NCBI RefSeq assembly: GCF_016862515.1
Contig: NZ_BONC01000006.1
Coordinates: forward strand, 62,001 to 126,000
Direction: 5' to 3'
DNA length: 64,000 bases
From: Asanoa iriomotensis
GTDB taxonomy: Bacteria > Actinomycetota > Actinomycetes > Mycobacteriales > Micromonosporaceae
A model generated the notes under the pieces. It was not told the DNA's origin, did no database searches, and saw only the letters and a program-made list of their open reading frames with translations. Position numbers and translations under genes: made by a program. Shown here in pieces: positions 1-64,000 of this stretch; within the stretch, counting starts at the first letter, position 1, and the number at the start of each line of letters is the position of its first letter.

Positions 1-119
1 TGGATGACCTGCTGGACGCGCTCGACGGTCGCCTGGGCCACGCCGTAGCGGCCGTTGACGACCTTGGACACGGTGGCCACCGAGACGCCGGCCGTGCGGG
101 CCACGTCCGACATCTTCAC
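1..119 (-). CDS. LacI-family transcriptional regulator, N-terminal part only (cut by left edge)
   Basis: The reverse strand encodes a classic LacI helix-turn-helix: SDVARTAGVSVATVSKVVNG followed by RYGVAQATVERVQQVIQ. Only about 39 residues lie in the window, so the sugar-binding half is not visible. The start is uncertain: GTG at 119 or ATG at 113 both give the usual short N-terminus, and no clear ribosome binding site separates them. It is divergent from the sugar ABC operon that starts at 279, the usual place for the local repressor of a CUT1 transporter. Family assignment is secure; effector and operator are inferred from position. Confidence 0.88.
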   Translation of the reverse strand, partial: MKMSDVARTAGVSVATVSKVVNGRYGVAQATVERVQQVI

Positions 120-177
120 ACGCTGCGGGAACGCCACGCGGATGACTATAGATGGCCACGCCGCCGGTTTCCGGAGC

Positions 178-208
178 GTTTCGAAACCGATATCGATAAC
201 GATTGACA
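178..208. promoter_or_regulatory. Candidate LacI operator and -35 region of the sugar ABC operon
   Basis: Between the divergent LacI gene and the binding-protein gene lie a perfect 10-bp palindrome GTTTCGAAAC (178-187), the overlapping palindromes CGATATCG and TATCGATA (188-198), and a TTGACA hexamer (203-208). The best -10 at 17-bp spacing is only CAAAAC (226-231), so the promoter call is moderate. Operator-like palindromes touching the -35 fit repression by the divergent LacI protein. Which palindrome is bound is not known. Confidence 0.5.
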
Positions 209-278
209 CTGGCCCGAAACGACTGCAAAACTCGCCGTCAATGCCGAGCACCGCGACTGACCGGTCGAGGAGACATCG

Positions 279-1589
279 ATGGCAATCAAGCACCGTGCTA
301 AGGCCTTTCTTGCGATTTTCATGACCAGCGCGCTCGCCCTGTCCGCCTGCGGCGGTGGGGGCGACGAGGAAGAACCCGCTGCCAGCGACCTGTTCAAGAA
401 CCCCGTCACGCTGACCTGGTGGCACAACGCCTCACAGGACGGTCCCGGCAAGACCTACTGGCAGAAGGTCGCCGACGACTTCACCAAGCTGCACCCGACG
501 GTCAAGATCGAGATCGAGGCGATCGAGACCAACCAGCTCCAGCGCACCCGGCTCCCTGCCGCGCTGCTGACCAGCGACCCGCCGGACATCTTCCAGGCGT
601 GGGGCGGCGGCGAGATCCGCGAGCAGGTGGAGGCCGACTACCTCAAGGACATCACGAGCCAGGTCACCGCCGAGGTCGGCAACATCGGCAGCGCGGCGGA
701 GATCTGGGCCGTCGACGGCAAGCAGTACGGGTTGCCGTTCCGGATGGGCATCGAGGGCATCTGGTACAACAAGGACATGTTCGCGCAGGCGGGCATCTCT
801 GCTCCGCCGACGACGTTCGAGGAGCTCAACGACGCGGTCACCAAGCTCAAGGCGATCAACGTCGTCCCGATCGCGGTCGGCGCCGGTGACAAGTGGCCGG
901 CGGCGCACTGGTGGTACAACATGGCGCTGCGGTCCTGCTCGGTGGACACGCTGAAGAAGGCGTCCGTCGACCTCACCTTCGACGACCCGTGCTTCGTCAA
1001 GGCCGGCGAGGACCTGAAGGCCTTCATCGACACCAAGCCGTTCCAGAACAACTTCATCGCCACCCCCGGCCAGAACGACCCGACCAGCGCCAACGGCCTG
1101 CTGGCCAACGGCAAGGCCGCGATGGAGCTGATGGGCGACTGGAACAAGGGCACGCTCGAGACCGTCGCGCAGGACCCGGCGAAGCTCGCCAAGTTCCTCG
1201 GCTGGTTCCCGGTGCCGGCGCTGTCCGGCTCGGCGGGTGACCCGAAGGCGGCCCTCGGCGGCGGCGACGGCTTCGCCTGCGCCAAGAACGCGCCGGCGGA
1301 GTGCGTCGAGTTCCTCAAGTACATCGTCAGCCCCGAGGTGCAGAAGGGGTACGCGGAGACGGGCACCGGCCTGCCGGTGGCCAAGGGCGCCGAGGCCGGC
1401 GTGCAGGACCCGGCGCTGAAGTCCATCCTGGAGGCCACCTCCAGCGCCACCTACGTCCAGCTCTGGTTGGACACCGCGTTCGGCAGCACCGTCGGCAACG
1501 CGATGAACGACGCCATCGTCGCCATCTTCGCCGGCAACGGCACACCTCAGCAGGTCGTCGACGCGATGAAGTCGGCTGCCAAGAAGTGA
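279..1589 (+). CDS. Extracellular sugar-binding lipoprotein of a CUT1 ABC transporter
   Basis: 436 residues with a lipoprotein signal: basic MAIKHR start, hydrophobic stretch, then the lipobox LSAC with Cys near residue 24, so it should be anchored outside the membrane. The mature part has the family-1 solute-binding fold pattern (LTWWHNAS, FTKLHPTVKIEIE, DPPDIFQAWGGG, GLPFRMGIEGIWYNKDMF, AAMELMGDW). GAGGAG lies just upstream of the ATG. It is the first gene of a three-gene operon with two permeases and no ATPase; actinomycete CUT1 systems commonly use a shared MsiK-type ATPase encoded elsewhere. Family features suggest an oligosaccharide ligand, but the sugar cannot be named from sequence. 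Confidence 0.93.
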   Translation: MAIKHRAKAFLAIFMTSALALSACGGGGDEEEPAASDLFKNPVTLTWWHNASQDGPGKTYWQKVADDFTKLHPTVKIEIEAIETNQLQRTRLPAALLTSDPPDIFQAWGGGEIREQVEADYLKDITSQVTAEVGNIGSAAEIWAVDGKQYGLPFRMGIEGIWYNKDMFAQAGISAPPTTFEELNDAVTKLKAINVVPIAVGAGDKWPAAHWWYNMALRSCSVDTLKKASVDLTFDDPCFVKAGEDLKAFIDTKPFQNNFIATPGQNDPTSANGLLANGKAAMELMGDWNKGTLETVAQDPAKLAKFLGWFPVPALSGSAGDPKAALGGGDGFACAKNAPAECVEFLKYIVSPEVQKGYAETGTGLPVAKGAEAGVQDPALKSILEATSSATYVQLWLDTAFGSTVGNAMNDAIVAIFAGNGTPQQVVDAMKSAAKK

Positions 1590-2572
1590 CCTCGATCAAG
1601 TCGACCCCGAGCCTCGCCGGCGCCCCGCCGGCGGGGTTCGGGTCCGCCACGCGGTCCAACCGGGCCGCCGAGACCCGCCGCAAGTGGTACGAGATCATCG
1701 GGCTGACCACACCGGCGCTCGTCGTCTACGTCATGTTCGTGCTCGTGCCGATGGGCTTCGCGGTCTACTACAGCCTCTACAAGTGGCGCGGCGTCGGAGC
1801 GCCGACCAATTTCGTCGGCTTCGACAACTACGTGCTGGCGTTCCAGGACCCGATCTTCATCGACGCGCTGCGCAACAACGCCATCATCGTGGTCGGCTCG
1901 CTGCTCGTGCAGGGCCCGATCGCGCTCGGCGTGGCGCTGCTGCTCAACCGCCGGTTCCGCGGCCGCACGGTCTTCCGGCTGCTGGTCTTCGTGCCGTACG
2001 TGCTGGCCGAGGTCACCGTCGGCATCATGTGGAAGCTGATCCTGACCGACGGCGGCACGATGGACGCGCTGTTCCGCTCGCTCGGCCTCGGCGGCCTGGT
2101 GCAGGCGTGGCTCGCCGACCTCGACATCGTCATCTGGACGCTGCTGTTCGTGCTCACCTGGAAGTATGTCGGCTTCGCGATCATCCTGCTGCTGGCCGGC
2201 CTGTCCAACGTGCCGCACGAGCTGACCGAGGCCGCCGCGATCGACGGCGCCGGCTGGTGGCAGATCCAGCGGCACGTCACGCTCCCGCTGCTCGGCCCGA
2301 CGATCCGCATCTGGATGTTCCTGTCGATGATCGGCTCGCTGCAGGTCTTCGACGTGATCTGGGTGACCTCGGTGCCCGCGGTCCGGTCGCTGGGCGCCTC
2401 GAACACCATGGCGACGTACATGGTGGACAACGGCTTCTTCGCCCGGCTCTGGGGCTACGGCAACGCGGTCGCGGTGATCCTGTTCGTCATCTCGTTCGTC
2501 GCGGCGCTGCTGTTCCAGCGCTTCCTGCTCCGCCGCGACATCCAGGGTGCCATCACCGGAAGGGCGAACTGA
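1586..2572 (+). CDS. CUT1 sugar ABC transporter permease, MalF-like
   Basis: 328 residues from GTG at 1586, which overlaps the stop of the binding-protein gene (GTGA). About 30 polar residues precede the first membrane span (IIGLTTPALVVYVMFVLVPM). The cytoplasmic EAA loop that contacts the ATPase is present: ELTEAAAIDGAGWW...LPLL. Six membrane segments are expected for the family and the hydrophobic stretches agree. The protein forms the channel with the following MalG-like subunit. The longer open frame upstream of 1586 is the out-of-phase shadow of the binding-protein gene. Confidence 0.93.
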   Translation: MTSIKSTPSLAGAPPAGFGSATRSNRAAETRRKWYEIIGLTTPALVVYVMFVLVPMGFAVYYSLYKWRGVGAPTNFVGFDNYVLAFQDPIFIDALRNNAIIVVGSLLVQGPIALGVALLLNRRFRGRTVFRLLVFVPYVLAEVTVGIMWKLILTDGGTMDALFRSLGLGGLVQAWLADLDIVIWTLLFVLTWKYVGFAIILLLAGLSNVPHELTEAAAIDGAGWWQIQRHVTLPLLGPTIRIWMFLSMIGSLQVFDVIWVTSVPAVRSLGASNTMATYMVDNGFFARLWGYGNAVAVILFVISFVAALLFQRFLLRRDIQGAITGRAN

Positions 2573-3402
2573 TGTCGCGCCGTCCCATCACCTGGGCGAG
2601 CCCGGTCACGTACGCGCTCGCGCTCGCGGTCGCCGCCGTGTCGATCGCACCCGTCGTCTACGTGATCGTGGGCGGGTTCCGCACCACACCGCAGATCGTC
2701 GCCGACCCGGCCGGGCTGCCGGACCCGTGGGTCTGGGACAACTACCGGCGCGTGCTGACCCAGAGCGACTTCTGGGGCCAGGCGTTCAACAGCGCGGTCG
2801 TCGCGATCGGCACCACGCTCCTGGTCCTGGCGCTCGGCGTGTCCGCGGCCTACGTGCTGGCCCGCTACACGTTCCGCGGGCGGGAGGCGCTGTTCACGTT
2901 CTTCACGCTCGGCCTGCTCTTCCCGGCCGGCGCCGCGATCCTGCCGCTCTACCTCATGCTGCGCGACCTCAACCTGACCAACTCGTACTGGGCGGTGATC
3001 CTGCCCCAGGTCGCGTTCTCGCTGCCGATCACGATCGTGATCCTGCGCCCGTTCCTGACCGCCATCCCGCGTGAGCTGGAGGACGCGGCCGCCATCGACG
3101 GCACGGGCCGGCTCGGCTTCCTGTGGCGGATCACGCTGCCGCTCTCGAAGCCGGCGCTGGTCACGGTCGGCGTGCTCGCGTTCGTCGCGAGCTGGAACGC
3201 GTTCCTGCTGCCGCTGCTGGTGCTCAGCGACGTCAACCTGCACACCCTGCCGCTGGGCGTGCAGAACTTCAGCAGCCAGTACACGTCGGACACCGCCGGC
3301 ATCCTGGCCTTCACCTCGCTGGCGATGCTGCCGGCGCTGCTCTTCTTCACGTTCGCGGAGAAGCAGATCGTCGGCGGCCTACAGGGAGCGGTCAAGGGCT
3401 GA
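2572..3402 (+). CDS. CUT1 sugar ABC transporter permease, MalG-like
   Basis: 276 residues; the ATG at 2572 shares one base with the preceding stop (TGATG), indicating translational coupling. Hydrophobic spans include YALALAVAAVSIAPVVYVIV and the EAA loop reads ELEDAAAIDGTG...LPLS. It pairs with the MalF-like protein just upstream. The operon ends here: only 7 bp separate its stop from the stop of the convergent TetR gene, and I see no hairpin between them. Confidence 0.93.
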   Translation: MSRRPITWASPVTYALALAVAAVSIAPVVYVIVGGFRTTPQIVADPAGLPDPWVWDNYRRVLTQSDFWGQAFNSAVVAIGTTLLVLALGVSAAYVLARYTFRGREALFTFFTLGLLFPAGAAILPLYLMLRDLNLTNSYWAVILPQVAFSLPITIVILRPFLTAIPRELEDAAAIDGTGRLGFLWRITLPLSKPALVTVGVLAFVASWNAFLLPLLVLSDVNLHTLPLGVQNFSSQYTSDTAGILAFTSLAMLPALLFFTFAEKQIVGGLQGAVKG

Positions 3403-3409
3403 CCAGGGC

Positions 3410-3967
3410 TCAGCGGCCCACGCCGTTGAGCAGCGTGTCGACGACCAGGTCGGCGGCCTGCGGCGGGGTCACGTCCGGGAAGTCGTAGGCCATCGTCCGC
3501 ACCAACTGGTCGAGGACGGCCCGCGACCAGGCCGCCGGCACGTCGGCGCGCAGCAGGCCCTCGTCGGCGGCCCGCTGGACGAACGCGTCGAGCCGCCTGC
3601 TCTGCCCCGCGGCCCGACGGTCGGCGGCCGGGTCGGCGCGCATCATCTGGCGGGTCGTGACCGGCCACTCCCGGCTGACCGGGACGATCCCCTCCACATA
3701 GCGGTGCAGCGCGACCGCCACCGGTGCCTCGGTGAGCCGGGCCTCGTCGAGCACCTGCTCCGACGAGTCGAGCTTGGCTTCGAAGACGGCGCTGAGCAGG
3801 GCCTCGCGGGTCGCGAAGCGGCGGTGGACGGTGCTGCGGTCGACCCCGGCCGCGGTGGCGATCGCCGACAGCGGTGTGCCCGGGTCCTCGGCCAGCAGCC
3901 GGGCGCCGGCGCGCAGGACTTCGGCGAGGTTGCGGGCGGCGTCAGCTCTCATGGTGGTTCGAACCAT
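3410..3967 (-). CDS. TetR-family transcriptional regulator
   Basis: 185 residues. An N-terminal TetR DNA-binding domain is clear: LSAIATAAGVDRSTVHRRF followed by TREALLSAVFEAKL, about residues 33-70. The rest is an alpha-helical ligand-binding and dimerisation region with little conserved sequence. It is divergent from the SDR gene at 4083 with about 115 bp between them, so it probably controls that gene and itself. The intergenic region has several AT-rich bases but I could not pick a convincing palindromic operator. Confidence 0.88.
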   Translation of the reverse strand: MVRTTMRADAARNLAEVLRAGARLLAEDPGTPLSAIATAAGVDRSTVHRRFATREALLSAVFEAKLDSSEQVLDEARLTEAPVAVALHRYVEGIVPVSREWPVTTRQMMRADPAADRRAAGQSRRLDAFVQRAADEGLLRADVPAAWSRAVLDQLVRTMAYDFPDVTPPQAADLVVDTLLNGVGR

Positions 3968-4082
3968 ACCCGTGCCGCGGTTGATCCGTCATCCACGTCA
4001 CATCTGCGGCTCAGGAAATAATTAGTGCCACGTCAGTGTCTTACTCTTCGAGCAAGCTAAGACATGACATGGGAGTTTCGCG

Positions 4083-4940
4083 ATGGTACGCACGTGGTTG
4101 ATCACCGGTGGTTCGCAGGGCCTCGGTCGGGCGCTGACCCAGGCCGCGCTGGCCGCGGGTGACCGGGTGGCGGCGACCTCCAGGCTGGCGGACGCCCTGC
4201 CGGAGCTGCGGGCCGCATACCCGGATCGGCTCATGACCCTGGCTGTCGACATCGCCTCCGCCGCCGAGACCAGGGCCGCGGTGGGGGCGGTGGTCGACCG
4301 GTTCGGCTCGCTCGACGTCGTGGTCAACAACGCCGGCTACGCCACCACCGGGACGATCGAGGACTTCCCGGAGGACGAGTTCCGGGCGCAGATCGAGGCC
4401 AACCTGTTCGGCGTGGTCAACGTGACCCGGGCCGCGCTGCCCGTCCTGCGGCGCCAACGGTCCGGCCATGTCGTCCAGGTCTCGTCGATCGGCGGCCGGG
4501 TCGGCGGCACGCCCGGGCTCAGCGCGTACCAGACCGCGAAGTTCGGTGTCGCGGGCTTCTCCGAGGTGCTGGCCAACGAGGTGGCGCCGCTGGGCATCAA
4601 GGTGACGATCGTCGAGCCCGGTGGCATCCGCACCGGCTGGGCTGCCGGCGCCGCGCGGACGTCTGGTCCGACCGCCCCCGACTACGCGGAGACCGTCGGA
4701 ATGTGGCAGGAGAGGTTCACCAGCTATGCCGGCAACGAGCCCGGCGACCCGGCCCGGATGGCACAGGCGATCGTCGACCTGGTGCACGGCCAGGAGCACC
4801 CGCGCCGCCTGATCCTCGGCAAAGACGCGCTCGAGATCGCACTGGCACACGAGGAGGAGCGGCTCGCCGAGGCCCGCAAATGGGCACCGGTCAGCCGCTC
4901 GACCGACCTGGCGAGCGAAGGGATCCGGGACGAGCCGTAG
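4083..4940 (+). CDS. Short-chain dehydrogenase/reductase (classical SDR)
   Basis: 285 residues. The NAD(P)-binding motif TGGSQGLG sits at residues 8-15, the structural NNAG motif near residue 82, the active-site Ser in QVSSIGG and the YxxxK catalytic pair as YQTAK. PG(G)IRTGW follows, as in other classical SDRs. Length is about 30-40 residues over the family norm because of an extended C-terminus (GKDALEIALAHEEERLAEA). It is an oxidoreductase of unknown substrate, likely repressed by the divergent TetR protein. Confidence 0.9.
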   Translation: MVRTWLITGGSQGLGRALTQAALAAGDRVAATSRLADALPELRAAYPDRLMTLAVDIASAAETRAAVGAVVDRFGSLDVVVNNAGYATTGTIEDFPEDEFRAQIEANLFGVVNVTRAALPVLRRQRSGHVVQVSSIGGRVGGTPGLSAYQTAKFGVAGFSEVLANEVAPLGIKVTIVEPGGIRTGWAAGAARTSGPTAPDYAETVGMWQERFTSYAGNEPGDPARMAQAIVDLVHGQEHPRRLILGKDALEIALAHEEERLAEARKWAPVSRSTDLASEGIRDEP

Positions 4941-4943
4941 CGA

Positions 4944-4960
4944 GGGGGTCGAAGACCCCC
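4944..4960. terminator. Hairpin between convergent gene ends
   Basis: GGGGGTC-GAA-GACCCCC is a perfect 7-bp stem with a 3-base loop, 3 bp after the SDR stop and 31 bp from the end of the convergent cold-shock gene. No T run follows on either strand, so it would be a GC-rich actinomycete-style bidirectional terminator. Confidence 0.6.
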
Positions 4961-4991
4961 AAGCGGCCGGCCCGCCCCGGGATGTGAAGGA

Positions 4992-5195
4992 TCAGATCAC
5001 GCGGATGTTGGCGGCCTGCGGGCCCTTCTGGCCCTGCTCGATGTCGAACTCCACCCGCTGGTTCTCCTCCAGCGAGCGGAAGCCGGTGGCCGCGATTGCC
5101 GAGAAGTGGGCGAACACGTCCTGGCCACCGCCGTCGGGGGTGATGAAGCCGAACCCCTTGTCGGCGTTGAACCACTTGACCGTGCCTTGAGCCAT
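4992..5195 (-). CDS. Cold-shock domain protein, copy 1
   Basis: 67 residues, the standard size of a single CspA-type domain. RNA/DNA-binding motifs RNP1 (KGFGFI) and RNP2 (DVFAHF) are intact, starting [17 protein letters not shown] and ending PQAANIRVI. It should bind single-stranded RNA or DNA as a chaperone. The ATG at 5195 is preceded by GAAAGG about 10 bases upstream. It is nearly identical to the copy at 6268-6471, differing mainly at ITPDGGGQD versus IAQDGGGPD and IAATG versus IDAGG. Its roughly 110-nt leader is also shared with that copy. Confidence 0.97.
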
Positions 5196-5217
5196 TTGTT
5201 TCGTACCTTTCGAAATG

Positions 5218-5318
5218 CGTTCATACCGACCGGATGACCGGCCCAAGACAAAACGCCCGTGGTGCGATACCCGGGCGCCTGCAAGGTATGAACATGAAAC
5301 TGCAATATGCGCAGTTTA
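5218..5318 (-). promoter_or_regulatory. Structured 5' leader and promoter of cold-shock gene 1
   Basis: On the minus strand a GTGCTAAACTG box gives a TANNNT -10 (TAAACT, 5318-5313), predicting a start near 5306 and an untranslated leader of about 110 nt. The leader contains CATACCTTGCAG, a hairpin CGCCCG/CGGGCG (5272-5277 pairing with 5254-5259) followed directly by TTTTG, then a second hairpin CCGG-TCAT-CCGG (5241-5230). The same order and much of the same sequence recurs upstream of cold-shock gene 2. Shared sequence and structure are seen; a regulatory role is inferred by analogy with cspA leaders. Confidence 0.65.
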
Positions 5319-5331
5319 GCACCCGGCGGGG

Positions 5332-5547
5332 TCACCCGCGCGCCGGTCCCTCGTAGTCGGGGGACACATAAACCGGGATGCGGGTGCCCGCGGAGCGGAC
5401 GAACCGGCGGGTGTAGGTCACCTGCCGCGGTCGTACCCCCTCGAAGGTGGGCACGGCGAAGTGCAGCGGCAGCCGGCCCGCGGACTGCCGTGTGGGTGTG
5501 ACGTCGTGTCGCTGGTCGTGCCAGGGGCCGCCGAGGAAGAGCACCAT
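5332..5547 (-). CDS. Small hypothetical protein, about 71 residues
   Basis: The protein begins MVLFLGGPWHDQRHDV and ends RIPVYVSPDYEGPARG. The LGGPWxxxxxxV start and PVYVxxDYxGP end look like a compact beta-rich family seen in small actinobacterial proteins; I cannot name it. The start is either ATG at 5547 (TGATG overlap with the methyltransferase stop) or GTG at 5550. Tight overlap with the methyltransferase gene argues that it is real and co-translated. It ends just before the leader of cold-shock gene 1. Confidence 0.65.
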   Translation of the reverse strand: MVLFLGGPWHDQRHDVTPTRQSAGRLPLHFAVPTFEGVRPRQVTYTRRFVRSAGTRIPVYVSPDYEGPARG

Positions 5548-6194
5548 CACCGGCGTGCGTCCTGGTTCCGGGGCGTGAGCACGCTCGCGGCGGTGAGTTG
5601 TGAGTCCTCACCGGACATGGGTGAAACCGGATACGTCATGACAACCTGCCAGTCTCGGGAGGGGATCCGACCGCGTCCCGGGTCGCCGACCAGCACGAGC
5701 GTGTCCAGGCGGGCGGCCATGAGCAGGAAGGGGAGGGCGCGTTCGGCGAGTTGGTCGGTGTAGCAGGCGTCGCCGGCCAGCACCACGTCGGCTCCGATGT
5801 CCAGGACCGCCTCGGGGGTGAGGTCGAGCAGGTCCGTCGACAGCGGATCGATGTGGACGCCGTTGACGCGGGCGTTCGCACGGATAGCGGTGTGCGCGTA
5901 GGGGTCGATGTCGTTGGCCACCACCACAGACGCGCCCGCGAGGGCGGCCGCGATGGCGACCAGTCCGGAGCCCGAACCGAGGTCGAGCACCCGGCGGCCG
6001 GCGACGGTCTCCGGCGCGTCGAGGATGTAGCGGGCCACGGCCTGGCCGCCGCCCCAGGCCGTCGCCCAGAACGGCGCGGAGATCCGGTGCCCGGCGCTGG
6101 CTTCGAGTCGGGCCCAGAGAATCGTCGGATCCTCGGCCAGGAACAGCCGCACCTCGGGAACGAGGCGCGCGCAGGAGAGTTGGAGACCGTCCAT
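5547..6194 (-). CDS. Class I SAM-dependent methyltransferase, protein-lysine or PrmA-like type
   Basis: 215 residues from ATG at 6194, chosen because GGAG lies 6 bases upstream; a longer open frame reaches 6230 without such a site. The SAM-binding motif VLDLGSGSGLVAIAAALAGA is followed by the acidic motif II VVVANDIDP and a DVVLAGDACYT post-I region, a pattern of the ETFB-lysine/PrmA methyltransferase branch. Catalysis on a protein side chain is an inference from that branch. It lies 73 bp downstream of cold-shock gene 2 on the same strand and overlaps the small gene that follows. Confidence 0.85.
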   Translation of the reverse strand: MDGLQLSCARLVPEVRLFLAEDPTILWARLEASAGHRISAPFWATAWGGGQAVARYILDAPETVAGRRVLDLGSGSGLVAIAAALAGASVVVANDIDPYAHTAIRANARVNGVHIDPLSTDLLDLTPEAVLDIGADVVLAGDACYTDQLAERALPFLLMAARLDTLVLVGDPGRGRIPSRDWQVVMTYPVSPMSGEDSQLTAASVLTPRNQDARR

Positions 6195-6267
6195 GTCAAT
6201 CTCCGCTCGGGGCCGAGGGCCGTGCCCCACGGCACGGGCGATGCCGTGGGGACACGGTCGGCATGGG

Positions 6268-6471
6268 TCAGATCACGCGGATGTTGGCTGCCTGCGGGCC
6301 CTTCTGGCCCTGCTGGATGTCGAACTCCACGCGCTGGTTCTCTTCGAGCGACCGGAAGCCGCCCGCGTCGATGGCCGAGAAGTGCGCGAACACGTCCGGG
6401 CCACCACCGTCCTGAGCGATAAAGCCGAAACCCTTGTCGGCGTTGAACCACTTGACGGTGCCTACTGCCAT
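6268..6471 (-). CDS. Cold-shock domain protein, copy 2
   Basis: 67 residues beginning [17 protein letters not shown] with RNP1 KGFGFI and RNP2 DVFAHF intact. It is a close paralogue of copy 1, about 1.3 kb away on the same strand. The frame is open far upstream of the ATG at 6471, but homology and a GAAAGG site fix the start there. Its leader repeats the structured element of copy 1 and adds a GCCCGC/GCGGGC hairpin (6493-6509) close to the ribosome binding site. The pair looks like a duplication that carried its promoter and leader with it. Confidence 0.97.
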
Positions 6472-6492
6472 CTTCTTGCCTTTCGGAATGGT

Positions 6493-6632
6493 GCCCGCCC
6501 TCTGCGGGCGCCCGCGATTGCCGCATGCATCCATCCCGACCGGCGAACCGGCACAAACACAAAACGCCCGTGGCATGTCACCCGGGCGTCTGCAAGGTAT
6601 GGGGAATACAAGACCGCAATACCGGCACACTA
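6493..6632 (-). promoter_or_regulatory. Structured 5' leader and promoter of cold-shock gene 2
   Basis: GTGCTAGTGTG gives a -10 TAGTGT (6632-6627) and a start near 6620, so the leader is about 150 nt. It contains CATACCTTGCAG (ending at 6601), the hairpin CGCCCG/CGGGCG (6588-6583 with 6570-6565) followed by TTTTG, and CCGG-TTCG-CCGG (6551-6540). Loop sequences differ from copy 1 while stems are kept, which supports structure. An extra GCCCGC/GCGGGC stem lies nearer the start codon. Confidence 0.65.
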
Positions 6633-6719
6633 GCACGCCCGAGGACCCGCTTCGGCGGTGGGCGACGTCCCCTGAGAGGAGGTAATTTCAGTCCTGACGG
6701 GGGGATGTGATGATTTTCC

Positions 6720-9302
6720 ATGGCAAGCTGGGGTGATCCGGCCGCGCAACCCATGATCAACAACCCTGATCGTCGGTTGCGCATCTTCATCTCGTCGGCA
6801 CTCGACGAGCTGGAGGAGGAGCGGCTCGCGGTGCGGGACACCATCGCCCGGATGCGGCTGGTCCCGGTCATGTTCGAGCTCGATGCCCGACCGCCGGTCA
6901 ACCCCGACGTCTACCGCGCCTACATCGACGAGAGCCAGCTCTTCATCGGCATCTACGGCGAGAGCTACGGCTGGGTCGGGTCCGACTCCGAGCGCTCCGG
7001 GCTCGAGCAGGAGTTCCGCGCCGCCGGCGACCTGCCCAAGCTCATCTACGTCAAGAGCCCGGCGAACGGCCGTGACCCGCGGCTGGTCGCGCTGCTCGAC
7101 CGCATCCGCCACGACGCCCAGGTGAGCTACCGGCGCTTCCACTCGGCCGACGAGCTGCGCCGGGTCGTCGGCGACGACGTCGCGCTCCTGCTCACCGAGA
7201 GGTTCAACCCGGGCACCCCCGCGCCGCCCGAGAACGCGACCCGCACCCCGCTGCCGGTGCCACCCAACGCGCTGCTCGGCCGGGACACCGAACAGCGCGC
7301 CCTGACCGACCTGCTGACCCGTGACGACGTGCGGCTGGTCACCCTCACCGGCCCGGGCGGCGTCGGCAAGACCCGGCTGGCCCTGCAGCTCGGCGCGACA
7401 CTGGGCCCGACCTTCGCCGACGGGGTCGCGTTCGCCGACCTCTCGGCGGTCACCGACCCCGACTCGGTCGGCATGGCGATCGCCACCTCGCTCAACCTGT
7501 GGACGATGCCCAACCAGTCGGCCATCGACAACGCGGTCGCGTACCTGCGGGACCGCTCGATGCTCCTCGTGGTCGACAACATGGAGCACCTCACCGACGC
7601 CGCCACCGTGATCAGCACGATGCTGGACACCTGCCCGCGCCTGCGGGTGCTCGCGACCAGCCGCGTCCCCCTCCGCCTGACCGGCGAGCACGTCTTCGAC
7701 GTCCCGCCGCTGGAGATCCCGGACCCGCTGGAGGACCCGCGCAGCGCGGTCAGGCACGGCGCCGCGCAGCTGTTCGTCGAGCGCGCCCGGGGCGTACGGT
7801 CCGACTTCCGGCCCGACGGCGACGGTGCGGCCGCCATAACAGAGATCGTCCGCCGGCTCGACGGCCTGCCGCTGGCGATCGAGCTCGCCGCCGCCAAGGT
7901 CCGGGTGCTGCCGCTGTGGGTCCTCGCCGAACGGCTCGAACGCGGGCTCGGCACGCTGACCGGCGGCGCGCGCGACCTGCCCGCCCGGCAGCGCACGCTG
8001 CGCGACACGATCGCCTGGAGCTACCAGCTCCTGCGGCCGGAGGAGCAGCGGACCTTCGCCCGGATCGGGGTGTTCTCGGGCGGCTTCGACCTCGACGCCG
8101 GCAGCGCGCTGGTCGACACGGCCGACCGGTACGCCGCCCTCGAGACCTTCACCGCCCTGATCGAGAGCAGTCTGGTGACCCAGGACGTGCGGGGTCCCGA
8201 GCCGCGCATGGCGATGCTCGCCACCATCCGCGAGTTCGCGCTCGACCGGCTCCGCGAGGACTTCGACTGGGCCGAGACGCACGAGCGGCACGCCCGCTAC
8301 TACCTCGCGTTCGCCGAGGCGGCCGCGCCGCCGGTCGGCCAGACCTCCACCGACCCGGCGGCGGTCGACCTGCTCGCGGCCGAGCACGACAACCTGCGCG
8401 CGGCGATCAACTGGTTCATCGACCACGACGAGATGGACCAGGCGGTGCGCCTGGGCTGGATGCTCTGGCCACTGTGGTGGCTGCGCGGGCACATCGACGA
8501 GGGCGCCCGGACCGTCCGGCGGATCCTCGAGCACGCCGACTCGATGTCACCGGGGGCGTACGCGCACGCCCTGTTCGGCGACGGCGCCATCGCCTTCCTC
8601 AGCGGCGACGGGGAACACGGCCGCGTGCAGCTCGAACGGGTCCTGCCGCTGCTGCGCGAGCTGGGCGACCAGGACGTCAACGCCCGGGCCGCCGGCATGC
8701 TCGGCCAGCTCGCGCTCGCCCGCGGCGACTACCCGCAGGCCCGGGCGCTGCTCGGCGAGACCAAGCAGATCAGTGAGCGGATCGGCGAGCTGTGGATGGC
8801 CGCGCTCTACCACACCCGGCTCGCGCTCGTGCCGCTCAACGAGGGCGACTACGCCGCGGCCGCCGAGCAGTACGCCGACGGGCTGCGGGTCGCCCGCAAG
8901 ACCGAGGACCACCTCGGCGAGGTGGTGGCGCTCTACAGCCTCGCCGTCACCGCGGTCGCCGCCGGCGACGAGCCGGGCGCGGCCGGCTACCTCGCCTCGG
9001 GGCTGCGCCTCTCGGCCGCCGCCAGCGACCAGGCCGGCAGCGCGACCTACCTGGAGGCGCTCGCGGACCTCGCCGTGCGTGCCGGCGACCCGGGCCGGGC
9101 GGTGCGGCTGACCGCGGCCGCGCGCAAGCTGCGCGCCTTCGCGGGCACCGCGTGGATGCAGGCGTACGTGCCACCGTGGCCGCACGGCGCCGCCCCGATC
9201 GACCTCGACGCACCGGAGTACGCACGGGAGCGCGCCGACGGAGCAGGGGAAACCATGGCCGCCTCGGTCGCGTACGCCCTGGACGGTCTATCGCCCGCGT
9301 AG
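6720..9302 (+). CDS. DUF4062 - NB-ARC - TPR STAND protein, copy 1
   Basis: 860 residues. An N-terminal DUF4062-type domain (RLRIFISSALDELEEERLAV to the VALLLTERF region, about 15-165) is followed by a STAND NTPase: P-loop GPGGVGKTRL at 211-220, Walker B LLVVDNMEHL, and the ATSRVPLRLTGEH sensor region. The C-terminal 350 residues are TPR-like helical repeats (ARAAGMLGQLALARGDYPQA, YHTRLALVPLNEGDYAAAAE). There is no DNA-binding domain or membrane span, so it is a cytoplasmic ATP-dependent switch of unknown output. The first in-frame start after a stop is ATG at 6720. A paralogue of similar length and layout is at 31603-34209. The 3' end overlaps the convergent MocR gene by 15 bp. Confidence 0.88.
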   Translation: MASWGDPAAQPMINNPDRRLRIFISSALDELEEERLAVRDTIARMRLVPVMFELDARPPVNPDVYRAYIDESQLFIGIYGESYGWVGSDSERSGLEQEFRAAGDLPKLIYVKSPANGRDPRLVALLDRIRHDAQVSYRRFHSADELRRVVGDDVALLLTERFNPGTPAPPENATRTPLPVPPNALLGRDTEQRALTDLLTRDDVRLVTLTGPGGVGKTRLALQLGATLGPTFADGVAFADLSAVTDPDSVGMAIATSLNLWTMPNQSAIDNAVAYLRDRSMLLVVDNMEHLTDAATVISTMLDTCPRLRVLATSRVPLRLTGEHVFDVPPLEIPDPLEDPRSAVRHGAAQLFVERARGVRSDFRPDGDGAAAITEIVRRLDGLPLAIELAAAKVRVLPLWVLAERLERGLGTLTGGARDLPARQRTLRDTIAWSYQLLRPEEQRTFARIGVFSGGFDLDAGSALVDTADRYAALETFTALIESSLVTQDVRGPEPRMAMLATIREFALDRLREDFDWAETHERHARYYLAFAEAAAPPVGQTSTDPAAVDLLAAEHDNLRAAINWFIDHDEMDQAVRLGWMLWPLWWLRGHIDEGARTVRRILEHADSMSPGAYAHALFGDGAIAFLSGDGEHGRVQLERVLPLLRELGDQDVNARAAGMLGQLALARGDYPQARALLGETKQISERIGELWMAALYHTRLALVPLNEGDYAAAAEQYADGLRVARKTEDHLGEVVALYSLAVTAVAAGDEPGAAGYLASGLRLSAAASDQAGSATYLEALADLAVRAGDPGRAVRLTAAARKLRAFAGTAWMQAYVPPWPHGAAPIDLDAPEYARERADGAGETMAASVAYALDGLSPA

Positions 9303-10682
9303 CGCCCGGCCGAGGCGGCGGACCGCCTCGTCCATCAGGTCCGGTGGTGCGGCGGCATAGGTCAGGCGCAGGTGCGGCTCGGGCAGCTCGGCGGTGTACC
9401 AGGGACGGCCCGGGAACACGATGACGCCTTCGGCGGCGGCCGCCGCGGCCAGCGTGACGTCGTCGGTGCCGTCCGGGAGGCGGGCCCACAGGTGCAGGCC
9501 GCCGCGGGGGACCGGCACGTCGAGCTCCGGCAGGTGGCGGCGCAGCGCGGTCAGCAGGGCGTCGCGGCGCTCGCGCAGCGCCGTGCGCAGGGCGCGGCGG
9601 TGCCGGGCCCACGCCGGTGAGCTGACGAAATCGAGCGTGGCGTGCTGGAGCGGGCCAGCGACGAAGAAGTCGTCGAGCAGCCGGGCGGCGCGCAGCCGGG
9701 CACCGGCCGGGCCGCGGGCACCGATCGCCGCGACCCGCAGCCCGGGCGCCGCGGACTTGGTCAGCGAGCGCACGTAGACGACGTGCCCGTCGGGATCGTC
9801 GGCGGCCAGCGGCGGCGAGGGAGTGCCGTCGACGGTGAGATCGCGGGCGAAGTCGTCCTCGATCAGGAACGCGCCGGCGTCGCGCACGGCGTCGGCGACC
9901 GCGGGGCGCCGGTCCGCGGCCAGCGTGGCGCCGTGCGGGTTGGCGTAGAGCGGCTGGCAGTAGAAGAGCCGCGCGCCGGTGCGGGCGAACGCGGCGGCGA
10001 GCTGGTCGGGCCGCACGCCGTCACCGTCGACGGGCACAGGCACCACCCGCAGGCCGGCGGCGTGCGCCGCGGCCAGGGCGCCCAGGTAGGACGGCGACTC
10101 GACGAGCACCGCGTCGCCGGGCGTGCTCAGCGCGCGCAGCGCCGTCGCCAGGGCCGCCTGCCCACCGGGGCAGATCACCAGGTCGTCGGCGCGCAGGCCC
10201 GTGCCGGCCTCGCGGGCGAACCAGGCGCGCAAGTCCGGGTGGCCCTCGGCCGGGCCGCGCTGCCAGGCCGACGGCTGCCGGGCCGCGCGGGCCAGCGCGC
10301 TGCCGAGGGCGGCGACGGGCTGCAGGTCCGGGTCCAGGTAGCCGCCGGAGAGCGGGATCGCGCCCGCCGGTGTCAGGGCGAGCAGCGCCTGCATCTCCGC
10401 CTCGCCCGGCCGGCGCGGGCCGAGCGCGACGGTCTGCCACGACAGGTCGGGCGCGTGGCCCGGCGAGCGGCCGGCCGCGGCCACGAAGGTGCCCTTGCCG
10501 GGCCGGGTCTCGATCGCGCCCTGGGCCACGAGCTGCCGCACCGCCTCGGCGACGGTGACGGGGGAGGCCTGGTGCCGGGCGGTCAGCTCGCGCACCGACG
10601 GCAGCCGGGTCCCGGGCTCCGCCGCGGCCACCAGGTTGCGGAGATCTTGGATAACGCGGCCGGCTGCGTTACCGTCATTCAT
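9288..10682 (-). CDS. MocR-type regulator: GntR winged helix fused to class I aminotransferase
   Basis: 464 residues. Residues 1-75 are a GntR winged helix (LPSVRELTARHQASPVTVAEAV, then GAIETRPGKGTFVAA). Residues about 95-464 have the fold-type I aminotransferase pattern with a PLP-binding lysine in VRSLTKSAAPGLRV. Such proteins are normally transcription factors that sense PLP or amino compounds rather than enzymes. The gene is divergent from a DMT exporter with start codons overlapping by two bases, so it very probably controls that exporter. No ribosome binding site precedes the ATG, consistent with a leaderless message. Confidence 0.92.
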   Translation of the reverse strand: MNDGNAAGRVIQDLRNLVAAAEPGTRLPSVRELTARHQASPVTVAEAVRQLVAQGAIETRPGKGTFVAAAGRSPGHAPDLSWQTVALGPRRPGEAEMQALLALTPAGAIPLSGGYLDPDLQPVAALGSALARAARQPSAWQRGPAEGHPDLRAWFAREAGTGLRADDLVICPGGQAALATALRALSTPGDAVLVESPSYLGALAAAHAAGLRVVPVPVDGDGVRPDQLAAAFARTGARLFYCQPLYANPHGATLAADRRPAVADAVRDAGAFLIEDDFARDLTVDGTPSPPLAADDPDGHVVYVRSLTKSAAPGLRVAAIGARGPAGARLRAARLLDDFFVAGPLQHATLDFVSSPAWARHRRALRTALRERRDALLTALRRHLPELDVPVPRGGLHLWARLPDGTDDVTLAAAAAAEGVIVFPGRPWYTAELPEPHLRLTYAAAPPDLMDEAVRRLGRALRGR

Positions 10683-10704
10683 GAGTCAACAGAGTAGCGC
10701 TACT
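10647..10704. promoter_or_regulatory. Overlapping divergent leaderless promoters with a MocR-type palindrome
   Basis: For the exporter: TTGGAT (10647-10652), 17 bp, TACCGT (10670-10675), predicted start at about 10682, essentially at its ATG. For the MocR gene on the minus strand: TACTCT (10696-10691), predicted start about 10684, two bases before its ATG at 10682. A perfect 12-bp palindrome AGTAGCGCTACT (10693-10704) covers the MocR -10 and lies inside the exporter's first codons. It is the best operator candidate. Confidence 0.55.
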
Positions 10705-11595
10705 GCGACCCGGCCGGTAACGGTGGACGCGGCCGGCTTCGTCCTCGGCGCGCTGGGCGTGCTGGCGTTCAGCATGTCGCTGCCGGCCACGCGGGTCGCG
10801 GTGCACGAGCTGGACCCGTGGTTCGTCGCGTTCGGCCGGGCCGTCGGCGCGGGGCTGCTCGCTTGGGCCTACCTGCGGGCCACCCGCGCACCGCGACCGA
10901 CCGCACACCAGTGGCGGCGGCTGTCGGTGGTCGCCCTCGGCGTGGTCGTCGGCTTCCCGCTGTTCACCTCGCTGGCCCTGACCAGCCAGACCGCCGCGCA
11001 CGGGGCCGTGGTCGTCTGCCTGCTGCCCGCGATGACGGCCGTTTTCGCGGTGCTCCGGGCGGGGGAGCGCCCGTCGCCGCGGTTCTGGGCCGCGGCCGGC
11101 GCCGGCCTGCTGGCCGTGCTCACCTTCATCGGCGCCAGCGGCGCCGTCCGCGGCGGGCTCTCCTGGGCGGACCTCTACCTGCTGCTCGCGATCGTGCTCT
11201 GCGGGCTCGGCTACGCCGAGGGCGGCGTGCTCGCCCGCGAGCTGGGCGGCGCGCGGACGATCTGCTGGGCCCTGCTGCTGTCGCTGCCGGTCACCGTGGC
11301 GGTCACGCTGGCCGCCGCCGTCGCGGACCCGCCGCGCGCGGGCGGCCACGCCTGGCTGTCCTTCGCCTACCTGACCGTGGTCTCGATGTTCCTGGGCTTC
11401 TTCGCCTGGTACGCGGGCCTGGCCCGGGGCGGCATCGCGCGGGTCGGCCAGATCCAGCTCGCCCAGCCGGTCCTCACGCTGCTCTGGTCGGCCCTGCTGC
11501 TGTCGGAGACCGTCACTCCGGCCGCGCTGCTGGCGGCCCTGGTCGTGCTGGCCTGCGTGGTGCTGACCCAACGCACCCGCGCCGCCGCTCGATAG
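10681..11595 (+). CDS. DMT-superfamily (EamA) transporter
   Basis: 304 residues with about ten hydrophobic spans arranged as two EamA halves (VLGALGVLAFSMSLPATRVA at the start; WLSFAYLTVVSMFLGFFAWY and LLLSETVTPAALLAALVVLA near the end). Such proteins export amino acids or related metabolites; the substrate is unknown. The ATG at 10681 overlaps the start codon of the divergent MocR gene (CATG), so transcription and translation probably start together. A downstream YCII-like gene starts four bases after its stop and may be co-transcribed. Confidence 0.9.
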   Translation: MSQQSSATATRPVTVDAAGFVLGALGVLAFSMSLPATRVAVHELDPWFVAFGRAVGAGLLAWAYLRATRAPRPTAHQWRRLSVVALGVVVGFPLFTSLALTSQTAAHGAVVVCLLPAMTAVFAVLRAGERPSPRFWAAAGAGLLAVLTFIGASGAVRGGLSWADLYLLLAIVLCGLGYAEGGVLARELGGARTICWALLLSLPVTVAVTLAAAVADPPRAGGHAWLSFAYLTVVSMFLGFFAWYAGLARGGIARVGQIQLAQPVLTLLWSALLLSETVTPAALLAALVVLACVVLTQRTRAAAR

Positions 11596-11599
11596 GGTC

Positions 11600-12145
11600 G
11601 TGGCCGTGGAGTTCCTGTGTTACCACCGTGACCGGCCTGGCTCGCTGCCGTTGCGCGAAGCGCTGACCGAAGCGCACTGGTCCTATATGGACGGCTACGA
11701 GCGGGAGCTGATCGCCCGCGGGCCGACCTTCGACGGCGACCTGCTCACCGGCAGCGTGCACATCGTCGACCTGCCCGATCCGGCCGCCGCTCGGGCGTTC
11801 GCCTTCGACGAACCCAACTACCAGGCGGGCGCCTACCGCGATGTGCTGATCCGCCGGTGGCGCAACACCCTGGGCCGCACGATGTGGCAGTTCCCCGGCG
11901 GGCGCGAGGGCGGCAACCGCTACCTGGTGCTGGGCCTCGGCGCCGGCGAGCCCGCCGACCTCACGCCGCCACCCGGCGAGGATCTCATCGCGTACGGGCC
12001 GCTGCTCTCCGACGACGGCACCGCCTGGCTCGGCACCGCGGCCCTGCTCCGGGCACCCGACGCCGACGCGGCCCGCGCGATCCTCACCACGGACCGCTAC
12101 GCCGCCGTCGAGGTCCACGAGTGGGAGTTCGGCGGCCGCCGCTGA
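11600..12145 (+). CDS. YCII-related domain protein
   Basis: 181 residues from GTG at 11600 (GTG at 11606 is an alternative). The N-terminal 95 residues fit the YCII fold: RDRPGSLPLREALTEAHWSY, LIARGPTFDGDLLTGSVHIV, PDPAAARAFAFDEPNYQAG. A second, weaker copy follows (LIAYGPLLSDDGTAWLGTA, DADAARAILTTDRYAAVEVH), so the protein looks like a tandem YCII-like pair. Family members include small dehalogenase-like or metal-independent enzymes, but no activity can be assigned here. It ends at a convergent GGAACGGTCCGTT repeat. Confidence 0.8.
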   Translation: MAVEFLCYHRDRPGSLPLREALTEAHWSYMDGYERELIARGPTFDGDLLTGSVHIVDLPDPAAARAFAFDEPNYQAGAYRDVLIRRWRNTLGRTMWQFPGGREGGNRYLVLGLGAGEPADLTPPPGEDLIAYGPLLSDDGTAWLGTAALLRAPDADAARAILTTDRYAAVEVHEWEFGGRR

Positions 12146-12150
12146 ACCGA

Positions 12151-12250
12151 AAGGAACGGTCCGTTCCCAACGGTTTCCGCATAGGAACGGTCCGTTGTCA
12201 ACGCTGGCCGCGAGCGGCGCCGGCAGCGCGTTAACAACGGACCGTTCCTT
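12151..12250. repeat. GGAACGGTCCGTT repeat cluster, likely bidirectional terminator
   Basis: Three copies of the 13-mer GGAACGGTCCGTT occur between convergent genes: direct at 12153-12165 and 12184-12196, inverted at 12236-12248. The second and third form a long inverted repeat (12183-12249) whose arms also share CAACGCTG and CAGCGCGTTAAC, with a loop of about 25 bases. The same 13-mer forms a perfect hairpin at 34210-34258. Confidence 0.85.
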
Positions 12251-12254
12251 CGGC

Positions 12255-13196
12255 TCAGGCAGCCAGGTGGGTTTGCAGGTCGTCCAGGATCTTGTTGGCG
12301 GCGGTGACGCCGATGCCGGTCATCCAGGTCTCGGGGTCTACGTCCCAGGCCTTGCCGGCCTTGACCGCGCCCAGGTCCTTCCAGAGCTGCCCGTCGGTGA
12401 CCTTCTTCTGCTGGCCCTGTGCGGTCGGACCCTGTGCGGTCACGAACATGACGTCGCCGTCCAGGTCGGCGATGCGCTCAGGGCTGACCTTGTCGAACCG
12501 CTTGTCGTCCTTGTTCGCCAGCAGCTGCCGGTCGGGGCGGCCCAGGCCGACGTCGCCGACGACGATGCCGGAGAAGCCCTCCGGGCCGTACACCCGGATC
12601 TCGGCGGGCATGAACCGCACGATCGACACCTTCAGCATCGCGGCGTTCGGGATCTTCGCGCCCAGTTCCTCGGCCCGCGTCTCGTAGCCGGCGAGCAGGT
12701 CCTTGGCCTTCTGCTCCTGGCCGAGCGCCTTGCCGTCGAGGAGGAAGTTCTCCTTCCAGGTGATGCCGACCCGGTCGGTGAACACGGTCGGCGCGATGGC
12801 CGACAGCTCGTCGTAGAACTTCTCCTGGCGGAACTTGCTGCCCAGGATCAGGTCCGGCTGCAGGGCGGCGATCGCCTCCAGGTCCGGCTCGGAGATCTCG
12901 CCGACGTCCTTCATCGCGGACAGGTCGCCGAGGTACGCCGGCGGCTTGTCCGCCTCCGGGAGCTGGACGGCGCCGATCGGCGTGACGCCCAGGCTGACCG
13001 CTGTGTCGATCTTGTCCGTGTCGAGGACGACGACCTTCTTCGGGTGCAGCGGGATCGTCGTCGTGCCCATCGCGTGGGTGATCTGCTGCGTTCCGCTGTC
13101 GTCGGCGGCCGGCGCCACGGGGTCGCTGGAGCAGGCGGTCAGCGCCGCCGCAGCGAGGGCGAGGCCGGCGAGCAGGGTCGCGGTTCTACGGGACAT
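12255..13196 (-). CDS. Iron-siderophore ABC transporter substrate-binding lipoprotein (FecB/FepB-like)
   Basis: 313 residues with a lipoprotein signal ending in the lipobox LTAC (Cys at residue 21). The mature protein follows the helical-backbone class III binding-protein pattern: KKVVVLDTDKIDTAVSLGVT, ISEPDLEAIAALQPDLILGS and AKDLLAGYETRAEEL. It should capture ferric siderophores outside the membrane. It is the last gene of a four-gene operon headed by an iron box; 15 bp separate it from the ATPase gene. Confidence 0.93.
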   Translation of the reverse strand: MSRRTATLLAGLALAAAALTACSSDPVAPAADDSGTQQITHAMGTTTIPLHPKKVVVLDTDKIDTAVSLGVTPIGAVQLPEADKPPAYLGDLSAMKDVGEISEPDLEAIAALQPDLILGSKFRQEKFYDELSAIAPTVFTDRVGITWKENFLLDGKALGQEQKAKDLLAGYETRAEELGAKIPNAAMLKVSIVRFMPAEIRVYGPEGFSGIVVGDVGLGRPDRQLLANKDDKRFDKVSPERIADLDGDVMFVTAQGPTAQGQQKKVTDGQLWKDLGAVKAGKAWDVDPETWMTGIGVTAANKILDDLQTHLAA

Positions 13197-13211
13197 GAAG
13201 CAATCCTTCGA

Positions 13212-13979
13212 TCAGGTGTGCAGGACGAGCGGTGCGTCGCTCACGGGACAGGGCACGACCACGCAGTCGAGCCCGAAGACGTCGCGGACCAGGTCGGCGG
13301 TGACCACCTCGCGGGGTGGCCCGGCGGCGACCACGGTGCCGTCGCGCATCGCGACGAGGTGGTCGGCGTAGCGGGCGGCCTGGTTGAGGTCGTGCAGGAC
13401 GGCGACGACCGTGCGGCCGCCGTCGCGCATCCGGCTCAGCAGGTTGAGCACCTCGACCTGGTGCGCCAGGTCCAGGAAGGTGGTCGGCTCGTCGAGCAGC
13501 AGGGTGCCGGTCCGCTGCGCGAGCGCCATGGCGATCCAGACCCGCTGCCGCTGGCCGCCGGAGAGCTGGTCGACGGGCCGGTCCGCCAGCTCCGCGACGC
13601 CGGCCTGCCCCATCGCCTCGCGCACCGCGGCGGTGTCCTCGGCCGACCACTGCTGCCACCAGCGCTGGTGCGGCTGGCGACCGCGGCCGACCAGGTCCTC
13701 CACGGTGACGCCCTCGGGCACGAGCGGGCTCTGTGGCAGCACACCGAGCCGCCGGGCAACCTCGCGGGTCGGCAGCGTGGTGAGGTCGGTGCCGTCCAAC
13801 AGGACTGTGCCCGACCGGGCCGGCAACAGCCGGGCGAGCGCGCGCAGCAGCGTGGACTTGCCACAGGCGTTCGGCCCGACGATGACCGTGAACGCACCGT
13901 CCGGCAACTCCACGTCGAGCCCGGTGAAGACCGCACGGTCCTGGTAACCGGCGGCGAGGTCCTGGGCGGTCAGCTTCAA
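13212..13979 (-). CDS. Iron-siderophore ABC transporter ATP-binding protein (FepC-like)
   Basis: 255 residues starting at TTG 13979, which overlaps the permease stop (TTGA) and follows GGAGG five bases upstream. Walker A is GPNACGKST, the signature is LSGGQRQRVWIAMALAQ, Walker B LLLDEPTTFLD, and the switch His follows in AVLHDLNQAA. It powers uptake by the two permeases upstream. The upstream extension of the open frame belongs to the opposite phase of the permease gene. Confidence 0.94.
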   Translation of the reverse strand: MKLTAQDLAAGYQDRAVFTGLDVELPDGAFTVIVGPNACGKSTLLRALARLLPARSGTVLLDGTDLTTLPTREVARRLGVLPQSPLVPEGVTVEDLVGRGRQPHQRWWQQWSAEDTAAVREAMGQAGVAELADRPVDQLSGGQRQRVWIAMALAQRTGTLLLDEPTTFLDLAHQVEVLNLLSRMRDGGRTVVAVLHDLNQAARYADHLVAMRDGTVVAAGPPREVVTADLVRDVFGLDCVVVPCPVSDAPLVLHT

Positions 13980-14986
13980 GGCTTCCTCCGGACGAGCAGG
14001 AACAGCAGGTACGGGCCGCCGATCGCGGCCGTGACCACGCCGGCCGGCAGTTGGGTCGGTGCGAACAGCAGCCGGCCGACCAGGTCGGCGAGCACGACGA
14101 GCAGCGCGCCGGTGAGGGCGGCGGCGACCAGCGGCGGGCGCTCGGCCCGGACCAGCCGCCGGGCCACCTGCGGCGCGACCAGCGCCACGAAGTCGACGGC
14201 GCCGACCTGGGCGGTGACCATCGCGGCCAGCAGCACGCCGGCGGCGGCCAGCCCGACCCGCCGGGCCACCGGCCGGGTGCCGAGCCCCCGCGCGGTGTCG
14301 TCGTCGAACGCGCTGGTGCGCAGCGCCCAGCCGGCCCAGAACAGCACCGGCAGCAGCACCACGAGGGTCGCGGTGAGCCAGCCCGTCTCCGTCCAACCCC
14401 GGCCGGCCAGCGTCCCGACGAGCCAGATGTGCGCCCGCTGGCCGTCGATGGGCTCCGCGGTGAGCATGACGATTTCGGTCAGCGCCCGCAGCGCGATCGC
14501 CACCGCGACGCCCGCGAGCACGAACCGTTTCGCGGCCAGGCCGTGGCGTGCCCCCAGCGCGAGCACCGCGGCGGCGGCGAGCAGGCCGCCGGCCAGCGCC
14601 GACGGTGCGATCACCGCGGCGGCCGCGCCGCTGGTCAGGGCGATCGTCGCGGCGAGACCGGCGCCCTGGGTGATGCCGATGATGTCGGGGCTGGCCAGCG
14701 AGTTGCGGGCGACGCTCTGGATGAGCGCGCCGGCCACGCCGAACAGCACGCCGACCGCGACCGCGAGCACGGCGCGGGGGAGCCGCAGCCGTTGCACGAC
14801 CACGTCGTACGGCGTCCCGGCGCCGGACAGCGACCGCAGCACGTCGCCCGGTGCCACGTAGGGCTTGCCCAGGCAGAGTGCGAACAGCAGCGCGACGGCC
14901 AGCAGCGCCAGCAGCACGAGCGAGACCGTCACCGCGCGGCGCCGCACCAGGAACGAGACCCGCCCGGCCCGCACCAGCGTCGTCAT
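13976..14986 (-). CDS. Iron-siderophore ABC transporter permease 2 (FecCD family, FepG-like)
   Basis: 336 residues from ATG 14986, which overlaps the stop of permease 1 (ATGA). FecCD family signatures include VRLPRAVLAVAVGVLFGVAG-type sequence (here LRLPRAVLAVAVGVLFGVAG), NSLASPDIIGITQGAG and VALVAPQVARRLV, with about ten hydrophobic spans. It forms a heterodimeric channel with permease 1. A long same-frame extension upstream is antisense-like shadow of permease 1 and is not coding. Confidence 0.93.
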   Translation of the reverse strand: MTTLVRAGRVSFLVRRRAVTVSLVLLALLAVALLFALCLGKPYVAPGDVLRSLSGAGTPYDVVVQRLRLPRAVLAVAVGVLFGVAGALIQSVARNSLASPDIIGITQGAGLAATIALTSGAAAAVIAPSALAGGLLAAAAVLALGARHGLAAKRFVLAGVAVAIALRALTEIVMLTAEPIDGQRAHIWLVGTLAGRGWTETGWLTATLVVLLPVLFWAGWALRTSAFDDDTARGLGTRPVARRVGLAAAGVLLAAMVTAQVGAVDFVALVAPQVARRLVRAERPPLVAAALTGALLVVLADLVGRLLFAPTQLPAGVVTAAIGGPYLLFLLVRRKP

Positions 14987-15972
14987 GCGGACACCACCTT
15001 CGCGCGGTTGACGAGGATGGCCAGCAGGGGTGCGCCGATCAGGGCCGTGATGATGCCGGCCGACACCTCGCCCGGCAGCGCGACCACCCGGCCGATCGTG
15101 TCGGCGGCCAGCAGCAGCGCCGGACCCAGCAGCACCGACACGGCGAGCACCCAGCGCTGGTCGGTGCCGACGAGGTAGCGGGCCACGTGCGGCACCGCGA
15201 GGCCGACGAACGCGATCGGCCCGGCCGCCGCGACGCCCGCGCCGGTGAGCAGCACCGCGGCCGCGCCGCCGCCGATCCGGGTCAGCCCGACCCGGGTGCC
15301 CAGGCCGCGGGCCACGTCGTCGCCGAGCGCGAGCGAGTCCAGGCCGCGCGCCACGACGGCCGCCAGCACCAGGCCGACCAGCAGGAACGGCAGCACCTGG
15401 ACGGCCACCGCGGAGTCCCGGCCGGTCAGCCCGCCGACCACCCAGAACCGGAACTCCTCGAACGTGCGGGTGTCGGCGCTGAGCAGGCCGGCGGTGACCG
15501 CGCCGAGGCTGGCGTCCAGCGCCGCGCCGACGAGGGCGAGCGTGACCGGTGACGCACCGTCCCTGGCGCGGGCGGCGACGCCGAAGACCAGCAGGCCCGC
15601 GCCGAGGGCGCCGAGGATGCCGAACCAGACGTACCCGGCCAGCGAGCCGATGCCGAACAGCGTGATGGCCACGACGACGCCGAGCGAGGCGCCGGCGCTG
15701 ATGCCGAGGATCCGCGGTTCGGCGAGCGGGTTGCGGGTCAGCGCCTGCAGCAGCACGCCGGCCGCGGCGAGCGCGGCGCCGACGACGAGGCCGAGCAGCG
15801 TGCGCGGCACCCGCAGGTCCCAGACGATGCTGGCCGCCGTGCCGCCGTCGTCGGCGAGCAGCGCGTGCCACACCTGCGCCGGGGTCAGCGGGTTGCTGCC
15901 CACCGCGAGGCTGGCCAGCACGGCCAGGACGAGCAGCGCCGCACCGGCCAGCAGAACCAAACGTCGACGCAC
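14983..15972 (-). CDS. Iron-siderophore ABC transporter permease 1 (FecCD family, FepD-like)
   Basis: 329 residues from a GTG at 15972 preceded by AAGGA. Conserved FecCD segments are LRVPRTLLGLVVGAALAAAG, NPLAEPRILGISAGASLG and PIAFVGLAVPHVARYLVGTD. It is the first gene of the operon, 8 bp downstream of an IdeR/DmdR-type iron box, so the whole operon is probably induced by iron limitation. Partner of permease 2. Confidence 0.93.
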   Translation of the reverse strand: MRRRLVLLAGAALLVLAVLASLAVGSNPLTPAQVWHALLADDGGTAASIVWDLRVPRTLLGLVVGAALAAAGVLLQALTRNPLAEPRILGISAGASLGVVVAITLFGIGSLAGYVWFGILGALGAGLLVFGVAARARDGASPVTLALVGAALDASLGAVTAGLLSADTRTFEEFRFWVVGGLTGRDSAVAVQVLPFLLVGLVLAAVVARGLDSLALGDDVARGLGTRVGLTRIGGGAAAVLLTGAGVAAAGPIAFVGLAVPHVARYLVGTDQRWVLAVSVLLGPALLLAADTIGRVVALPGEVSAGIITALIGAPLLAILVNRAKVVSA

Positions 15973-15980
15973 CCGAGTCC

Positions 15981-15999
15981 TTAGCTAAGCCTGCCCTAA
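15981..15999 (-). promoter_or_regulatory. Iron box (DtxR/IdeR/DmdR family operator)
   Basis: Read on the minus strand the 19-mer is TTAGGGCAGGCTTAGCTAA. Against the established consensus TTAGGTTAGGCTAACCTAA it matches at 15 of 19 positions and keeps both ends and the central AGGCT. It sits directly upstream of the siderophore-transport operon. Position and match make iron-dependent repression likely. Confidence 0.8.
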
Positions 16000-16061
16000 C
16001 CGCGAAGGGCACTGTAATAGCCGGACCCGCACCGTGTCTCGACGGGTGATCTACCGCACGT

Positions 16062-18281
16062 TCAGAACACGCCCGCGAACCCCGGCCACGCCGACGCTCG
16101 GCAATAGACCGGGATCAGGTCGATCGGCGTGTCCCGCACGTGGTCGACGCCGCCTGCGCACGGCTCGCCGGTCCACGCGTCGACCCAGTCGCCGGCCGGC
16201 AGATAGGTCGTCCACCGCGTCGCGCCCGGCGAGGTGACCGGGTTGACCAGCAGGTCGGCGCCGAGCAGCCACTGCCGCGGCACGGTCCACACGCGCGGGT
16301 CGGCGGGAGCGTCGAAGAACAGCGGGCGCATCAGCGGCCGGTCGGTGGCGATCGTCGTGGCGGCCTCCCGCGCCAGGTAGCCGACCAGCCGCTCGCGGAG
16401 GTGGGCGTACCGCCGGAACACCGGCACGACGCGGTCGTCGCCGGAGGTCTCCGCGACGTGCCAGGGCGTGCGGTCCCGCAGCGGACGCTGGTGGTGGTTG
16501 AACTCCGAGTGGTACTGCATGATCGGCATGAACGCGGCCGCCGTGGCGGCGCGCAGGTAGAGCTCCGGGTCCGGCACCGGCCCGGAGAAACCGGCCAGGT
16601 CCCAGCCCCAGTAGACGATGCCGCAGGCGGCCGCCGTCAGACCCGCCGTGACCGAGTTGCGGAAGGCCTCCCACGTCGAGTCCTCGTCGCCGGCCCAGAA
16701 CACGCCGTGCGCCTGCGAACCCGTGAACCCGCTGCGGGAGAACGTGACCGGCGCCTTGCCGTGCGCGCGGAGCAGGTCGCCGAACGCGCGGGCGTAGTGC
16801 ACCGGGTAGCGGTTGTTGCCCTCGTCGCCCCGGCTGCCGTCGCCGTACCGCAGGTCATGTCCCCAGGCGTGCTCACCGCCGTCGGTCTTGAACCCGTCGA
16901 CGTCCCAGTCGCGCACGAGATATTCGCGCTTCGCGGTCCACCACGCGCGGGTCGCCGCCGTCGACAGGTCCGGCATCAGCGACTTCGGGAACCACCAACC
17001 GCGATTGAGGTACGGCGAACCGTCCGCCTCCCGCACCGCGTGGCCGCCGGCGACCAGGGCGGCGCCTTCGGCGAGCACCTGTGCGTGCAGTCCCGGCTCG
17101 GACTCCGCGGTCTTGAGCAGCGGGATCTGCCACAGCAGCACCTTGATGCCGCGGTCGTGCAGCTCGGCCACCATCCCCGCGGGGTCGGGCCACGCCCCGT
17201 CCGCCGGGTAGGTGAAGTCGGCGTCGGCGAACGGCGACCCGTCGGTGCGCGGTGCGTAGGCGGCATCCCGGGGGATCATGATGCCTTCCTCGTCGCTCCA
17301 CGCCTCGATGACGACGGCGCCGACCGGGATGTCGAGGTCGCGGTGCCGGTCCATCCGGTCGAGCACGATCCGCTGCGTGTTCCACTCGTTCCCCGACGCC
17401 CAGAGGCGGAAGACCCACGAGGGCAGCTCCTCGGCCCGCCCCGCCTCGTCGAGGAAGGCGCCCAGCACCTGGGTCGGCGTGCCGGTGTAGACGCCGAGGT
17501 CGACCTGCTCGCTCGCGGTGCCGCCGAGGGCCACCTCGACGACGAGCCGGTCCGCGCCGACGTCGTACCAGGTGCGCCGGCTGGTCCGCACGTGGAAGCC
17601 CCAGGAGCCGCCGTCCGTGCCGATCACATGGGCGAACGGCATCGGCAGGTACGTGCGGCCGTGCGCGCCCTGCGCCTTGTACTGCTCGAAGACCACGGCA
17701 TCGAGCCGCCGCCCGGCCTGATCGAGGTGGTCGAACCGTTCGCCGAACCCGACGACGTGGTCGCCGGGGCGCAGCGCGAGCGCGAACCGCGCGCGGTGCA
17801 CGCCGTCGGCGCTGACCAGCCACTCGACGGAGCCGTCGACGACGCGGCCGCCACCGCCGGTGAACGTCGCGCCCGGGGCCGTGGCGGTCCAGGCGGCCGG
17901 AGCGACCCGGAACCAGTCGGTGGTCTGCTCGCGCCCGTCGCCGGTGGTCGCGGTGAAGCGGTAGTCCGCAGGGGACCTCAGCGGCGGCGACTCGACCGCC
18001 CAGCCGCCCTCGCCGCCCAACGCGGTGGCCTGCGCGCCGGCGAGATGCCCTTCGCCGCCGGCCAACGCGGCGGTGTCGGCCGCATCGGCGGTCCGGGGAG
18101 CGAGCGTCAGGTGCCGCACCGCGCCGTCCGGCTCCCGCCATTCGCCGGTGACGGCGGTGACCGCGGGGTCGGCCCACACGCCGAGCAGCACCCGCTGCCC
18201 GACCTCGGGCAGCACCGGCACCCGCTGGTCCAGCGAGGTGGCGTACGGGTGCTCGATCCCGTGTGGACGGTGCCTGATCAT
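16062..18281 (-). CDS. Glycoside hydrolase family 31 (alpha-glucosidase or alpha-xylosidase type)
   Basis: 739 residues from ATG 18281, overlapping the GH15 stop (ATGA). The catalytic nucleophile is Asp467 in DGFKTDGGEH and the likely acid/base is Asp532 in WAGDEDSTWE; their 65-residue spacing and the KTDxGE form resemble the YicI-like alpha-xylosidase branch. Other GH31 segments are VIEAWSDEE and SRSGFTGSQ. No signal peptide is present, so it acts in the cytoplasm on sugars imported by the ABC system of the same operon. Whether it prefers glucosides or xylosides cannot be settled here. It is the last gene of the ROK-controlled operon. Confidence 0.92.
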   Translation of the reverse strand: MIRHRPHGIEHPYATSLDQRVPVLPEVGQRVLLGVWADPAVTAVTGEWREPDGAVRHLTLAPRTADAADTAALAGGEGHLAGAQATALGGEGGWAVESPPLRSPADYRFTATTGDGREQTTDWFRVAPAAWTATAPGATFTGGGGRVVDGSVEWLVSADGVHRARFALALRPGDHVVGFGERFDHLDQAGRRLDAVVFEQYKAQGAHGRTYLPMPFAHVIGTDGGSWGFHVRTSRRTWYDVGADRLVVEVALGGTASEQVDLGVYTGTPTQVLGAFLDEAGRAEELPSWVFRLWASGNEWNTQRIVLDRMDRHRDLDIPVGAVVIEAWSDEEGIMIPRDAAYAPRTDGSPFADADFTYPADGAWPDPAGMVAELHDRGIKVLLWQIPLLKTAESEPGLHAQVLAEGAALVAGGHAVREADGSPYLNRGWWFPKSLMPDLSTAATRAWWTAKREYLVRDWDVDGFKTDGGEHAWGHDLRYGDGSRGDEGNNRYPVHYARAFGDLLRAHGKAPVTFSRSGFTGSQAHGVFWAGDEDSTWEAFRNSVTAGLTAAACGIVYWGWDLAGFSGPVPDPELYLRAATAAAFMPIMQYHSEFNHHQRPLRDRTPWHVAETSGDDRVVPVFRRYAHLRERLVGYLAREAATTIATDRPLMRPLFFDAPADPRVWTVPRQWLLGADLLVNPVTSPGATRWTTYLPAGDWVDAWTGEPCAGGVDHVRDTPIDLIPVYCRASAWPGFAGVF

Positions 18282-19366
18282 GCCAGGACTCCCAGCTCGT
18301 CGGCGAGGATGAGATACATGCCGTGCGACCACAGCAGCGGCGTGGCCACCGGGCCCCAGCGGTCCAGCCACTCCGGCCGGCTGCCGGGGTGCAGCAGGTG
18401 GTCCGGCACCTGCTCGGGCAGCTCGCCGTCGGAGGTGGCGTGGTCGGCGATCCAGGCGAGGTGGCGCCACGCGCCGGCCCGGTCGCCGGTGCGGGCCAGG
18501 TTCCAGCCGAGCAGCGCCGAGAGCAGCAGCCACTGGCCGCCGCCGTAGAACACGTCGGCGGTGAACCGGTGCACGCCGCCGTCGACGTCGAGGTCCGCCG
18601 CCACCTTCGCCAGCGTCGCGGTCGCCACCGGGTCGCCGGGTGCGACCAGCCCGAACGGCACCACGCAGGCGGGCAGCGAGCCGTCGACGGCGGTCGAGCC
18701 GAGCCACTTCACCAGGTGCCCGTCACGGACGCCCTCCGTCAGGGTCAGCCGGCGCGCGGCGTCGGCGGCGTCAGCGGCGGCTGCCGCCCGGTCGCCGGAC
18801 AGGAACGGCCCGACCGCCCGCAGCCCGCCGTGGATCGCGCCGAGCGTGGACACGTGCCGCTGCTCGACGTGCTCCTCCCACCAGTCGTAGCAGGGCAGGC
18901 CCCAGAACGCGGTGAGGTAGTCGACGGCCACCTCGATGCCGGGCCGCCACCGGTCCAGGTCCAGCCCGTGCCGCCGTGCGTGGGTCACCAGAGACCAGAG
19001 CCAGATCCCGTACCCGTCGGTCTGGAAGTCCCACCACGGGTCCGAGCCGTTCTGGCCGTCGAACGTGAAGCGGGTCGGCAACATCCGCTCGACCGGGACG
19101 TCCGGGCCCGCCGACCGCAGGTCGTCGACCTGGCCCCGGCGGTCGGCCAGCACGCGGCTGACCCAGTCGTGGAACCGGTCCGCCGAGCCGACGTCCCCGA
19201 ACCGGGAGACACCTTCGGCGGTGAAGCCACCGTCGCGCAGCCAGGCATAGCCCCGGTACGCCGAGAACGTCGGCGAGGCCGGATAGGCGCCGCCCGCGTG
19301 CTGGTGCGTGGTGATCACGGCGTGGCTGCGGGCGGCCAGCGCCTGGTACTGCGCGACGGTGGTCAA
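18278..19366 (-). CDS. Glycoside hydrolase family 15-like (glucoamylase/oligosaccharide glucohydrolase type)
   Basis: 362 residues. GH15 motifs are AWLRDGGF, then CYDWWEEH with the general acid among Glu164/165, and a C-terminal DGELPEQV with the candidate base Glu315 or Glu318. FWGLPCYDWW and GGQWLLLSALLGW also fit the (alpha/alpha)6 barrel. No signal peptide, so cytoplasmic. The start is a TTG at 19366 preceded by AAGGGA, 9 bases after the binding-protein stop; this start is less certain. It overlaps GH31 by 4 bp, so the two enzymes probably degrade the same imported oligosaccharide. Confidence 0.85.
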   Translation of the reverse strand: MTTVAQYQALAARSHAVITTHQHAGGAYPASPTFSAYRGYAWLRDGGFTAEGVSRFGDVGSADRFHDWVSRVLADRRGQVDDLRSAGPDVPVERMLPTRFTFDGQNGSDPWWDFQTDGYGIWLWSLVTHARRHGLDLDRWRPGIEVAVDYLTAFWGLPCYDWWEEHVEQRHVSTLGAIHGGLRAVGPFLSGDRAAAAADAADAARRLTLTEGVRDGHLVKWLGSTAVDGSLPACVVPFGLVAPGDPVATATLAKVAADLDVDGGVHRFTADVFYGGGQWLLLSALLGWNLARTGDRAGAWRHLAWIADHATSDGELPEQVPDHLLHPGSRPEWLDRWGPVATPLLWSHGMYLILADELGVLA

Positions 19367-19375
19367 TGTGGTCCC

Positions 19376-20632
19376 TTACTTGAGGAGCGCGTCGACGGCC
19401 TTCTGGGCGTCGGCGAGCGCGGTGGGTACGTCCTTGCGGCCGGCCGCGGCGGCCGACAGCTCCTTGGTGACGGCGTCCTGCATCTCCTGCTGCCGCTCGA
19501 TCACCGGCGGGAGCACGGTGGCGTCGAGCGAGTCGAACACCGCCTGCCGGTTGGCGGGCTTGCCGGCGGTCAGGTAGCTCGACACCTTGCCGGTGTCGGC
19601 CACGGGCGGCAGCTCCCAGCTGGTCGAAAGGCGGGTCTGCACCATCTCGTCGGACGAGGTGAGGAACGTGACCCACTTCTGCGCGGCTTCCTTGTTCTTG
19701 CTCGCCGCCGAGACCACCGCGCCGTTGGTGAACATCGCCGACGCCTTGGTGGTGTCACCGGGCTCGACCACGACGTCCCAGTCGAACGTGGCGTCGGCGA
19801 GGCCGGAGAACATCCAGATGCCGCTGTGCCACATCGCCAGCTTGCCGTCCTTGAACAGCTTGGAGTCGAAGTCGGGCGTGCCGGCGCCCTGCGCCTCGGT
19901 CGGCATGGTCCTGCCGGCCTTGGACACGAGGAACTGTGCGGCCTTGCGGCCGGCGTCGGAGTTGAACGTCGCCGACTTCTTGTCGGGCGCGAGGAACTCC
20001 CCGCCGGACTGGGCGAGCGTCTTGTAGAACTCGAAGAACGAGATGGGCTGGTAGTCGCCCCAGACGCCCTTGGCCTTGTCGGTCAGCTTCGCCGCGGCGG
20101 CCTGCTCGTCGGCCCAGGTCCAGCTCGCGGTCGGCGCGGCGACACCGGCCGCCGTGAAGTGGTCCTTGTTGTAGAAGAGCACGACGTTGGAGAACGACGC
20201 CGGCAGGCCGTACTGCTTGCCGTCGGCCTTGAACGCGTCCAGCAGCGACGGCTTGTAGGGCGCCGCGTCCACGCCGGGCAGTTCGGCGAGCGAGCCGTTG
20301 GCGGTGTAGGTCACGAAGTTCTCGTAGTTGAGCTCGAACGCGTCGCCCGCGGTGCCACCGGCGACCGCCGTCTGCAGCTTGGTGAAGTAGTCGGCGTACG
20401 GCAGCGTCTCGATCTGGACCGTGATGTCGGGGTTGGCCTTCTCGAACGCGGCCTTGATCGCGTCCAGGTCCTTCTCGTGGCCGTCGTTGGCGGAGAAGTT
20501 CATGTAGCGGACGGTGGACTTGCCGGCGGCGGGTTCTTCGGTGCGGGTCGCGGATCCCTGCGAGCAGGCGGCGAGCGCCAGCACCAGTCCGGCGACCAGA
20601 GGCGCGGCGCCGCGTCTGACGAAACTCCTCAT
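19376..20632 (-). CDS. Sugar-binding lipoprotein of a CUT1 ABC transporter
   Basis: 418 residues from ATG 20632 with AAAGGA upstream. The signal MRSFVRRGAAPLVAGLVLAL ends in a lipobox LAAC. Family-1 binding-protein segments follow: VRYMNFSANDGHEKDLDAIK, DAFELNYENFVTYTANGSL, YGLPASFSNVVLFYNKDHF and KLAMWHSGIWMFSG. It captures the substrate of the operon, probably an alpha-linked glucose or xylose oligosaccharide given the GH15 and GH31 partners. The open frame upstream of 20632 is shadow of the permease gene. Confidence 0.93.
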   Translation of the reverse strand: MRSFVRRGAAPLVAGLVLALAACSQGSATRTEEPAAGKSTVRYMNFSANDGHEKDLDAIKAAFEKANPDITVQIETLPYADYFTKLQTAVAGGTAGDAFELNYENFVTYTANGSLAELPGVDAAPYKPSLLDAFKADGKQYGLPASFSNVVLFYNKDHFTAAGVAAPTASWTWADEQAAAAKLTDKAKGVWGDYQPISFFEFYKTLAQSGGEFLAPDKKSATFNSDAGRKAAQFLVSKAGRTMPTEAQGAGTPDFDSKLFKDGKLAMWHSGIWMFSGLADATFDWDVVVEPGDTTKASAMFTNGAVVSAASKNKEAAQKWVTFLTSSDEMVQTRLSTSWELPPVADTGKVSSYLTAGKPANRQAVFDSLDATVLPPVIERQQEMQDAVTKELSAAAAGRKDVPTALADAQKAVDALLK

Positions 20633-20661
20633 GTCGTTCCTTTCAGAGGGGTGGGGGCGTG

Positions 20662-21483
20662 CTACTTGATGCCGGTGTGTGCGATCCCGGCGATGATGTG
20701 GCGCTGTGCGAGCAGGTAGACGACGGCGATCGGGACGATGGAGAAGACCGAGCCGGCCATCACCACGTCCCAGTCGGTGGTGAACTGGCCCTGCAGGGTG
20801 GACAGGCCCAGCGGCAGGGTCATGAACTCGGGCGACCGGATCACGACCAGCGGCCAGAGGAACGAGTTCCAGCTGCCCATGAACGCGAAGACCGCGACGG
20901 TGGCCAGGGCCGGGCGGATCAGCGGCAGCACGATCGTGGTGAAGATGCGCAGGTGGCCCGCGCCGTCGATGGTGGCCGCCTCGTCGAGGTCGCGAGGCAG
21001 CGACTCGACCGCCTGGCGGAGCAGGAAGACGCCGAACGCGGAGGCGATGGACGGCGCCAGCAGCGACATGTAGGTGTCCTGCAGGTTGAGCGTCTTCATC
21101 TCGATGAACAGCGGCACGACCAACACCTGCATCGGCACCATCAGGGTGGCGAGGTAGAGGCCGAAGACGAGGTTCTTGCCGCGGAAGGCGAGCCGGGCGA
21201 AGCCGTACGCGGCCATCGAGCCGGTGACGAGCTGGAACAGGGTGGAGGCGGCGGCGATCCAGAACGAGTTGAGCGCGATGCGCCACATCGGCAGGGCGTC
21301 GAGCAGCTCGCGGTACGCGGCCAGCGTGGGGTCCTTGACGACCAGCGTCGGCCCGCCGGCCAGGCTGCCGTTCGGGGTGATCGAGGTGACCACCGTCCAG
21401 AGGAACGGCACGAGCATCACGACCGCGCCCAGCGCGACGGCGGCGAAGCGCAGGACCGGCCCGAGGCGGCGCTTGTCAGGCAT
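20662..21483 (-). CDS. CUT1 sugar ABC transporter permease, MalG-like
   Basis: 273 residues with six hydrophobic spans (AVALGAVVMLVPFLWTVVTS first) and the EAA loop DLDEAATIDGAGHLR...LPLI. Its start overlaps the previous gene's end by 8 bp (ATGCCTGA). It pairs with the MalF-like protein upstream. No ATPase is encoded in the operon, as in the operon at 279-3402, so both may share an unlinked MsiK-like ATPase. Confidence 0.93.
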   Translation of the reverse strand: MPDKRRLGPVLRFAAVALGAVVMLVPFLWTVVTSITPNGSLAGGPTLVVKDPTLAAYRELLDALPMWRIALNSFWIAAASTLFQLVTGSMAAYGFARLAFRGKNLVFGLYLATLMVPMQVLVVPLFIEMKTLNLQDTYMSLLAPSIASAFGVFLLRQAVESLPRDLDEAATIDGAGHLRIFTTIVLPLIRPALATVAVFAFMGSWNSFLWPLVVIRSPEFMTLPLGLSTLQGQFTTDWDVVMAGSVFSIVPIAVVYLLAQRHIIAGIAHTGIK

Positions 21484-22345
21484 AGTGCACCCACCGGCGT
21501 TGGCCGCGCACCTGCAGCGCGGTGATGACGAGGATGACGGCGAAGAGGATCCAGGACAGTGCGCTCGCCTCGCCGGCTCGCCCGTACCGGAAGGTGAGGT
21601 CGTAGATCTGGCCGACGACGACCTGGCTGGCTCCCGACGGCCCGCCGGCGGTCATCACGTAGACCTGGTCGAAGACCTGGAAGCCGTTGATCAGCGAGAT
21701 CACGACGACGAAGAACGTCGACGGTGACAGCAGCGGCAGCGTGACCCGCCAGAACCGCTGCCACGCGCCGGCGCCGTCGGTGCGGGCGGCCTCCAGGATG
21801 TCCTGCGCGATCGCCTGCAGCCCGGCCAGCATGATCACCATGACGAAGCCGAGGTCCTTCCACGCCGAGGCGAGGATGACCGCCGGCAGCGCCCAGGTGG
21901 GGTCGGTCCACCACCCGGGCTGTGGTGCGCCGAGCGCGCCGAGCAACGAGTTGACCAGGCCGCTGGTCGGGTTGAGCAGCCACTTCCAGACCAGGGCGAC
22001 GACCACCCAGCTCGTCACGACCGGCAGGAAGTACGCGGCCCGGAAGAACGCCCGCGCGGGCAGCCGCTGGTTGAGCAGCAGCGCGAGCCCGAGCCCGCCG
22101 GCGAACACGAGCGGCAGGTAGCCCGCGCAGTAGATCAGCGTGTGCAGGAAGACGTCCCGGGTCGCGGGGTCGCTCAGCAGGTGGGTGTAGTTGTCGAGGC
22201 CGACCCACTCCATCGGCGAGATCAGGTTCCAGCGGTGCAGGCTGACCCAGGCCGACGACACCATGGGCACGGCGGTGAACAGCAGCAGTGGGATCGCGCT
22301 CGGCGCGAGGAAGAACAGCACCCAGCCCGCGTTGCGCCTCTTCAT
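21476..22345 (-). CDS. CUT1 sugar ABC transporter permease, MalF-like
   Basis: 289 residues from ATG 22345, overlapping the ROK stop (ATGA). Hydrophobic spans begin [19 protein letters not shown] and the EAA loop reads [14 protein letters not shown]...LPLL. It forms the channel with the MalG-like subunit. The open frame extends much further upstream but only as shadow of the ROK gene. Confidence 0.93.
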
Positions 22346-23550
22346 CGGTCCACCTCCGGTGCGGTCTGCAGCCGGGCCCGGACCAGCTCGCCCTGCGCGC
22401 CGGTGGCCGCGGCGTCGAACGGCGACGCGAGCACGAGGGACGCGGCACCGACCGCCCACTGGTCCTCGGTCCAGGACTCGACCAGGCAGCGGATGCCGCG
22501 GCGGGCGGGCATGAGCCGCTGCCGGAACGACTCCTCGAAGCCGGTCTCCCAGAACTCCCAGTCCCGGACGCCCTCGCCCATCAGCACGACCAGCCCGGGG
22601 TCGACGGTGTGCACCACGCCGGCGAGGGTCCGGCCGAGCAGCCGGCCGGCGTCGCGGTAGACCTCCAGCGCGGCCGGCTTGCCGGCGCGGGCGGCCCGCG
22701 ACAGCGTGTCGATGGTGCCGCGCTGGCCGATCGCCCCGGTCCGGGCGGCGGTGGCCACCAGCCCGGCTTCGCCGACGTAGGCCTCCAGGCAGCCGGTGTT
22801 GCCGCAACCGCACGGCGGCCCGTCGGCGGAGACGGGTATGTGCCCGATCTCGCCCGCGCCGCCGTGTGCGCCGCGGCTGACCGAGCCCTGCTGGACGATC
22901 GCGCAGCCGACGCCGAGGCCGATCGTGACCACCATGAACGACGGGTGCTCGCGCCCGTTGCCGTAGACGATCTGGGCCGCCGCCAGGGTGTTGACGTCGT
23001 TGTCGACGAGCACCGGCACGCCCAGCGCGTCCCGCAGGCGCCGGCCGACGGGGAGCCGGCCCCAACCCAGGGTCGGTGCGTCGACGAGGCCGGAGGCCTG
23101 CGCGTCGACCGCGCCGGGCAGCCCGACGCCGACGCCGAGCAGGTGCCCGTCGTGTGCGGCGACGGCGTCGCGGAGGATGCCGGATAGTGCCTCGAGCGCG
23201 GCCGGCGCGGACGGGTCGAAGGGCACCGACCGCGAGGTGCGGACCGTGCCGTCGAGGTCGACGGAGACGATTGCGACGTGGTCGGCGGTCACCTTGGCGC
23301 CGATCGCGCCGCCCGCCGCGCGGACCAGGCCGAGCAGGATCGCCGGGCGGCCGCCGGTGCTCGGCACCGACCGCAGCTCGGTGATCAGCTCGCGCTGGAG
23401 CAGCTCCTTGGTGGTCTGCGTGACGGTGGCGGGGCTGACCCGCAGCATCCGCGCGATGTCGGCGCGGGACGACGCGCCGCGCGTGCCGAGCAGCCCGAGC
23501 ACGGCGGCACGGACGAGGTCACCGCGGGGTGAGAGCCCGCTGAGCACCAT
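22342..23550 (-). CDS. ROK-family transcriptional regulator
   Basis: 402 residues from ATG 23550. An N-terminal winged helix ([20 protein letters not shown], about 28-70) is fused to a ROK sugar-kinase-like domain: [20 protein letters not shown], and GEIGHIPV followed by the zinc-binding [12 protein letters not shown]. This is the XylR/NagC/Mlc type of repressor. It is the first gene of the alpha-glucoside operon and has the palindrome ACTAAATTTAGT about 37 bp upstream of its start, so autoregulation and sugar-induced release are likely. The possible upstream start at 23667 would run through that operator and is rejected. Confidence 0.92.
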
Positions 23551-23586
23551 TCTCTGCCCCCTTTGAACCGAGCCACTTTGTTCGAG

Positions 23587-23598
23587 ACTAAATTTAGT
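23587..23598. promoter_or_regulatory. Candidate ROK operator
   Basis: ACTAAATTTAGT is a perfect 12-bp palindrome in an AT-rich patch upstream of the ROK gene, standing out against GC-rich surroundings. TTTAGT/ACTAAA half-sites are typical of XylR-type ROK repressors. The rest of the 23551-23758 intergenic region, shared with the divergent P450 gene, shows no other clear element. Confidence 0.6.
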
Positions 23599-23758
23599 GA
23601 GCAATCTAAGCGCGCTCGTGCGGCCCGTCAAGACGCCGCCGGTTCGGTCAAACGGGCATAAAGACATGAAACTTCCGAAAACCCAACTAAGCGGGTCTAA
23701 TCTCCGGTTTGAAGCGGCCAGCTGTGCAGCGCTGTGCCGCGAGCCGGAGGAGGCGCGA

Positions 23759-24985
23759 ATGACCGAGAATGCCGTACCCGCGGCAGAGCTCTACACCGAC
23801 GAGTTCGCCGTCGACCCTTATCCCGCCTTCGCCAAGCTGCGCGTCGACAGTCCAGTGTGTCCGGTCACGTCGCCGCGGTTCGACTCGTACCTGATCACGC
23901 GATACGACGACGCGAAGGCCGCGTTGATGGACCCGCGGCTGTCCAAGGACCTCTACGGTCCGGGGCAGCATTTCCTGCGCATCTTCGGGCCCAACTCCGA
24001 GGGCCTGAACAAGAACATGCTCAACTCGGACCCGCCGGAGCACAGCCGGCTTCGGCAGATCACCTCGCGCGCGTTCGCGCCGCGGCGGCTGGAGGCACTC
24101 CGGCCGAGGATCGCCGAGATCGTCGCCGGGCTGCTCGACAGGATCGTGCCCGACGGCCACGCCGACCTGATGCGGGACTTCGCGATCCCGCTGCCGATGA
24201 TGGTGATCGGCGAGCTGCTCGGCATCCCGGACAAGGACCGGCAGACCGTGCTCGAGTGGACCCAGGTGATCCGCGAGTCCGGGTCCTCGGGCCGGCCGCC
24301 GGCCGAGGAGAAGGCCCGCGTGCAGGAGGCGCAGGCCTGGCTGCACGGCTACCTGACCGAGCTGGTGGCGGCCAAGCGCATCCGGCCGGGCGACGACATG
24401 GTCAGCATGCTGGTCGCCGCCTGCGACGAGGAGGGCGTGCTCTCCGAGCGGGAGCTGGTCAGCACCACGTTCCTGCTGCTGTTCGCCGGTCACCAGACCA
24501 CCGCCGACTTCATCGGCAACGCGACGGTGGCGCTGCTGACCAACCCCGCACAGCTCGACCTGCTCCGCGCGACGCCGGACCTGTTGCCGCAGGCGATCGA
24601 GGAGTTGCTCCGCTTCGACGGTCCGCTGCCGGTGGCCAGCCCACGGATCGCCACCGAGGAGGTCGAGTACCAGGGCGTGCGCATCCCGGAGGGCTCGATC
24701 GTCGGGGTGGTCATCAACTCGGCGAACCACGACCCGGCCCAGTTCGAGGACGCGGACCGGCTGGACCTGTGCCGGGAACGCGGGCCGCACCTCGGCTTCG
24801 GGCACGGCGTGCACTACTGCCTCGGCGTCTCGCTGGCCCGGATGGAGGCGCAGATCGGCATCGGCGAACTGCTGCGCCGGCTGCCCGGGCTCGCGCTCGC
24901 CGTGCCGCCCGAGGAGCTGCGCCGGCTGCCGGCGGCCTCGCCGTTCCGCGGCCTGATCGAGCTTCCCGTCCGTTTCACCGCCTGA
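23759..24985 (+). CDS. Cytochrome P450
   Basis: 408 residues. ATG 23759 follows GGAGGAGG and gives the usual bacterial P450 length; an open frame back to 23597 is not needed. The I-helix oxygen-activation motif is AGHQT at 243-247 (Gln where Asp/Glu is commoner), the K-helix region EELLR at 281-285, and the heme loop [10 protein letters not shown] with Cys354 as thiolate ligand. It is a soluble class I type enzyme needing an unlinked ferredoxin. It is followed after 37 bp by a polyketide-cyclase gene, which suggests oxidation of an aromatic polyketide. The type II PKS operon lies about 9 kb away, beyond the island. Confidence 0.95.
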
Positions 24986-25022
24986 CCGACACCCGAGTCC
25001 AACCCGTTTGTGAGGAGCAGCC

Positions 25023-25691
25023 GTGGTATTCCGCAACGTAATCGTCTGCCGCATCGTCCCGGGCAGTGAGCAGAAGGTCGCCGACGTGTTCGGCCACTAC
25101 GACAAGGTGACCCGACCGCAGGACGTCGGCGTGACCGGCCGCATCCTGCTGTCGCTGCAGGACCTCTACATCCACGTCGTCGAGCGCGCCCAGGACCCCG
25201 CGGTGACCGGCAACAACCGGGGGCTGCCGGCGTTCAAGGAGATAGCGGAGAAGATCGCGCCGTACGTGACGCCGTACCCGCGCAACTGGCAGAACCCGTC
25301 GGACTCGGTGGCCAAGGAGTTCTACAGCTGGGTCTCGCCGGAGCGCTCGGCGTCGTCGGGGGCGAACCCGCTGCTGATCGTCCAGCGGATCAAGCCGGGT
25401 TCCGAGCCCGAGGTGGCCCGCATCTTCCGCGAGTCGGACTCCGGGCCCCTGCCGAGCCAGATGGGCGTCGGCGGGCGCTGGCTCTACGCGATCGACGACG
25501 TCTACGTGCACCTGATGGAGCGCAGCGACGCGGCGGTCGCCGAGGGCCTGGGCGGCAACCACCACGCGCCGGCCTTCAACAAGATCATCGACGACCTGAA
25601 GCCGTACGTCGCGCCGTACGACCCGAACAACTGGCGCGGTCCGCAGGACTCGGTCGCCAAGCCCTTCTATAGCTGGCAGGCCAGCGACTGA
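25023..25691 (+). CDS. Tandem TcmI-type polyketide cyclase
   Basis: 222 residues made of two similar halves of about 105 residues. Each has a V-x-R-I/V-x-PGSE start (IVCRIVPGSEQKVADVF; IVQRIKPGSEPEVARIF), a central LYIHVVER or VYVHLMER strand, and a closing NWxxPxDSVAKxFYSW. That is the dimeric alpha/beta barrel family of tetracenomycin cyclase TcmI; here the dimer is covalent. GTG start with GAGGAG five bases upstream. A single-domain relative is at 34265-34585 in the PKS operon. It probably shapes a late ring of an aromatic polyketide together with the adjacent P450. Confidence 0.9.
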   Translation: MVFRNVIVCRIVPGSEQKVADVFGHYDKVTRPQDVGVTGRILLSLQDLYIHVVERAQDPAVTGNNRGLPAFKEIAEKIAPYVTPYPRNWQNPSDSVAKEFYSWVSPERSASSGANPLLIVQRIKPGSEPEVARIFRESDSGPLPSQMGVGGRWLYAIDDVYVHLMERSDAAVAEGLGGNHHAPAFNKIIDDLKPYVAPYDPNNWRGPQDSVAKPFYSWQASD

Positions 25692-25706
25692 CGGTCTTGC
25701 CATGAC

Positions 25707-25742
25707 GCGGGGGTGTGCGCTGCTCGGGGCGCACGCCCCCGC
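25707..25742 (+). terminator. Strong hairpin terminator after the P450-cyclase pair
   Basis: GCGGGGG and GTGCGC (25707-25720, with one T between them) pair with GCGCAC and CCCCCGC (25729-25742, with one G between them). That is a 14-bp stem including one G-U pair and an 8-base loop. It starts 15 bp after the stop codon. No clear T run follows. Confidence 0.75.
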
Positions 25743-25760
25743 GGCGCGTTTCCAGGGCGT

Positions 25761-26423
25761 TCACCGCGGCAGGACAGCAAGTCGGGGTAGACCCGGTCCG
25801 CGGGAGACGCGCGCAGCGTCGGCGACCGGCGGGTGGATGGCCGCATCTGCAGGCCGATCGGCCCCATCCCGCGTGCTGGACAGCGCCTCGATGGCCCGGG
25901 CCAGCAGCGCCGAGGGCATGGTTGATCCGCCGCTTGATGCCGCGCCCGCCGCGCCCGTGGCCATCATCGGCGGACCGCCGGCACCTACCAGGTCCAGGCA
26001 GGTGACGTATGGGCCGGGCGTGAAGTCGCGCAGCTGCCGGCCGAGCAGATCCGCCAGCGCGTTGTGGCCAGCCACTTTGCCGAGCGGCGTCGCGTGCGGG
26101 CAGGCCCGCATCACCGCGTGTTCGAGGTCGAACGCCGCCGCGCCGGCGTCGCCGGACACGAACCCATGCCGTGAGCTAGCGGCGCGGGCCGGGCTCGACG
26201 ATGTCGCCCGCGACGATCTCGCCCACGATCACCGGACGCGGATCGGCGTCGCGGCGGTGACCTCGGGTACCGCGGTGCGGAGGTGCAGGTCGACCGGCAC
26301 CCGGCCGAGATGGTCGAGCTCCGACCAGGTCGGATCGGTCCTCCAGCAGCATCCGGCCCGCGCGGCGAGCGCGGTCGCGGCCTCCAGGCCGACGAACCCG
26401 GCTCCCACGACGACGGCCGCTTA
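25761..26423 (-). pseudogene. Decayed NAD(P)/FAD-dependent oxidoreductase (NADH-dehydrogenase-like)
   Basis: No full-length frame exists, but pieces of one family appear in order on the minus strand in different phases. First VVVGAGFVGLEAATALAARA (near 26415-26350), a pyridine-nucleotide fold. Then, after a shift, GDAGAAAFDLEHAVMRACPH, followed by ATPLGKVAGHNALADLLG and YVTCLDLVGAGG. Near the end comes AAIHPPV. These match the C-terminal half of Ndh-type enzymes. The front is missing: the sequence begins right at the NrtR stop. I read it as truncated and frameshifted. Linkage to an NrtR regulator suggests it once belonged to an NAD-related unit. Confidence 0.7.
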
Positions 26424-27128
26424 GCTGCCGGTTGGCATCAGCATGGGCGGATGCAGCAGGGAGGCGTCGCCGCGGCGGTACAACTCGGCCGGACGACCTC
26501 CGTCGCGCGTCGTCCGTCGACCGGTCGGCTCGAGGAAACCCGGGGCTCGCGTGATCTTCCGGTGGAAGTTCCGCGGATCGAGTTTGGTGTTCCACACGAC
26601 CTCGTACACGTTTCGCAGCTCTGTGATCGTGAATTCCTTGCCGCAAAAGGCCGACGCCAAAGAGGTGTATTCAAGCTTGGAACGCGCTCGGTCCAGCCCG
26701 TGTCGCAGTATTTTCCGATGGTCGAACGCGAGCGCCAGCTGACCGGAGACTATCGAGTCGATCGCCATCCACCGCGCCGCCCGAGCATCGGTTCCGGCAG
26801 TGGGAAGCGGGAGGTCGGGCGCAAGTGCCAGATAGGCCACCGTCACAACCCGATCCCGCGGATCCCGTTCGGGATCTCCGAACGCGCCCAGTTGCTCCAG
26901 GTGGAGTTCTTCTGCCCCGAGGCCGGTCTCTTCGCGCAGCTCACGACGCGCGGCGTCCTCAAGTGGCTCATGCCGCCCCACAAAGCCCCCGGGCAATGCC
27001 CAAGTGCCGGCGTACGGCGGGATCCCTCGTTCCACGATGAGTGCTGACAGCGCACCGTCAAGGATCGTGAAGATCACCAGGTCGACTGTCACGCACATCC
27101 GGTCCGGAACCCAGCCATCGTCGATCAT
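26421..27128 (-). CDS. NrtR-type Nudix transcriptional regulator
   Basis: 235 residues. Residues about 15-140 are a Nudix domain with an intact Nudix box, GFVGRHEPLEDAARRELREE ending TGL. The C-terminal part is the winged helix typical of NrtR (EFTITELRNVYEVVW, LDPRNFHRKITR). NrtR proteins repress NAD-metabolism genes and respond to ADP-ribose or related compounds. An intact box leaves hydrolysis possible. The gene is divergent from the nucleotide cassette. TACACT ends 7 bases before the ATG and no ribosome binding site is present, so its message is probably leaderless. Its stop abuts the oxidoreductase pseudogene. Confidence 0.88.
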   Translation of the reverse strand: MIDDGWVPDRMCVTVDLVIFTILDGALSALIVERGIPPYAGTWALPGGFVGRHEPLEDAARRELREETGLGAEELHLEQLGAFGDPERDPRDRVVTVAYLALAPDLPLPTAGTDARAARWMAIDSIVSGQLALAFDHRKILRHGLDRARSKLEYTSLASAFCGKEFTITELRNVYEVVWNTKLDPRNFHRKITRAPGFLEPTGRRTTRDGGRPAELYRRGDASLLHPPMLMPTGS

Positions 27129-27136
27129 GACTTGAG

Positions 27137-27185
27137 TGTAGACCTAATCGTCAGGTTGACATGAAGACTCGTTCCGGAGTAGCGT
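27137..27185. promoter_or_regulatory. Divergent promoter with inverted-repeat operator between NrtR and the cassette
   Basis: TGTAGACCT (27137-27145) and AGGTTGACA (27153-27161) form the inverted repeat TGTNNACCT-N7-AGGTNNACA. Its right arm contains the -35 TTGACA (27156-27161) of the rightward promoter, whose -10 is TAGCGT (27180-27185) at 18-bp spacing. Its left arm overlaps the leftward -10 TACACT (27140-27135), which predicts a start at the NrtR ATG. One bound repressor would block both directions. Confidence 0.7.
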
Positions 27186-27434
27186 GCTCACTTAGTGTCA
27201 GAGTGACGCGAAGGCGCCGTGGCGTTTCGAGTTCTCCAGCGAGAGCGAGCCAGCACAGACACTGTCGGATCCCGGACATGGCATGTGAGCTTCACTGAGA
27301 GGAGCCACCAGTACGCTCCTAGCCCTAACGGGTAAAGCGTGTTGCCCTGTAGGAAAGATCCAATCGAAAGATAGCCCGATTCCTGCTCGCCTCCCGTTGA
27401 CTCGGGCGGCGCCACGTCGTTTTAGGAGACAGAC
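27186..27434 (+). promoter_or_regulatory. Long untranslated leader of the nucleotide cassette
   Basis: No gene is visible in these 249 bases. The predicted start is near 27192, giving a leader of about 240 nt. It holds a palindrome ACATGGCATGT (27276-27286), a small CCCTAACGGG hairpin, and AGGAG six bases before the GTG at 27435. A weaker second promoter (TTGACT 27397-27402, 17 bp, TTTTAG) is possible. Nothing matches a riboswitch I know. Confidence 0.4.
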
Positions 27435-27917
27435 GTGCAGGTGGCGATCATCGGCAGTTTCAAACAGCACTACTCGGCTGTGCGCGAGGCGCTAGCGAGC
27501 TTTCGTAGGGCCGGGATCGAGGTGACTACCCCCAAGGGGGCAGAGATCCAGGAGGAGGGAATCGCTTTCGTGCGATTCCACAGTGATCCTCCTGAATGGG
27601 ACGACTCGACCGTTCAGACTATCGCGTTGCATCGGATCTTGCGCGCCGACGCGGTTTACGTCGTTGCCCCGGGTGGCTATGTGGGTCGCACCACGTGTTA
27701 CGAAATCGGACGCATCTTCCAGGCTGCTCGGCCGATCTACTTCAGTGAACACCCCGACGACCTGCCCGTCGCAATACCTGGCACCCATATCGTCGCACCC
27801 ATTGATCTGGTGAAGCTAATTCTGACCGGCAACGCCTCATCGCCATTCGCGGCAGAGGACTCGACCTATCTCTCACTTGAGCGACGGTTGCTAACGGGAG
27901 ACTACTCGTATGACTGA
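27435..27917 (+). CDS. Nucleoside 2-deoxyribosyltransferase-like protein 1
   Basis: 160 residues from GTG with AGGAG upstream. It opens VAIIGSFKQHYSAVREALAS and has a central ILRADAVYVVAPGGYVGRTT followed by CYEIGRIFQAARPIYFSEHP. The D-A-V-Y-V, G-Y-x-G and following Glu pattern is that of the nucleoside deoxyribosyltransferase fold, in which the Glu attacks the sugar. Relatives include deoxyribosyltransferases and DRHyd-type nucleotide hydrolases of conflict systems. It is first in a five-gene cassette with clearly AT-richer codons than its surroundings and overlaps the next gene by 8 bp. Activity on a base-sugar bond is inferred. Confidence 0.72.
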   Translation: MQVAIIGSFKQHYSAVREALASFRRAGIEVTTPKGAEIQEEGIAFVRFHSDPPEWDDSTVQTIALHRILRADAVYVVAPGGYVGRTTCYEIGRIFQAARPIYFSEHPDDLPVAIPGTHIVAPIDLVKLILTGNASSPFAAEDSTYLSLERRLLTGDYSYD

Positions 27918-28413
27918 GACTTCGGCCGAAACCGCGGCGGCAGCCGGATTTCAAGAGAAGGATGGGCGCGGTCGCATCGTGCTCTGTGGATCAATGAAAG
28001 CAATATCAACGATGGAGGTCATCGGCCGTGAGCTGATGAGCCAGGGCATCACTGCGCTGGTTCCGCACAGGGACGATCCGCTGCTCGAAACTCAGGCCGA
28101 AGCGGTCCTGCGGGACGGGAAACACCGGGCATCTAAGCTGCATATGTCCTGGATCGTCGACCCGGCCACGAGGGCCATCCTCATTGTGAACCCGCACCGG
28201 GAGGGCCAGCCCGACTACATCGGACCGAATGCTTTCGGTGAGGCTGCGGTGGCGTTCGCGACCGACCGCCGCATCTTTTTGCTCAACGGAATTCCCGCGA
28301 ACTTCGAGGAAGAGCTGTCGGCGTGGCGGGCGCGCTGTCTCTACGGCGATCTTCGACCCGTTATCGGCTTCTTCAGATCAGGCCACGCCGAGCGCAGCGA
28401 AGGTAGGCCCTGA
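27910..28413 (+). CDS. Nucleoside 2-deoxyribosyltransferase-like protein 2
   Basis: 167 residues. After about 20 polar residues it starts IVLCGSMKAISTMEVIGREL, then TRAILIVNPHREGQPDYIGP and NAFGEAAVAFATDRRIFLLN. The CGSM start, N-P strand end, and YIGPNAFGE segment with a candidate catalytic Glu are the same fold as protein 1, but the sequences are clearly different, so they are not a recent duplication. The ATG lies inside the preceding gene (ATGACTGA overlap). Two non-identical members in one operon may form a heteromer or act on different substrates. Confidence 0.7.
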   Translation: MTETSAETAAAAGFQEKDGRGRIVLCGSMKAISTMEVIGRELMSQGITALVPHRDDPLLETQAEAVLRDGKHRASKLHMSWIVDPATRAILIVNPHREGQPDYIGPNAFGEAAVAFATDRRIFLLNGIPANFEEELSAWRARCLYGDLRPVIGFFRSGHAERSEGRP

Positions 28414-28452
28414 CTCATCAGCAGACTCCAAACTTGAGCGGAGAATCGCGTA

Positions 28453-28908
28453 ATGGCACAGGCGTCCTCCGCGGCCCCCACGGTAGGGGTCGGCGTGTTT
28501 GTGTTCTGGAACGGCACGTTCCTCATGGGGAAGCGCCGTGGGGCGCACGGCGCCGGCACGTGGTCAGTGCCCGGCGGCCACCCAGAATTCGGCGAATCGT
28601 TCGAGGAAACTGCGCAGAGAGAGGTCCAGGAGGAGACGGGCGTTCTTATCAGGAACATACGATTCGGAGCCGTCACGAACGACCTGTTCGATGTTGAGGG
28701 AAAGCACTACGTAACAATCTGGATGCTTAGCGACTATCGTTCCGGCGAGCCAACGATCACCGAGCCGGACAAATACGACTCACAAGGGTGGTATGACTTC
28801 TCAACGCTGCCTGACCCTCTGTTCCTTCCGTGGAGGCAGCTTCTCCGGTCGACATTCATCAGCGATATCCGGGCTCAGCTGGAGAGCAGCGACAGGGCTC
28901 GCAGATGA
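28453..28908 (+). CDS. Nudix hydrolase
   Basis: 151 residues with a complete Nudix box: GHPEFGESFEETAQREVQEE then TGV, about residues 40-62, carrying the metal-binding glutamates. The front WSVPGGHPEFGE and the tail LPDPLFLPWRQLLRS resemble the MutT/NUDT15-like branch acting on nucleoside di- or triphosphates. GGAG lies 9 bases before the ATG. It is the third gene of the cassette and overlaps the nucleosidase gene (ATGA). It would hydrolyse a nucleotide made or cleaved by its partners; the substrate is unknown. Confidence 0.9.
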   Translation: MAQASSAAPTVGVGVFVFWNGTFLMGKRRGAHGAGTWSVPGGHPEFGESFEETAQREVQEETGVLIRNIRFGAVTNDLFDVEGKHYVTIWMLSDYRSGEPTITEPDKYDSQGWYDFSTLPDPLFLPWRQLLRSTFISDIRAQLESSDRARR

Positions 28909-30776
28909 GTGGAGGCGAGTCGGCGTCCGAAACACCGAGGCGGAACGCCGGAGTGAACCAACCTCTATATCTTCATTTCCTCGACCGCGAACTCGTGGAA
29001 GCCGCGGGGGCGGAGCTCCAGCCGAGCACGTTGGAGAGGTCACTGGCCGCGCTCACCCTCGGAACTGACGCGGGCCTCTATTGCGGCATCTCGGTAATTT
29101 GGGAGCATACCCTACTGAGCGATGCGTCGCGAAGAATTCTCGCGATGCTCGTTGCTGGTGGCGCAATCCGACCTATCAGCTACAGCGCGACGGTCGAGGA
29201 GTTCTTTGAGTCTCGGATACAGTTGTATCGACATGACGCGGCGAGGTATCCGCTATATTTCCACAACGGAATCGATGCCGTCAGGTCGATCCTTCCCACG
29301 GACTACAAGGCCGAGCGAACAACTGACTATTTGCAGGAGAGGCTAGGTGGCTGGTCCCTGTCAAAAGCGTCTCAAGGGAGCGAAGCTGAACGCATTGCTC
29401 GCACGAACGCGTTGCAGGCGCTGACGCGGAGGGACTCCGAAGCAATCACTTTTGCTTTCTTCGCACCATTTATGAGAAAGAGTGGAGTTCAATCCTTCGA
29501 AGCCGAGTCGATACTCAGCAGGCAGATATCGGCGCAGTACGCCGGCCACTATCTCAAGTTCTCGGACGGCGACATCCCAACCGGTGTCGATGGGCTCGGG
29601 TACTTCGACCAGGTACTTGCAACCAACTTCCCGATGTACGACGTGCCGCTGCTCAAGAACATATTGTCGGCAAGCGGATTCACCGCGCTGCTTCGGACGC
29701 CGATGTTGCAGCGTCTCGATGATTGGCAACTCCTGCTGGAACTGAGAGGCTCCGGTGTGCACGCCCGCATGGTCAGCCTCGTTCGTCTGCTCGTGTGGAT
29801 CGCGTGCCGCTCCGTCGAGGGCAGCGCGGGTGCGTCCAACACCTTCGCCATCCGTCACAAGGTGTGGGAGTTCGCTCGACGGTACCTGCACTCTCCAAAT
29901 GAAGGGCGCGGCAACGACGCTGTTCTCGCGCGACTGGATTCTGCGGAACAGGCTTTGCTCGCAACCATTGGGCGGCTCTCTCGCGTCCCGGCCCTGACTT
30001 CTGACGTCGAACTGGGGAGGCAGCTGTTGCTGGACTATGGCGCCGACGTTCTTATTGTCACCGCTACCCGTGTGGAAGCGCGCGCGGTCATTGACACGCT
30101 GACCGCTGACCACGGATCTGTCGCTAGACCTCATTTTATCGGAGACAAAACCTACTTTGACCTCGGAACGATCTCTGGCGCACGCGTCTACCTCACACAA
30201 ACCGAGATGGGGAGCGGAGGGCCGTCGGGCTCGATCCTCACCATCGTCGACGCCATATCGGCGCTGGGCCCGGCATCGGTAGTCATGGTCGGCATCGCCT
30301 TCGGCATCGATGAGCACAGCCAACAGATAGGGGACGTGCTGATTTCGCGCCAGGTTGCCAGCTACGACCTGCAAAGGGTGGGTACCCAATCGGGGAGAAG
30401 AAAGATCGTCTTGCGCGGAGACCGCACTACCGCGTCGCCGCGGCTCCTGGACCGCTGCCGCGCCGCGGCCTTGGATTGGAATCACTGCCCGGTTCATTTC
30501 GGGCTGGTGATGTCGGGCGACAAGCTGGTTGACAATCTTCGGTTCCGGGACGAGCTCGTTCGCCTCGCGGGCGGTGAAGCCGTCGGCGGCGAAATGGAAG
30601 GTGCGGGCCTCTACGCTTCGGCACACCGCCGCAAAGTTGACTGGATCCTGATTAAAGGAATATGTGACTGGGCGGACGGGAACAAAGACATGATGATCGC
30701 CGAGAGGCAACTGAATGCCGCTATGAACGCGGCACGTTTTACATCGCATTTGCTGGGAAAGGGCGGCTTCGCCTGA
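28905..30776 (+). CDS. Nucleosidase/phosphorylase-superfamily protein with large uncharacterised N-terminal region
   Basis: 623 residues from ATG 28905 (ATGA overlap with the Nudix gene; an upstream start at 28830 is unlikely). Residues about 380-615 form a PNP/UDP-phosphorylase and MTA/SAH-nucleosidase domain: DVLIVTATRVEARAV, VVMVGIAFGID, GGEMEGAGLY with ribose-binding Glu565, and GICDWADGNK with candidate catalytic Asp588. Residues 1-379 (LYLHFLDRELVEAAGAELQP onward) match nothing I recognise; they are mostly helical, soluble and lack a P-loop. Nucleosidase domains fused to sensor regions occur as effectors in bacterial conflict proteins. Codon use is AT-richer than in flanking genes. Confidence 0.82.
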   Translation: MSGGESASETPRRNAGVNQPLYLHFLDRELVEAAGAELQPSTLERSLAALTLGTDAGLYCGISVIWEHTLLSDASRRILAMLVAGGAIRPISYSATVEEFFESRIQLYRHDAARYPLYFHNGIDAVRSILPTDYKAERTTDYLQERLGGWSLSKASQGSEAERIARTNALQALTRRDSEAITFAFFAPFMRKSGVQSFEAESILSRQISAQYAGHYLKFSDGDIPTGVDGLGYFDQVLATNFPMYDVPLLKNILSASGFTALLRTPMLQRLDDWQLLLELRGSGVHARMVSLVRLLVWIACRSVEGSAGASNTFAIRHKVWEFARRYLHSPNEGRGNDAVLARLDSAEQALLATIGRLSRVPALTSDVELGRQLLLDYGADVLIVTATRVEARAVIDTLTADHGSVARPHFIGDKTYFDLGTISGARVYLTQTEMGSGGPSGSILTIVDAISALGPASVVMVGIAFGIDEHSQQIGDVLISRQVASYDLQRVGTQSGRRKIVLRGDRTTASPRLLDRCRAAALDWNHCPVHFGLVMSGDKLVDNLRFRDELVRLAGGEAVGGEMEGAGLYASAHRRKVDWILIKGICDWADGNKDMMIAERQLNAAMNAARFTSHLLGKGGFA

Positions 30777-30822
30777 CAGGCATTCGGCTGTCCGACTTAC
30801 TGATTCTTACTCGGAGACGCAG

Positions 30823-31218
30823 ATGGGCAACCGGCGGCATGGCGTGGCGGCACTGTGGTACGACGGTGGGAGCGAGCTGGCCACAACTGCTCTCGATAGG
30901 TTGAAGCGAGACTACGGTGAGTGTCGTGATCTAGCCGAACGGTCAGTTCCTGACTGCTGCGAAGTGGCCCTTGAGCAAGGTTCTGTGGCAGTAGCCGTTA
31001 CCTCCGAGCGATCAGCATGGCTTGCGTTTCGCCTTCTTTCCAACATGGTCGATCGCTCAGATCCTGACGTTTTGGTTATTGTTACGCTAAATCCTGACCA
31101 GCTGTCCAAGACTCTCCAGGCGGGCCCGGACGGCCCGGCAGTCGCAGGCCTCCTATCCGTCGGACGGCTGACGATCTCCGACATCCTTCAGAAAGGCGAC
31201 CCGCTCGATCTGCCCTGA
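30823..31218 (+). CDS. Hypothetical protein, last gene of the nucleotide cassette
   Basis: 131 residues; ATG preceded by GGAGACGCAG. It reads GVAALWYDGGSELATTALDR, then CCEVALEQGSVAVAVTSERS and DPDVLVIVTLNPDQLSKTLQ, ending ISDILQKGDPLDLP. The pattern suggests a small alternating alpha/beta protein with no membrane span or known motif. It has the same strand and AT-rich codon style as the cassette, 46 bp after the nucleosidase gene, so I treat it as part of the operon. I do not recognise the family. Confidence 0.6.
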   Translation: MGNRRHGVAALWYDGGSELATTALDRLKRDYGECRDLAERSVPDCCEVALEQGSVAVAVTSERSAWLAFRLLSNMVDRSDPDVLVIVTLNPDQLSKTLQAGPDGPAVAGLLSVGRLTISDILQKGDPLDLP

Positions 31219-31229
31219 GGTGAGGCCCG

Positions 31230-31391
31230 CTACCCGGTGAGCGACGCGGCGGCGTGCGGCAGGGCGTCCACCTCCGCGGGCGCGAGGCCGACGGTCGCCG
31301 ATCGTGTCCATGCGGGGGAGACAGCGAGGCCGGCGCCGTCCACCTCGACGATCCGGATCTCGTCGGGAGGCAGGCCCGGTGGTGACGTGAG
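31230..31391 (-). pseudogene. Possible gene remnant in the 384-bp gap before the second STAND gene
   Basis: The 31219-31602 gap has no complete gene. GC content returns to the high level of the chromosome here, marking the right edge of the island. On the minus strand a 54-codon open stretch without a start reads LPPDEIRIVEVDGAGLAVSP and ends ALPHAAASLTG at a TAG. It looks protein-like and could be the tail of a lost gene, but nothing identifies it. The last 100 bp are upstream sequence of the STAND gene. Confidence 0.25.
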
Positions 31392-31602
31392 TCACCGCCG
31401 CCCTGGTGACGCTGGGCTCTTTAGCGGCCACCAGTTCTTCGGATGTCCATCTGGTTCGCCTCCGAATCCGGATAATTCCCAATATCCATCCCGCTGATGG
31501 GGCATGACATCCAACCGAACTGCGTTCCATGAAGAGATCTCGTTTGGGATCCCGGGCCGACGCTTCCGAGCGTCGCGGGCCCAACCCGAGGAGGACACCG
31601 GA

Positions 31603-34209
31603 ATGCTCGACCCGGCCGGCGCAGCGCGGGTCATCCTGACGCCGGACCAGCGGCTCCGGGTGTTCGTGAGCTCGACGCTCGCGGAGCTCGCGGCCGAGCG
31701 GCAGGCGGTCCGGGAAGCCGTGGTCGGCCTGCGGCTCCAGCCGATCATGTTCGAGGCCGGTGCCCGCCCGCATCCGCCGCGGGAGGTGTACCGGTCGTAC
31801 CTCGCACAGAGTCAGATCTTCGTGGCGATCTACGACGAGAGCTACGGGTGGGTCGCGCCCGACATGACGATCTCCGGGCTCGACGACGAGTACCGCCTCG
31901 CCGCCGGCATGCCCCGGCTGATCTACGTCAAGGAGCCGGCGCCCGGCCGGGACCCCCGGCTCGGCGCGTTGCTGGACTCGATCCGCCGCGCCGGTGATGT
32001 CACCTACCGCCGGTTCGAGTCCGCCGAGGAGCTGCGCGGGCTCGTCGAGCAGGACATCGCCGTGCTGCTCTCGGAACGCTTCCAGCGCACGGGCCGGCCC
32101 GCCGCGCCGGAGTCCGGGGCCGAGCGGCCGGGGGACGAGCGCCTCCCGGTGCCGCGCACCCTGCTGCTGGGCCGCGAGGACGAGCTGGAAGAGCTGTCCG
32201 CCCTGGTCCGCGAGGAGCAGGTGCCGATGGTGACCCTGGCCGGACCGGGTGGCGTCGGCAAGACCCGGCTGGCCGCCGCGGTCGCCGAACGCGTCGCCGA
32301 GGACTTTCCCGACGGCGTCCGCTACGTGGACCTGTCCGCGGCCACGGGGCTCGACGCGGTCGGCGAGGCGTTCGCCCGCTCCCTGCGGCTGCGCACCTCC
32401 GGCGGCGTCCGCTCGCTGGACGACACCGCGTCGTTCCTGCGCGCCAAGCGGATGCTGCTCGTCGTCGACAACTGCGAGCAGGTCAGCGGCATCGCACCGC
32501 ACCTGGCCACCCTGCTGCGCGCCGCGCCCGGCGTGACCGCGCTGACGACCAGCCGCGCGCCGCTGCGGCTGACGGCCGAGCGGGTCTTCACGGTGCACCC
32601 GCTGCGCACGGCGCCACGCACCGCCCGCGCGGACTCGGCCGCGCTAGCCGAGCGGTTCAGTGCCGTCCAGCTCTTCGTTGACCGCGCCCGGGCCGCGGAC
32701 CGGCGGTTCATGCTGACCGACGCCAACGCCGGGCCGATCCTGGAGATCACCCGCCGGCTCAACGGCGTGCCGCTGGCCATCGAGCTGGCCGCCGCCCGGG
32801 TGCCGATCCTGCCGCCCGCGGCCATCGCCGCCCGCCTCGACGACCAGCTCAGCCTGTTGACCGGCGGCCCGCGCGACCGGCCCGCGCGGCAGCGCACGCT
32901 GCGCGACACCCTCGCCTGGAGCTACGACCTGCTGCCGCCGGACGCGCAACGGCTGTTCGCCTGGATCGGCGCGTTCGCCGGCGGTTTCGACCTCGCGGCC
33001 GTCGACGCCGTCGGCGGCGCGGAGGTCGACGTGCTCGGGGCGCTGGAGTCCCTTGTGGACGCCGCCCTGGTCGACCGGGACGACGACGGCGAGCCGGCCC
33101 GGTTCCGGGTGATCGACAGCGTCCGGGACTTCGCGCAGGAGCGGCTCGACGCCCGCGCCGACCGCGACGAGGTGCGGGGCCGCCACGCCGAGCACTACCG
33201 CTCCGTCGCCGCGGCCGCGGAGCCCTACCTCAACACCTCGGCGTCACCGGACTGGCTGCGACGCCTCGACCGCGAGCACGGCAACCTCGACGCCGCCATG
33301 AACTGGTTCCTCGACCAGCGCCGGCCCGCGGACGCGTTCCGCATCGCCTGGTCGATCTGGCCGCTGTGGTGGCGCCGCGGCTACCTCGACGAGGGCGTGC
33401 GCTACATGCGCCGCATCCTGGCCGAGCCCGACCTGCTGACCCCGGCCGTGCGCGCCCGGGCCCTGGTGTCGGACAGCGCGATGGCACTGGTGTCGCGGCA
33501 GCCCGAGCACGCGCGGGCGGGGTTCGAGGAGGCCCGGGTGCTGGCCCACGCGGAGGGCGACAAGATCGCCGAGGCCCGCGCGCTCGGCCCGCTCGCCTCC
33601 TTCGCGGCACAGCGCGGCGACTTCGACCGGGCCCGCGAATTGCTCCGGCAGGCGTACGACCTGGCCGTGCGTACCGACGAGCACTGGTTGGTGAGCCTGT
33701 TCCACAGCCGGCTCGGCACGGTCGCGCTGCGCACCGGCGACCTCGACACCGCCGCGCTGCACCTGGCGGAGGCGCAACGGATCTCCTCCCGCGTCGGCGA
33801 CGATCTCGGGCTGGTCGTGGCCCGCTACACCGCCGCGGTCGTCGGCGTCGCCCGGTCCGACGTCGCCGGCGCGCACGCGAGCCTGCGGGCCGGGCTCGCC
33901 TCGGCCGCCGACAGCGGGGACCTGGCCAGCGTCGGGCTGTTCCTCGCCGCGCTCGCGGACCTGGAGAGCGCCCGGGGCCGGTACGTGCGGTCCGTGCGGC
34001 TCGCCGCCGCCGCGGGCACCTTCCAGACGCCGTCGAGCATGCTGTGGATGGAGGGCTACGTGCCGCCCTGGCCGTCCACGGGTCTGGACCACGAGACGCT
34101 GCGCGGCCACCTCGGCGGCGACGGCTTCGACCGCGCCTGGCGGGAAGGCGAGCGCCTGGGCCTGCGCGGCGCGGTCGAGGAAGCGGACCGGGAGGACGCG
34201 CTGCGCTGA
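31603..34209 (+). CDS. DUF4062 - NB-ARC - TPR STAND protein, copy 2
   Basis: 868 residues from ATG 31603, chosen because GAGGAGG lies about 8 bases upstream; an in-frame ATG at 31504 lacks one. Layout equals copy 1: DUF4062-type domain (RLRVFVSSTLAELAAERQAV to IAVLLSERFQ), P-loop GPGGVGKTRL with Lys220, Walker B LLVVDNCEQV, TTSRAPLRLTAERVF, and a TPR-like C-terminus (EARALGPLASFAAQRGDFDR). Both end in a conserved MEGYVPPWP or MQAYVPPWP segment. No catalytic effector is evident apart from DUF4062. It sits between the island and the PKS operon and ends at a perfect GGAACGGTCCGTT hairpin. Confidence 0.88.
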   Translation: MLDPAGAARVILTPDQRLRVFVSSTLAELAAERQAVREAVVGLRLQPIMFEAGARPHPPREVYRSYLAQSQIFVAIYDESYGWVAPDMTISGLDDEYRLAAGMPRLIYVKEPAPGRDPRLGALLDSIRRAGDVTYRRFESAEELRGLVEQDIAVLLSERFQRTGRPAAPESGAERPGDERLPVPRTLLLGREDELEELSALVREEQVPMVTLAGPGGVGKTRLAAAVAERVAEDFPDGVRYVDLSAATGLDAVGEAFARSLRLRTSGGVRSLDDTASFLRAKRMLLVVDNCEQVSGIAPHLATLLRAAPGVTALTTSRAPLRLTAERVFTVHPLRTAPRTARADSAALAERFSAVQLFVDRARAADRRFMLTDANAGPILEITRRLNGVPLAIELAAARVPILPPAAIAARLDDQLSLLTGGPRDRPARQRTLRDTLAWSYDLLPPDAQRLFAWIGAFAGGFDLAAVDAVGGAEVDVLGALESLVDAALVDRDDDGEPARFRVIDSVRDFAQERLDARADRDEVRGRHAEHYRSVAAAAEPYLNTSASPDWLRRLDREHGNLDAAMNWFLDQRRPADAFRIAWSIWPLWWRRGYLDEGVRYMRRILAEPDLLTPAVRARALVSDSAMALVSRQPEHARAGFEEARVLAHAEGDKIAEARALGPLASFAAQRGDFDRARELLRQAYDLAVRTDEHWLVSLFHSRLGTVALRTGDLDTAALHLAEAQRISSRVGDDLGLVVARYTAAVVGVARSDVAGAHASLRAGLASAADSGDLASVGLFLAALADLESARGRYVRSVRLAAAAGTFQTPSSMLWMEGYVPPWPSTGLDHETLRGHLGGDGFDRAWREGERLGLRGAVEEADREDALR

Positions 34210-34258
34210 AAGGAACGGTCCGTTATTAACGCTATGCGTTAATAACGGACCGTTCCTT
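34210..34258. repeat. Perfect 23-bp inverted repeat, GGAACGGTCCGTT family, likely bidirectional terminator
   Basis: The arms are 34210-34232 (AAGGAACGGTCCGTTATTAA then CGC) and 34236-34258, exact reverse complements with a TAT loop. It starts immediately after the STAND stop codon and ends 6 bp before the stop of the convergent cyclase gene. The core 13-mer occurs three more times at 12153-12248, also between convergent genes. Confidence 0.9.
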
Positions 34259-34264
34259 CAACCG

Positions 34265-34585
34265 TCAGCCCCGCCAGTGGTAGAACTCGCGGGCCACCGC
34301 GTCCTGCGGCGACTTCCAGGTCTGCGGGTCGTACGGCTTGATGTAGGCCCGCAGGTCGTCACTGATCTGCTTGAACCCGGCCAGTCCCGGCCCCTTGCGC
34401 AGCGCCTCGGTCGGGTCCTCGTCGAACTCGATGACGTGCAGGTACAGGTCGTTCAGCGAGTACAGCGAGCGGGTGCGGACACCCAGGTCGTGCGGGAGCG
34501 AGGTCTTGTCGGACGCCGCGAAGATCTCGGCCACCGACTGCTGCGCGTCCGGCTGGATCTTGGCCACGATCACGGTGCGGTTCAT
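34265..34585 (-). CDS. TcmI-type polyketide cyclase, single domain
   Basis: 106 residues: VIVAKIQPDAQQSVAEIFAA, LYSLNDLYLHVIEF, then WKSPQDAVAREFYHWRG. This is the dimeric alpha/beta barrel cyclase family that closes late rings of aromatic polyketides (TcmI; WhiE ORFVII in spore pigment clusters). ATG 34585 overlaps the hydroxylase stop (ATGA). It is the last gene of the ten-gene operon and resembles each half of the tandem protein at 25023-25691. Confidence 0.92.
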   Translation of the reverse strand: MNRTVIVAKIQPDAQQSVAEIFAASDKTSLPHDLGVRTRSLYSLNDLYLHVIEFDEDPTEALRKGPGLAGFKQISDDLRAYIKPYDPQTWKSPQDAVAREFYHWRG

Positions 34586-36948
34586 GCGGTTCCCCCTAGC
34601 GCGAAGATGCCGGCGAGGTGCGCGTCGAGCGCCGCCGAGTCGACCGGCGAGGTGCGGAACCCGACGTGCCCGTCGGGGCGGATCAGGTAGGCGGCCGTGC
34701 CCCGCAGCCCGTACGCGGACCGGAAGCCGCCGTTCGCGTCGCGCAGCACCGGCACGTCGAGCACGTCCGGCACGGCGGCGTCCGGTGCGGCCAGGACGTA
34801 GATGTTGACGAAACCGCGGACCTTCTCGGCCAGCTTCTCGAAGCCGGCGTAGTCCTCGGGCGAGGTGCCGCCGTCCGCGTACGCCAGCAGGGTGTGCGCC
34901 GTGCCGCGGGTCAGCTCGAACAGCCGCACCCCGTGGCCGACACCGAAGCGCCGCAGGTCGTGCACGTCGGGCGCCCGGTCGCCGGGCCGCGGCCCGCCGT
35001 CGAAGTGCTCGCCGTGCTCGCCGACCAGCGGGCTGCCCGCGTAGCTGAGCGTCATCTGCATCTCGAGCATGAACTGCTCGCGCTCGTCGTCCATGTCCAT
35101 CTCGTCGGTGAACGCGATCTTCACCGCCCGGTCGACGATCGCCTTGCCGGCCGGGCGCCGCTCGGCCTCGTAGCTGTCCAGCAGCCCGGGCGCCGCGTCG
35201 CCGCGGACCGCCAGGGCCAGCTTCCAGCCGAGGTTCCAGGAGTCCTGGATGCCGGTGTTCATGCCCTGCCCGCCGGCCGGCGGGTGCAGGTGCGCGGCGT
35301 CGCCGGCGACGAACACCCGGCCGTCCCGGTAGCGGTCGACGATGCCGTGCTTGATCCGGAAGATCGACGCCCAGCGCAGGTTGCTCGCGGTCGTGCCCTC
35401 CGGTGCGAGCTGGTCCAGCACCGCCTGGATGTCGGGCAGCGACGGCGGGTCGTACTCCGCGGAGAAGCCCGGCGGGATCGGATTCGAGCCGATCTCGGCC
35501 TGCAGCCGCGGCGGGGCGAGGGTGGCGACGCGGTAGCGGTTGCGCCCCTTGAGCGGCACGCAGACCAGCATGCCGCGCATCTCGTCGTCCTCGACCTGGA
35601 TGAAGCGCAGCAGGTGGCCCTCCGGCATCGACCAGTCCAGGTCGACGTCGCCCAGCATGAACAGCTGGGGGAACATGCCCATGCCGCCCTCGAAGGTCAG
35701 CCCCAGCTTCTGCCGCACCATGCTGTGCGCGCCGTCGGCGCCGACCAGGTACTGCGCGCGCACGGTCTCCGCGCGGCCGTCGGCGCCCAGGAGATAGGCG
35801 GTCACGCCGTCGGCGTCCTGGGTGAACTCCTTGAGCTCGACACCGCGCTCGACCCGCACGCCGTGCCCCGCGAGGCACCTGGTCAGGATGGCCTCGGTCT
35901 CGTACTGGGGGAGACCCACGTGTGCGTACGGCAGGTCGGGCAGGTCCCAGTCGACCTGGTGGGTCTGCCGGCCGTTGACGAACACCGTCTGGCCGTGAAG
36001 CCAGATGCCGGCGTCCATCGCCTCCTTGACGACGCCGATCTGCTCCCAGATCTCCATTGTCCGGCACTGCACGCCGATCGCCTTGTCGGCGGTGCCGTTG
36101 TCGTCGGGCCGCTTCTCGACGAGCCGGCAGGCGACGCCCCGCCGGGCCAGCTCGATCGCCGCGGTCAGGCCCGCCGGGCCCGCGCCGACGACGAGCACGT
36201 CGGTAGAACTGTCCATTGCAGACCTTTCCTGACTGGGTACGGCTTGCGGTCTGGCCTCGACCGGCCGCGGCTGTGGTTGCGGCTGGGGCTGTGGCTGTGG
36301 CTGTGACGTCCGGACCACCGCCACCGGCTGCGGGCTCTCCTCGGGCCGCGCCACGATGTGGTACGTCGCCCGTTCGAAGCTCTCGCAGATGTACTGGATG
36401 AGCGGCGCGGTCTGGTCCAGGTGCGACTGGTCGTCCGTCCAGGCGTTGAACGACGCCTCGTCCAGCCATTCCGCGAAGATGTGGTACGTCCTGGTGCCGG
36501 GCTCCCGCAGCAGTTCCTCCCGGACGTGACCGGGCGTGCCGCGCATCCGCTCGGCGACCTTGCGGTAGGCCTTCTCGTACGCGGCCTCCTCGCCCTCCGC
36601 CACCGTCACCGTGACCCGCACCCGGATCCGCGGCCCGTGCCCGACCACGGTCTGCAGCAGCGCGTACGTGTTCTTCTCGCCCGACTCCCGCAGGTCCCGC
36701 AGCGCCGCCGTGAGCTGCTCCCGGGCGGCGCTCGGCCCGAACGCGTCCAGGGCCTCCTGGTCGCGCCAGTCGCTGATGATCAGGAACGTCTGCGGGTCCT
36801 CCGCGTCCCGGATCAGCTCCTGGCGCAGGCTGCCCGGCATCCGGCTGATCTCCTCGGCGGCGACCCGCCAGGCGGCCTCGAAGGCCTCCGCGCAGCCCTC
36901 CCGGGCGCGCATCCGTAGGATCGTCCGAACTGGACTGTCATCCGGCAT
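34582..36948 (-). CDS. Fusion: two ABM/SchA-CurD-like domains plus FAD-dependent aromatic hydroxylase
   Basis: 788 residues. Residues about 1-105 and 106-205 are two ferredoxin-like ABM-type domains (TILRMRAREGCAEAFEAAWR, TFLIISDWRDQEALDAF; TYHIFAEWLDEASFNAWTDD). A Pro-Gln repeat linker follows at about 215-230. From residue 245 an FAD hydroxylase begins: VLVVGAGPAGLTAAIELARR, VGADGAHSMVR, and VFVAGDAAHLHPPAGGQGMN. In whiE-type clusters a SchA/CurD-like protein and a hydroxylase are separate genes; here they are joined. Met245 has its own ribosome binding site. It starts inside the CLF gene (11-bp overlap). It should oxidise the cyclised polyketide. Confidence 0.9.
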   Translation of the reverse strand: MPDDSPVRTILRMRAREGCAEAFEAAWRVAAEEISRMPGSLRQELIRDAEDPQTFLIISDWRDQEALDAFGPSAAREQLTAALRDLRESGEKNTYALLQTVVGHGPRIRVRVTVTVAEGEEAAYEKAYRKVAERMRGTPGHVREELLREPGTRTYHIFAEWLDEASFNAWTDDQSHLDQTAPLIQYICESFERATYHIVARPEESPQPVAVVRTSQPQPQPQPQPQPRPVEARPQAVPSQERSAMDSSTDVLVVGAGPAGLTAAIELARRGVACRLVEKRPDDNGTADKAIGVQCRTMEIWEQIGVVKEAMDAGIWLHGQTVFVNGRQTHQVDWDLPDLPYAHVGLPQYETEAILTRCLAGHGVRVERGVELKEFTQDADGVTAYLLGADGRAETVRAQYLVGADGAHSMVRQKLGLTFEGGMGMFPQLFMLGDVDLDWSMPEGHLLRFIQVEDDEMRGMLVCVPLKGRNRYRVATLAPPRLQAEIGSNPIPPGFSAEYDPPSLPDIQAVLDQLAPEGTTASNLRWASIFRIKHGIVDRYRDGRVFVAGDAAHLHPPAGGQGMNTGIQDSWNLGWKLALAVRGDAAPGLLDSYEAERRPAGKAIVDRAVKIAFTDEMDMDDEREQFMLEMQMTLSYAGSPLVGEHGEHFDGGPRPGDRAPDVHDLRRFGVGHGVRLFELTRGTAHTLLAYADGGTSPEDYAGFEKLAEKVRGFVNIYVLAAPDAAVPDVLDVPVLRDANGGFRSAYGLRGTAAYLIRPDGHVGFRTSPVDSAALDAHLAGIFALGGTA
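36214..36230 (-). promoter_or_regulatory. Internal ribosome binding site and start of the hydroxylase half
   Basis: On the minus strand AGGAAAGG (36230-36223) is followed six bases later by an in-frame ATG (36216-36214), codon 245 of the fusion, directly before MDSSTDVLVVGAGPAG. Initiation here would give a free 544-residue hydroxylase. The site is as good as any at true starts in this operon, so the locus may make both a fusion and a stand-alone enzyme, or may be a recent gene fusion. Confidence 0.55.
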
Positions 36949-38137
36949 CGCGGAGCCCTTCCTCCCGGTGTCGCCGCAGCACGATGGAGCTGTTGAACCC
37001 GCCGAACCCGCGCGCGTTGACCAGCACGACGTCGGTGTCGAGCCGGCGCGGCTCGCGCACGAGGTCCAGGTCGTGGCCCGGCCGGGCCAGGTTGCCGACC
37101 GCCGGCACGACGCCGTCGCGCAGCGCCAGCAGCGCGGTGGCCACGGTCAGCGCCGCGCCGCCCGAGCAGAGCCGCCCGACGAAACCCTGCGGCGCGCTGA
37201 CCGGCACCGGCCGGCCGAACACCTCGCGGATCGCCTGGGCCTCCAGCGCGTCCAGCGCCGGCGTGCCGGCGGCGTCGGCCATCACGAAGCCGACCTCGTC
37301 CGGCGTGGCGCCGGCGTCCGCGAGCGCCTTGCGCATCGCCCGCACGAGCTGCGCGCAGTCCGGCGCGGGCTGTTCGTGGTGGTGCGCGTCGTGCGTGGCC
37401 GCGTAGCCGGCGATCTCGCCGTAGATCTGCTGTGCGCCGCGCACCTGTGCGGTCGCGGCGTCCTCGACCACGAGCACCGCGCCGCCCTCGCCGGGCACGT
37501 ACCCGTCGGCGTCGGCGTCGAACGGCCGGTAGCCGCTGGTCGACAGCCGGCCGCTGGTGCCCTGGCAGACGATGGCGTACGGGGACAGCGGCGCCTCGGT
37601 GCCGCCGGCGATGACGGTCGGCGTGCCGCGCCGGATCACCCGCCGCGCGGCGCCCAGGCTGTCGAGCCCGCCGGCACCCTCGGACACCAGCACCTGGTTG
37701 GGGCCCTTCGTGCCGTGCAGGATCGAGGTCTGCCCGACGCTGGCGGCGTAGAACCAGGCGATCGACTGGTACGCGGTGACCGCGCGCCGCCCCTGGCTCC
37801 ACAGTGCCTGGATCTCCCGCTGGCCGAACTCGTTGCCGCCGGAGCCGCTGGCCAGCACGACCGAGGTGGCGTACGGGTCGTGCGCCGCCGGGTCGTACTT
37901 GGCGTCGTCGAGCGCCTGCCGCGTCGCGGCCAGCGACATCCACGTCCACCGGTCCGTCTGGATGATCAGCCGCGAGTCGACGTTGCCCTCCGGTGCGAAG
38001 CCCGGCACCCGCCCGGCGAGGGTCCCGTCCTGGCGGTCCACCCGGACCTCACCGGCCAGTGTGGACCGCCAGTGCTCCTCGGCCGACACCCCGCTCGGCG
38101 CCACGATCCCGATCCCGGTCACCACGGCTCTGGTCAC
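36938..38137 (-). CDS. Type II PKS chain length factor (KS-beta)
   Basis: 399 residues from GTG 38137, fixed by the GTGA overlap with KS-alpha and GGAGG eight bases upstream. The thiolase fold is complete ([49 protein letters not shown]). The active-site Cys of KS-alpha is replaced, as in all chain length factors, but by Gly154 ([10 protein letters not shown]) rather than the usual Gln. The catalytic histidines are also absent. It pairs with KS-alpha and sets chain length; loss of the Gln may change how chains are primed. Confidence 0.93.
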
Positions 38138-39393
38138 GAGGTCCACCTCCGCAAGATCGCGGCGGACTGGAAGCCGCCGAACCCGCTACCCACCGACAGC
38201 GCGACGTCGATCCGTTGCTCGCGCGCGTTCTTCGGCACGTAGTCCAGGTCGCACTCGGGGTCCTTGTTCTCCAGGTTCGCCGTCGGCGGGACCACGCCGT
38301 AGCGGATCGCCAGCACGCAGGCGGCCAGCTCGATCGCGCCGATCGCGCCCAGCGAGTGGCCGACCATCGACTTGATCGAGCTGACCGGCACGTCGTACGC
38401 GTGCTGCCCGAGGCTCCGCTTGAACGCCGCCGTCTCGTGGCGGTCGTTCTGCTTCGTGCCCGAGCCGTGCGCGTTGATGTAGTTGACCGCCGTCGGGTCG
38501 AGCCGCGCCTGGTTCAGCGACTCGGTGATCGCCTCGGCCATCTCCAGCCCGTCCGGCCGCAGCCCGGTCATGTGGAACGCGTTGCTGCGGTTGGCGAACC
38601 CGGCCACCTCACAGAAGATCTCCGCGCCGCGGCGGCGGGCGTGCTCGAGCTCCTCGAGCACGAGCACGGCGCCGCCCTCGCCCATCACGAAGCCGTCCCG
38701 GGTCGCGTCGAACGGCCGGGAGGCGTGCTCCGGGTCGTCGTTGCGGGCCGAGGTGGCCCGGATCGCGTCGAAGCAGGCCATCGAGATCGGCGAGATGGGC
38801 GCGTCGGCCGCGCCGGCGATCACCACGTCGGCGTCGCCGTCCTCGATGAGCTGGTGGCCGTGGCCGATCGCGTCGAGGCCGGACGTGCAGCCCGTGGAGA
38901 TCACCGCGGCCGGGCCGTGCGCACCGAACCGGCAGGCCACCTCGGTCGCCGCGCTGCTCGGCACCAGCGCCTGGTAGAGGAACCGGCTGCCGTAACGCTC
39001 GTCGACCTGCCAGTGCCGGCCGTGGTCGCTGACGGCGACGTACTCGTCCTCGAGCCGGGTGGTGGCACCGACCGCGCTGCCGATGCTCACCGCCAGGTTG
39101 TCGCGGTCGACGGCCGCCAGGTCCAGCCCGCTCTCCTTGACCGCCTCGTCGGCCGCCACGAGCGCGAACTGCGCGAACCGGTCGCTGCGGTGGATCTCCT
39201 GCGGGGTGAGCCCGGCCGCGCGCGGGTCGAAGTCGCACTCGGCCGCGATCTGCGAGCGGAAGTCGGCGGGGTCGAAGAACGTGATCCGCCGCGTGGCCGT
39301 GCGCCCGGCGGTCAGCATGTCCCAGAACGCGCTCCGGGTGGCCCCGCCGGGCGCGACCACGCCGACGCCCGTGACGACCGTCCGTCGGCTCAT
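38134..39393 (-). CDS. Type II PKS ketosynthase alpha
   Basis: 419 residues with the full catalytic set: Cys169 ([10 protein letters not shown]), His309 (NAHGSGT), Lys341 and His346 ([10 protein letters not shown]). It elongates malonyl units on the ACP together with the chain length factor. ATG 39393 overlaps the stop of the aromatase-cupin gene (ATGA). Order KS-alpha, chain length factor and nearby ACP is the usual minimal PKS, although here the ACP precedes them, separated by the aromatase-cupin gene. Confidence 0.96.
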
Positions 39394-40271
39394 GGTGTCC
39401 TCCCGGGCAGGGCCTCCGTGTCGACATGCCCCAACTCCGGTCGCGGCGCCAGCGGGCCGAGCGCGAAGACCAGGAACGCGGGCTGGTCGCCGTCGTTCAT
39501 CAGCCGGTGCTTGACCCCGATCGGGATGTGCACGCCCTCGTTGGGCCGCAGCGGCAGCTCGCGACCGTCGAGCCGCACGGTGATCCCGCCCTCGACGCAG
39601 AAGAGATACTCCTCCGAGTACGGGTGCCAGTGCTCGGTCACGACCTCGGCGGGCGCCAGCCGCAGCGTGCCCATGAAACCGGACGTCGACCCGACGGTGG
39701 CCGGCGACAGGATGACCCGGATGTCGCCGCCGCGCCGCGTGTTGCTCGGCACGTCGTCGATGGACACCGTCTTGATCTGCCGCTGCGGCTTGCTCGGTCC
39801 GCCGATGCCGTGCAGGGCCAGCCGCTCGACCTTGTCACGGATGACGTCCATCTGCACCGCCGTGTTGGCGTTGATCCGGTCGGTCATCGCGGCCGTGTCG
39901 ATCGGGGCGTCCGGGCGCATCCGGAAGTCCTGGATCCAGCGCATCCGGGTGCCGGAGCCCTCGGTGTCGTAGGTCCACTCGATGTTCATGAACTCGAACG
40001 GACCCGGCTCGACCCGGCGGGCCACCACGCGGCGGGCGGCCTTGTCGGGCGTGCGCTCCGAGACCCAGGCCCACACCTTGCCGTTCTCGTCGGGGTGCAT
40101 GGCCAGGCGGAACCGCACCGTGGCGCCTTCGCGGGCGATGATCTCCGCCGACGCGTACTCGGTGAACAGCTCCGGCCATTTCTCGACGTCGTTGGTCGCG
40201 TCCCAGACGACGTCGAACGGCGCGTTGATGAGGATCGAGTTGTCGACGTGTCCGATCGTGGGTGCACTCAT
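39390..40271 (-). CDS. Fusion: TcmN-like aromatase/cyclase plus cupin polyketide cyclase
   Basis: 293 residues. Residues 1-155 are an SRPBCC (Bet v1-like) aromatase: [49 protein letters not shown]. Residues about 165-293 form a cupin with metal-type motifs [20 protein letters not shown] and [15 protein letters not shown]. In whiE/sch/cur spore pigment clusters these are separate genes (ORFVI and ORFII); here one polypeptide carries both. It should fold and aromatise the first rings. ATG overlaps the ACP stop. Confidence 0.9.
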
Positions 40272-40525
40272 GCCGCCGGCTCCTCGTCGCGCGAAAGCCG
40301 GTCGTTGATCGCGGTGGTCATCTCACCCACGCTGAACGCCAGCGGGCGGTCGTCGGGCAGCTCGAACCCGTACAGCGCCTGGAGTTCCGACTGCAGCTGC
40401 AGGAACGCGAGCGAGTCCAGCCCGAGGTCGCCGAACGTCTTGTTCGGATCGTCGGTACGCATGTCCGACGGCAGCCCGACCTTGCTGACCAGCAGCTGCA
40501 TCAGGTCGTCGATGGTGTACCTCAT
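40268..40525 (-). CDS. Type II PKS acyl carrier protein
   Basis: 85 residues with the phosphopantetheine attachment Ser38 in GLDSLAFLQL. The helical pattern MRYTIDDLMQLLVSKV and FELPDDRPLAFSVGEM is that of aromatic PKS carrier proteins. ATGA overlaps at both ends couple it to the biotin carboxylase and aromatase genes. It tethers the growing polyketide. Confidence 0.95.
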   Translation of the reverse strand: MRYTIDDLMQLLVSKVGLPSDMRTDDPNKTFGDLGLDSLAFLQLQSELQALYGFELPDDRPLAFSVGEMTTAINDRLSRDEEPAA

Positions 40526-41889
40526 GATTCCTCCCGTGGGTGCGGATCCGTGAGCCGGTCGACGAGCGAGGTGTCGTGCGTCCCGGCGACGAAGAGTGGG
40601 TGGTCCAGTGCGGTCAGCAGGAAGTCGCGGTTGGTGCTGACGCCAGGTCCCTCGACGGACAGCTCGGCCAGCGCGCGGCGCATCCGGGCGATCGCCTGTG
40701 GGCGGTCCGGAGCCCAGACACAGATCTTGGCGAGCAGCGGGTCGTACGCGGCGGAGATCCGGCCACCGGCCACCGCGGCCGTGTCGACCCGCACGAACGG
40801 GCCGGCCGGCAGTGTCAGCCCGGTCAGCAGGCCGGGCGTCGGTATGAAACCGCGGGCGGGGTCCTCGGCGTTGATCCGGCACTCGATCGCCCAGCCGCGG
40901 GCGGTCAGCTCCGCCTGCGACACGTCGAGCTGCTCGCCGGCCGCTATCCGCAGTTGCTCGCGCACCAGGTCGACGCCGTGGGTCAGCTCCGTCACCGGGT
41001 GCTCGACCTGGATCCGGCAGTTGACCTCCATGAAGTAGAACCGGTGCTGGTCGTCGACGAGGAACTCGACCGTGCCGGCGCCGACGTAGCCGGCGGCCAG
41101 CAGGCCGCGTACCGCCGCGTGGCCCATCTGCTCGACCAGCCCGCGCGGCAGGCCCGGCGCCGGCGACTCCTCGATGATCTTCTGGCGGCGGCGCTGCACC
41201 GAGCAGTCGCGCTGGCCCAGGTGCACGCCGTTGCCGTGGCTGTCGCAGAGCACCTGCACCTCGACGTGCCGGGCGGCCGGCAGGTACCGCTCGACGTAGA
41301 CCCGGTCGTCGCCGAACAGCGACTGCGCGGTGCTGCGGATCTCCCGGTACTGCCGGGCCAGGTCGTCGGGCTCGGAGACCACCTGCATGCCGCGCCCGCC
41401 GCCGCCGGCGACCGCCTTGACGATCACCGGGTAGCCGATGTCGGCGGCGACCTTCGCGACCGCCTCCGCGTCGCCGACCGGCTCGATCGTGCCCGGCAGC
41501 AGCGGCAGGCCGGCGTCGGCCATGGCCGCGCGGGCGGTGGACTTGTCGCCGAGCCGGTCGATCACCGCCGGGGGAGGCCCGACGAAGGTCAGACCCTCCG
41601 CCTCGCACGCCTCGGCGAAGTCGGCCTGCTCCGACAGGAAGCCGTAGCCCGGGTGGATCGCGTCGGCGCCCGTCTGCCGGGCGGCCTCCATGATCGCGGG
41701 CAGGTAGAGGTAGCTGTGCCGGGCCGGCCCGGGACCGATGCACACCGCCTGGTCGGCGAAGCGTACGACGGTGCTGTCCCGGTCCTCCGTCGAGTAGACG
41801 GCGGCTACCCGCAGTCCCAGCTCGCGGCAGGTGCGGGCGACCCGTAACGCGATCTCGCCGCGGTTGGCGATGAGCACGGTCTCGAACAC
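40522..41889 (-). CDS. accC: Biotin carboxylase subunit of acetyl-CoA carboxylase
   Basis: 455 residues. ATP-grasp biotin carboxylase motifs: VLIANRGEIALRVARTCREL, HPGYGFLSE, VKAVAGGGGRGM, FMEVNCRIQVEHPVTE and AIECRINAEDP. Length equals stand-alone AccC, unlike the BC-BCCP fusions usual for primary acyl-CoA carboxylases in actinomycetes. It carboxylates biotin on the BCCP encoded 9 bp upstream and supplies malonyl-CoA for the PKS. Confidence 0.95.
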   Translation of the reverse strand: MFETVLIANRGEIALRVARTCRELGLRVAAVYSTEDRDSTVVRFADQAVCIGPGPARHSYLYLPAIMEAARQTGADAIHPGYGFLSEQADFAEACEAEGLTFVGPPPAVIDRLGDKSTARAAMADAGLPLLPGTIEPVGDAEAVAKVAADIGYPVIVKAVAGGGGRGMQVVSEPDDLARQYREIRSTAQSLFGDDRVYVERYLPAARHVEVQVLCDSHGNGVHLGQRDCSVQRRRQKIIEESPAPGLPRGLVEQMGHAAVRGLLAAGYVGAGTVEFLVDDQHRFYFMEVNCRIQVEHPVTELTHGVDLVREQLRIAAGEQLDVSQAELTARGWAIECRINAEDPARGFIPTPGLLTGLTLPAGPFVRVDTAAVAGGRISAAYDPLLAKICVWAPDRPQAIARMRRALAELSVEGPGVSTNRDFLLTALDHPLFVAGTHDTSLVDRLTDPHPREES

Positions 41890-41898
41890 GACGACCTC

Positions 41899-42390
41899 CT
41901 AGCCGGCCTGCGGATCGATGGTCATGAGGCGTTCGCCGAACTCGACGGGCGCGCCGTCGGCGGTGTGCACGGCCAGGATCCGGCCGTCGGCGTCCGCCTC
42001 GACCGGGATCATCAGCTTCATCGCCTCGACGATCCCGACCTGCTGGCCGCGCCGGACCTGGTCCCCTTCGGACACGAACGGCGTGCCGCCGGGCTCGGCC
42101 GCGCGGTAGAACGTGCCGACGATCGGCGAGCTGATGCCGACGCCAGGAGGCGGTGCCGGTGGGGTGTCTGGCGCTTCCGGTGCCGGCGCCGGCGCGGGGG
42201 TCGCCGCGGGCGCCTGCTGCTGTTCCGTCCACTCCATCTCGACCACGACGTCGCCGGCCCGGATCCGCAGCGCGCGCGGCCGGTGTGCGAGGTCGGCCAG
42301 GAGCGACTGGGCGCTGCGGCGCACCTCGTCGAGCGCCTCCGCGAGCGGAGCGGCACCCTCCGTCTGGGCCGGTTCGATCAAAGACGTCAC
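41899..42390 (-). CDS. accB: Biotin carboxyl carrier protein
   Basis: 163 residues: an N-terminal helical part, an Ala/Pro-rich linker (about 60-84), and a C-terminal biotinyl domain with the biotin-accepting Lys125 in EAMKLM. The thumb-containing [14 protein letters not shown] segment is typical of AccB proteins. ATG overlaps the AccDA stop (ATGA). Partner of the biotin carboxylase and carboxyltransferase in the same operon. Confidence 0.94.
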
Positions 42391-44057
42391 TGGGATCCTC
42401 CAGAGTGCGTGAGGCTGTCGGCGCCGCTGCCGAAGCGGCGGAAGCGGGCGCGCCGTTCGGCGAGCAGCCGCGCGGGGTCACGGGCGGCGAGGTCGGCGAG
42501 CTCCACCCGGATCGCGGATCTGACCAGGGCGGCCGCCGCGGTCTGGTCGGCCTCGGCACCGCCCGGCGGCTCGGGCACCACCCCGTCGACCACGCCGAGC
42601 GCCAGCAGGGAGCGGGCGTCGACCTTCAGCGCCCGGGCGGCGGCGGGTGCGGCGGCGGAGTCCTTCCAGAGGATGGCCGCGCAGCCCTCCGGGCTGATCA
42701 CCGTGTAGATCGCGTTCTCCATGATCAGGACGCGGTCGGCGACCGCGATGGCCAGCGCGCCGCCGCTGCAGCCCTCGCCGGTGACCACCGTGACCAGCGG
42801 GACCGGCAGGGCGCCCATGAGGCGCAACGTCTCCGCGATCACGGTGGCCTGCCCCTGCAGCTCGGCGTCCACGCCCGGGTACGCACCCGGGGTGTCGACG
42901 AGCGTCACCACCGGCAGCCCCCACTTGGCGGCCAGCCGCATCAGCCGGGCGGCCTTGCGGTAGCCGGCGGGGTTGGGCATCCCGAAGTTGTGCGCCGCCA
43001 GGTCGGCCGGCGTGTGCCCCTTCTCGTGCCCGATCACCACGACCGGCTCCCGCCCGAGCCGGCCCACGCCGCCGACGATCGCCGGGCAGTCGCCGCCCAC
43101 CCGGTCGCCGTGCAGCTCCTCGAAGTCGTCGAGGATCATCCGGAAGTAGTCCGACGTGGTCGGCCGGCCGAGGTGCCGGGCCCGGCGCACCGCGTCCCAG
43201 GGGTCCTGCTCGGGCACCTGGTCGGGTTCGCGGACCACCACCTGCTCGGCGGGGCACACGTCGGCGGCCGTGTCGCGGCGGGTGCCGATCGAGAGCAGCC
43301 GGCCCAGCCGCTCGCGCAGCTGGGCCCGCGGGCTGACCAGGTCGACGAAGCCGCGCTCCAGCAGGAACTCGGCCGTCTGGAAGCCGGGCGGCAGCTCCTG
43401 GCGGATCGTCTGGGCGATCACCCGGGGCCCGGCGAAGCCGAACCGCGCGCCGGGCTCGGCGATCACGACGTCACCCAGCATCGCGTACGAGGCGGCGACG
43501 CCGCCGTACGTCGGATCGGTGATGACGCAGGCGGTGACCAGGCCCGCCTCGTCGAGCTGCTGCATCGCCTGCGCGGTCTTGGCCATCTGCATGAGGCCGA
43601 CCACGCCCTCCTGCATCCGCACGCCCCCGGACGCGGTCACGACGACCAGCGGGAGGCGCTCGGCCAGGGCGGCCTCGGCGGCCCGGGTGATCAGCTCACC
43701 GACGGCGGCGCTGAGGCTGCCGCCCATGAACCGGAAGTCCATCGCGGCGACCACCACCGGGCTGTCGACGATCGACAGTCGGGCGCAGACGACCGCCTCG
43801 GGCATGCCGGTCGCCTCGCGCGCGGCGGCCAGGCGGTCGGCGTAGGGCTTGCCGTCGCTGAAGCCCAGCGGGTCGTCCGACGGCACGTCCATGTCCAGCA
43901 GGCGCAGCGTGTCGCGGTCGGCGAGCAGGTCGAGCCACTCGTGCGCGGTCAGCGGGAAGCACCCGCCGCACTGCGGGCACACGCCGTGGTTGCGGGCGAG
44001 CCGCTTGGCGTAGACGACAGCTCGGCAATGCCGGCACAACGCCCATTCCTTGGTCAT
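42387..44057 (-). CDS. accDA: Acetyl-CoA carboxylase carboxyltransferase, beta-alpha fusion (AccD-AccA)
   Basis: 556 residues. The N-terminal half is AccD-like with a four-Cys zinc ribbon (CRHC and CPQC) and [10 protein letters not shown]; the C-terminal half is AccA-like ([65 protein letters not shown]). It transfers carboxyl from biotin to acetyl-CoA. Such fused CT subunits beside type II PKS genes are known in several aromatic polyketide clusters. ATG 44057 overlaps the upstream stop. Confidence 0.95.
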
Positions 44058-45193
44058 GCTGTGACTCCCTGGGTCAGGAACAGGGCGCCGTGGTCGTCGA
44101 GGTAGCCGATGTCGCCCGTGCGCAGCCAGCCGTCCGGGTCGGTCATCGCGGTGGCGACCTGCGGGCCGCGGACCTTCACCTGCCCGGGTTTGCCGGGCGG
44201 CGCAAGCACGTGGCAGTCGGTGCCGGGGACGGGCCGGCCGACCGAGCCGGCGGTGGGGCCGTCGAGCAGGTCGCAGTGGGTCAACGGGCCGCCGGCGGGG
44301 CCGTACCACTGGACCAGCGGCGCGCCGACCCTGTTGGCCAGGCGCAGCGCGGCACCGGGGGGAAGCGTGGCGCCGCTGGCGAGCACGGCCCGGACCGTCG
44401 TGGTGCGGGGGTGCGTGTCGCGGGGGTCGGCGGCGAGCTTGGCCAGTGGTGCCGGCAGCCCGCAGTAGTGGGTGGCGGCCTCCCGGCCCGCCAGCGTGAC
44501 ACCGCCGGCCGGGTCCGGGTCCGCGCAGAGCACCTGGGTGGCGGCGGCGTGCACGGCGGCGTTGAGGTACACCGGCTCGTACGTCGGTAGGTGGTTGACC
44601 ACCGTCGAGCCCCGCTCGAATCCGTACGCCCGGGCGGCCTGCGCGGCGCCGACCGTGAGGTTGCGGTGGGTCAGCGGGACCAGCCGGCCGTGCGCGCCGA
44701 ACCGCAGGCAGGCGACGGCGTCCAGGTCCGGCCTCGGGTGGCGGCGCCGGGTGTGGGTGCGGGCCAGCGTGGCCACCGTCCGGCCGCCGGGCTCGCCGGG
44801 CTGGTCCAGGTAGATCACGTCCAGGTCCCGCTCCACCCTGATCCGGCGCAGCAGGTCGGCCATGCCTGCCGTGGCCACGAGCAGCTCGACGCCGGCCCGC
44901 GCGGTCAGCTCGTCGAGGTCGGCGCCCGGGTCGATCACGGCACAGATGTGCCCGGCCCGGACGGCGCCGAAGTAGGCGACCGGGAAGGCGGGATGCAGCG
45001 CGGCGACGACGCCCACGACGGTGCCGGGCCGGCGGCGCCCCAGCGCGGCGGCGAACCCGTCGACGGCGGCGTCCAGGTCCCGATAGGACAGCGCGTGCGC
45101 GCCGAAGCGGATCGCGGCCCGGCCGGGCGCGGTCGCGGCGGCCCGCCGCGGCAACCCGTCCAGCGGCAGAGCCTCGGTCTCAGCTTCGGGCAC
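44054..45193 (-). CDS. Degenerate AMP-binding (acyl-CoA ligase-like) protein
   Basis: 379 residues, GTG start with AAGGAG upstream; first gene of the operon. Similarity to adenylate-forming enzymes is clear in [41 protein letters not shown] and [19 protein letters not shown]. Two core features are missing: the Ser/Thr/Gly-rich P-loop is replaced by [18 protein letters not shown], and the protein stops right after the TGD region without the C-terminal lid that carries the catalytic Lys. It probably cannot form acyl-CoA normally; a binding or structural role is possible. Confidence 0.82.
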
Positions 45194-45297
45194 GGCGGGC
45201 TCCTTCGGGGCCGGCTGTCAGACGACCCTCCGACCGTCGCAGTTGCCCGCTTGAGCCCGCCTGGAATGTCGCTGGAGGCGGCAAAGGACGTGAGCTA

Positions 45298-45307
45298 ATC
45301 GTACGAT
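45298..45307. promoter_or_regulatory. Palindrome in the SARP/PKS divergent promoter region
   Basis: ATCGTACGAT is a perfect 10-bp palindrome in the 186-bp region between the PKS operon and the SARP gene (45194-45379). The surrounding bases 45285-45360 are AT-richer than their flanks, as expected for promoters. TCGTACG recurs at 45365-45371. I did not find the spaced heptamer direct repeats that SARP proteins usually bind. Which regulator uses the palindrome is unknown. Confidence 0.35.
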
Positions 45308-45379
45308 CAGACCGAAAAGAACACTCATGTCGTGTTGGCCCTTTAAGGTTCTTCACAGCGACGGTCGTACGGGGGCGCG

Positions 45380-46165
45380 ATGAACTACCACGTTCTTGGT
45401 CCGCTGCTGGTGAGATCCACGCACGCCGGTCACCCGGACCAGCTGACCGCGCCGAAGCCGCGCAAGGTGCTGGCCCTGCTCCTGCTGCACGCCAACCTGG
45501 TCGTGCCGGTCGAGACACTGATCGCCGAGCTGTGGGGCTGCGAGCCGCCGGCCAGCGCGCAGACCACGCTGCAGACGTACATCCTGAAGATCCGCCGCAT
45601 GCTCGACTCGGTCTTCCCGCAGCGGTTGGCCCACGAGACCCTGGTGACCGCCTCGGGCGGCTACCGCCTCGGCGTCGAACCCGGCGAGCTGGACCTGCAC
45701 GCCTTCGAGGGCCTGGCCGTGTCGGGCCGCGCGGCGCTGGACCGGGGCGACGACGCGGAGGGCGCCCGGCTGCTGGGCGAGGCGCTGGCGCTGTGGCAGG
45801 GCGGTGCGCTGGTCGACGTGCGGCACGGCCCGGTGCTCCAGGCGGAGGTGCAGCGCCTGGAGGAGAGCCGGCTGTCGCTGTGGCGGCGCCGGATCGAGGC
45901 GGAGCTGCGCCTCGACCGGCACCAGGCGGTGCTCGGCGAGCTGGGCTGGCTGGCCGCGCGGCACCCGCTCAACGAGGACTTGCAGGCGCAGTACATGGTG
46001 GCGCTCTACCGGGCCGGGCGCCGCAACGACGCCCTCGACGCCTTCCAGCGGCTGCGCGGGACGCTGCAGAACGACCTGGGCCTGGAGCCGTCACAGCGGG
46101 TCCAGCGGCTACAGCACGCGATCCTGACCGCCGACCCCGCGCTAGAGGTGGCCGCGGCCCACTAG
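45380..46165 (+). CDS. SARP-family pathway regulator
   Basis: 261 residues: an OmpR-like winged helix (about 1-95; LTAPKPRKVLALLLLHANLV, TTLQTYILKIRRML) and a bacterial transcriptional activation domain (about 100-250; RLEESRLSLWRRRIEAELRL, HPLNEDLQAQYMVALYRAGR). This is the small DnrI/ActII-ORF4 type that switches on antibiotic or pigment operons. It is divergent from the PKS operon and is its most likely activator. GGGGG precedes the ATG. Its TAG overlaps the stop of the convergent metallo-hydrolase gene (CTAG). Confidence 0.94.
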   Translation: MNYHVLGPLLVRSTHAGHPDQLTAPKPRKVLALLLLHANLVVPVETLIAELWGCEPPASAQTTLQTYILKIRRMLDSVFPQRLAHETLVTASGGYRLGVEPGELDLHAFEGLAVSGRAALDRGDDAEGARLLGEALALWQGGALVDVRHGPVLQAEVQRLEESRLSLWRRRIEAELRLDRHQAVLGELGWLAARHPLNEDLQAQYMVALYRAGRRNDALDAFQRLRGTLQNDLGLEPSQRVQRLQHAILTADPALEVAAAH

Positions 46166-46842
46166 CGCTGCCGGTCGGCCAGGGCGCGGAACCGGTCGAC
46201 GGCGTTGCCGCGCACCGCGGAACCGTGGCCGAACACGGCCACGTCGAAGTCGAGCGTCGCCAGGCGGGCGACGCTGGCCCGGGCGGCGGCCAGGTCGTCG
46301 GTCATCGCCTTCGGCGTGGCCCGCACGCTGCCGCCGCCGCTGCCGGCCGCGTCGCCGGTGAACAGGATGCCGCCGCCGCGGTCGAGCAGGTACGAGACGT
46401 GGCCCGGCGTGTGACCGGGGGTGTGGAAGGCGCGCATGCCCGGCACTGGCACCGGCACCGGTCCGTCGCCGGTGAGCAGCTCGTCGACCGGCGCCGGCTC
46501 GGGATCCTTGACCAGGAGGCCGGCGACCCGCTGCACCGGGGACAGCCGTGGCTGGGCGGCACCCGTGATCACGGGGGCGTCCAGCTCGTGCGCCACGACC
46601 CGGGCGCCCGAGGCGCGTTTCAGCTCCGCCAGGCCGCCGACGTGGTCCATGTGCTGGTGGGTGACGAGGATCGTGGTGATGTCGCCGGTCGTCCCGCGCG
46701 CTTCGGACAGCGCCCGCAGCACCTTCGGCGCCCGGCCCGGCAGCCCGGTGTCGACCAGCACGACCCCGTCGTCCGTCACGACGAAATGCAGGTTGACGAA
46801 CCCCATCCGGAGCTCGAGCACCCCTTCGGCGACCTCGCGCAT
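46162..46842 (-). CDS. Metallo-beta-lactamase-fold hydrolase
   Basis: 226 residues. Metal ligands are visible in THQHMDHVGG (HxHxDH), HTPGHTPGHVS, FTGDAAG and VFGHGSAV. The fold covers beta-lactamases, glyoxalase II and many thioester or lactone hydrolases; the substrate here is unknown. ATG 46842 lies four bases after the stop of the upstream small gene, so the two are probably coupled. It is the last of five same-strand genes beginning with the GT2 gene. Confidence 0.88.
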   Translation of the reverse strand: MREVAEGVLELRMGFVNLHFVVTDDGVVLVDTGLPGRAPKVLRALSEARGTTGDITTILVTHQHMDHVGGLAELKRASGARVVAHELDAPVITGAAQPRLSPVQRVAGLLVKDPEPAPVDELLTGDGPVPVPVPGMRAFHTPGHTPGHVSYLLDRGGGILFTGDAAGSGGGSVRATPKAMTDDLAAARASVARLATLDFDVAVFGHGSAVRGNAVDRFRALADRQR

Positions 46843-46846
46843 GCGC

Positions 46847-47275
46847 TCATGGTGACACCGAACCGGGCTCTGTGTATTCGCCGAACGGCTCGACCGACCC
46901 GTCCCAAGCGTTCCATCCCTCTTGGGTGATCCGGCCGTCCGCGTACGAGTAGGACCACTCGGCGCCGTCCTCGCCGCTGAAGTGGACGGTGCCGGAGCAC
47001 ACGTACGGCGCGATGGCGACCCAGAAGGCGGTGGCCTGTTCCGACCATTTCGAGTCGTGCTCGTGGTTGCGCCCGAACTCCACCCAGTCACCGTGGCGGG
47101 TGGCCGCCGCCGTGCCGACCCAGGCGATGTCGGCCAGCGCGTCGCACGGCTCGAACAGCTCCGCCGTGAACCAACCCTCCCGGGTGGCGAAGGCCGCCTT
47201 GGCCGCGCGTACCGCCGCGTCTTCGTCCGCCGCCGGGAGGAGAAGCCGCCCGGAAGGCCACACCGAATATCCCAC
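46847..47275 (-). CDS. Hypothetical protein, 142 residues
   Basis: GTG start with GAGGA just upstream, 6 bp after the GH6 stop. Sequence highlights are MGYSVWPSGRLLLPAADEDA, a Trp-rich middle (WVEFGRNHEHDSKWSEQATA) and GTVHFSGEDGAEWSYSYADG. The last part looks like the exposed beta-sheet of small actinobacterial proteins of unknown function. No signal peptide or membrane span. Position suggests co-expression with the polysaccharide genes; I cannot assign a function. Confidence 0.65.
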   Translation of the reverse strand: MGYSVWPSGRLLLPAADEDAAVRAAKAAFATREGWFTAELFEPCDALADIAWVGTAAATRHGDWVEFGRNHEHDSKWSEQATAFWVAIAPYVCSGTVHFSGEDGAEWSYSYADGRITQEGWNAWDGSVEPFGEYTEPGSVSP

Positions 47276-47281
47276 GGGTCC

Positions 47282-48283
47282 TCACCCTAGCGCCGATCGC
47301 CCGGCCGCGGCGCGCGTCGGGGCATCGACCCAGGCCGCGTTGACGATCAGGTTGCGGGCCTGCCGCGGCGCGAAGAAGTAGGTCGTCTCGCCGCCGCACG
47401 GGCCGTCGGACTCGCCCGGCCGCTTGATCCACAGGAGAGCGGCCAGCCCCGGGCGGTCGCCGGCGGTGCTCGGTCGTTGCCCGAGGGCCTGCTTGGCCGG
47501 GTTGCACCACTCCTTGTCGTCCTTCGGGTCGTCGGGTGGCGGGCCGAGCCCGTTGCGGGAGGTGTCGATGACGAACTCGCGGTCACCGACCAGGTCGGAC
47601 AGCTCGCGCCCCCAGCGGTACGAGTCGTCGGTCGTCTGCCGGTTGGACACGTTGACCGCGAAACCCTCCGCCTTTTCGATCCCGGCCGCGAGCAGCCGCT
47701 CCGCGGTCTCCCCGCTGCTCTTCCAGTGCGAGTGGCCGGCGTCGAGATAGACGTACTGGCCGGCGTCGACCAGCGTGCCGATCGCCTGCCGGAGCGTCGC
47801 GGCGCGCGTCGCGTCGAAGCAGTCCGCGGGCACGGCGTCGGGCTCCATGACCACGACCGCCCGGGTGCCGCCCAGCGCCTTGACCAACGAGCCGATCCAG
47901 CGTTGGTACGCCTCGGGGTCCGGGGCACCCTCGCGGTGGTCGGTGCAGCCCCGGTTCGGCAGGTTGTAGGCCACCAGCACGAGCAGCGAACCCTGCTGGC
48001 GTGCGTCCTCGGCCAGCCGGGGCACGGCGGCGACGTCCTGTGCGCTGTTCAGCCACCGCGCCTGGGGCGTGCCGGTGATCGGCCCGAGCCAGGCGGCGCC
48101 CTGCGCGGTCTCGTAGCGCTGAGCCGTCGAGTCACGGTCGAGGTAGAGGCTGGCACCGCGGAAGGGATGCTGCAGCGCTGCGTACGTCCGGGCCGGCGGG
48201 TCCGGGTGCAGCGTGGTCTCGGCCGGCGACGCGCAACCGGCGACGACCATCAGGAACACGGCGAGCGTAGGCGCGAGGCGCAT
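47282..48283 (-). CDS. Glycoside hydrolase family 6 (cellulase-type) lipoprotein
   Basis: 333 residues from ATG 48283 (GGAG nine bases upstream; a GTG at 48289 overlapping the previous stop is an alternative). A short lipoprotein signal ends VVAGC. GH6 hallmarks are VVVMEPDAVP, YVYLDAGHSHWKSSGE, GFAVNVSNRQTT, FVIDTSRNGLGPPPDD and LLWIKRPGESDGPCGG. Substrate should be a beta-1,4-glucan. No cellulose-binding module is present. Linkage to a GT2 synthase suggests trimming of the host's own glucan, as proposed for the GH6 protein CslZ near cslA in Streptomyces, rather than biomass digestion. Confidence 0.92.
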   Translation of the reverse strand: MRLAPTLAVFLMVVAGCASPAETTLHPDPPARTYAALQHPFRGASLYLDRDSTAQRYETAQGAAWLGPITGTPQARWLNSAQDVAAVPRLAEDARQQGSLLVLVAYNLPNRGCTDHREGAPDPEAYQRWIGSLVKALGGTRAVVVMEPDAVPADCFDATRAATLRQAIGTLVDAGQYVYLDAGHSHWKSSGETAERLLAAGIEKAEGFAVNVSNRQTTDDSYRWGRELSDLVGDREFVIDTSRNGLGPPPDDPKDDKEWCNPAKQALGQRPSTAGDRPGLAALLWIKRPGESDGPCGGETTYFFAPRQARNLIVNAAWVDAPTRAAAGRSALG

Positions 48284-48285
48284 GG

Positions 48286-49830
48286 TCACGGGCTCCAATA
48301 CCTGCTGACGCGGTAGACACGTACGCCGTCGGAACCGTCGCCGAAGCTGGCGACCGGCACGGCGTGCTTGTGTGCCTCGACGAGCGTGGGGGAGGCGGAC
48401 GGGTTCCCGACGTACCACTCGGGCACCACGAGGTAGTCGATCCGGGTCAGCCGCTCCTGGACGGCCGGGTCCGTGTCCAGCTTCGACACCATGATCGGCC
48501 GCGGTTCGAACCGGTAGCGGTGGACGAGGTCGACCCAGATGGAGTCGTGCACGACGAGCACCTTGTCGCGCGGGACGTTGTCGGCGACCCACAGCTCCGC
48601 CGCCCGCATGGTCGGCACGTCCCGCGTCGTCATCATCGGGGCTAGCCGCCCGGGCCAGGTGATCGCGGCGACCGCGAGCACGACGACCGCGAGGGCGGCC
48701 GCGGCACCGACCCGCCAGCGGCGGTCCGACCCGGCCACGACGTGCACGGCTCCCGCGATGAGCAGCGCGCTCCACGGCAGCAGCGTGATCACGTGCATGA
48801 ACGGCACGTAGCCGTCGCGCACCATCAGCAGCCACCCGATCACCAGCGTCAGCGCGATCGGGCGCAGCCGGCCGGCGAACACCGCGACCGGAACGCTGGC
48901 CAGACCGCCCAACAGCAGCAGCTTGTCCTGTGCCAGCCAGTCGGAGAACAGGTCCCGCATCGGGCTGTCGGCGGTGAGCAGCGAACCGCTGGACTCGCGC
49001 TCGGCGAGCTGCCATGCCGCGGTGCCGAGCAGGCTGTTGTGCCCAGGCCCCTCGAACAGCTCGCCCTTGAACAGGGCGAAGAGGGGATACAGCGCCATCA
49101 GCAGCGCGCCCGCGCCGGCCGCGACGGTGAGCACCTGGGCGCGGTTGCGCGGGTCGGTGTTGCGCCACAGCGCCCACGCCAGGGCGGGCAGGAGCACCAG
49201 CAGGGTCTCCTTGGTCAGCGCCGCCATCGCGAAGCACAGCGCCGCGCCGGTGCCGGCGAGGATGCTCCGCTTCGGTGACAGGGCGAGCACAAACGCCGCG
49301 AGCAGCCAGGGCGTGGCGAGGTTGTCGAGGAACGTCCAGCGTCCGTAGAGGACGGCCAGCGGCGACAACGCGAACAGGACGGTCGCGAGGCCGGCGACCC
49401 ACCGACTGAAGCCGAGCCGCCGGCCCAGCGCGAAGACCAGCGCGGTGCTCACCACGCCCGCGATCAGCATGCACTCGTTGCCGAAACCGATGGCGGAGTC
49501 GTGCCGGTCGAAGCCGTCGGTCAGCATCGACCACAGCGCGATCTGGATCCAGCCCGCCGGCGCGTGGTCGTAGAAATAGGAGTACGGGGACAGCGTGCCT
49601 TCGTACTGCAGCGACCAGGCCTGCGACAGGTAGGTGCCGGGGTCGTCCACGTAGCGGGGGAACGTCGACATGCCGATGCCGCGGACGAGCGCCGTCACGA
49701 CGAGGATGGGTGCGAGCACGGTGAGCGTGTGGGCGTGCCGGCGCAGCCACTCCTGGGCTCCGATCAGCAGCCGCCGGCGCACCGAGAGCAGTTGACGCAC
49801 GTCGGTGGGTGCGAGGTTGGCCAGTGTCAT
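48286..49830 (-). CDS. Membrane glycosyltransferase, GT39/ArnT-like
   Basis: 514 residues with about ten hydrophobic spans (TVLAPILVVTALVRGIGM first) and a soluble C-terminal tail. The first periplasmic loop has YVDDPGTYLSQAWSL, the acidic pair typical of dolichyl-phosphate-mannose-type transferases, and HAPAGWIQIALW, YGRWTFLDNLATPWLL and ALTKETLLVLLPA follow. It should use a polyprenyl-phosphate sugar outside the membrane. ATGA overlap with the GT2 gene. Its acceptor may be the polysaccharide made by that enzyme. Confidence 0.85.
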   Translation of the reverse strand: MTLANLAPTDVRQLLSVRRRLLIGAQEWLRRHAHTLTVLAPILVVTALVRGIGMSTFPRYVDDPGTYLSQAWSLQYEGTLSPYSYFYDHAPAGWIQIALWSMLTDGFDRHDSAIGFGNECMLIAGVVSTALVFALGRRLGFSRWVAGLATVLFALSPLAVLYGRWTFLDNLATPWLLAAFVLALSPKRSILAGTGAALCFAMAALTKETLLVLLPALAWALWRNTDPRNRAQVLTVAAGAGALLMALYPLFALFKGELFEGPGHNSLLGTAAWQLAERESSGSLLTADSPMRDLFSDWLAQDKLLLLGGLASVPVAVFAGRLRPIALTLVIGWLLMVRDGYVPFMHVITLLPWSALLIAGAVHVVAGSDRRWRVGAAAALAVVVLAVAAITWPGRLAPMMTTRDVPTMRAAELWVADNVPRDKVLVVHDSIWVDLVHRYRFEPRPIMVSKLDTDPAVQERLTRIDYLVVPEWYVGNPSASPTLVEAHKHAVPVASFGDGSDGVRVYRVSRYWSP

Positions 49831-51221
49831 CGCGGACCACCGACCAGCTCGGGGTCGGGTGCCGGCAGATGCGTTCCGTGATGCGTGGTCTTCACCCAGT
49901 CGTTGCGGCGCAGCGCGTAGCGGGCCACCGCCCACACCGCGGCGACACAGAGGACGAGCTGAAAGGGGTACGCGCCGAGGATGACGCCGGCGTAGTCGCG
50001 GATCCTCGCCTTGACCTGGAAGGTCCGGCTGAACTCCCGCAGCATCAGCACGTCGAGCGCGACGCACAGGATGCTCAGTCCCAGCGGCAGGAAGGCGAGC
50101 AGCGCTACGACGATCGGCGACTTGTTCCAGAGCGCCAGCGTGAGCGCGACCGGCGCCAGCAGGCCGGTGAACGCCTGGAAGAACTGGAAGCCGAGCACGT
50201 AGACGGCGAGCACGCGCTGGCCCATTGTCGGCAGAGCCAGCCACTCACCGGCCCGGAAGACCTGGATGAAGCCCTGCATCCAGCGCACCCGCTGGCGCAC
50301 CAGGCCGCCCAGCGTCGCGGGGGTCTCCTCTCGGGTGACCAGCTCCGGCAGGTACACCACGTCCACCGCGTAGCCGAGCACCGACGCCACGATGCCGATC
50401 TTGCAGTCCTCGGTCAGGCACGCCTCGTCCCAGTACTGGCCGTAGCGTTGCCGCAACGCGTCGAGGAACTCCCGGCGGAAGAACACGGTGTTGCCGCCGA
50501 GCGGCATGACCCGGGTGACGGCCTGCAGCTTGAGCCGTGACTGGAACCATTTGAAGTACTCCAGCACGTTGGCCGCCCGCCACCACGCGGTCGTGTTGGC
50601 CCGCCACCAGCGCCGCAGCCGCGGGTTTCGCCCCTCGGGCATGGGCAGGTCGCTGGGGTGGGCGCTGAAGTTCATGAGCTGCACGCCGCACTGCACGATG
50701 CCCGCGTTGGTGCGGCGGAACCGGTAGTCGACCACGCGCAGCAGGTCCGGGTGGAACAGGTCCTCGGCGTCGGCGATCCCGATCCACTCGAACGGGATGT
50801 CGAGCTCCAGGAGCCGGTGCACGGCCGCGTTGAGCCCGATCGGCTTGTTGTGCACGTCGGTGTCCTCGGGATACGGGCAGACCAGCACCCGACCGGGGAA
50901 CTCGCGCGCCTTGCCGTGCGCGATCCGAGCGGTGCCGGGGTCGTCGGGGTGGTCGACGATCGGCATCACCCAGTAGTCCGGGTGGTCCAGCGTGGCGAGC
51001 CGCTCCAGGGTGTGCCCGGCCACGGACTCCTCGTGCCGCATCGGCACCAGGATCACGCCGGGCAGGCGCGGCTCGTCGGGACTGCCGTACCGCTGCGGGT
51101 CGTTATGTTCGGGTCTCCACCATTTGTAGAGCTGGAAAGCCAGCGTGGTCACGGTCACCGCGAGCATGAGCAGCGAGACCACCACGATGGACACGTCGAG
51201 CAACAGGTTCAGCGCGGGCAT
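49827..51221 (-). CDS. Processive family 2 glycosyltransferase, cellulose-synthase-like
   Basis: 464 residues: an N-terminal membrane span (LLLDVSIVVVSLLMLAVTVT), a cytoplasmic GT-A domain with GIADAEDLFHPD (DxD), CLTEDCKIG (TED base) and the QRVRWMQGF motif, then several C-terminal spans. This is the layout of processive beta-glycan synthases. No PilZ domain is seen. It is first in the operon with the GT39-like and GH6 genes, which together point to an exported beta-glucan-like polysaccharide. Product is inferred. Confidence 0.9.
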   Translation of the reverse strand: MPALNLLLDVSIVVVSLLMLAVTVTTLAFQLYKWWRPEHNDPQRYGSPDEPRLPGVILVPMRHEESVAGHTLERLATLDHPDYWVMPIVDHPDDPGTARIAHGKAREFPGRVLVCPYPEDTDVHNKPIGLNAAVHRLLELDIPFEWIGIADAEDLFHPDLLRVVDYRFRRTNAGIVQCGVQLMNFSAHPSDLPMPEGRNPRLRRWWRANTTAWWRAANVLEYFKWFQSRLKLQAVTRVMPLGGNTVFFRREFLDALRQRYGQYWDEACLTEDCKIGIVASVLGYAVDVVYLPELVTREETPATLGGLVRQRVRWMQGFIQVFRAGEWLALPTMGQRVLAVYVLGFQFFQAFTGLLAPVALTLALWNKSPIVVALLAFLPLGLSILCVALDVLMLREFSRTFQVKARIRDYAGVILGAYPFQLVLCVAAVWAVARYALRRNDWVKTTHHGTHLPAPDPELVGGPR

Positions 51222-51269
51222 CAGTTTTCGTTACCCGAGCGGTGTGCCGGCAAGCGCCGGGCGTCCTGG

Positions 51270-52187
51270 TCATCGTGTGACGCCGGTCGCCTGATCGGTC
51301 ACGGCGGCCAGGAAAGCGGTCAGGGCCGGTGCCGGCGGGGTGTCCCGCGTGACGACGACCAGACGGCGCGTGAGGTCAGCCTCGGCGACGTCGCGCACGG
51401 CGAGCGCTTGGTCGCCCACGGGCAGGGTCAGCGGCGGCAGCAAAGCGACGGCGGCGCCGACGCGGACCAGTTCGAGCAGGACGTCCGCGTCGTTGGAGCG
51501 GTGCCGGATGTCGGGCTCGTAGCCGCCCAGCGAGCGGCAGGTGCCGACGACCATCGCGTGGTGGCCGGTGCCCACGGCGGAGGCCGCCCAGATGTCGTCG
51601 CGCAGGTCGGCGACCGCGACCGGCCCGGCGGGCCCGGCCAGCCGATGGGTCGCCGGCAGCACCAGCCGCAGCGGCTCCTCGAGCAGCACCCCGAAGCGCA
51701 GCCCCGCCGGCCGCGGCCGTGGATGGCCGTCATACTCGTCGCCGATCACCAGGTCGACCGCGCCGAGCCGCAGGCCGGGCAGCGCCTGTTCGAGCTCGAG
51801 CTCGAAGATCTCCACCCGGACCCGCGGGTGGTCGGTGATCATCCGGGCCACGGCCGGGATCAGGAAGCGGCGCGCCGCCGACTGCAGGCCGCCGGCCCGC
51901 ACGGTGCCGCGGACGTCGCCGCTGAGCGCCGCCAGGTCGGCCTCGGCCGTCTCCGCCGCGGCCAGCAGCACCTGGGCGTGCCGGGCCAGAAGCTGCCCGG
52001 CGTCGGTCAGCCGTACACCTCGACCGGCTTTCTCGAACAAGGGTGTGCGCGCGTCCTTCTCCAGGAGCGCGAGCTGCTGGGACACGGCTGACGGGCTGTA
52101 GCCGAGCGCGGCGGCGACGGCGGCCAGGGTGCCGCGCTCCGCGAGCTCGCGGAGGAGGAGCAGCCGGCGCAGGTCGAGCGTGACCAT
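51270..52187 (-). CDS. LysR-family transcriptional regulator
   Basis: 305 residues. The N-terminal winged helix is typical (LLLLRELAERGTLAAVAAAL, GYSPSAVSQQLALLEKDART, LTDAGQLLARHAQ) and a periplasmic-binding-like effector domain follows. Divergent from a DMT exporter with 61 bp between starts, the usual LysR-target arrangement. An imperfect palindrome GCTAACGAATCAGC lies just upstream of its start and may be part of the binding site. Confidence 0.93.
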   Translation of the reverse strand: MVTLDLRRLLLLRELAERGTLAAVAAALGYSPSAVSQQLALLEKDARTPLFEKAGRGVRLTDAGQLLARHAQVLLAAAETAEADLAALSGDVRGTVRAGGLQSAARRFLIPAVARMITDHPRVRVEIFELELEQALPGLRLGAVDLVIGDEYDGHPRPRPAGLRFGVLLEEPLRLVLPATHRLAGPAGPVAVADLRDDIWAASAVGTGHHAMVVGTCRSLGGYEPDIRHRSNDADVLLELVRVGAAVALLPPLTLPVGDQALAVRDVAEADLTRRLVVVTRDTPPAPALTAFLAAVTDQATGVTR

Positions 52188-52248
52188 GCGGGAATGCTAA
52201 CGAATCAGCTCCAGAAACCATCGCTGGCCCTGACGGGTCTGGTGATTG

Positions 52249-53172
52249 ATGCTCGACGTCGTGGGTCCCGCTCTGTGTCTCGTCTCCGCCATGTTCTTCG
52301 GCGCCATGCCGATCTTCGGGAAGTTCGCCTACGAGGCGGGCGTCTCGCCGGGCGCGCTGCTGCTCGTGCGGTTCGGCCTGGCGGCGCTGCTGCTCGCGAC
52401 GCTGCTGCTCCTGCGGCCTGGGCTGCGCCGCGGGCCACGGCCCTCCGGCCGGCAGATCATGATCGCCCTCGGTCTGGGCGCCGTCGGGTACGCCGCACAG
52501 GCCGGCCTCTACTTCTCGGCGCTGCAGCGGCTGGACGCCTCGCTGCTGTCGCTGATCCTCTACACGTTCCCGATCATGGTCACCGCGGTGGCCGTGCTGC
52601 TGGGCCGCGAGCGGCTGACCGCCCAGCGCACCGCGGCGCTCGCCGCCGCGTCCGGCGGCACCCTGCTGGTGCTGCTCGGCGCGGGCGGGATGAGCTTCCA
52701 GCCGCTCGGCGCGCTGCTGGCCTTCGGCGCGGCGGTCGTCTACACGGGCTACATCCTGGTCTCCGACACCGTCGTGCACAGCGTGCCGCCCGTGGTCCTC
52801 TGCACGCTGGTGATGACCGGCGCCACCGGCACGCTGGGCGCGCACGCGGCGCTCTCCGGCGGTGTCGACCTCGGCTTCGCCGCGCGGGGCTGGTTCTGGC
52901 TGGCCTGCATCGCGGTGGTCTCCACCGTGCTGGCGATGCTCGCCTTCTTCGCCGGCCTGCGCCGCACGGGCCCGTCGACCACGGCGATCCTGTCGACGTT
53001 CGAGCCCGTGGTCACCACGGCGCTGGCCACGCTCACGCTGCACGAGTCGCTGAGCCCGGTCCAACTCGCGGGCGGTGCCCTGGTGCTGTCGTCGGTCGCC
53101 GTCCTCCAGCTCCGGCCGCGCTCACCGCGTCAGGCGACGCCCGCGCCGGTCGCCGCCGCTACGACGACCTAG
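52249..53172 (+). CDS. DMT-superfamily (EamA) transporter
   Basis: 307 residues with ten hydrophobic spans in two EamA repeats (LCLVSAMFFGAMPIFGKFAY; LLALLLATLLLL-type spans; LACIAVVSTVLAMLAFFAGL). ATG 52249 is preferred over TTG 52246. It is probably a metabolite exporter controlled by the divergent LysR protein. The 3' end overlaps the convergent hypothetical gene by 14 bp. It is not closely similar to the DMT protein at 10681-11595. Confidence 0.9.
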   Translation: MLDVVGPALCLVSAMFFGAMPIFGKFAYEAGVSPGALLLVRFGLAALLLATLLLLRPGLRRGPRPSGRQIMIALGLGAVGYAAQAGLYFSALQRLDASLLSLILYTFPIMVTAVAVLLGRERLTAQRTAALAAASGGTLLVLLGAGGMSFQPLGALLAFGAAVVYTGYILVSDTVVHSVPPVVLCTLVMTGATGTLGAHAALSGGVDLGFAARGWFWLACIAVVSTVLAMLAFFAGLRRTGPSTTAILSTFEPVVTTALATLTLHESLSPVQLAGGALVLSSVAVLQLRPRSPRQATPAPVAAATTT

Positions 53173-53572
53173 CCGCGTCGAGGCGGCGCTGGAGGAGGTC
53201 GCGGAGGGGGATCGAGTCGCCGTCGCGGCCGCCCTCGCCGACCCGCAGGGGTGCCGGGCGGGGCTGGATCGTGACGCCGGTGAACCGGGCCCGCAGGGAG
53301 TTCCGCGTGGTCAGGACATAGAAGCGGCCCTCGGTGTCGACGGCCAGGCGGTCGTGGCGGTCCAGGTACCAGCCGCGCAGGCCGGTGCGGTAGCGGGTGC
53401 GGCCGCGGTCGGCCGGCGCGGTCAACGCGGTGGGTGCGATGCCGCGGGCGGCGGCGTCGGCGACGAACGCGTCGATCAGCTCTTTCGCCTCGTCGGCCTC
53501 GCGCGCCCGCTGGTCGCGCTGCGCCCGGGCGTGTGCGTCGACCGCCCGCCGGCGCTGCTCGAGCCAGTCCAT
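53159..53572 (-). CDS. Hypothetical protein, 137 residues
   Basis: A charged N-terminal helix (RRRAVDAHARAQRDQRAREA, likely coiled coil, about 5-45) precedes a small domain: GRTRYRTGLRGWYLDRHDRL, AVDTEGRFYVLTTRNSLRAR. The YLDRHDRLAVDTEGRFYVL stretch suggests a small beta-sheet protein. It starts 10 bp after the PadR stop on the same strand and is likely co-transcribed with it. I do not recognise the family. Confidence 0.65.
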   Translation of the reverse strand: MDWLEQRRRAVDAHARAQRDQRAREADEAKELIDAFVADAAARGIAPTALTAPADRGRTRYRTGLRGWYLDRHDRLAVDTEGRFYVLTTRNSLRARFTGVTIQPRPAPLRVGEGGRDGDSIPLRDLLQRRLDAARSS

Positions 53573-53582
53573 GACCGTGACC

Positions 53583-54104
53583 CTATTCGGCGCGGTCGAG
53601 GCGGGCCAACGCCCACAGGGCCCACTCGTGGGTGGTCTCGAACATGCGGAGGCCGTATTCGGCGATCAGGCGGTTGAACGACGGCTCGGCGTCGGCCGCG
53701 TCGGCCTTGTCGATCGCGTCCCGCAGGTCGGCCATCTCGCGGGCGCTGCCGTCGGCGATCGGTCGCAGCATGGCCCGCGCCTCGTCCCTGTCCAGTGTGG
53801 ACAGCAGAAAGAGCCGCAGCACGAACTCGTTGCGGACCGTGAACACGTCCGGCGGGTCGAGCATCCAGGTGCGCAGGTCGGCGCGGCCGGCGTCGGTGAT
53901 CGCGTAGGTCCGCCGGCCCCGGGCGCCTTCGGCGACGATCTCGACCAGGCCGTCGGCCGCGAGCCGGTTGAGCTCGGGGTAGATCTGGCTGTGCTGGGCG
54001 TGCCAGGCGTAGCGCGCAAGGACGCGCTCGAACTTCCTGGTCAGCTCGTAGCCGCTGGCCGGCTCCTCGGCGAGCAGCCCCAGCAGCGCGTAGCGCAACG
54101 ACAT
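53583..54104 (-). CDS. PadR-family transcriptional regulator
   Basis: 173 residues from ATG 54104. The PadR winged helix is clear: RYALLGLLAEEPASGYELTR, HSQIYPELNRLAADGLVEIV, RGRRTYAITDAGRADL. The C-terminal Vir-type helical dimerisation half follows. It is divergent from an alpha/beta hydrolase and a perfect ATGT-N8-ACAT inverted repeat of PadR type lies between, so it probably represses the hydrolase. The long open frame upstream of 54104 is antisense to the hydrolase. Confidence 0.93.
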   Translation of the reverse strand: MSLRYALLGLLAEEPASGYELTRKFERVLARYAWHAQHSQIYPELNRLAADGLVEIVAEGARGRRTYAITDAGRADLRTWMLDPPDVFTVRNEFVLRLFLLSTLDRDEARAMLRPIADGSAREMADLRDAIDKADAADAEPSFNRLIAEYGLRMFETTHEWALWALARLDRAE

Positions 54105-54126
54105 GGGGTCATCGTACCGGTCGGCA

Positions 54127-54155
54127 TTGACATGTAGAAACCTACATGTCATCTT
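54127..54155 (+). promoter_or_regulatory. PadR operator and leaderless promoter of the hydrolase gene
   Basis: TGACATGTAG (54128-54137), spacer AAAC, CTACATGTCA (54142-54151) is a perfect inverted repeat containing the PadR consensus ATGT-N8-ACAT. It lies within a promoter TTGACA (54127-54132), 17 bp, CATCTT (54150-54155), whose predicted start is 54162, exactly the A of the hydrolase ATG. Binding would cover the promoter. Confidence 0.78.
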
Positions 54156-54161
54156 CGGTAT

Positions 54162-55214
54162 ATGGCTGGTTTCGTCCTCGGCGGCGCGGCAGTCGTCGCC
54201 CTCGTCGCCTGTCTCGTCGCGTACCGAAAGGTGCGCCAACGCGCGGTTGCCCGCGCGATCGCCATCTCCTCCGCCGACGGCATCGACGAGGGGCGGTACG
54301 TCCGGGCCGGCGGCGTCGACCAGTGGATCCGCCTGCGCGGCGCGGACCGGGCCAACCCGATCCTGCTCGTCCTCGCCGGAGCCGGCCTGCCGATGGAGCC
54401 GTTCGTCCCGACGCTGCGGGCCTGGGAGCGGCACTTCACGGTCGTCCTGTGGGACCGCCGGGACGTCGGCCGCACCCGGGCCCGCAACGGCAAGGCGGGC
54501 AACGAGTCGTGGACCGTCTCGACGCTGGCCGACGACGGCATCGAGGTCGTCGAGTTCGTCCGCCGGCGGCTGGGCCAGGACAAGGTCGTCCTCTTCGGAC
54601 ACTCGCAGGGCAGCATGGTCGGCGTCACGATGGCGGCGCGGCGACCGGACCTGGTGCACGCCTATGTCGGCGCCGGCCAGATGGCGGACATGGTGGAGAA
54701 CGAACGCGTGACGCACGGGTTGGCCGTGGAGCGGGCTCGCGCCGCGGGCAACCGCAAGGCTCTGAAGGCTTTGGAGCGCGCGGCGCCGCCGTACACGGAC
54801 CGCCGCACCTGGGTCACGAAGCAGCGCTGGAGCATGGCCACGGACCCGACCCTGCGCGCCTGGCAGCGCAGCCTGCCCGCGCTGGCACTGACCTGGCCGG
54901 GCTACTCGTTGGCGGACGTCTACCGCAGCCTGTTCGGGGTGCTCTTCCTGCCGCCGGGCCTGTTCACAGCGGCGGTGTCGGCCTCCCCGTCGACGCTGGG
55001 CACCCGGTTCGAGATCCCGTTCTTCGTCCTGCACGGCGACGCCGACCAGCACACCCTCCCGGGGTTGGCCGAAAGCTACGTATCGGCGATCGACGCACCG
55101 CACAAGGAGTTCGTCCGCCTACCCGGCGCCGGACACCTTGGGCCGCTGACGCACCCGGACCTGTATCTGGCCGAACTGCTGGCGCGGGTGCGTCCACTGG
55201 CGACGGCGCCGTAA
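54162..55214 (+). CDS. Alpha/beta hydrolase with N-terminal membrane anchor
   Basis: 350 residues. A hydrophobic N-terminal helix (FVLGGAAVVALVACLVAY) probably anchors it. The alpha/beta hydrolase core has the oxyanion region LLVLAGAGLPM, the nucleophile elbow GHSQGS (Ser), an acid strand FFVLHGDADQHTL and the final His in GAGHLGPLTHP. The fold suits proline iminopeptidase or esterase-like activity. Message is probably leaderless; PadR-controlled by the operator overlapping its promoter. Confidence 0.88.
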   Translation: MAGFVLGGAAVVALVACLVAYRKVRQRAVARAIAISSADGIDEGRYVRAGGVDQWIRLRGADRANPILLVLAGAGLPMEPFVPTLRAWERHFTVVLWDRRDVGRTRARNGKAGNESWTVSTLADDGIEVVEFVRRRLGQDKVVLFGHSQGSMVGVTMAARRPDLVHAYVGAGQMADMVENERVTHGLAVERARAAGNRKALKALERAAPPYTDRRTWVTKQRWSMATDPTLRAWQRSLPALALTWPGYSLADVYRSLFGVLFLPPGLFTAAVSASPSTLGTRFEIPFFVLHGDADQHTLPGLAESYVSAIDAPHKEFVRLPGAGHLGPLTHPDLYLAELLARVRPLATAP

Positions 55215-55230
55215 AGCGACCTTGGTCTGA

Positions 55231-59271
<4,041 letters not shown>

Positions 59272-59276
59272 GGTGA

Positions 59277-59316
59277 GGCTGGCGGACCGGACCGGACCCG
59301 GCCCGGTCCGCCAGCC
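59277..59316. terminator. Strong hairpin between convergent gene ends
   Basis: GGCTGGCGGACCGG (59277-59290) and CCGGTCCGCCAGCC (59303-59316) are a perfect 14-bp stem with a 12-base loop. It begins 5 bp after the protease-lectin stop and lies 7 bp from the end of the convergent NTF2-like gene, so it can serve both. Confidence 0.8.
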
Positions 59317-59323
59317 GGGCAGG

Positions 59324-59683
59324 TCACGCCGGGACGCGGTCGAGGAAGCCCAGCACCTGGTCAAGGCGGCCGTCGCCGTCGGTCGTCGCGACGTCGAAGC
59401 CGACTATCGGTGCCTCGACGCCGTCCGGGCCGAGCTCCCAGGTGAACCGGACCTGGCTGTGGTGGCCGTCGACCGGCCCGACCAGCCGGAAGGTCATGCC
59501 GGGGAACTGGCCCTGTGCGGCCGCGATCGTGGCGTCGATCGCGTCCCGGCCCTCGGCGACCGCCAGCGGGTCGACGTAGCGGCCCTCGGGCGCCCACAGC
59601 TCGTCGATCAACTGCCGGCGCTTCACCGGGTCGGTCTCGTTCCAGGTGGCGATGTACCCGTGGGCCAGGTCGTCGTACGTCAT
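59324..59683 (-). CDS. NTF2/SnoaL-like protein
   Basis: 119 residues: LAHGYIATWNETDPVKRRQL, WAPEGRYVDPLAVAEGRDAI, FRLVGPVDGHHSQVRFTWEL. This is the small alpha+beta barrel of SnoaL/NTF2-like proteins, which include ester-enolase polyketide cyclases and many uncharacterised isomerases. ATG 59683 follows GGAGA. It is divergent from an XRE regulator that probably controls it. A role in polyketide synthesis is possible but it is 14 kb from the PKS operon. Confidence 0.82.
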   Translation of the reverse strand: MTYDDLAHGYIATWNETDPVKRRQLIDELWAPEGRYVDPLAVAEGRDAIDATIAAAQGQFPGMTFRLVGPVDGHHSQVRFTWELGPDGVEAPIVGFDVATTDGDGRLDQVLGFLDRVPA

Positions 59684-59785
59684 CGTGCAGTCTCCTTCGT
59701 ATCGGTCGTGTGGCAATGGAACCCGGCGTGGCGGCGCGGCGTCGATTACCTCGGAGGTAATGGCCGGTCGTTAGAGTCGGTTGGC

Positions 59786-60553
59786 GTGACCACTCTGACC
59801 AGGCCCGGGCCTGCGGTGGGCGACCTCCTCCGCGACTGGCGCCGCACCCGCCGCCTGAGCCAACTCGACCTGTCGATCTCGACCGGGGTCTCGGCGCGAC
59901 ACATCAGCTTCGTGGAAACGGGCCGCTCACGCCCGAGCCCGGACCTGATCCTGCGGCTGGCGGAGCAGTTGGAGATCCCGTTGGCGGACCGCAACGCTCT
60001 GCTGCTGGCCGGGGGACACGCGCCGGCGTACCCGAGCCATGCCTTGACCGACCCGGAAATGGGCCCGGTCCTCGCGGCGGTGCGCCACCTCCTCGACGGC
60101 CACGACCCGTATCCGGCGGCCCTGATCGACCAGCACTGGGATCTGGTCGAGGCCAACGCGGCCATCGAGGTCTTCACGGCGGGCTGCGCGCCCCACCTGC
60201 TCGAGCCACCGATCAACGTGCTGCGGCTGAGCCTGCACCCGGACGGCATGGCCCCCCGCATCGGCAACCTGGCGGAGTGGCGCGCGCACCTGCTCCACCG
60301 GCTGCGCCAACAGGCCACGACAACCAACGACCCGATGTTGTACGACCTGCTGGAGGAGCTGTCCGGCTATCCGGGCGGCACGGGCGCGGCCGGACCGACG
60401 AGCGTCGTGGTCCCGCTCGTCTATCAGCACTTGTCCTTCGTCAGCACGACCACGCTGTTCGGCACGCCCCTCGACGTCACCGTCGCGGGCCTGGCCATCG
60501 AGTCCTTCTTCCCGGCGGACAGCGCGACGGCCGAGCGCCTCCGCGCGCGCTGA
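59786..60553 (+). CDS. XRE-family regulator with MmyB-like ligand-binding domain
   Basis: 255 residues from GTG 59786. The HTH (LLRDWRRTRRLSQLDLSIST, SARHISFVETGRSRPSPDLI) covers about 10-70; the rest is the MmyB-like PAS-type domain (AALIDQHWDLVEANAAIEVF, NVLRLSLHPDGMAPRIGN, VYQHLSFVSTTTLFGTPLDV). TAGAGT (59772-59777) ends 8 bases before the GTG and no ribosome binding site is seen, so it is probably leaderless. Divergent from the NTF2-like gene, its likely target; such regulators often sense fatty acids or small ligands. Confidence 0.9.
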   Translation: MTTLTRPGPAVGDLLRDWRRTRRLSQLDLSISTGVSARHISFVETGRSRPSPDLILRLAEQLEIPLADRNALLLAGGHAPAYPSHALTDPEMGPVLAAVRHLLDGHDPYPAALIDQHWDLVEANAAIEVFTAGCAPHLLEPPINVLRLSLHPDGMAPRIGNLAEWRAHLLHRLRQQATTTNDPMLYDLLEELSGYPGGTGAAGPTSVVVPLVYQHLSFVSTTTLFGTPLDVTVAGLAIESFFPADSATAERLRAR

Positions 60554-60681
60554 CCGTCACCAACGGTTCACCGCATTTCAGCCGGCCGTAGCCGGGTAGC
60601 CACCCTGCGTTACCCGGCCGGGACGAGCGTGATTCGCCGCACGGGCGCTCGGAGGACGTACCTGACCGAAGGGATCCGCAG

Positions 60682-62346
60682 ATGAGCCACGCCCACCCGC
60701 ACCACCATCACCACGATGAGGTTGAGGCCGCCGGCGATCGGCCGGAGGCGCTTGACTTGTCCATTCCGGACACCGAACTCTCGCCGGACGACTTTTCCCG
60801 GCGGTCCTTCATCCGGCGGGCCGGGTTGCTCGGCGCCGGTGCCGCCACCGCCAGCGTGTTCGGGACCGCCACTGCCGCGGCCGCGCACGGCGGCGGCGAT
60901 GACGACGGCGGCGACCTGCGCTGGCTGGCCGGCGACCACCACATCCACACGCAGTACAGCAGCGACGCCATGTTCCGCGTCATCGACCAGGCCCAGCACG
61001 CGCAGGCGTACGGCCTCGACTGGATCGTCATCACCGACCACGGTGGACCGCAGCATGCCCGCATCGGCGTCGAGCGGGTCAACCCCGACATCCTCGCCAC
61101 CCGCAACGCGCTGCCCGACCTGTTGGTCTTCCAAGGTCTGGAGTGGAACATCCCGGCCGCCGAGCACGGCACGGTGTTCGTCGCGCCCGGGCGCAACGAG
61201 GTCGCGGTGCTCAAGGAGTTCGAGAACACCTACGACGCCAGCGTGGTCGGCGCCGGGCCCTCGACGCCCGCCAACGAGGCGCTCGCGATCGCCGGCATCA
61301 ACTTCCTCGGGCAGGCCGTCAAGCGTCGGCGGGTCGACGCCGCGCTGTTCCTCGCCAACCACCCCGCCCGGCGCGGGCTCGACTCGCCGCACGAGTTCCG
61401 CGGCTGGCGGGACGCCGATCCCACCGTGGCCGTGGGTATGGAGGGCGCGCCGGGGCACCAGGCCGCCAGCATCCCCGCGCCGCAGGGTCCGGGGAGCGGG
61501 CGCGGCTTCTACGCGGGGTCGCCCACCGCGGACTCGTTCCCCGGTTTCCCGCCGGAGAGCTACCGCACCTGGGGCGGCTTCGACTTCTTCACCGCGACCG
61601 TCGGCGGGCTCTGGGACAGCCTGCTCGCCGAGGGCAAGCCCTGGTGGATCACCGCGAACTCCGACGCGCACTCGATCTACCTCGACACGGCCGTCCGCGG
61701 GCCGGGCAGCAACTTCGACGTCAACGGCTTCTACAACGACCCCGTGCACGGCGGGGTGCCGAACACCGGGGCCGGCGACTTCTGGCCGGGCCTCTACAGC
61801 CGCACGCACGTGGGCGCCAAGGCCGACTCGTACCGCGCGGTGATGGACGGCATCCGCGCCGGCCGCGTGTGGGTCGACCACGGCGGGCTGATCCGCGGCC
61901 TCGACGTGCGGGTCGACGGCACCCCGCTGGGCGGCGTGCACCGGGTCCGCCGCGGCACGGCGGTGGAGCTCACGATCTCCGTCGACCTGGCCGACAAGCC
62001 CAACTGGGCGCAGTTCCTGCCGAAGCTGGCCCGCGTCGACGTGATCCGCGGCGCCGTGACCGGCGTGGCGGCGGACAAGGACACGTTCACCGCACCGCAG
62101 ACCCGGGTGGTGAAGTCGTTCGAGGTCGCTTCGGGCCAGCGCCGGGTCACCTTCCGGTACGCGCTGGGCCGCCTGGACGAGCCTTTCTACGTCCGGGTAC
62201 GCGGCACGGACGGTCTGCGCTCGCAGCCGGGCTTCCTAGGCGCCTCCGTCGACCCGGTGGGCCCGCAGCTCGACGTCCTGGGCAACTCCGACCCGTGGTC
62301 GGACCTCTGGTTCTACTCGAACCCGATCTGGATCATCCCGCGGTGA
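60682..62346 (+). CDS. Tat-exported PHP-domain metal-dependent phosphoesterase-like protein
   Basis: 554 residues. A His-rich start (HAHPHHHHHDE) is followed by a twin-arginine signal (SRRSFIRRAGLLGAGA, about 39-65). The PHP metal site is visible in GDHHIHTQYSSD, IVITDHGGPQHA, GLEWN and ANSDAHS. A beta-rich C-terminal region (about 400-554) follows. The pattern suits folded export with metal loaded in the cytoplasm. Substrate unknown; PHP enzymes cleave phosphoesters. AAGGGA lies upstream of the ATG. The next gene overlaps by 4 bp. Confidence 0.88.
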   Translation: MSHAHPHHHHHDEVEAAGDRPEALDLSIPDTELSPDDFSRRSFIRRAGLLGAGAATASVFGTATAAAAHGGGDDDGGDLRWLAGDHHIHTQYSSDAMFRVIDQAQHAQAYGLDWIVITDHGGPQHARIGVERVNPDILATRNALPDLLVFQGLEWNIPAAEHGTVFVAPGRNEVAVLKEFENTYDASVVGAGPSTPANEALAIAGINFLGQAVKRRRVDAALFLANHPARRGLDSPHEFRGWRDADPTVAVGMEGAPGHQAASIPAPQGPGSGRGFYAGSPTADSFPGFPPESYRTWGGFDFFTATVGGLWDSLLAEGKPWWITANSDAHSIYLDTAVRGPGSNFDVNGFYNDPVHGGVPNTGAGDFWPGLYSRTHVGAKADSYRAVMDGIRAGRVWVDHGGLIRGLDVRVDGTPLGGVHRVRRGTAVELTISVDLADKPNWAQFLPKLARVDVIRGAVTGVAADKDTFTAPQTRVVKSFEVASGQRRVTFRYALGRLDEPFYVRVRGTDGLRSQPGFLGASVDPVGPQLDVLGNSDPWSDLWFYSNPIWIIPR

Positions 62347-62855
62347 CCTCCGTCCACATCGGCCTCGACCGCGGCGACGCCACCGTCGCCGCGGCCGAGC
62401 ACTGGCTCCACGAGCTGCTCGCCGACATCGACCCCACCGACGTGATGGCGTGCACCCACTTCGTCTCGACGCCGACGCCGCATGTCGCGGTCAGCCTGGC
62501 ACTCCCGCGGGCCCTTACGCTGCCGGACCCGGCGGCGGAGTTCGCGGAGGGCGCGCGGATCGCCCGGGACGCGCACGCGGCCGGCACGGCCGGCCGAGCC
62601 GTGGTGTTCCCGGGCCAGGACCGGATGACCGGCGTCATGTCGGTCGCGGACCTCCTCGCCGCCGGCGCCATCGACCGGATCAGGGTCCTCGGCAGCGCGG
62701 CGCCGCCAGCTCCGTCGACGGAGGTGGACACGCTCGGCTACCTCCGTCCGCAATGGATGGACGGCCGCCTCACGCTGCTCACCCAACCGGCCAACAGCGG
62801 CCGCCTGGCCCCGTTCGAGGTCGCCGACCAGCGGGGTTGCTGCTCAGACCACTAA
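62343..62855 (+). CDS. Hypothetical protein coupled to the PHP-domain gene
   Basis: 170 residues from GTG 62343, which overlaps the stop of the PHP gene (GTGA). It reads TSVHIGLDRGDATVAAAEHW, CTHFVSTPTPHVAVSLALPR, GRAVVFPGQDRMTGVMSVAD and ends ADQRGCCSDH. Only a small alpha/beta protein can be described; no known motif is evident and there is no signal peptide. The Cys-Cys-x-Asp-His tail could bind metal, which is speculative. The tight overlap supports a role linked to the PHP protein. Ends 1 bp past the start of the convergent methylase stop. Confidence 0.65.
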   Translation: MTSVHIGLDRGDATVAAAEHWLHELLADIDPTDVMACTHFVSTPTPHVAVSLALPRALTLPDPAAEFAEGARIARDAHAAGTAGRAVVFPGQDRMTGVMSVADLLAAGAIDRIRVLGSAAPPAPSTEVDTLGYLRPQWMDGRLTLLTQPANSGRLAPFEVADQRGCCSDH

Positions 62856-64000
62856 CCAACAGGGTCCACACCGATGGTGCCCGCGGTGAGGCTGTCGCCG
62901 ATCTCGCGCGCCAGCACGGCACCACTCGCTGCGGCGTCGTCGAGTCGTGTCCGAAACTCGGCCAGTTGGAGGAAGACCCGCCCGTACTCCTGCTGCTGGT
63001 CCAGGGGCAGCACAGGAATGCTGAGCCGTCTGATGTCGATGCGGAGGGCGCCGCTGACGCCGCTCGACGTGCGGGCCGCGACCCGGACGTTGTCGGTCCG
63101 GGAGATGACGCCCGCGACGAACCACGAGTCGAAGAGGTCCCGGTCGACGCGGATCAGTTGGACTCCCGGTCCGAGCTCGGCCCCGACCTGCTCCGCGGTG
63201 GCCACTCGCGCGGTGATCCGGTGGCCGATGACGGGCACCAGAATGTCACCGGCGGCGACCCGCGGCCCCGGCTCGTCGTCAGCGCCGCGGGCGGCCGTGC
63301 CGGTCGCCGGCCCACCGGACAACGCGTCGGACGGGGTCAGGACAACGGTGGCCGCGCCCTGCCGACCGCGGGAGACCGCTCGCAGGACGGTGATGCTCCC
63401 CGATCGGACCAGATCGGCGACGTCGGCCTGCGGTGCCGATCGCAGCGGCGTCGTCGAGACCTGTCGCACCATGGGCAAGCTTTGCCGTACCCGTTCGATG
63501 AGCTCGTCGAAGTCCTTGATCCTGGCGATGATCTCGGCGGGGTCGGCGGCGACCTCTCGGGCCTGCGCCAGGTAGCGCTGCGGCGTCATGTCGACCTGGT
63601 CGTCGAGCAGCTCGATCGCGGGCACGGCGCGATGGACGGCGGGCTCCTCGGCGTAGCTGCCGGACAGATAGGAACGCCAGGCATTCGCGACGACGTCGAC
63701 GAGGGTACGACCGGCCGGCGCGGCTGTGGCGTCGACGAACAACAGCTCTCCGGACCCGCGCGGGTCGGGCTGGGTCAGCACCCAGACGTGCATCCCGATG
63801 CTCGTCGGTGCCATGAGGCCCGCTGGCAGGGCGACCACCGCCCGCAGCGCGCCACGGCGGATCAGCTCGGCGCGGATGCGACGCCCCGCGGGGCGCGACG
63901 CCGCGGCGGGCGGCATCAGGACCACCGCGGTCCCCTCGGGAGCGAGGTGCGCCAACGCGTGCTGCACCCAGGCGAGCTCGGGCTCCGTCCGCGGTGGCAG
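62852..64000 (-). CDS. N-6 DNA methylase-type protein, C-terminal part (cut by right edge)
   Basis: About 382 residues are visible and the frame is open at the window edge. It starts mid-domain: WVQHALAHLAPEGTAVVLMP and RAELIRRGALRAVVALPAGL, then TSIGMHVWVLTQPD, typical of the end of HsdM-type methylase domains. The catalytic NPPF-type motif is beyond the edge. After residue about 190 comes a region resembling a type I specificity subunit (LPLDQQQEYGRVFLQLAEF is the usual S-domain end helix). So it looks like a single-chain M-S-like protein. Target and partner restriction subunit are not visible. Confidence 0.8.
   Translation of the reverse strand: MPPRTEPELAWVQHALAHLAPEGTAVVLMPPAAASRPAGRRIRAELIRRGALRAVVALPAGLMAPTSIGMHVWVLTQPDPRGSGELLFVDATAAPAGRTLVDVVANAWRSYLSGSYAEEPAVHRAVPAIELLDDQVDMTPQRYLAQAREVAADPAEIIARIKDFDELIERVRQSLPMVRQVSTTPLRSAPQADVADLVRSGSITVLRAVSRGRQGAATVVLTPSDALSGGPATGTAARGADDEPGPRVAAGDILVPVIGHRITARVATAEQVGAELGPGVQLIRVDRDLFDSWFVAGVISRTDNVRVAARTSSGVSGALRIDIRRLSIPVLPLDQQQEYGRVFLQLAEFRTRLDDAAASGAVLAREIGDSLTAGTIGVDPVG

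Follow-up and report, generated by a model that had tools for sequence, protein, structure and literature searches.

The window analysed here is a 64,000-nucleotide stretch of the genome of Asanoa iriomotensis (contig NZ_BONC01000006.1, positions 62,001 to 126,000). It contains a cassette of six predicted genes (26421-31218 of the window), in which a regulator gene is divergent from genes A, B, Nudix, C and D. The features are as follows.

26421..27128, minus strand: NrtR-type regulator (an NrtR winged helix and a Nudix domain whose Nudix box is intact)
27129..27434, no strand: intergenic region, the expected site of divergent promoters and an operator
27435..27917, plus strand: gene A, NDT-like, N-glycosidase-type protein with the conserved candidate nucleophile Glu90
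27910..28413, plus strand: gene B, predicted NDT-fold protein, overlapping A by 8 bp
28453..28908, plus strand: Nudix hydrolase with an intact Nudix box (Pfam NUDIX 2e-20)
28905..30776, plus strand: gene C, an N-terminal domain ('LHFxD') without a family, followed by a nucleosidase domain (about 30048-30755)
30823..31218, plus strand: gene D, small orphan protein for which database searches were empty
25750..31566 (ends approximate), no strand: inserted segment bearing the cassette, from alignment to congeners

All six genes were found at or near the positions given in the first-pass annotation, the NrtR gene just beyond its span, and its family assignments stand: an NrtR-type regulator, two dissimilar NDT-like proteins, a Nudix hydrolase, a nucleosidase with an N-terminus of no known family and a small protein of no known family. 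Its proposal that four genes are co-translated was overstated. Overlaps join A to B (8 bp) and the Nudix gene to C (ATGA, provided that C begins at ATG 28905), but B and the Nudix gene are separated by 39 nt and C and D by 46 nt, and thus there are two overlapping pairs rather than four coupled genes. The mechanical open reading frame of C begins at GTG 28830; in our judgement, ATG 28905 is the likelier start.

The operon had been described as AT-rich, which is true only relative to the window (GC content of 0.59-0.62 in the cassette genes and 0.64 in NrtR versus 0.71). All six genes have a low GC3 (0.61-0.74), whereas that of four genes beside the cassette is 0.91-0.96. The surroundings are a polyketide cluster (ketosynthases, cyclase, P450), and a DUF4062-NB-ARC-TPR gene directly follows the insert. 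At the corresponding place the cassette was absent from all five congeners, which all keep the neighboring cyclase and FAD monooxygenase genes. Four of them show an empty site, with the cyclase gene followed directly by the DUF4062 gene; they align on either side of the insert and leave 54-117 bp unaligned between. The fifth has neither the cassette nor the DUF4062 gene. No match to A was detected anywhere in the five congener genomes at 1e-5, and A was carried by 2 of 101 genomes, that of the window included. The low GC3 relative to the flanks, together with the absence at this place in every congener, therefore marks the cassette, by sequence comparison, as a foreign, horizontally moved insert. 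We considered the DUF4062 gene as a further member and rejected it, because four congeners have it without the insert. It should be noted that this setting is a polyketide cluster and not a defence island, which speaks against the defence reading favored below.

The regulator matched Pfam NUDIX (7e-20) and NrtR_WHD (7.1e-17). It resembles the NrtR regulators of NAD metabolism, whose DNA binding responds to ADP-ribose, in combining a Nudix domain with the NrtR winged helix and in being divergent from an operon. It differs from them in that its score against NCBIfam NF050029 (128.7 bits) is below the curated equivalog cut-off of 400, that no NAD biosynthesis or salvage gene was recognised among the operon genes with Pfam and NCBIfam, and that its close homologs are fused to or located beside NDT-like domains. 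By its gene content and this score, the cassette does not belong to an NAD-biosynthesis NrtR regulon. A second NrtR-type gene is present in the genome (G000:C78), and by eye no NAD gene was noticed adjoining it. In the intergenic region, an imperfect palindrome, GTAGACCTAATCGTCAGGTTGAC, was spotted by eye at 27138-27160 and is a candidate operator only. A search pattern chosen after the palindrome had been seen gave no match in the upstream stretches of eight related A-NrtR loci, and no promoter-like match was found in 27129..27434.

Neither A nor B matched any model in Pfam (PF05014 included), NCBIfam or PADLOC at E 0.1. A is 31% identical to two plasmid proteins (L019 and L020) annotated as nucleoside 2-deoxyribosyltransferase, and its NDT character follows from this match. 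NDT enzymes use a Glu as nucleophile; the candidate in A, Glu90, does not vary among the 16 sequences aligned, and two of these carry that annotation. Thus, as judged by sequence similarity and the conserved Glu, A appears to be a member of the NDT superfamily; an hmmsearch of A against PDB sequences gave no match.

The case for B comes from its predicted fold. The best of five structure models had a pLDDT of 66.8, the other four 40-46. Among the first 17 PDB matches of this model, 15 were NDT, DNPH1 or CMP N-glycosidase chains and two were YtoQ; the best match, 8pqp, had an E value of 4.7e-4 and a TMq of 0.56. Glu111 was invariant in 3 of 3 sequences. B may therefore be assigned to the NDT fold on one of five models. 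Profile comparison of A with B was not significant (probability 1.3%), and hmmsearch of B against PDB sequences returned only a chance-level ribosomal protein match.

Linkage of A to NrtR-type genes recurs: all eight close relatives (seven in the family of the window genome and one on a Streptomyces plasmid) are linked to an NrtR-type gene, five by fusion and three by adjacency. One of the fusions (L045) has its NrtR portion divided over two frames. As a control, none of 12 weak NDT-like relatives had an NrtR-type gene in the loci searched (approximately +/-1.5 kb). At one locus (L052), an open reading frame about 3.4 kb from a weak NDT-like gene, beyond the range of this control and absent from the tblastn results, matched NrtR at 1.8e-5. 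The close A-NrtR loci were without B, C or D by tblastn, and no defence neighbors were seen there by eye; hence, A-NrtR may be an ordinary regulator. A deltaproteobacterial MAG (L002) also carries A, close to genes for phage structural proteins; of six proteins scanned there, the two nearest A had no phage match. Prophage context as a general rule was rejected, as it was seen at this locus only. A had no match in 50,697 phage records.

The Nudix hydrolase has the intact box GHPEFGESFEETAQREVQEETGV. The nucleosidase domain of C matched Pfam PNP_UDP_1 (1.2e-23) and PADLOC effector models such as PDLC00759. Its best-scoring models were those of MTA/SAH nucleosidases, which are housekeeping enzymes, yet the scores were far below the curated cut-offs. 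The N-terminus of C had no Pfam match, and the AlphaFold model of C had a pLDDT of 35. A nearly full-length homolog with 35% identity is present in Rhizobium etli, with neither A nor B beside it. D had no match in Pfam, NCBIfam, PADLOC, PHROGs or plasmids, and a search across 17 genomes found only D itself.

A contiguous A-B-C trio recurs in Magnetospirillum and in Aromatoleum. The Aromatoleum trio lies within a BREX locus, with PglZ (894 bits) on one side and BrxD (669 bits) on the other; BrxC, BrxHI and the end of PglX are present in this locus as well. There too, A and B overlap by 8 bp, and the GC content of the trio is 0.44-0.51 versus 0.65-0.67 for PglZ and BrxD. The C protein of the window is only 18-22% identical to those of the other two trios. 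Its N-terminal domain is a shared one (hhalign E 3.3e-6, probability 88%) and recurs adjoining another NDT-like gene in G1324. The N-terminus of C was found in none of 289 alphaproteobacterial genomes, a set without any genome known to match, and plasmid scans with this region from L003 (Aromatoleum) and L004 found none. Scans of viral contigs with A, B and C also found none; these used short peptide patterns, by which only close relatives are detectable. A recognised defence locus surrounds only one of the three A-B-C loci. No genome other than that of the window was found to have the exact set of six; the parts that recur are the A-B-C trio, the N-terminal domain of C and the pairing of A with NrtR. 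Unlinked genes, which the first-pass annotation named as a refutation, were seen in part: within the family of the window genome, close A relatives occur without B and C.

Several known systems share single features with the cassette. In Detocs, the partner genes are a sensor kinase and a receiver, the best-described member has a PNP effector, and ATP is cleaved to adenine and ribose-5'-triphosphate. One report describes a Detocs PNP effector that cleaves ATP (PMC11249213). Like Detocs and other PNP-effector (Cap17-type) systems, C carries a PNP_UDP_1 domain, matched by PDLC00759, on a larger N-terminal part. In contrast to them, this part has no Pfam match and the partners are NDT-like, and no kinase or receiver family was detected among the six genes with Pfam, NCBIfam and PADLOC. 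Retron-Eco1 (a type II retron) has an NDT-like effector according to PMC12405507, and its filaments hydrolyse NAD+ according to a study title in the reference list of PMC12548924. The cassette, however, has no reverse transcriptase family by Pfam and combines two different NDT-like proteins with a nucleosidase. PMC9503650 describes predicted conflict systems whose regulators are Nudix proteins of NrtR-like type. The cassette resembles these Nudix- or WYL-regulated ADP-ribosylglycohydrolase (ARG) systems in its regulator, but Pfam assigned none of its six genes to an ARG, Macro, NADAR or phosphatase family. Finally, one homologous trio sits within a BREX locus, whereas none of the six genes hits a BREX core model in PADLOC. 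The cassette resembles PNP and NDT defence effectors and is neither a Detocs system nor a retron. Literature searches found no description of such a cassette.

In one alternative, which we consider unlikely, the operon serves salvage or damage sanitation: the NDT-like proteins, Nudix enzyme and nucleosidase would recycle nucleosides that are modified or damaged, with NrtR in control. Every enzyme family is known in such pathways, B has its best structural matches in NDT and DNPH1, and MTA/SAH nucleosidase models score best for C. The patchy occurrence of A, the foreign composition and clean insertion, the relative embedded in BREX and the large extra domain that C has beyond its nucleosidase match all argue against it. 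NrtR and Nudix families can handle ADP-ribose. It is conceivable, but improbable, that the cassette is not an effector and instead clears ADP-ribose products of a neighboring NADase, e.g., the resident DUF4062-NB-ARC protein encoded directly after the insert. Handling of ADP-ribose by NrtR is mentioned in PMC9503650, and DUF4062 proteins are reported, in a preprint (PMC13174449), as TIR-like NADases releasing ADP-ribose. However, four congeners have the DUF4062 gene without the insert, and no DUF4062 was found among eight Aromatoleum proteins scanned. A role in a nucleoside-containing secondary metabolite pathway, suggested by the polyketide surroundings and by distant A relatives that lie on Streptomyces plasmids in clusters containing UDG-like, AMP-binding and ketosynthase genes, is highly doubtful, as five of five congeners retain the cyclase and FAD monooxygenase genes without the cassette, the plasmid relatives are only 25-28% identical to A, and the scanned neighbors of the Aromatoleum trio are BREX genes.

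We favor, with somewhat better than even confidence, a nucleotide-conflict cassette that arrived by horizontal transfer and most likely acts against phages. Its enzymes look suited to cutting nucleotides and stand beside a regulator of sensor type, and the core has a distant relative inside a known anti-virus system; therefore, the cassette is probably an undescribed defence system. The first-pass annotation had likewise proposed a nucleotide-centred system responding to stress or phage. The insertion into a conserved cluster, the trio in the BREX locus and the A-NrtR fusions support a conflict role, and action on phages is probable. In the mechanism that we propose, NrtR would hold the operon at low expression and would leave the DNA when an ADP-ribose-type nucleotide rises in infection or NAD breakdown. 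A and B, with their conserved candidate catalytic Glu, might then cut or produce a nucleotide. C, acting via its own N-terminal domain, could use its nucleosidase domain to take the base off a purine nucleotide and so starve the infected cell, and the Nudix enzyme may hydrolyse a nucleoside-diphosphate product, resulting in signal reset or detoxification.

It is possible, although we rate this slightly below even, that the cassette represents a new antiphage or conflict class: two NDT-fold N-glycosidases and a nucleosidase effector whose recognition domain is undescribed, a set that would have moved among distantly related bacteria and also into a BREX locus. In the lineage of the window it would be under an ADP-ribose-type Nudix repressor. 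Elsewhere this repressor is fused directly to the same NDT-like domain, and there the maker and the sensor of the signal would be one polypeptide. The N-terminus of C, a domain without a Pfam match, offers a handle to search for more systems. If the proposal is true, the cassette would be a compact addition to nucleotide-centred immune systems, linking NDT-like enzymes and a PNP-type effector within one operon, and the NDT-NrtR fusions may couple the making or cutting of a nucleotide to transcription.

The cassette consists of a regulator gene and a divergent group of five genes:

26421-27128, minus strand: NrtR-type regulator
27435-31218, plus strand: A (NDT-like), B (predicted NDT fold), Nudix, C (nucleosidase) and D (small orphan)

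The reading frames of A and B share 8 bp and the Nudix-C junction is an ATGA overlap, with gaps of 39 nt between B and Nudix and 46 nt between C and D. The six cassette genes have GC3 values of 0.606-0.737; those of the flanking P450, cyclase, DUF4062 and FAD monooxygenase genes are 0.914-0.960.

The flanking FAD monooxygenase was detected in all five congeners examined (82–92% identity). In four of them (G001, G003, G004 and G005), the alignment jumps from window 25720-25750 to 31566-31627, with 54–117 bp in between, and both the cassette and the DUF4062 gene are missing from the stretch fetched from the fifth (G002). A had no match at 1e-5 anywhere in the five congener genomes; a single weak NDT-like match (9.9e-8), with one internal stop, occurs elsewhere in G002. 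Four congeners have an empty site, and therefore the insert entered a polyketide cluster that was already in place, next to a DUF4062 gene that was likewise resident.

The window encodes two DUF4062-NB-ARC-TPR proteins, at 31504-34209 (DUF4062 E-value 4e-18) and 6720-9302 (9e-19). The former gene is kept beside polyketide genes in four congeners, in two of which its protein matches two successive stretches. DUF4062 proteins are reported in a preprint to be TIR-like NADases (PMC13174449). Between the cyclase and NrtR genes (25761-26408), short minus-strand ORFs look by eye like pieces of a broken FAD/NAD oxidoreductase, and two of these pieces had no match in Pfam.

NrtR contains NUDIX and NrtR_WHD domains with an intact Nudix box, and the host genome (8.57 Mb) carries a second NrtR-type gene whose product is 56% identical to it over 219 positions. 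The box of the separate Nudix protein is also intact. Neither A nor B matched a family in Pfam, NCBIfam or PADLOC, and profile comparison could not relate them to each other. Two Streptomyces plasmid proteins annotated as nucleoside 2-deoxyribosyltransferases (L019 and L020) share 31% identity with A over 121 positions, and Glu90 of A is invariant in all 16 sequences. For B, five structure models were built from three input sequences; the best had a pLDDT of 66.8 and the remaining four 40–46. Using the best model, 15 of the first 17 Foldseek matches were NDT, DNPH1 or CMP N-glycosidase chains, the other two being YtoQ. D had no relatives in family, plasmid or PHROGs searches, and in a set of 17 genomes it matched only itself.

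In C, PNP_UDP_1 spans residues 407-642 (numbering of the GTG-start ORF) and the TATRVE, EMEGA and CDWAD motifs, which hold catalytic residues, are all present. Among named models, MTA/SAH nucleosidases scored best (64 bits), far below the cut-off of 169; C also matched the PADLOC models PDC-M60C and PN-superfamily effector.

NrtR-type proteins accompany A in its close relatives. Of 300 same-family genomes, 27 had a match to A at 1e-6, and in eight (including the genome of the window) the E-value was below 1e-30. In all seven other close relatives, and in Streptomyces plasmid L007, an NrtR-type protein is fused to A or directly beside it.

Arrangement of A and NrtR in close relatives and a Streptomyces plasmid
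Fused: L007, L043, L045, L046, L047
Directly adjoining: L044, L048, L049

L046 and L047, being near-identical, amount to little more than one case. The NrtR portion of L045 carries on in a second frame, so this copy could be a broken gene or a misread one. Among 11 Nudix or NrtR sequences inspected, nine have an exact Nudix box; L043 and L048 do not. Of the 19 weak matches to A, seven had no locus; the remaining 12 NDT-like genes (L030-L041) served as a comparison set, and no NrtR was found within ~1.5 kb of any of them. B, C and D are absent from all eight close A-NrtR loci.

Directly upstream of three fusions lies a gene for a 71–75 aa membrane-type protein, similar by eye (L045 7399-7614, L046 7091-7318 and L047 6962-7189). 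Separately, Streptomyces plasmids L018-L020 share a cluster of UDG-like, NDT-like, AMP-binding and ketosynthase genes, possibly a pathway for a nucleoside-containing natural product.

Outside these close A-NrtR relatives, A is rare. It was detected in 2 of 101 relatives (counting the window's own genome), 3 of 396 genomes of the phylum (two weak), 2 of 299 around Aromatoleum (one weak) and 1 of 289 around Magnetospirillum, the last being the centre genome itself. Scanning genome contigs for A turned up three loci; the scan used exact short peptide patterns, so further relatives may exist. In Aromatoleum diolicum (L003), A, B and C are contiguous within a BREX locus, with PglZ on one side and BrxD on the other; the locus also holds the end of PglX, BrxC and BrxHI; the GC content of the trio is 0.44–0.51 versus 0.65–0.67 for PglZ and BrxD. 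In Magnetospirillum UT-4 (L004), the contiguous trio lies close to a contig end. In a deltaproteobacterial MAG (L002), A occurs without B, downstream of head-tail and tail genes and upstream of QueH; four of six proteins scanned there matched PHROGs, the unmatched two being those nearest A.

The C proteins of L003 and L004 are 18–22% identical to that of the window and were not reached by tblastn with the window C at 1e-3. Profile comparison of the N-termini, aided by including a Rhizobium etli homologue (L061; 35% over 603 positions), gave an E-value of 3.3e-6 and a probability of 88% over ~100 residues, and at the profile level this domain is shown to be homologous across the window, L003 and L004. 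The L061 locus had no match to A or B; nearby are a possible FAD-type gene (weak, 0.028), an HD gene, a DNA methylase and a small P-loop-type gene. In another genome (G1324; L064 8794-11876), a three-gene insert, bordered by genes that look by eye like ftsW and murD, encodes the C N-terminal domain without nucleosidase, an NDT-like protein (DUF7768, 6e-9; PF05014, 1.2e-4, under its cut-off) and an FAD oxidoreductase. Searches of the window's order detected this domain in 2 of 298 genomes, one of them the window's own, and a search of 289 alphaproteobacterial genomes detected none.

Each family of the cassette is already known. The Detocs PNP effector is reported to cleave ATP (PMC11249213), PF01048 to be present across defence systems (PMC10952713) and Retron-Eco1 to have an NDT-like effector (PMC12405507), its filaments hydrolyzing NAD+ according to a study title cited in PMC12548924. 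ADP-ribosylglycohydrolase conflict systems were proposed to be governed by NrtR-like Nudix regulators (PMC9503650). No description of this gene set was found in the searched literature, a weak negative, most subscription papers lying outside its scope. The way the families are combined, the fusion of A to NrtR and the C N-terminal domain all appear to be undescribed. The weakest links of the proposed mechanism are what NrtR senses and what C acts on; the strongest functional hint is the BREX-embedded trio.
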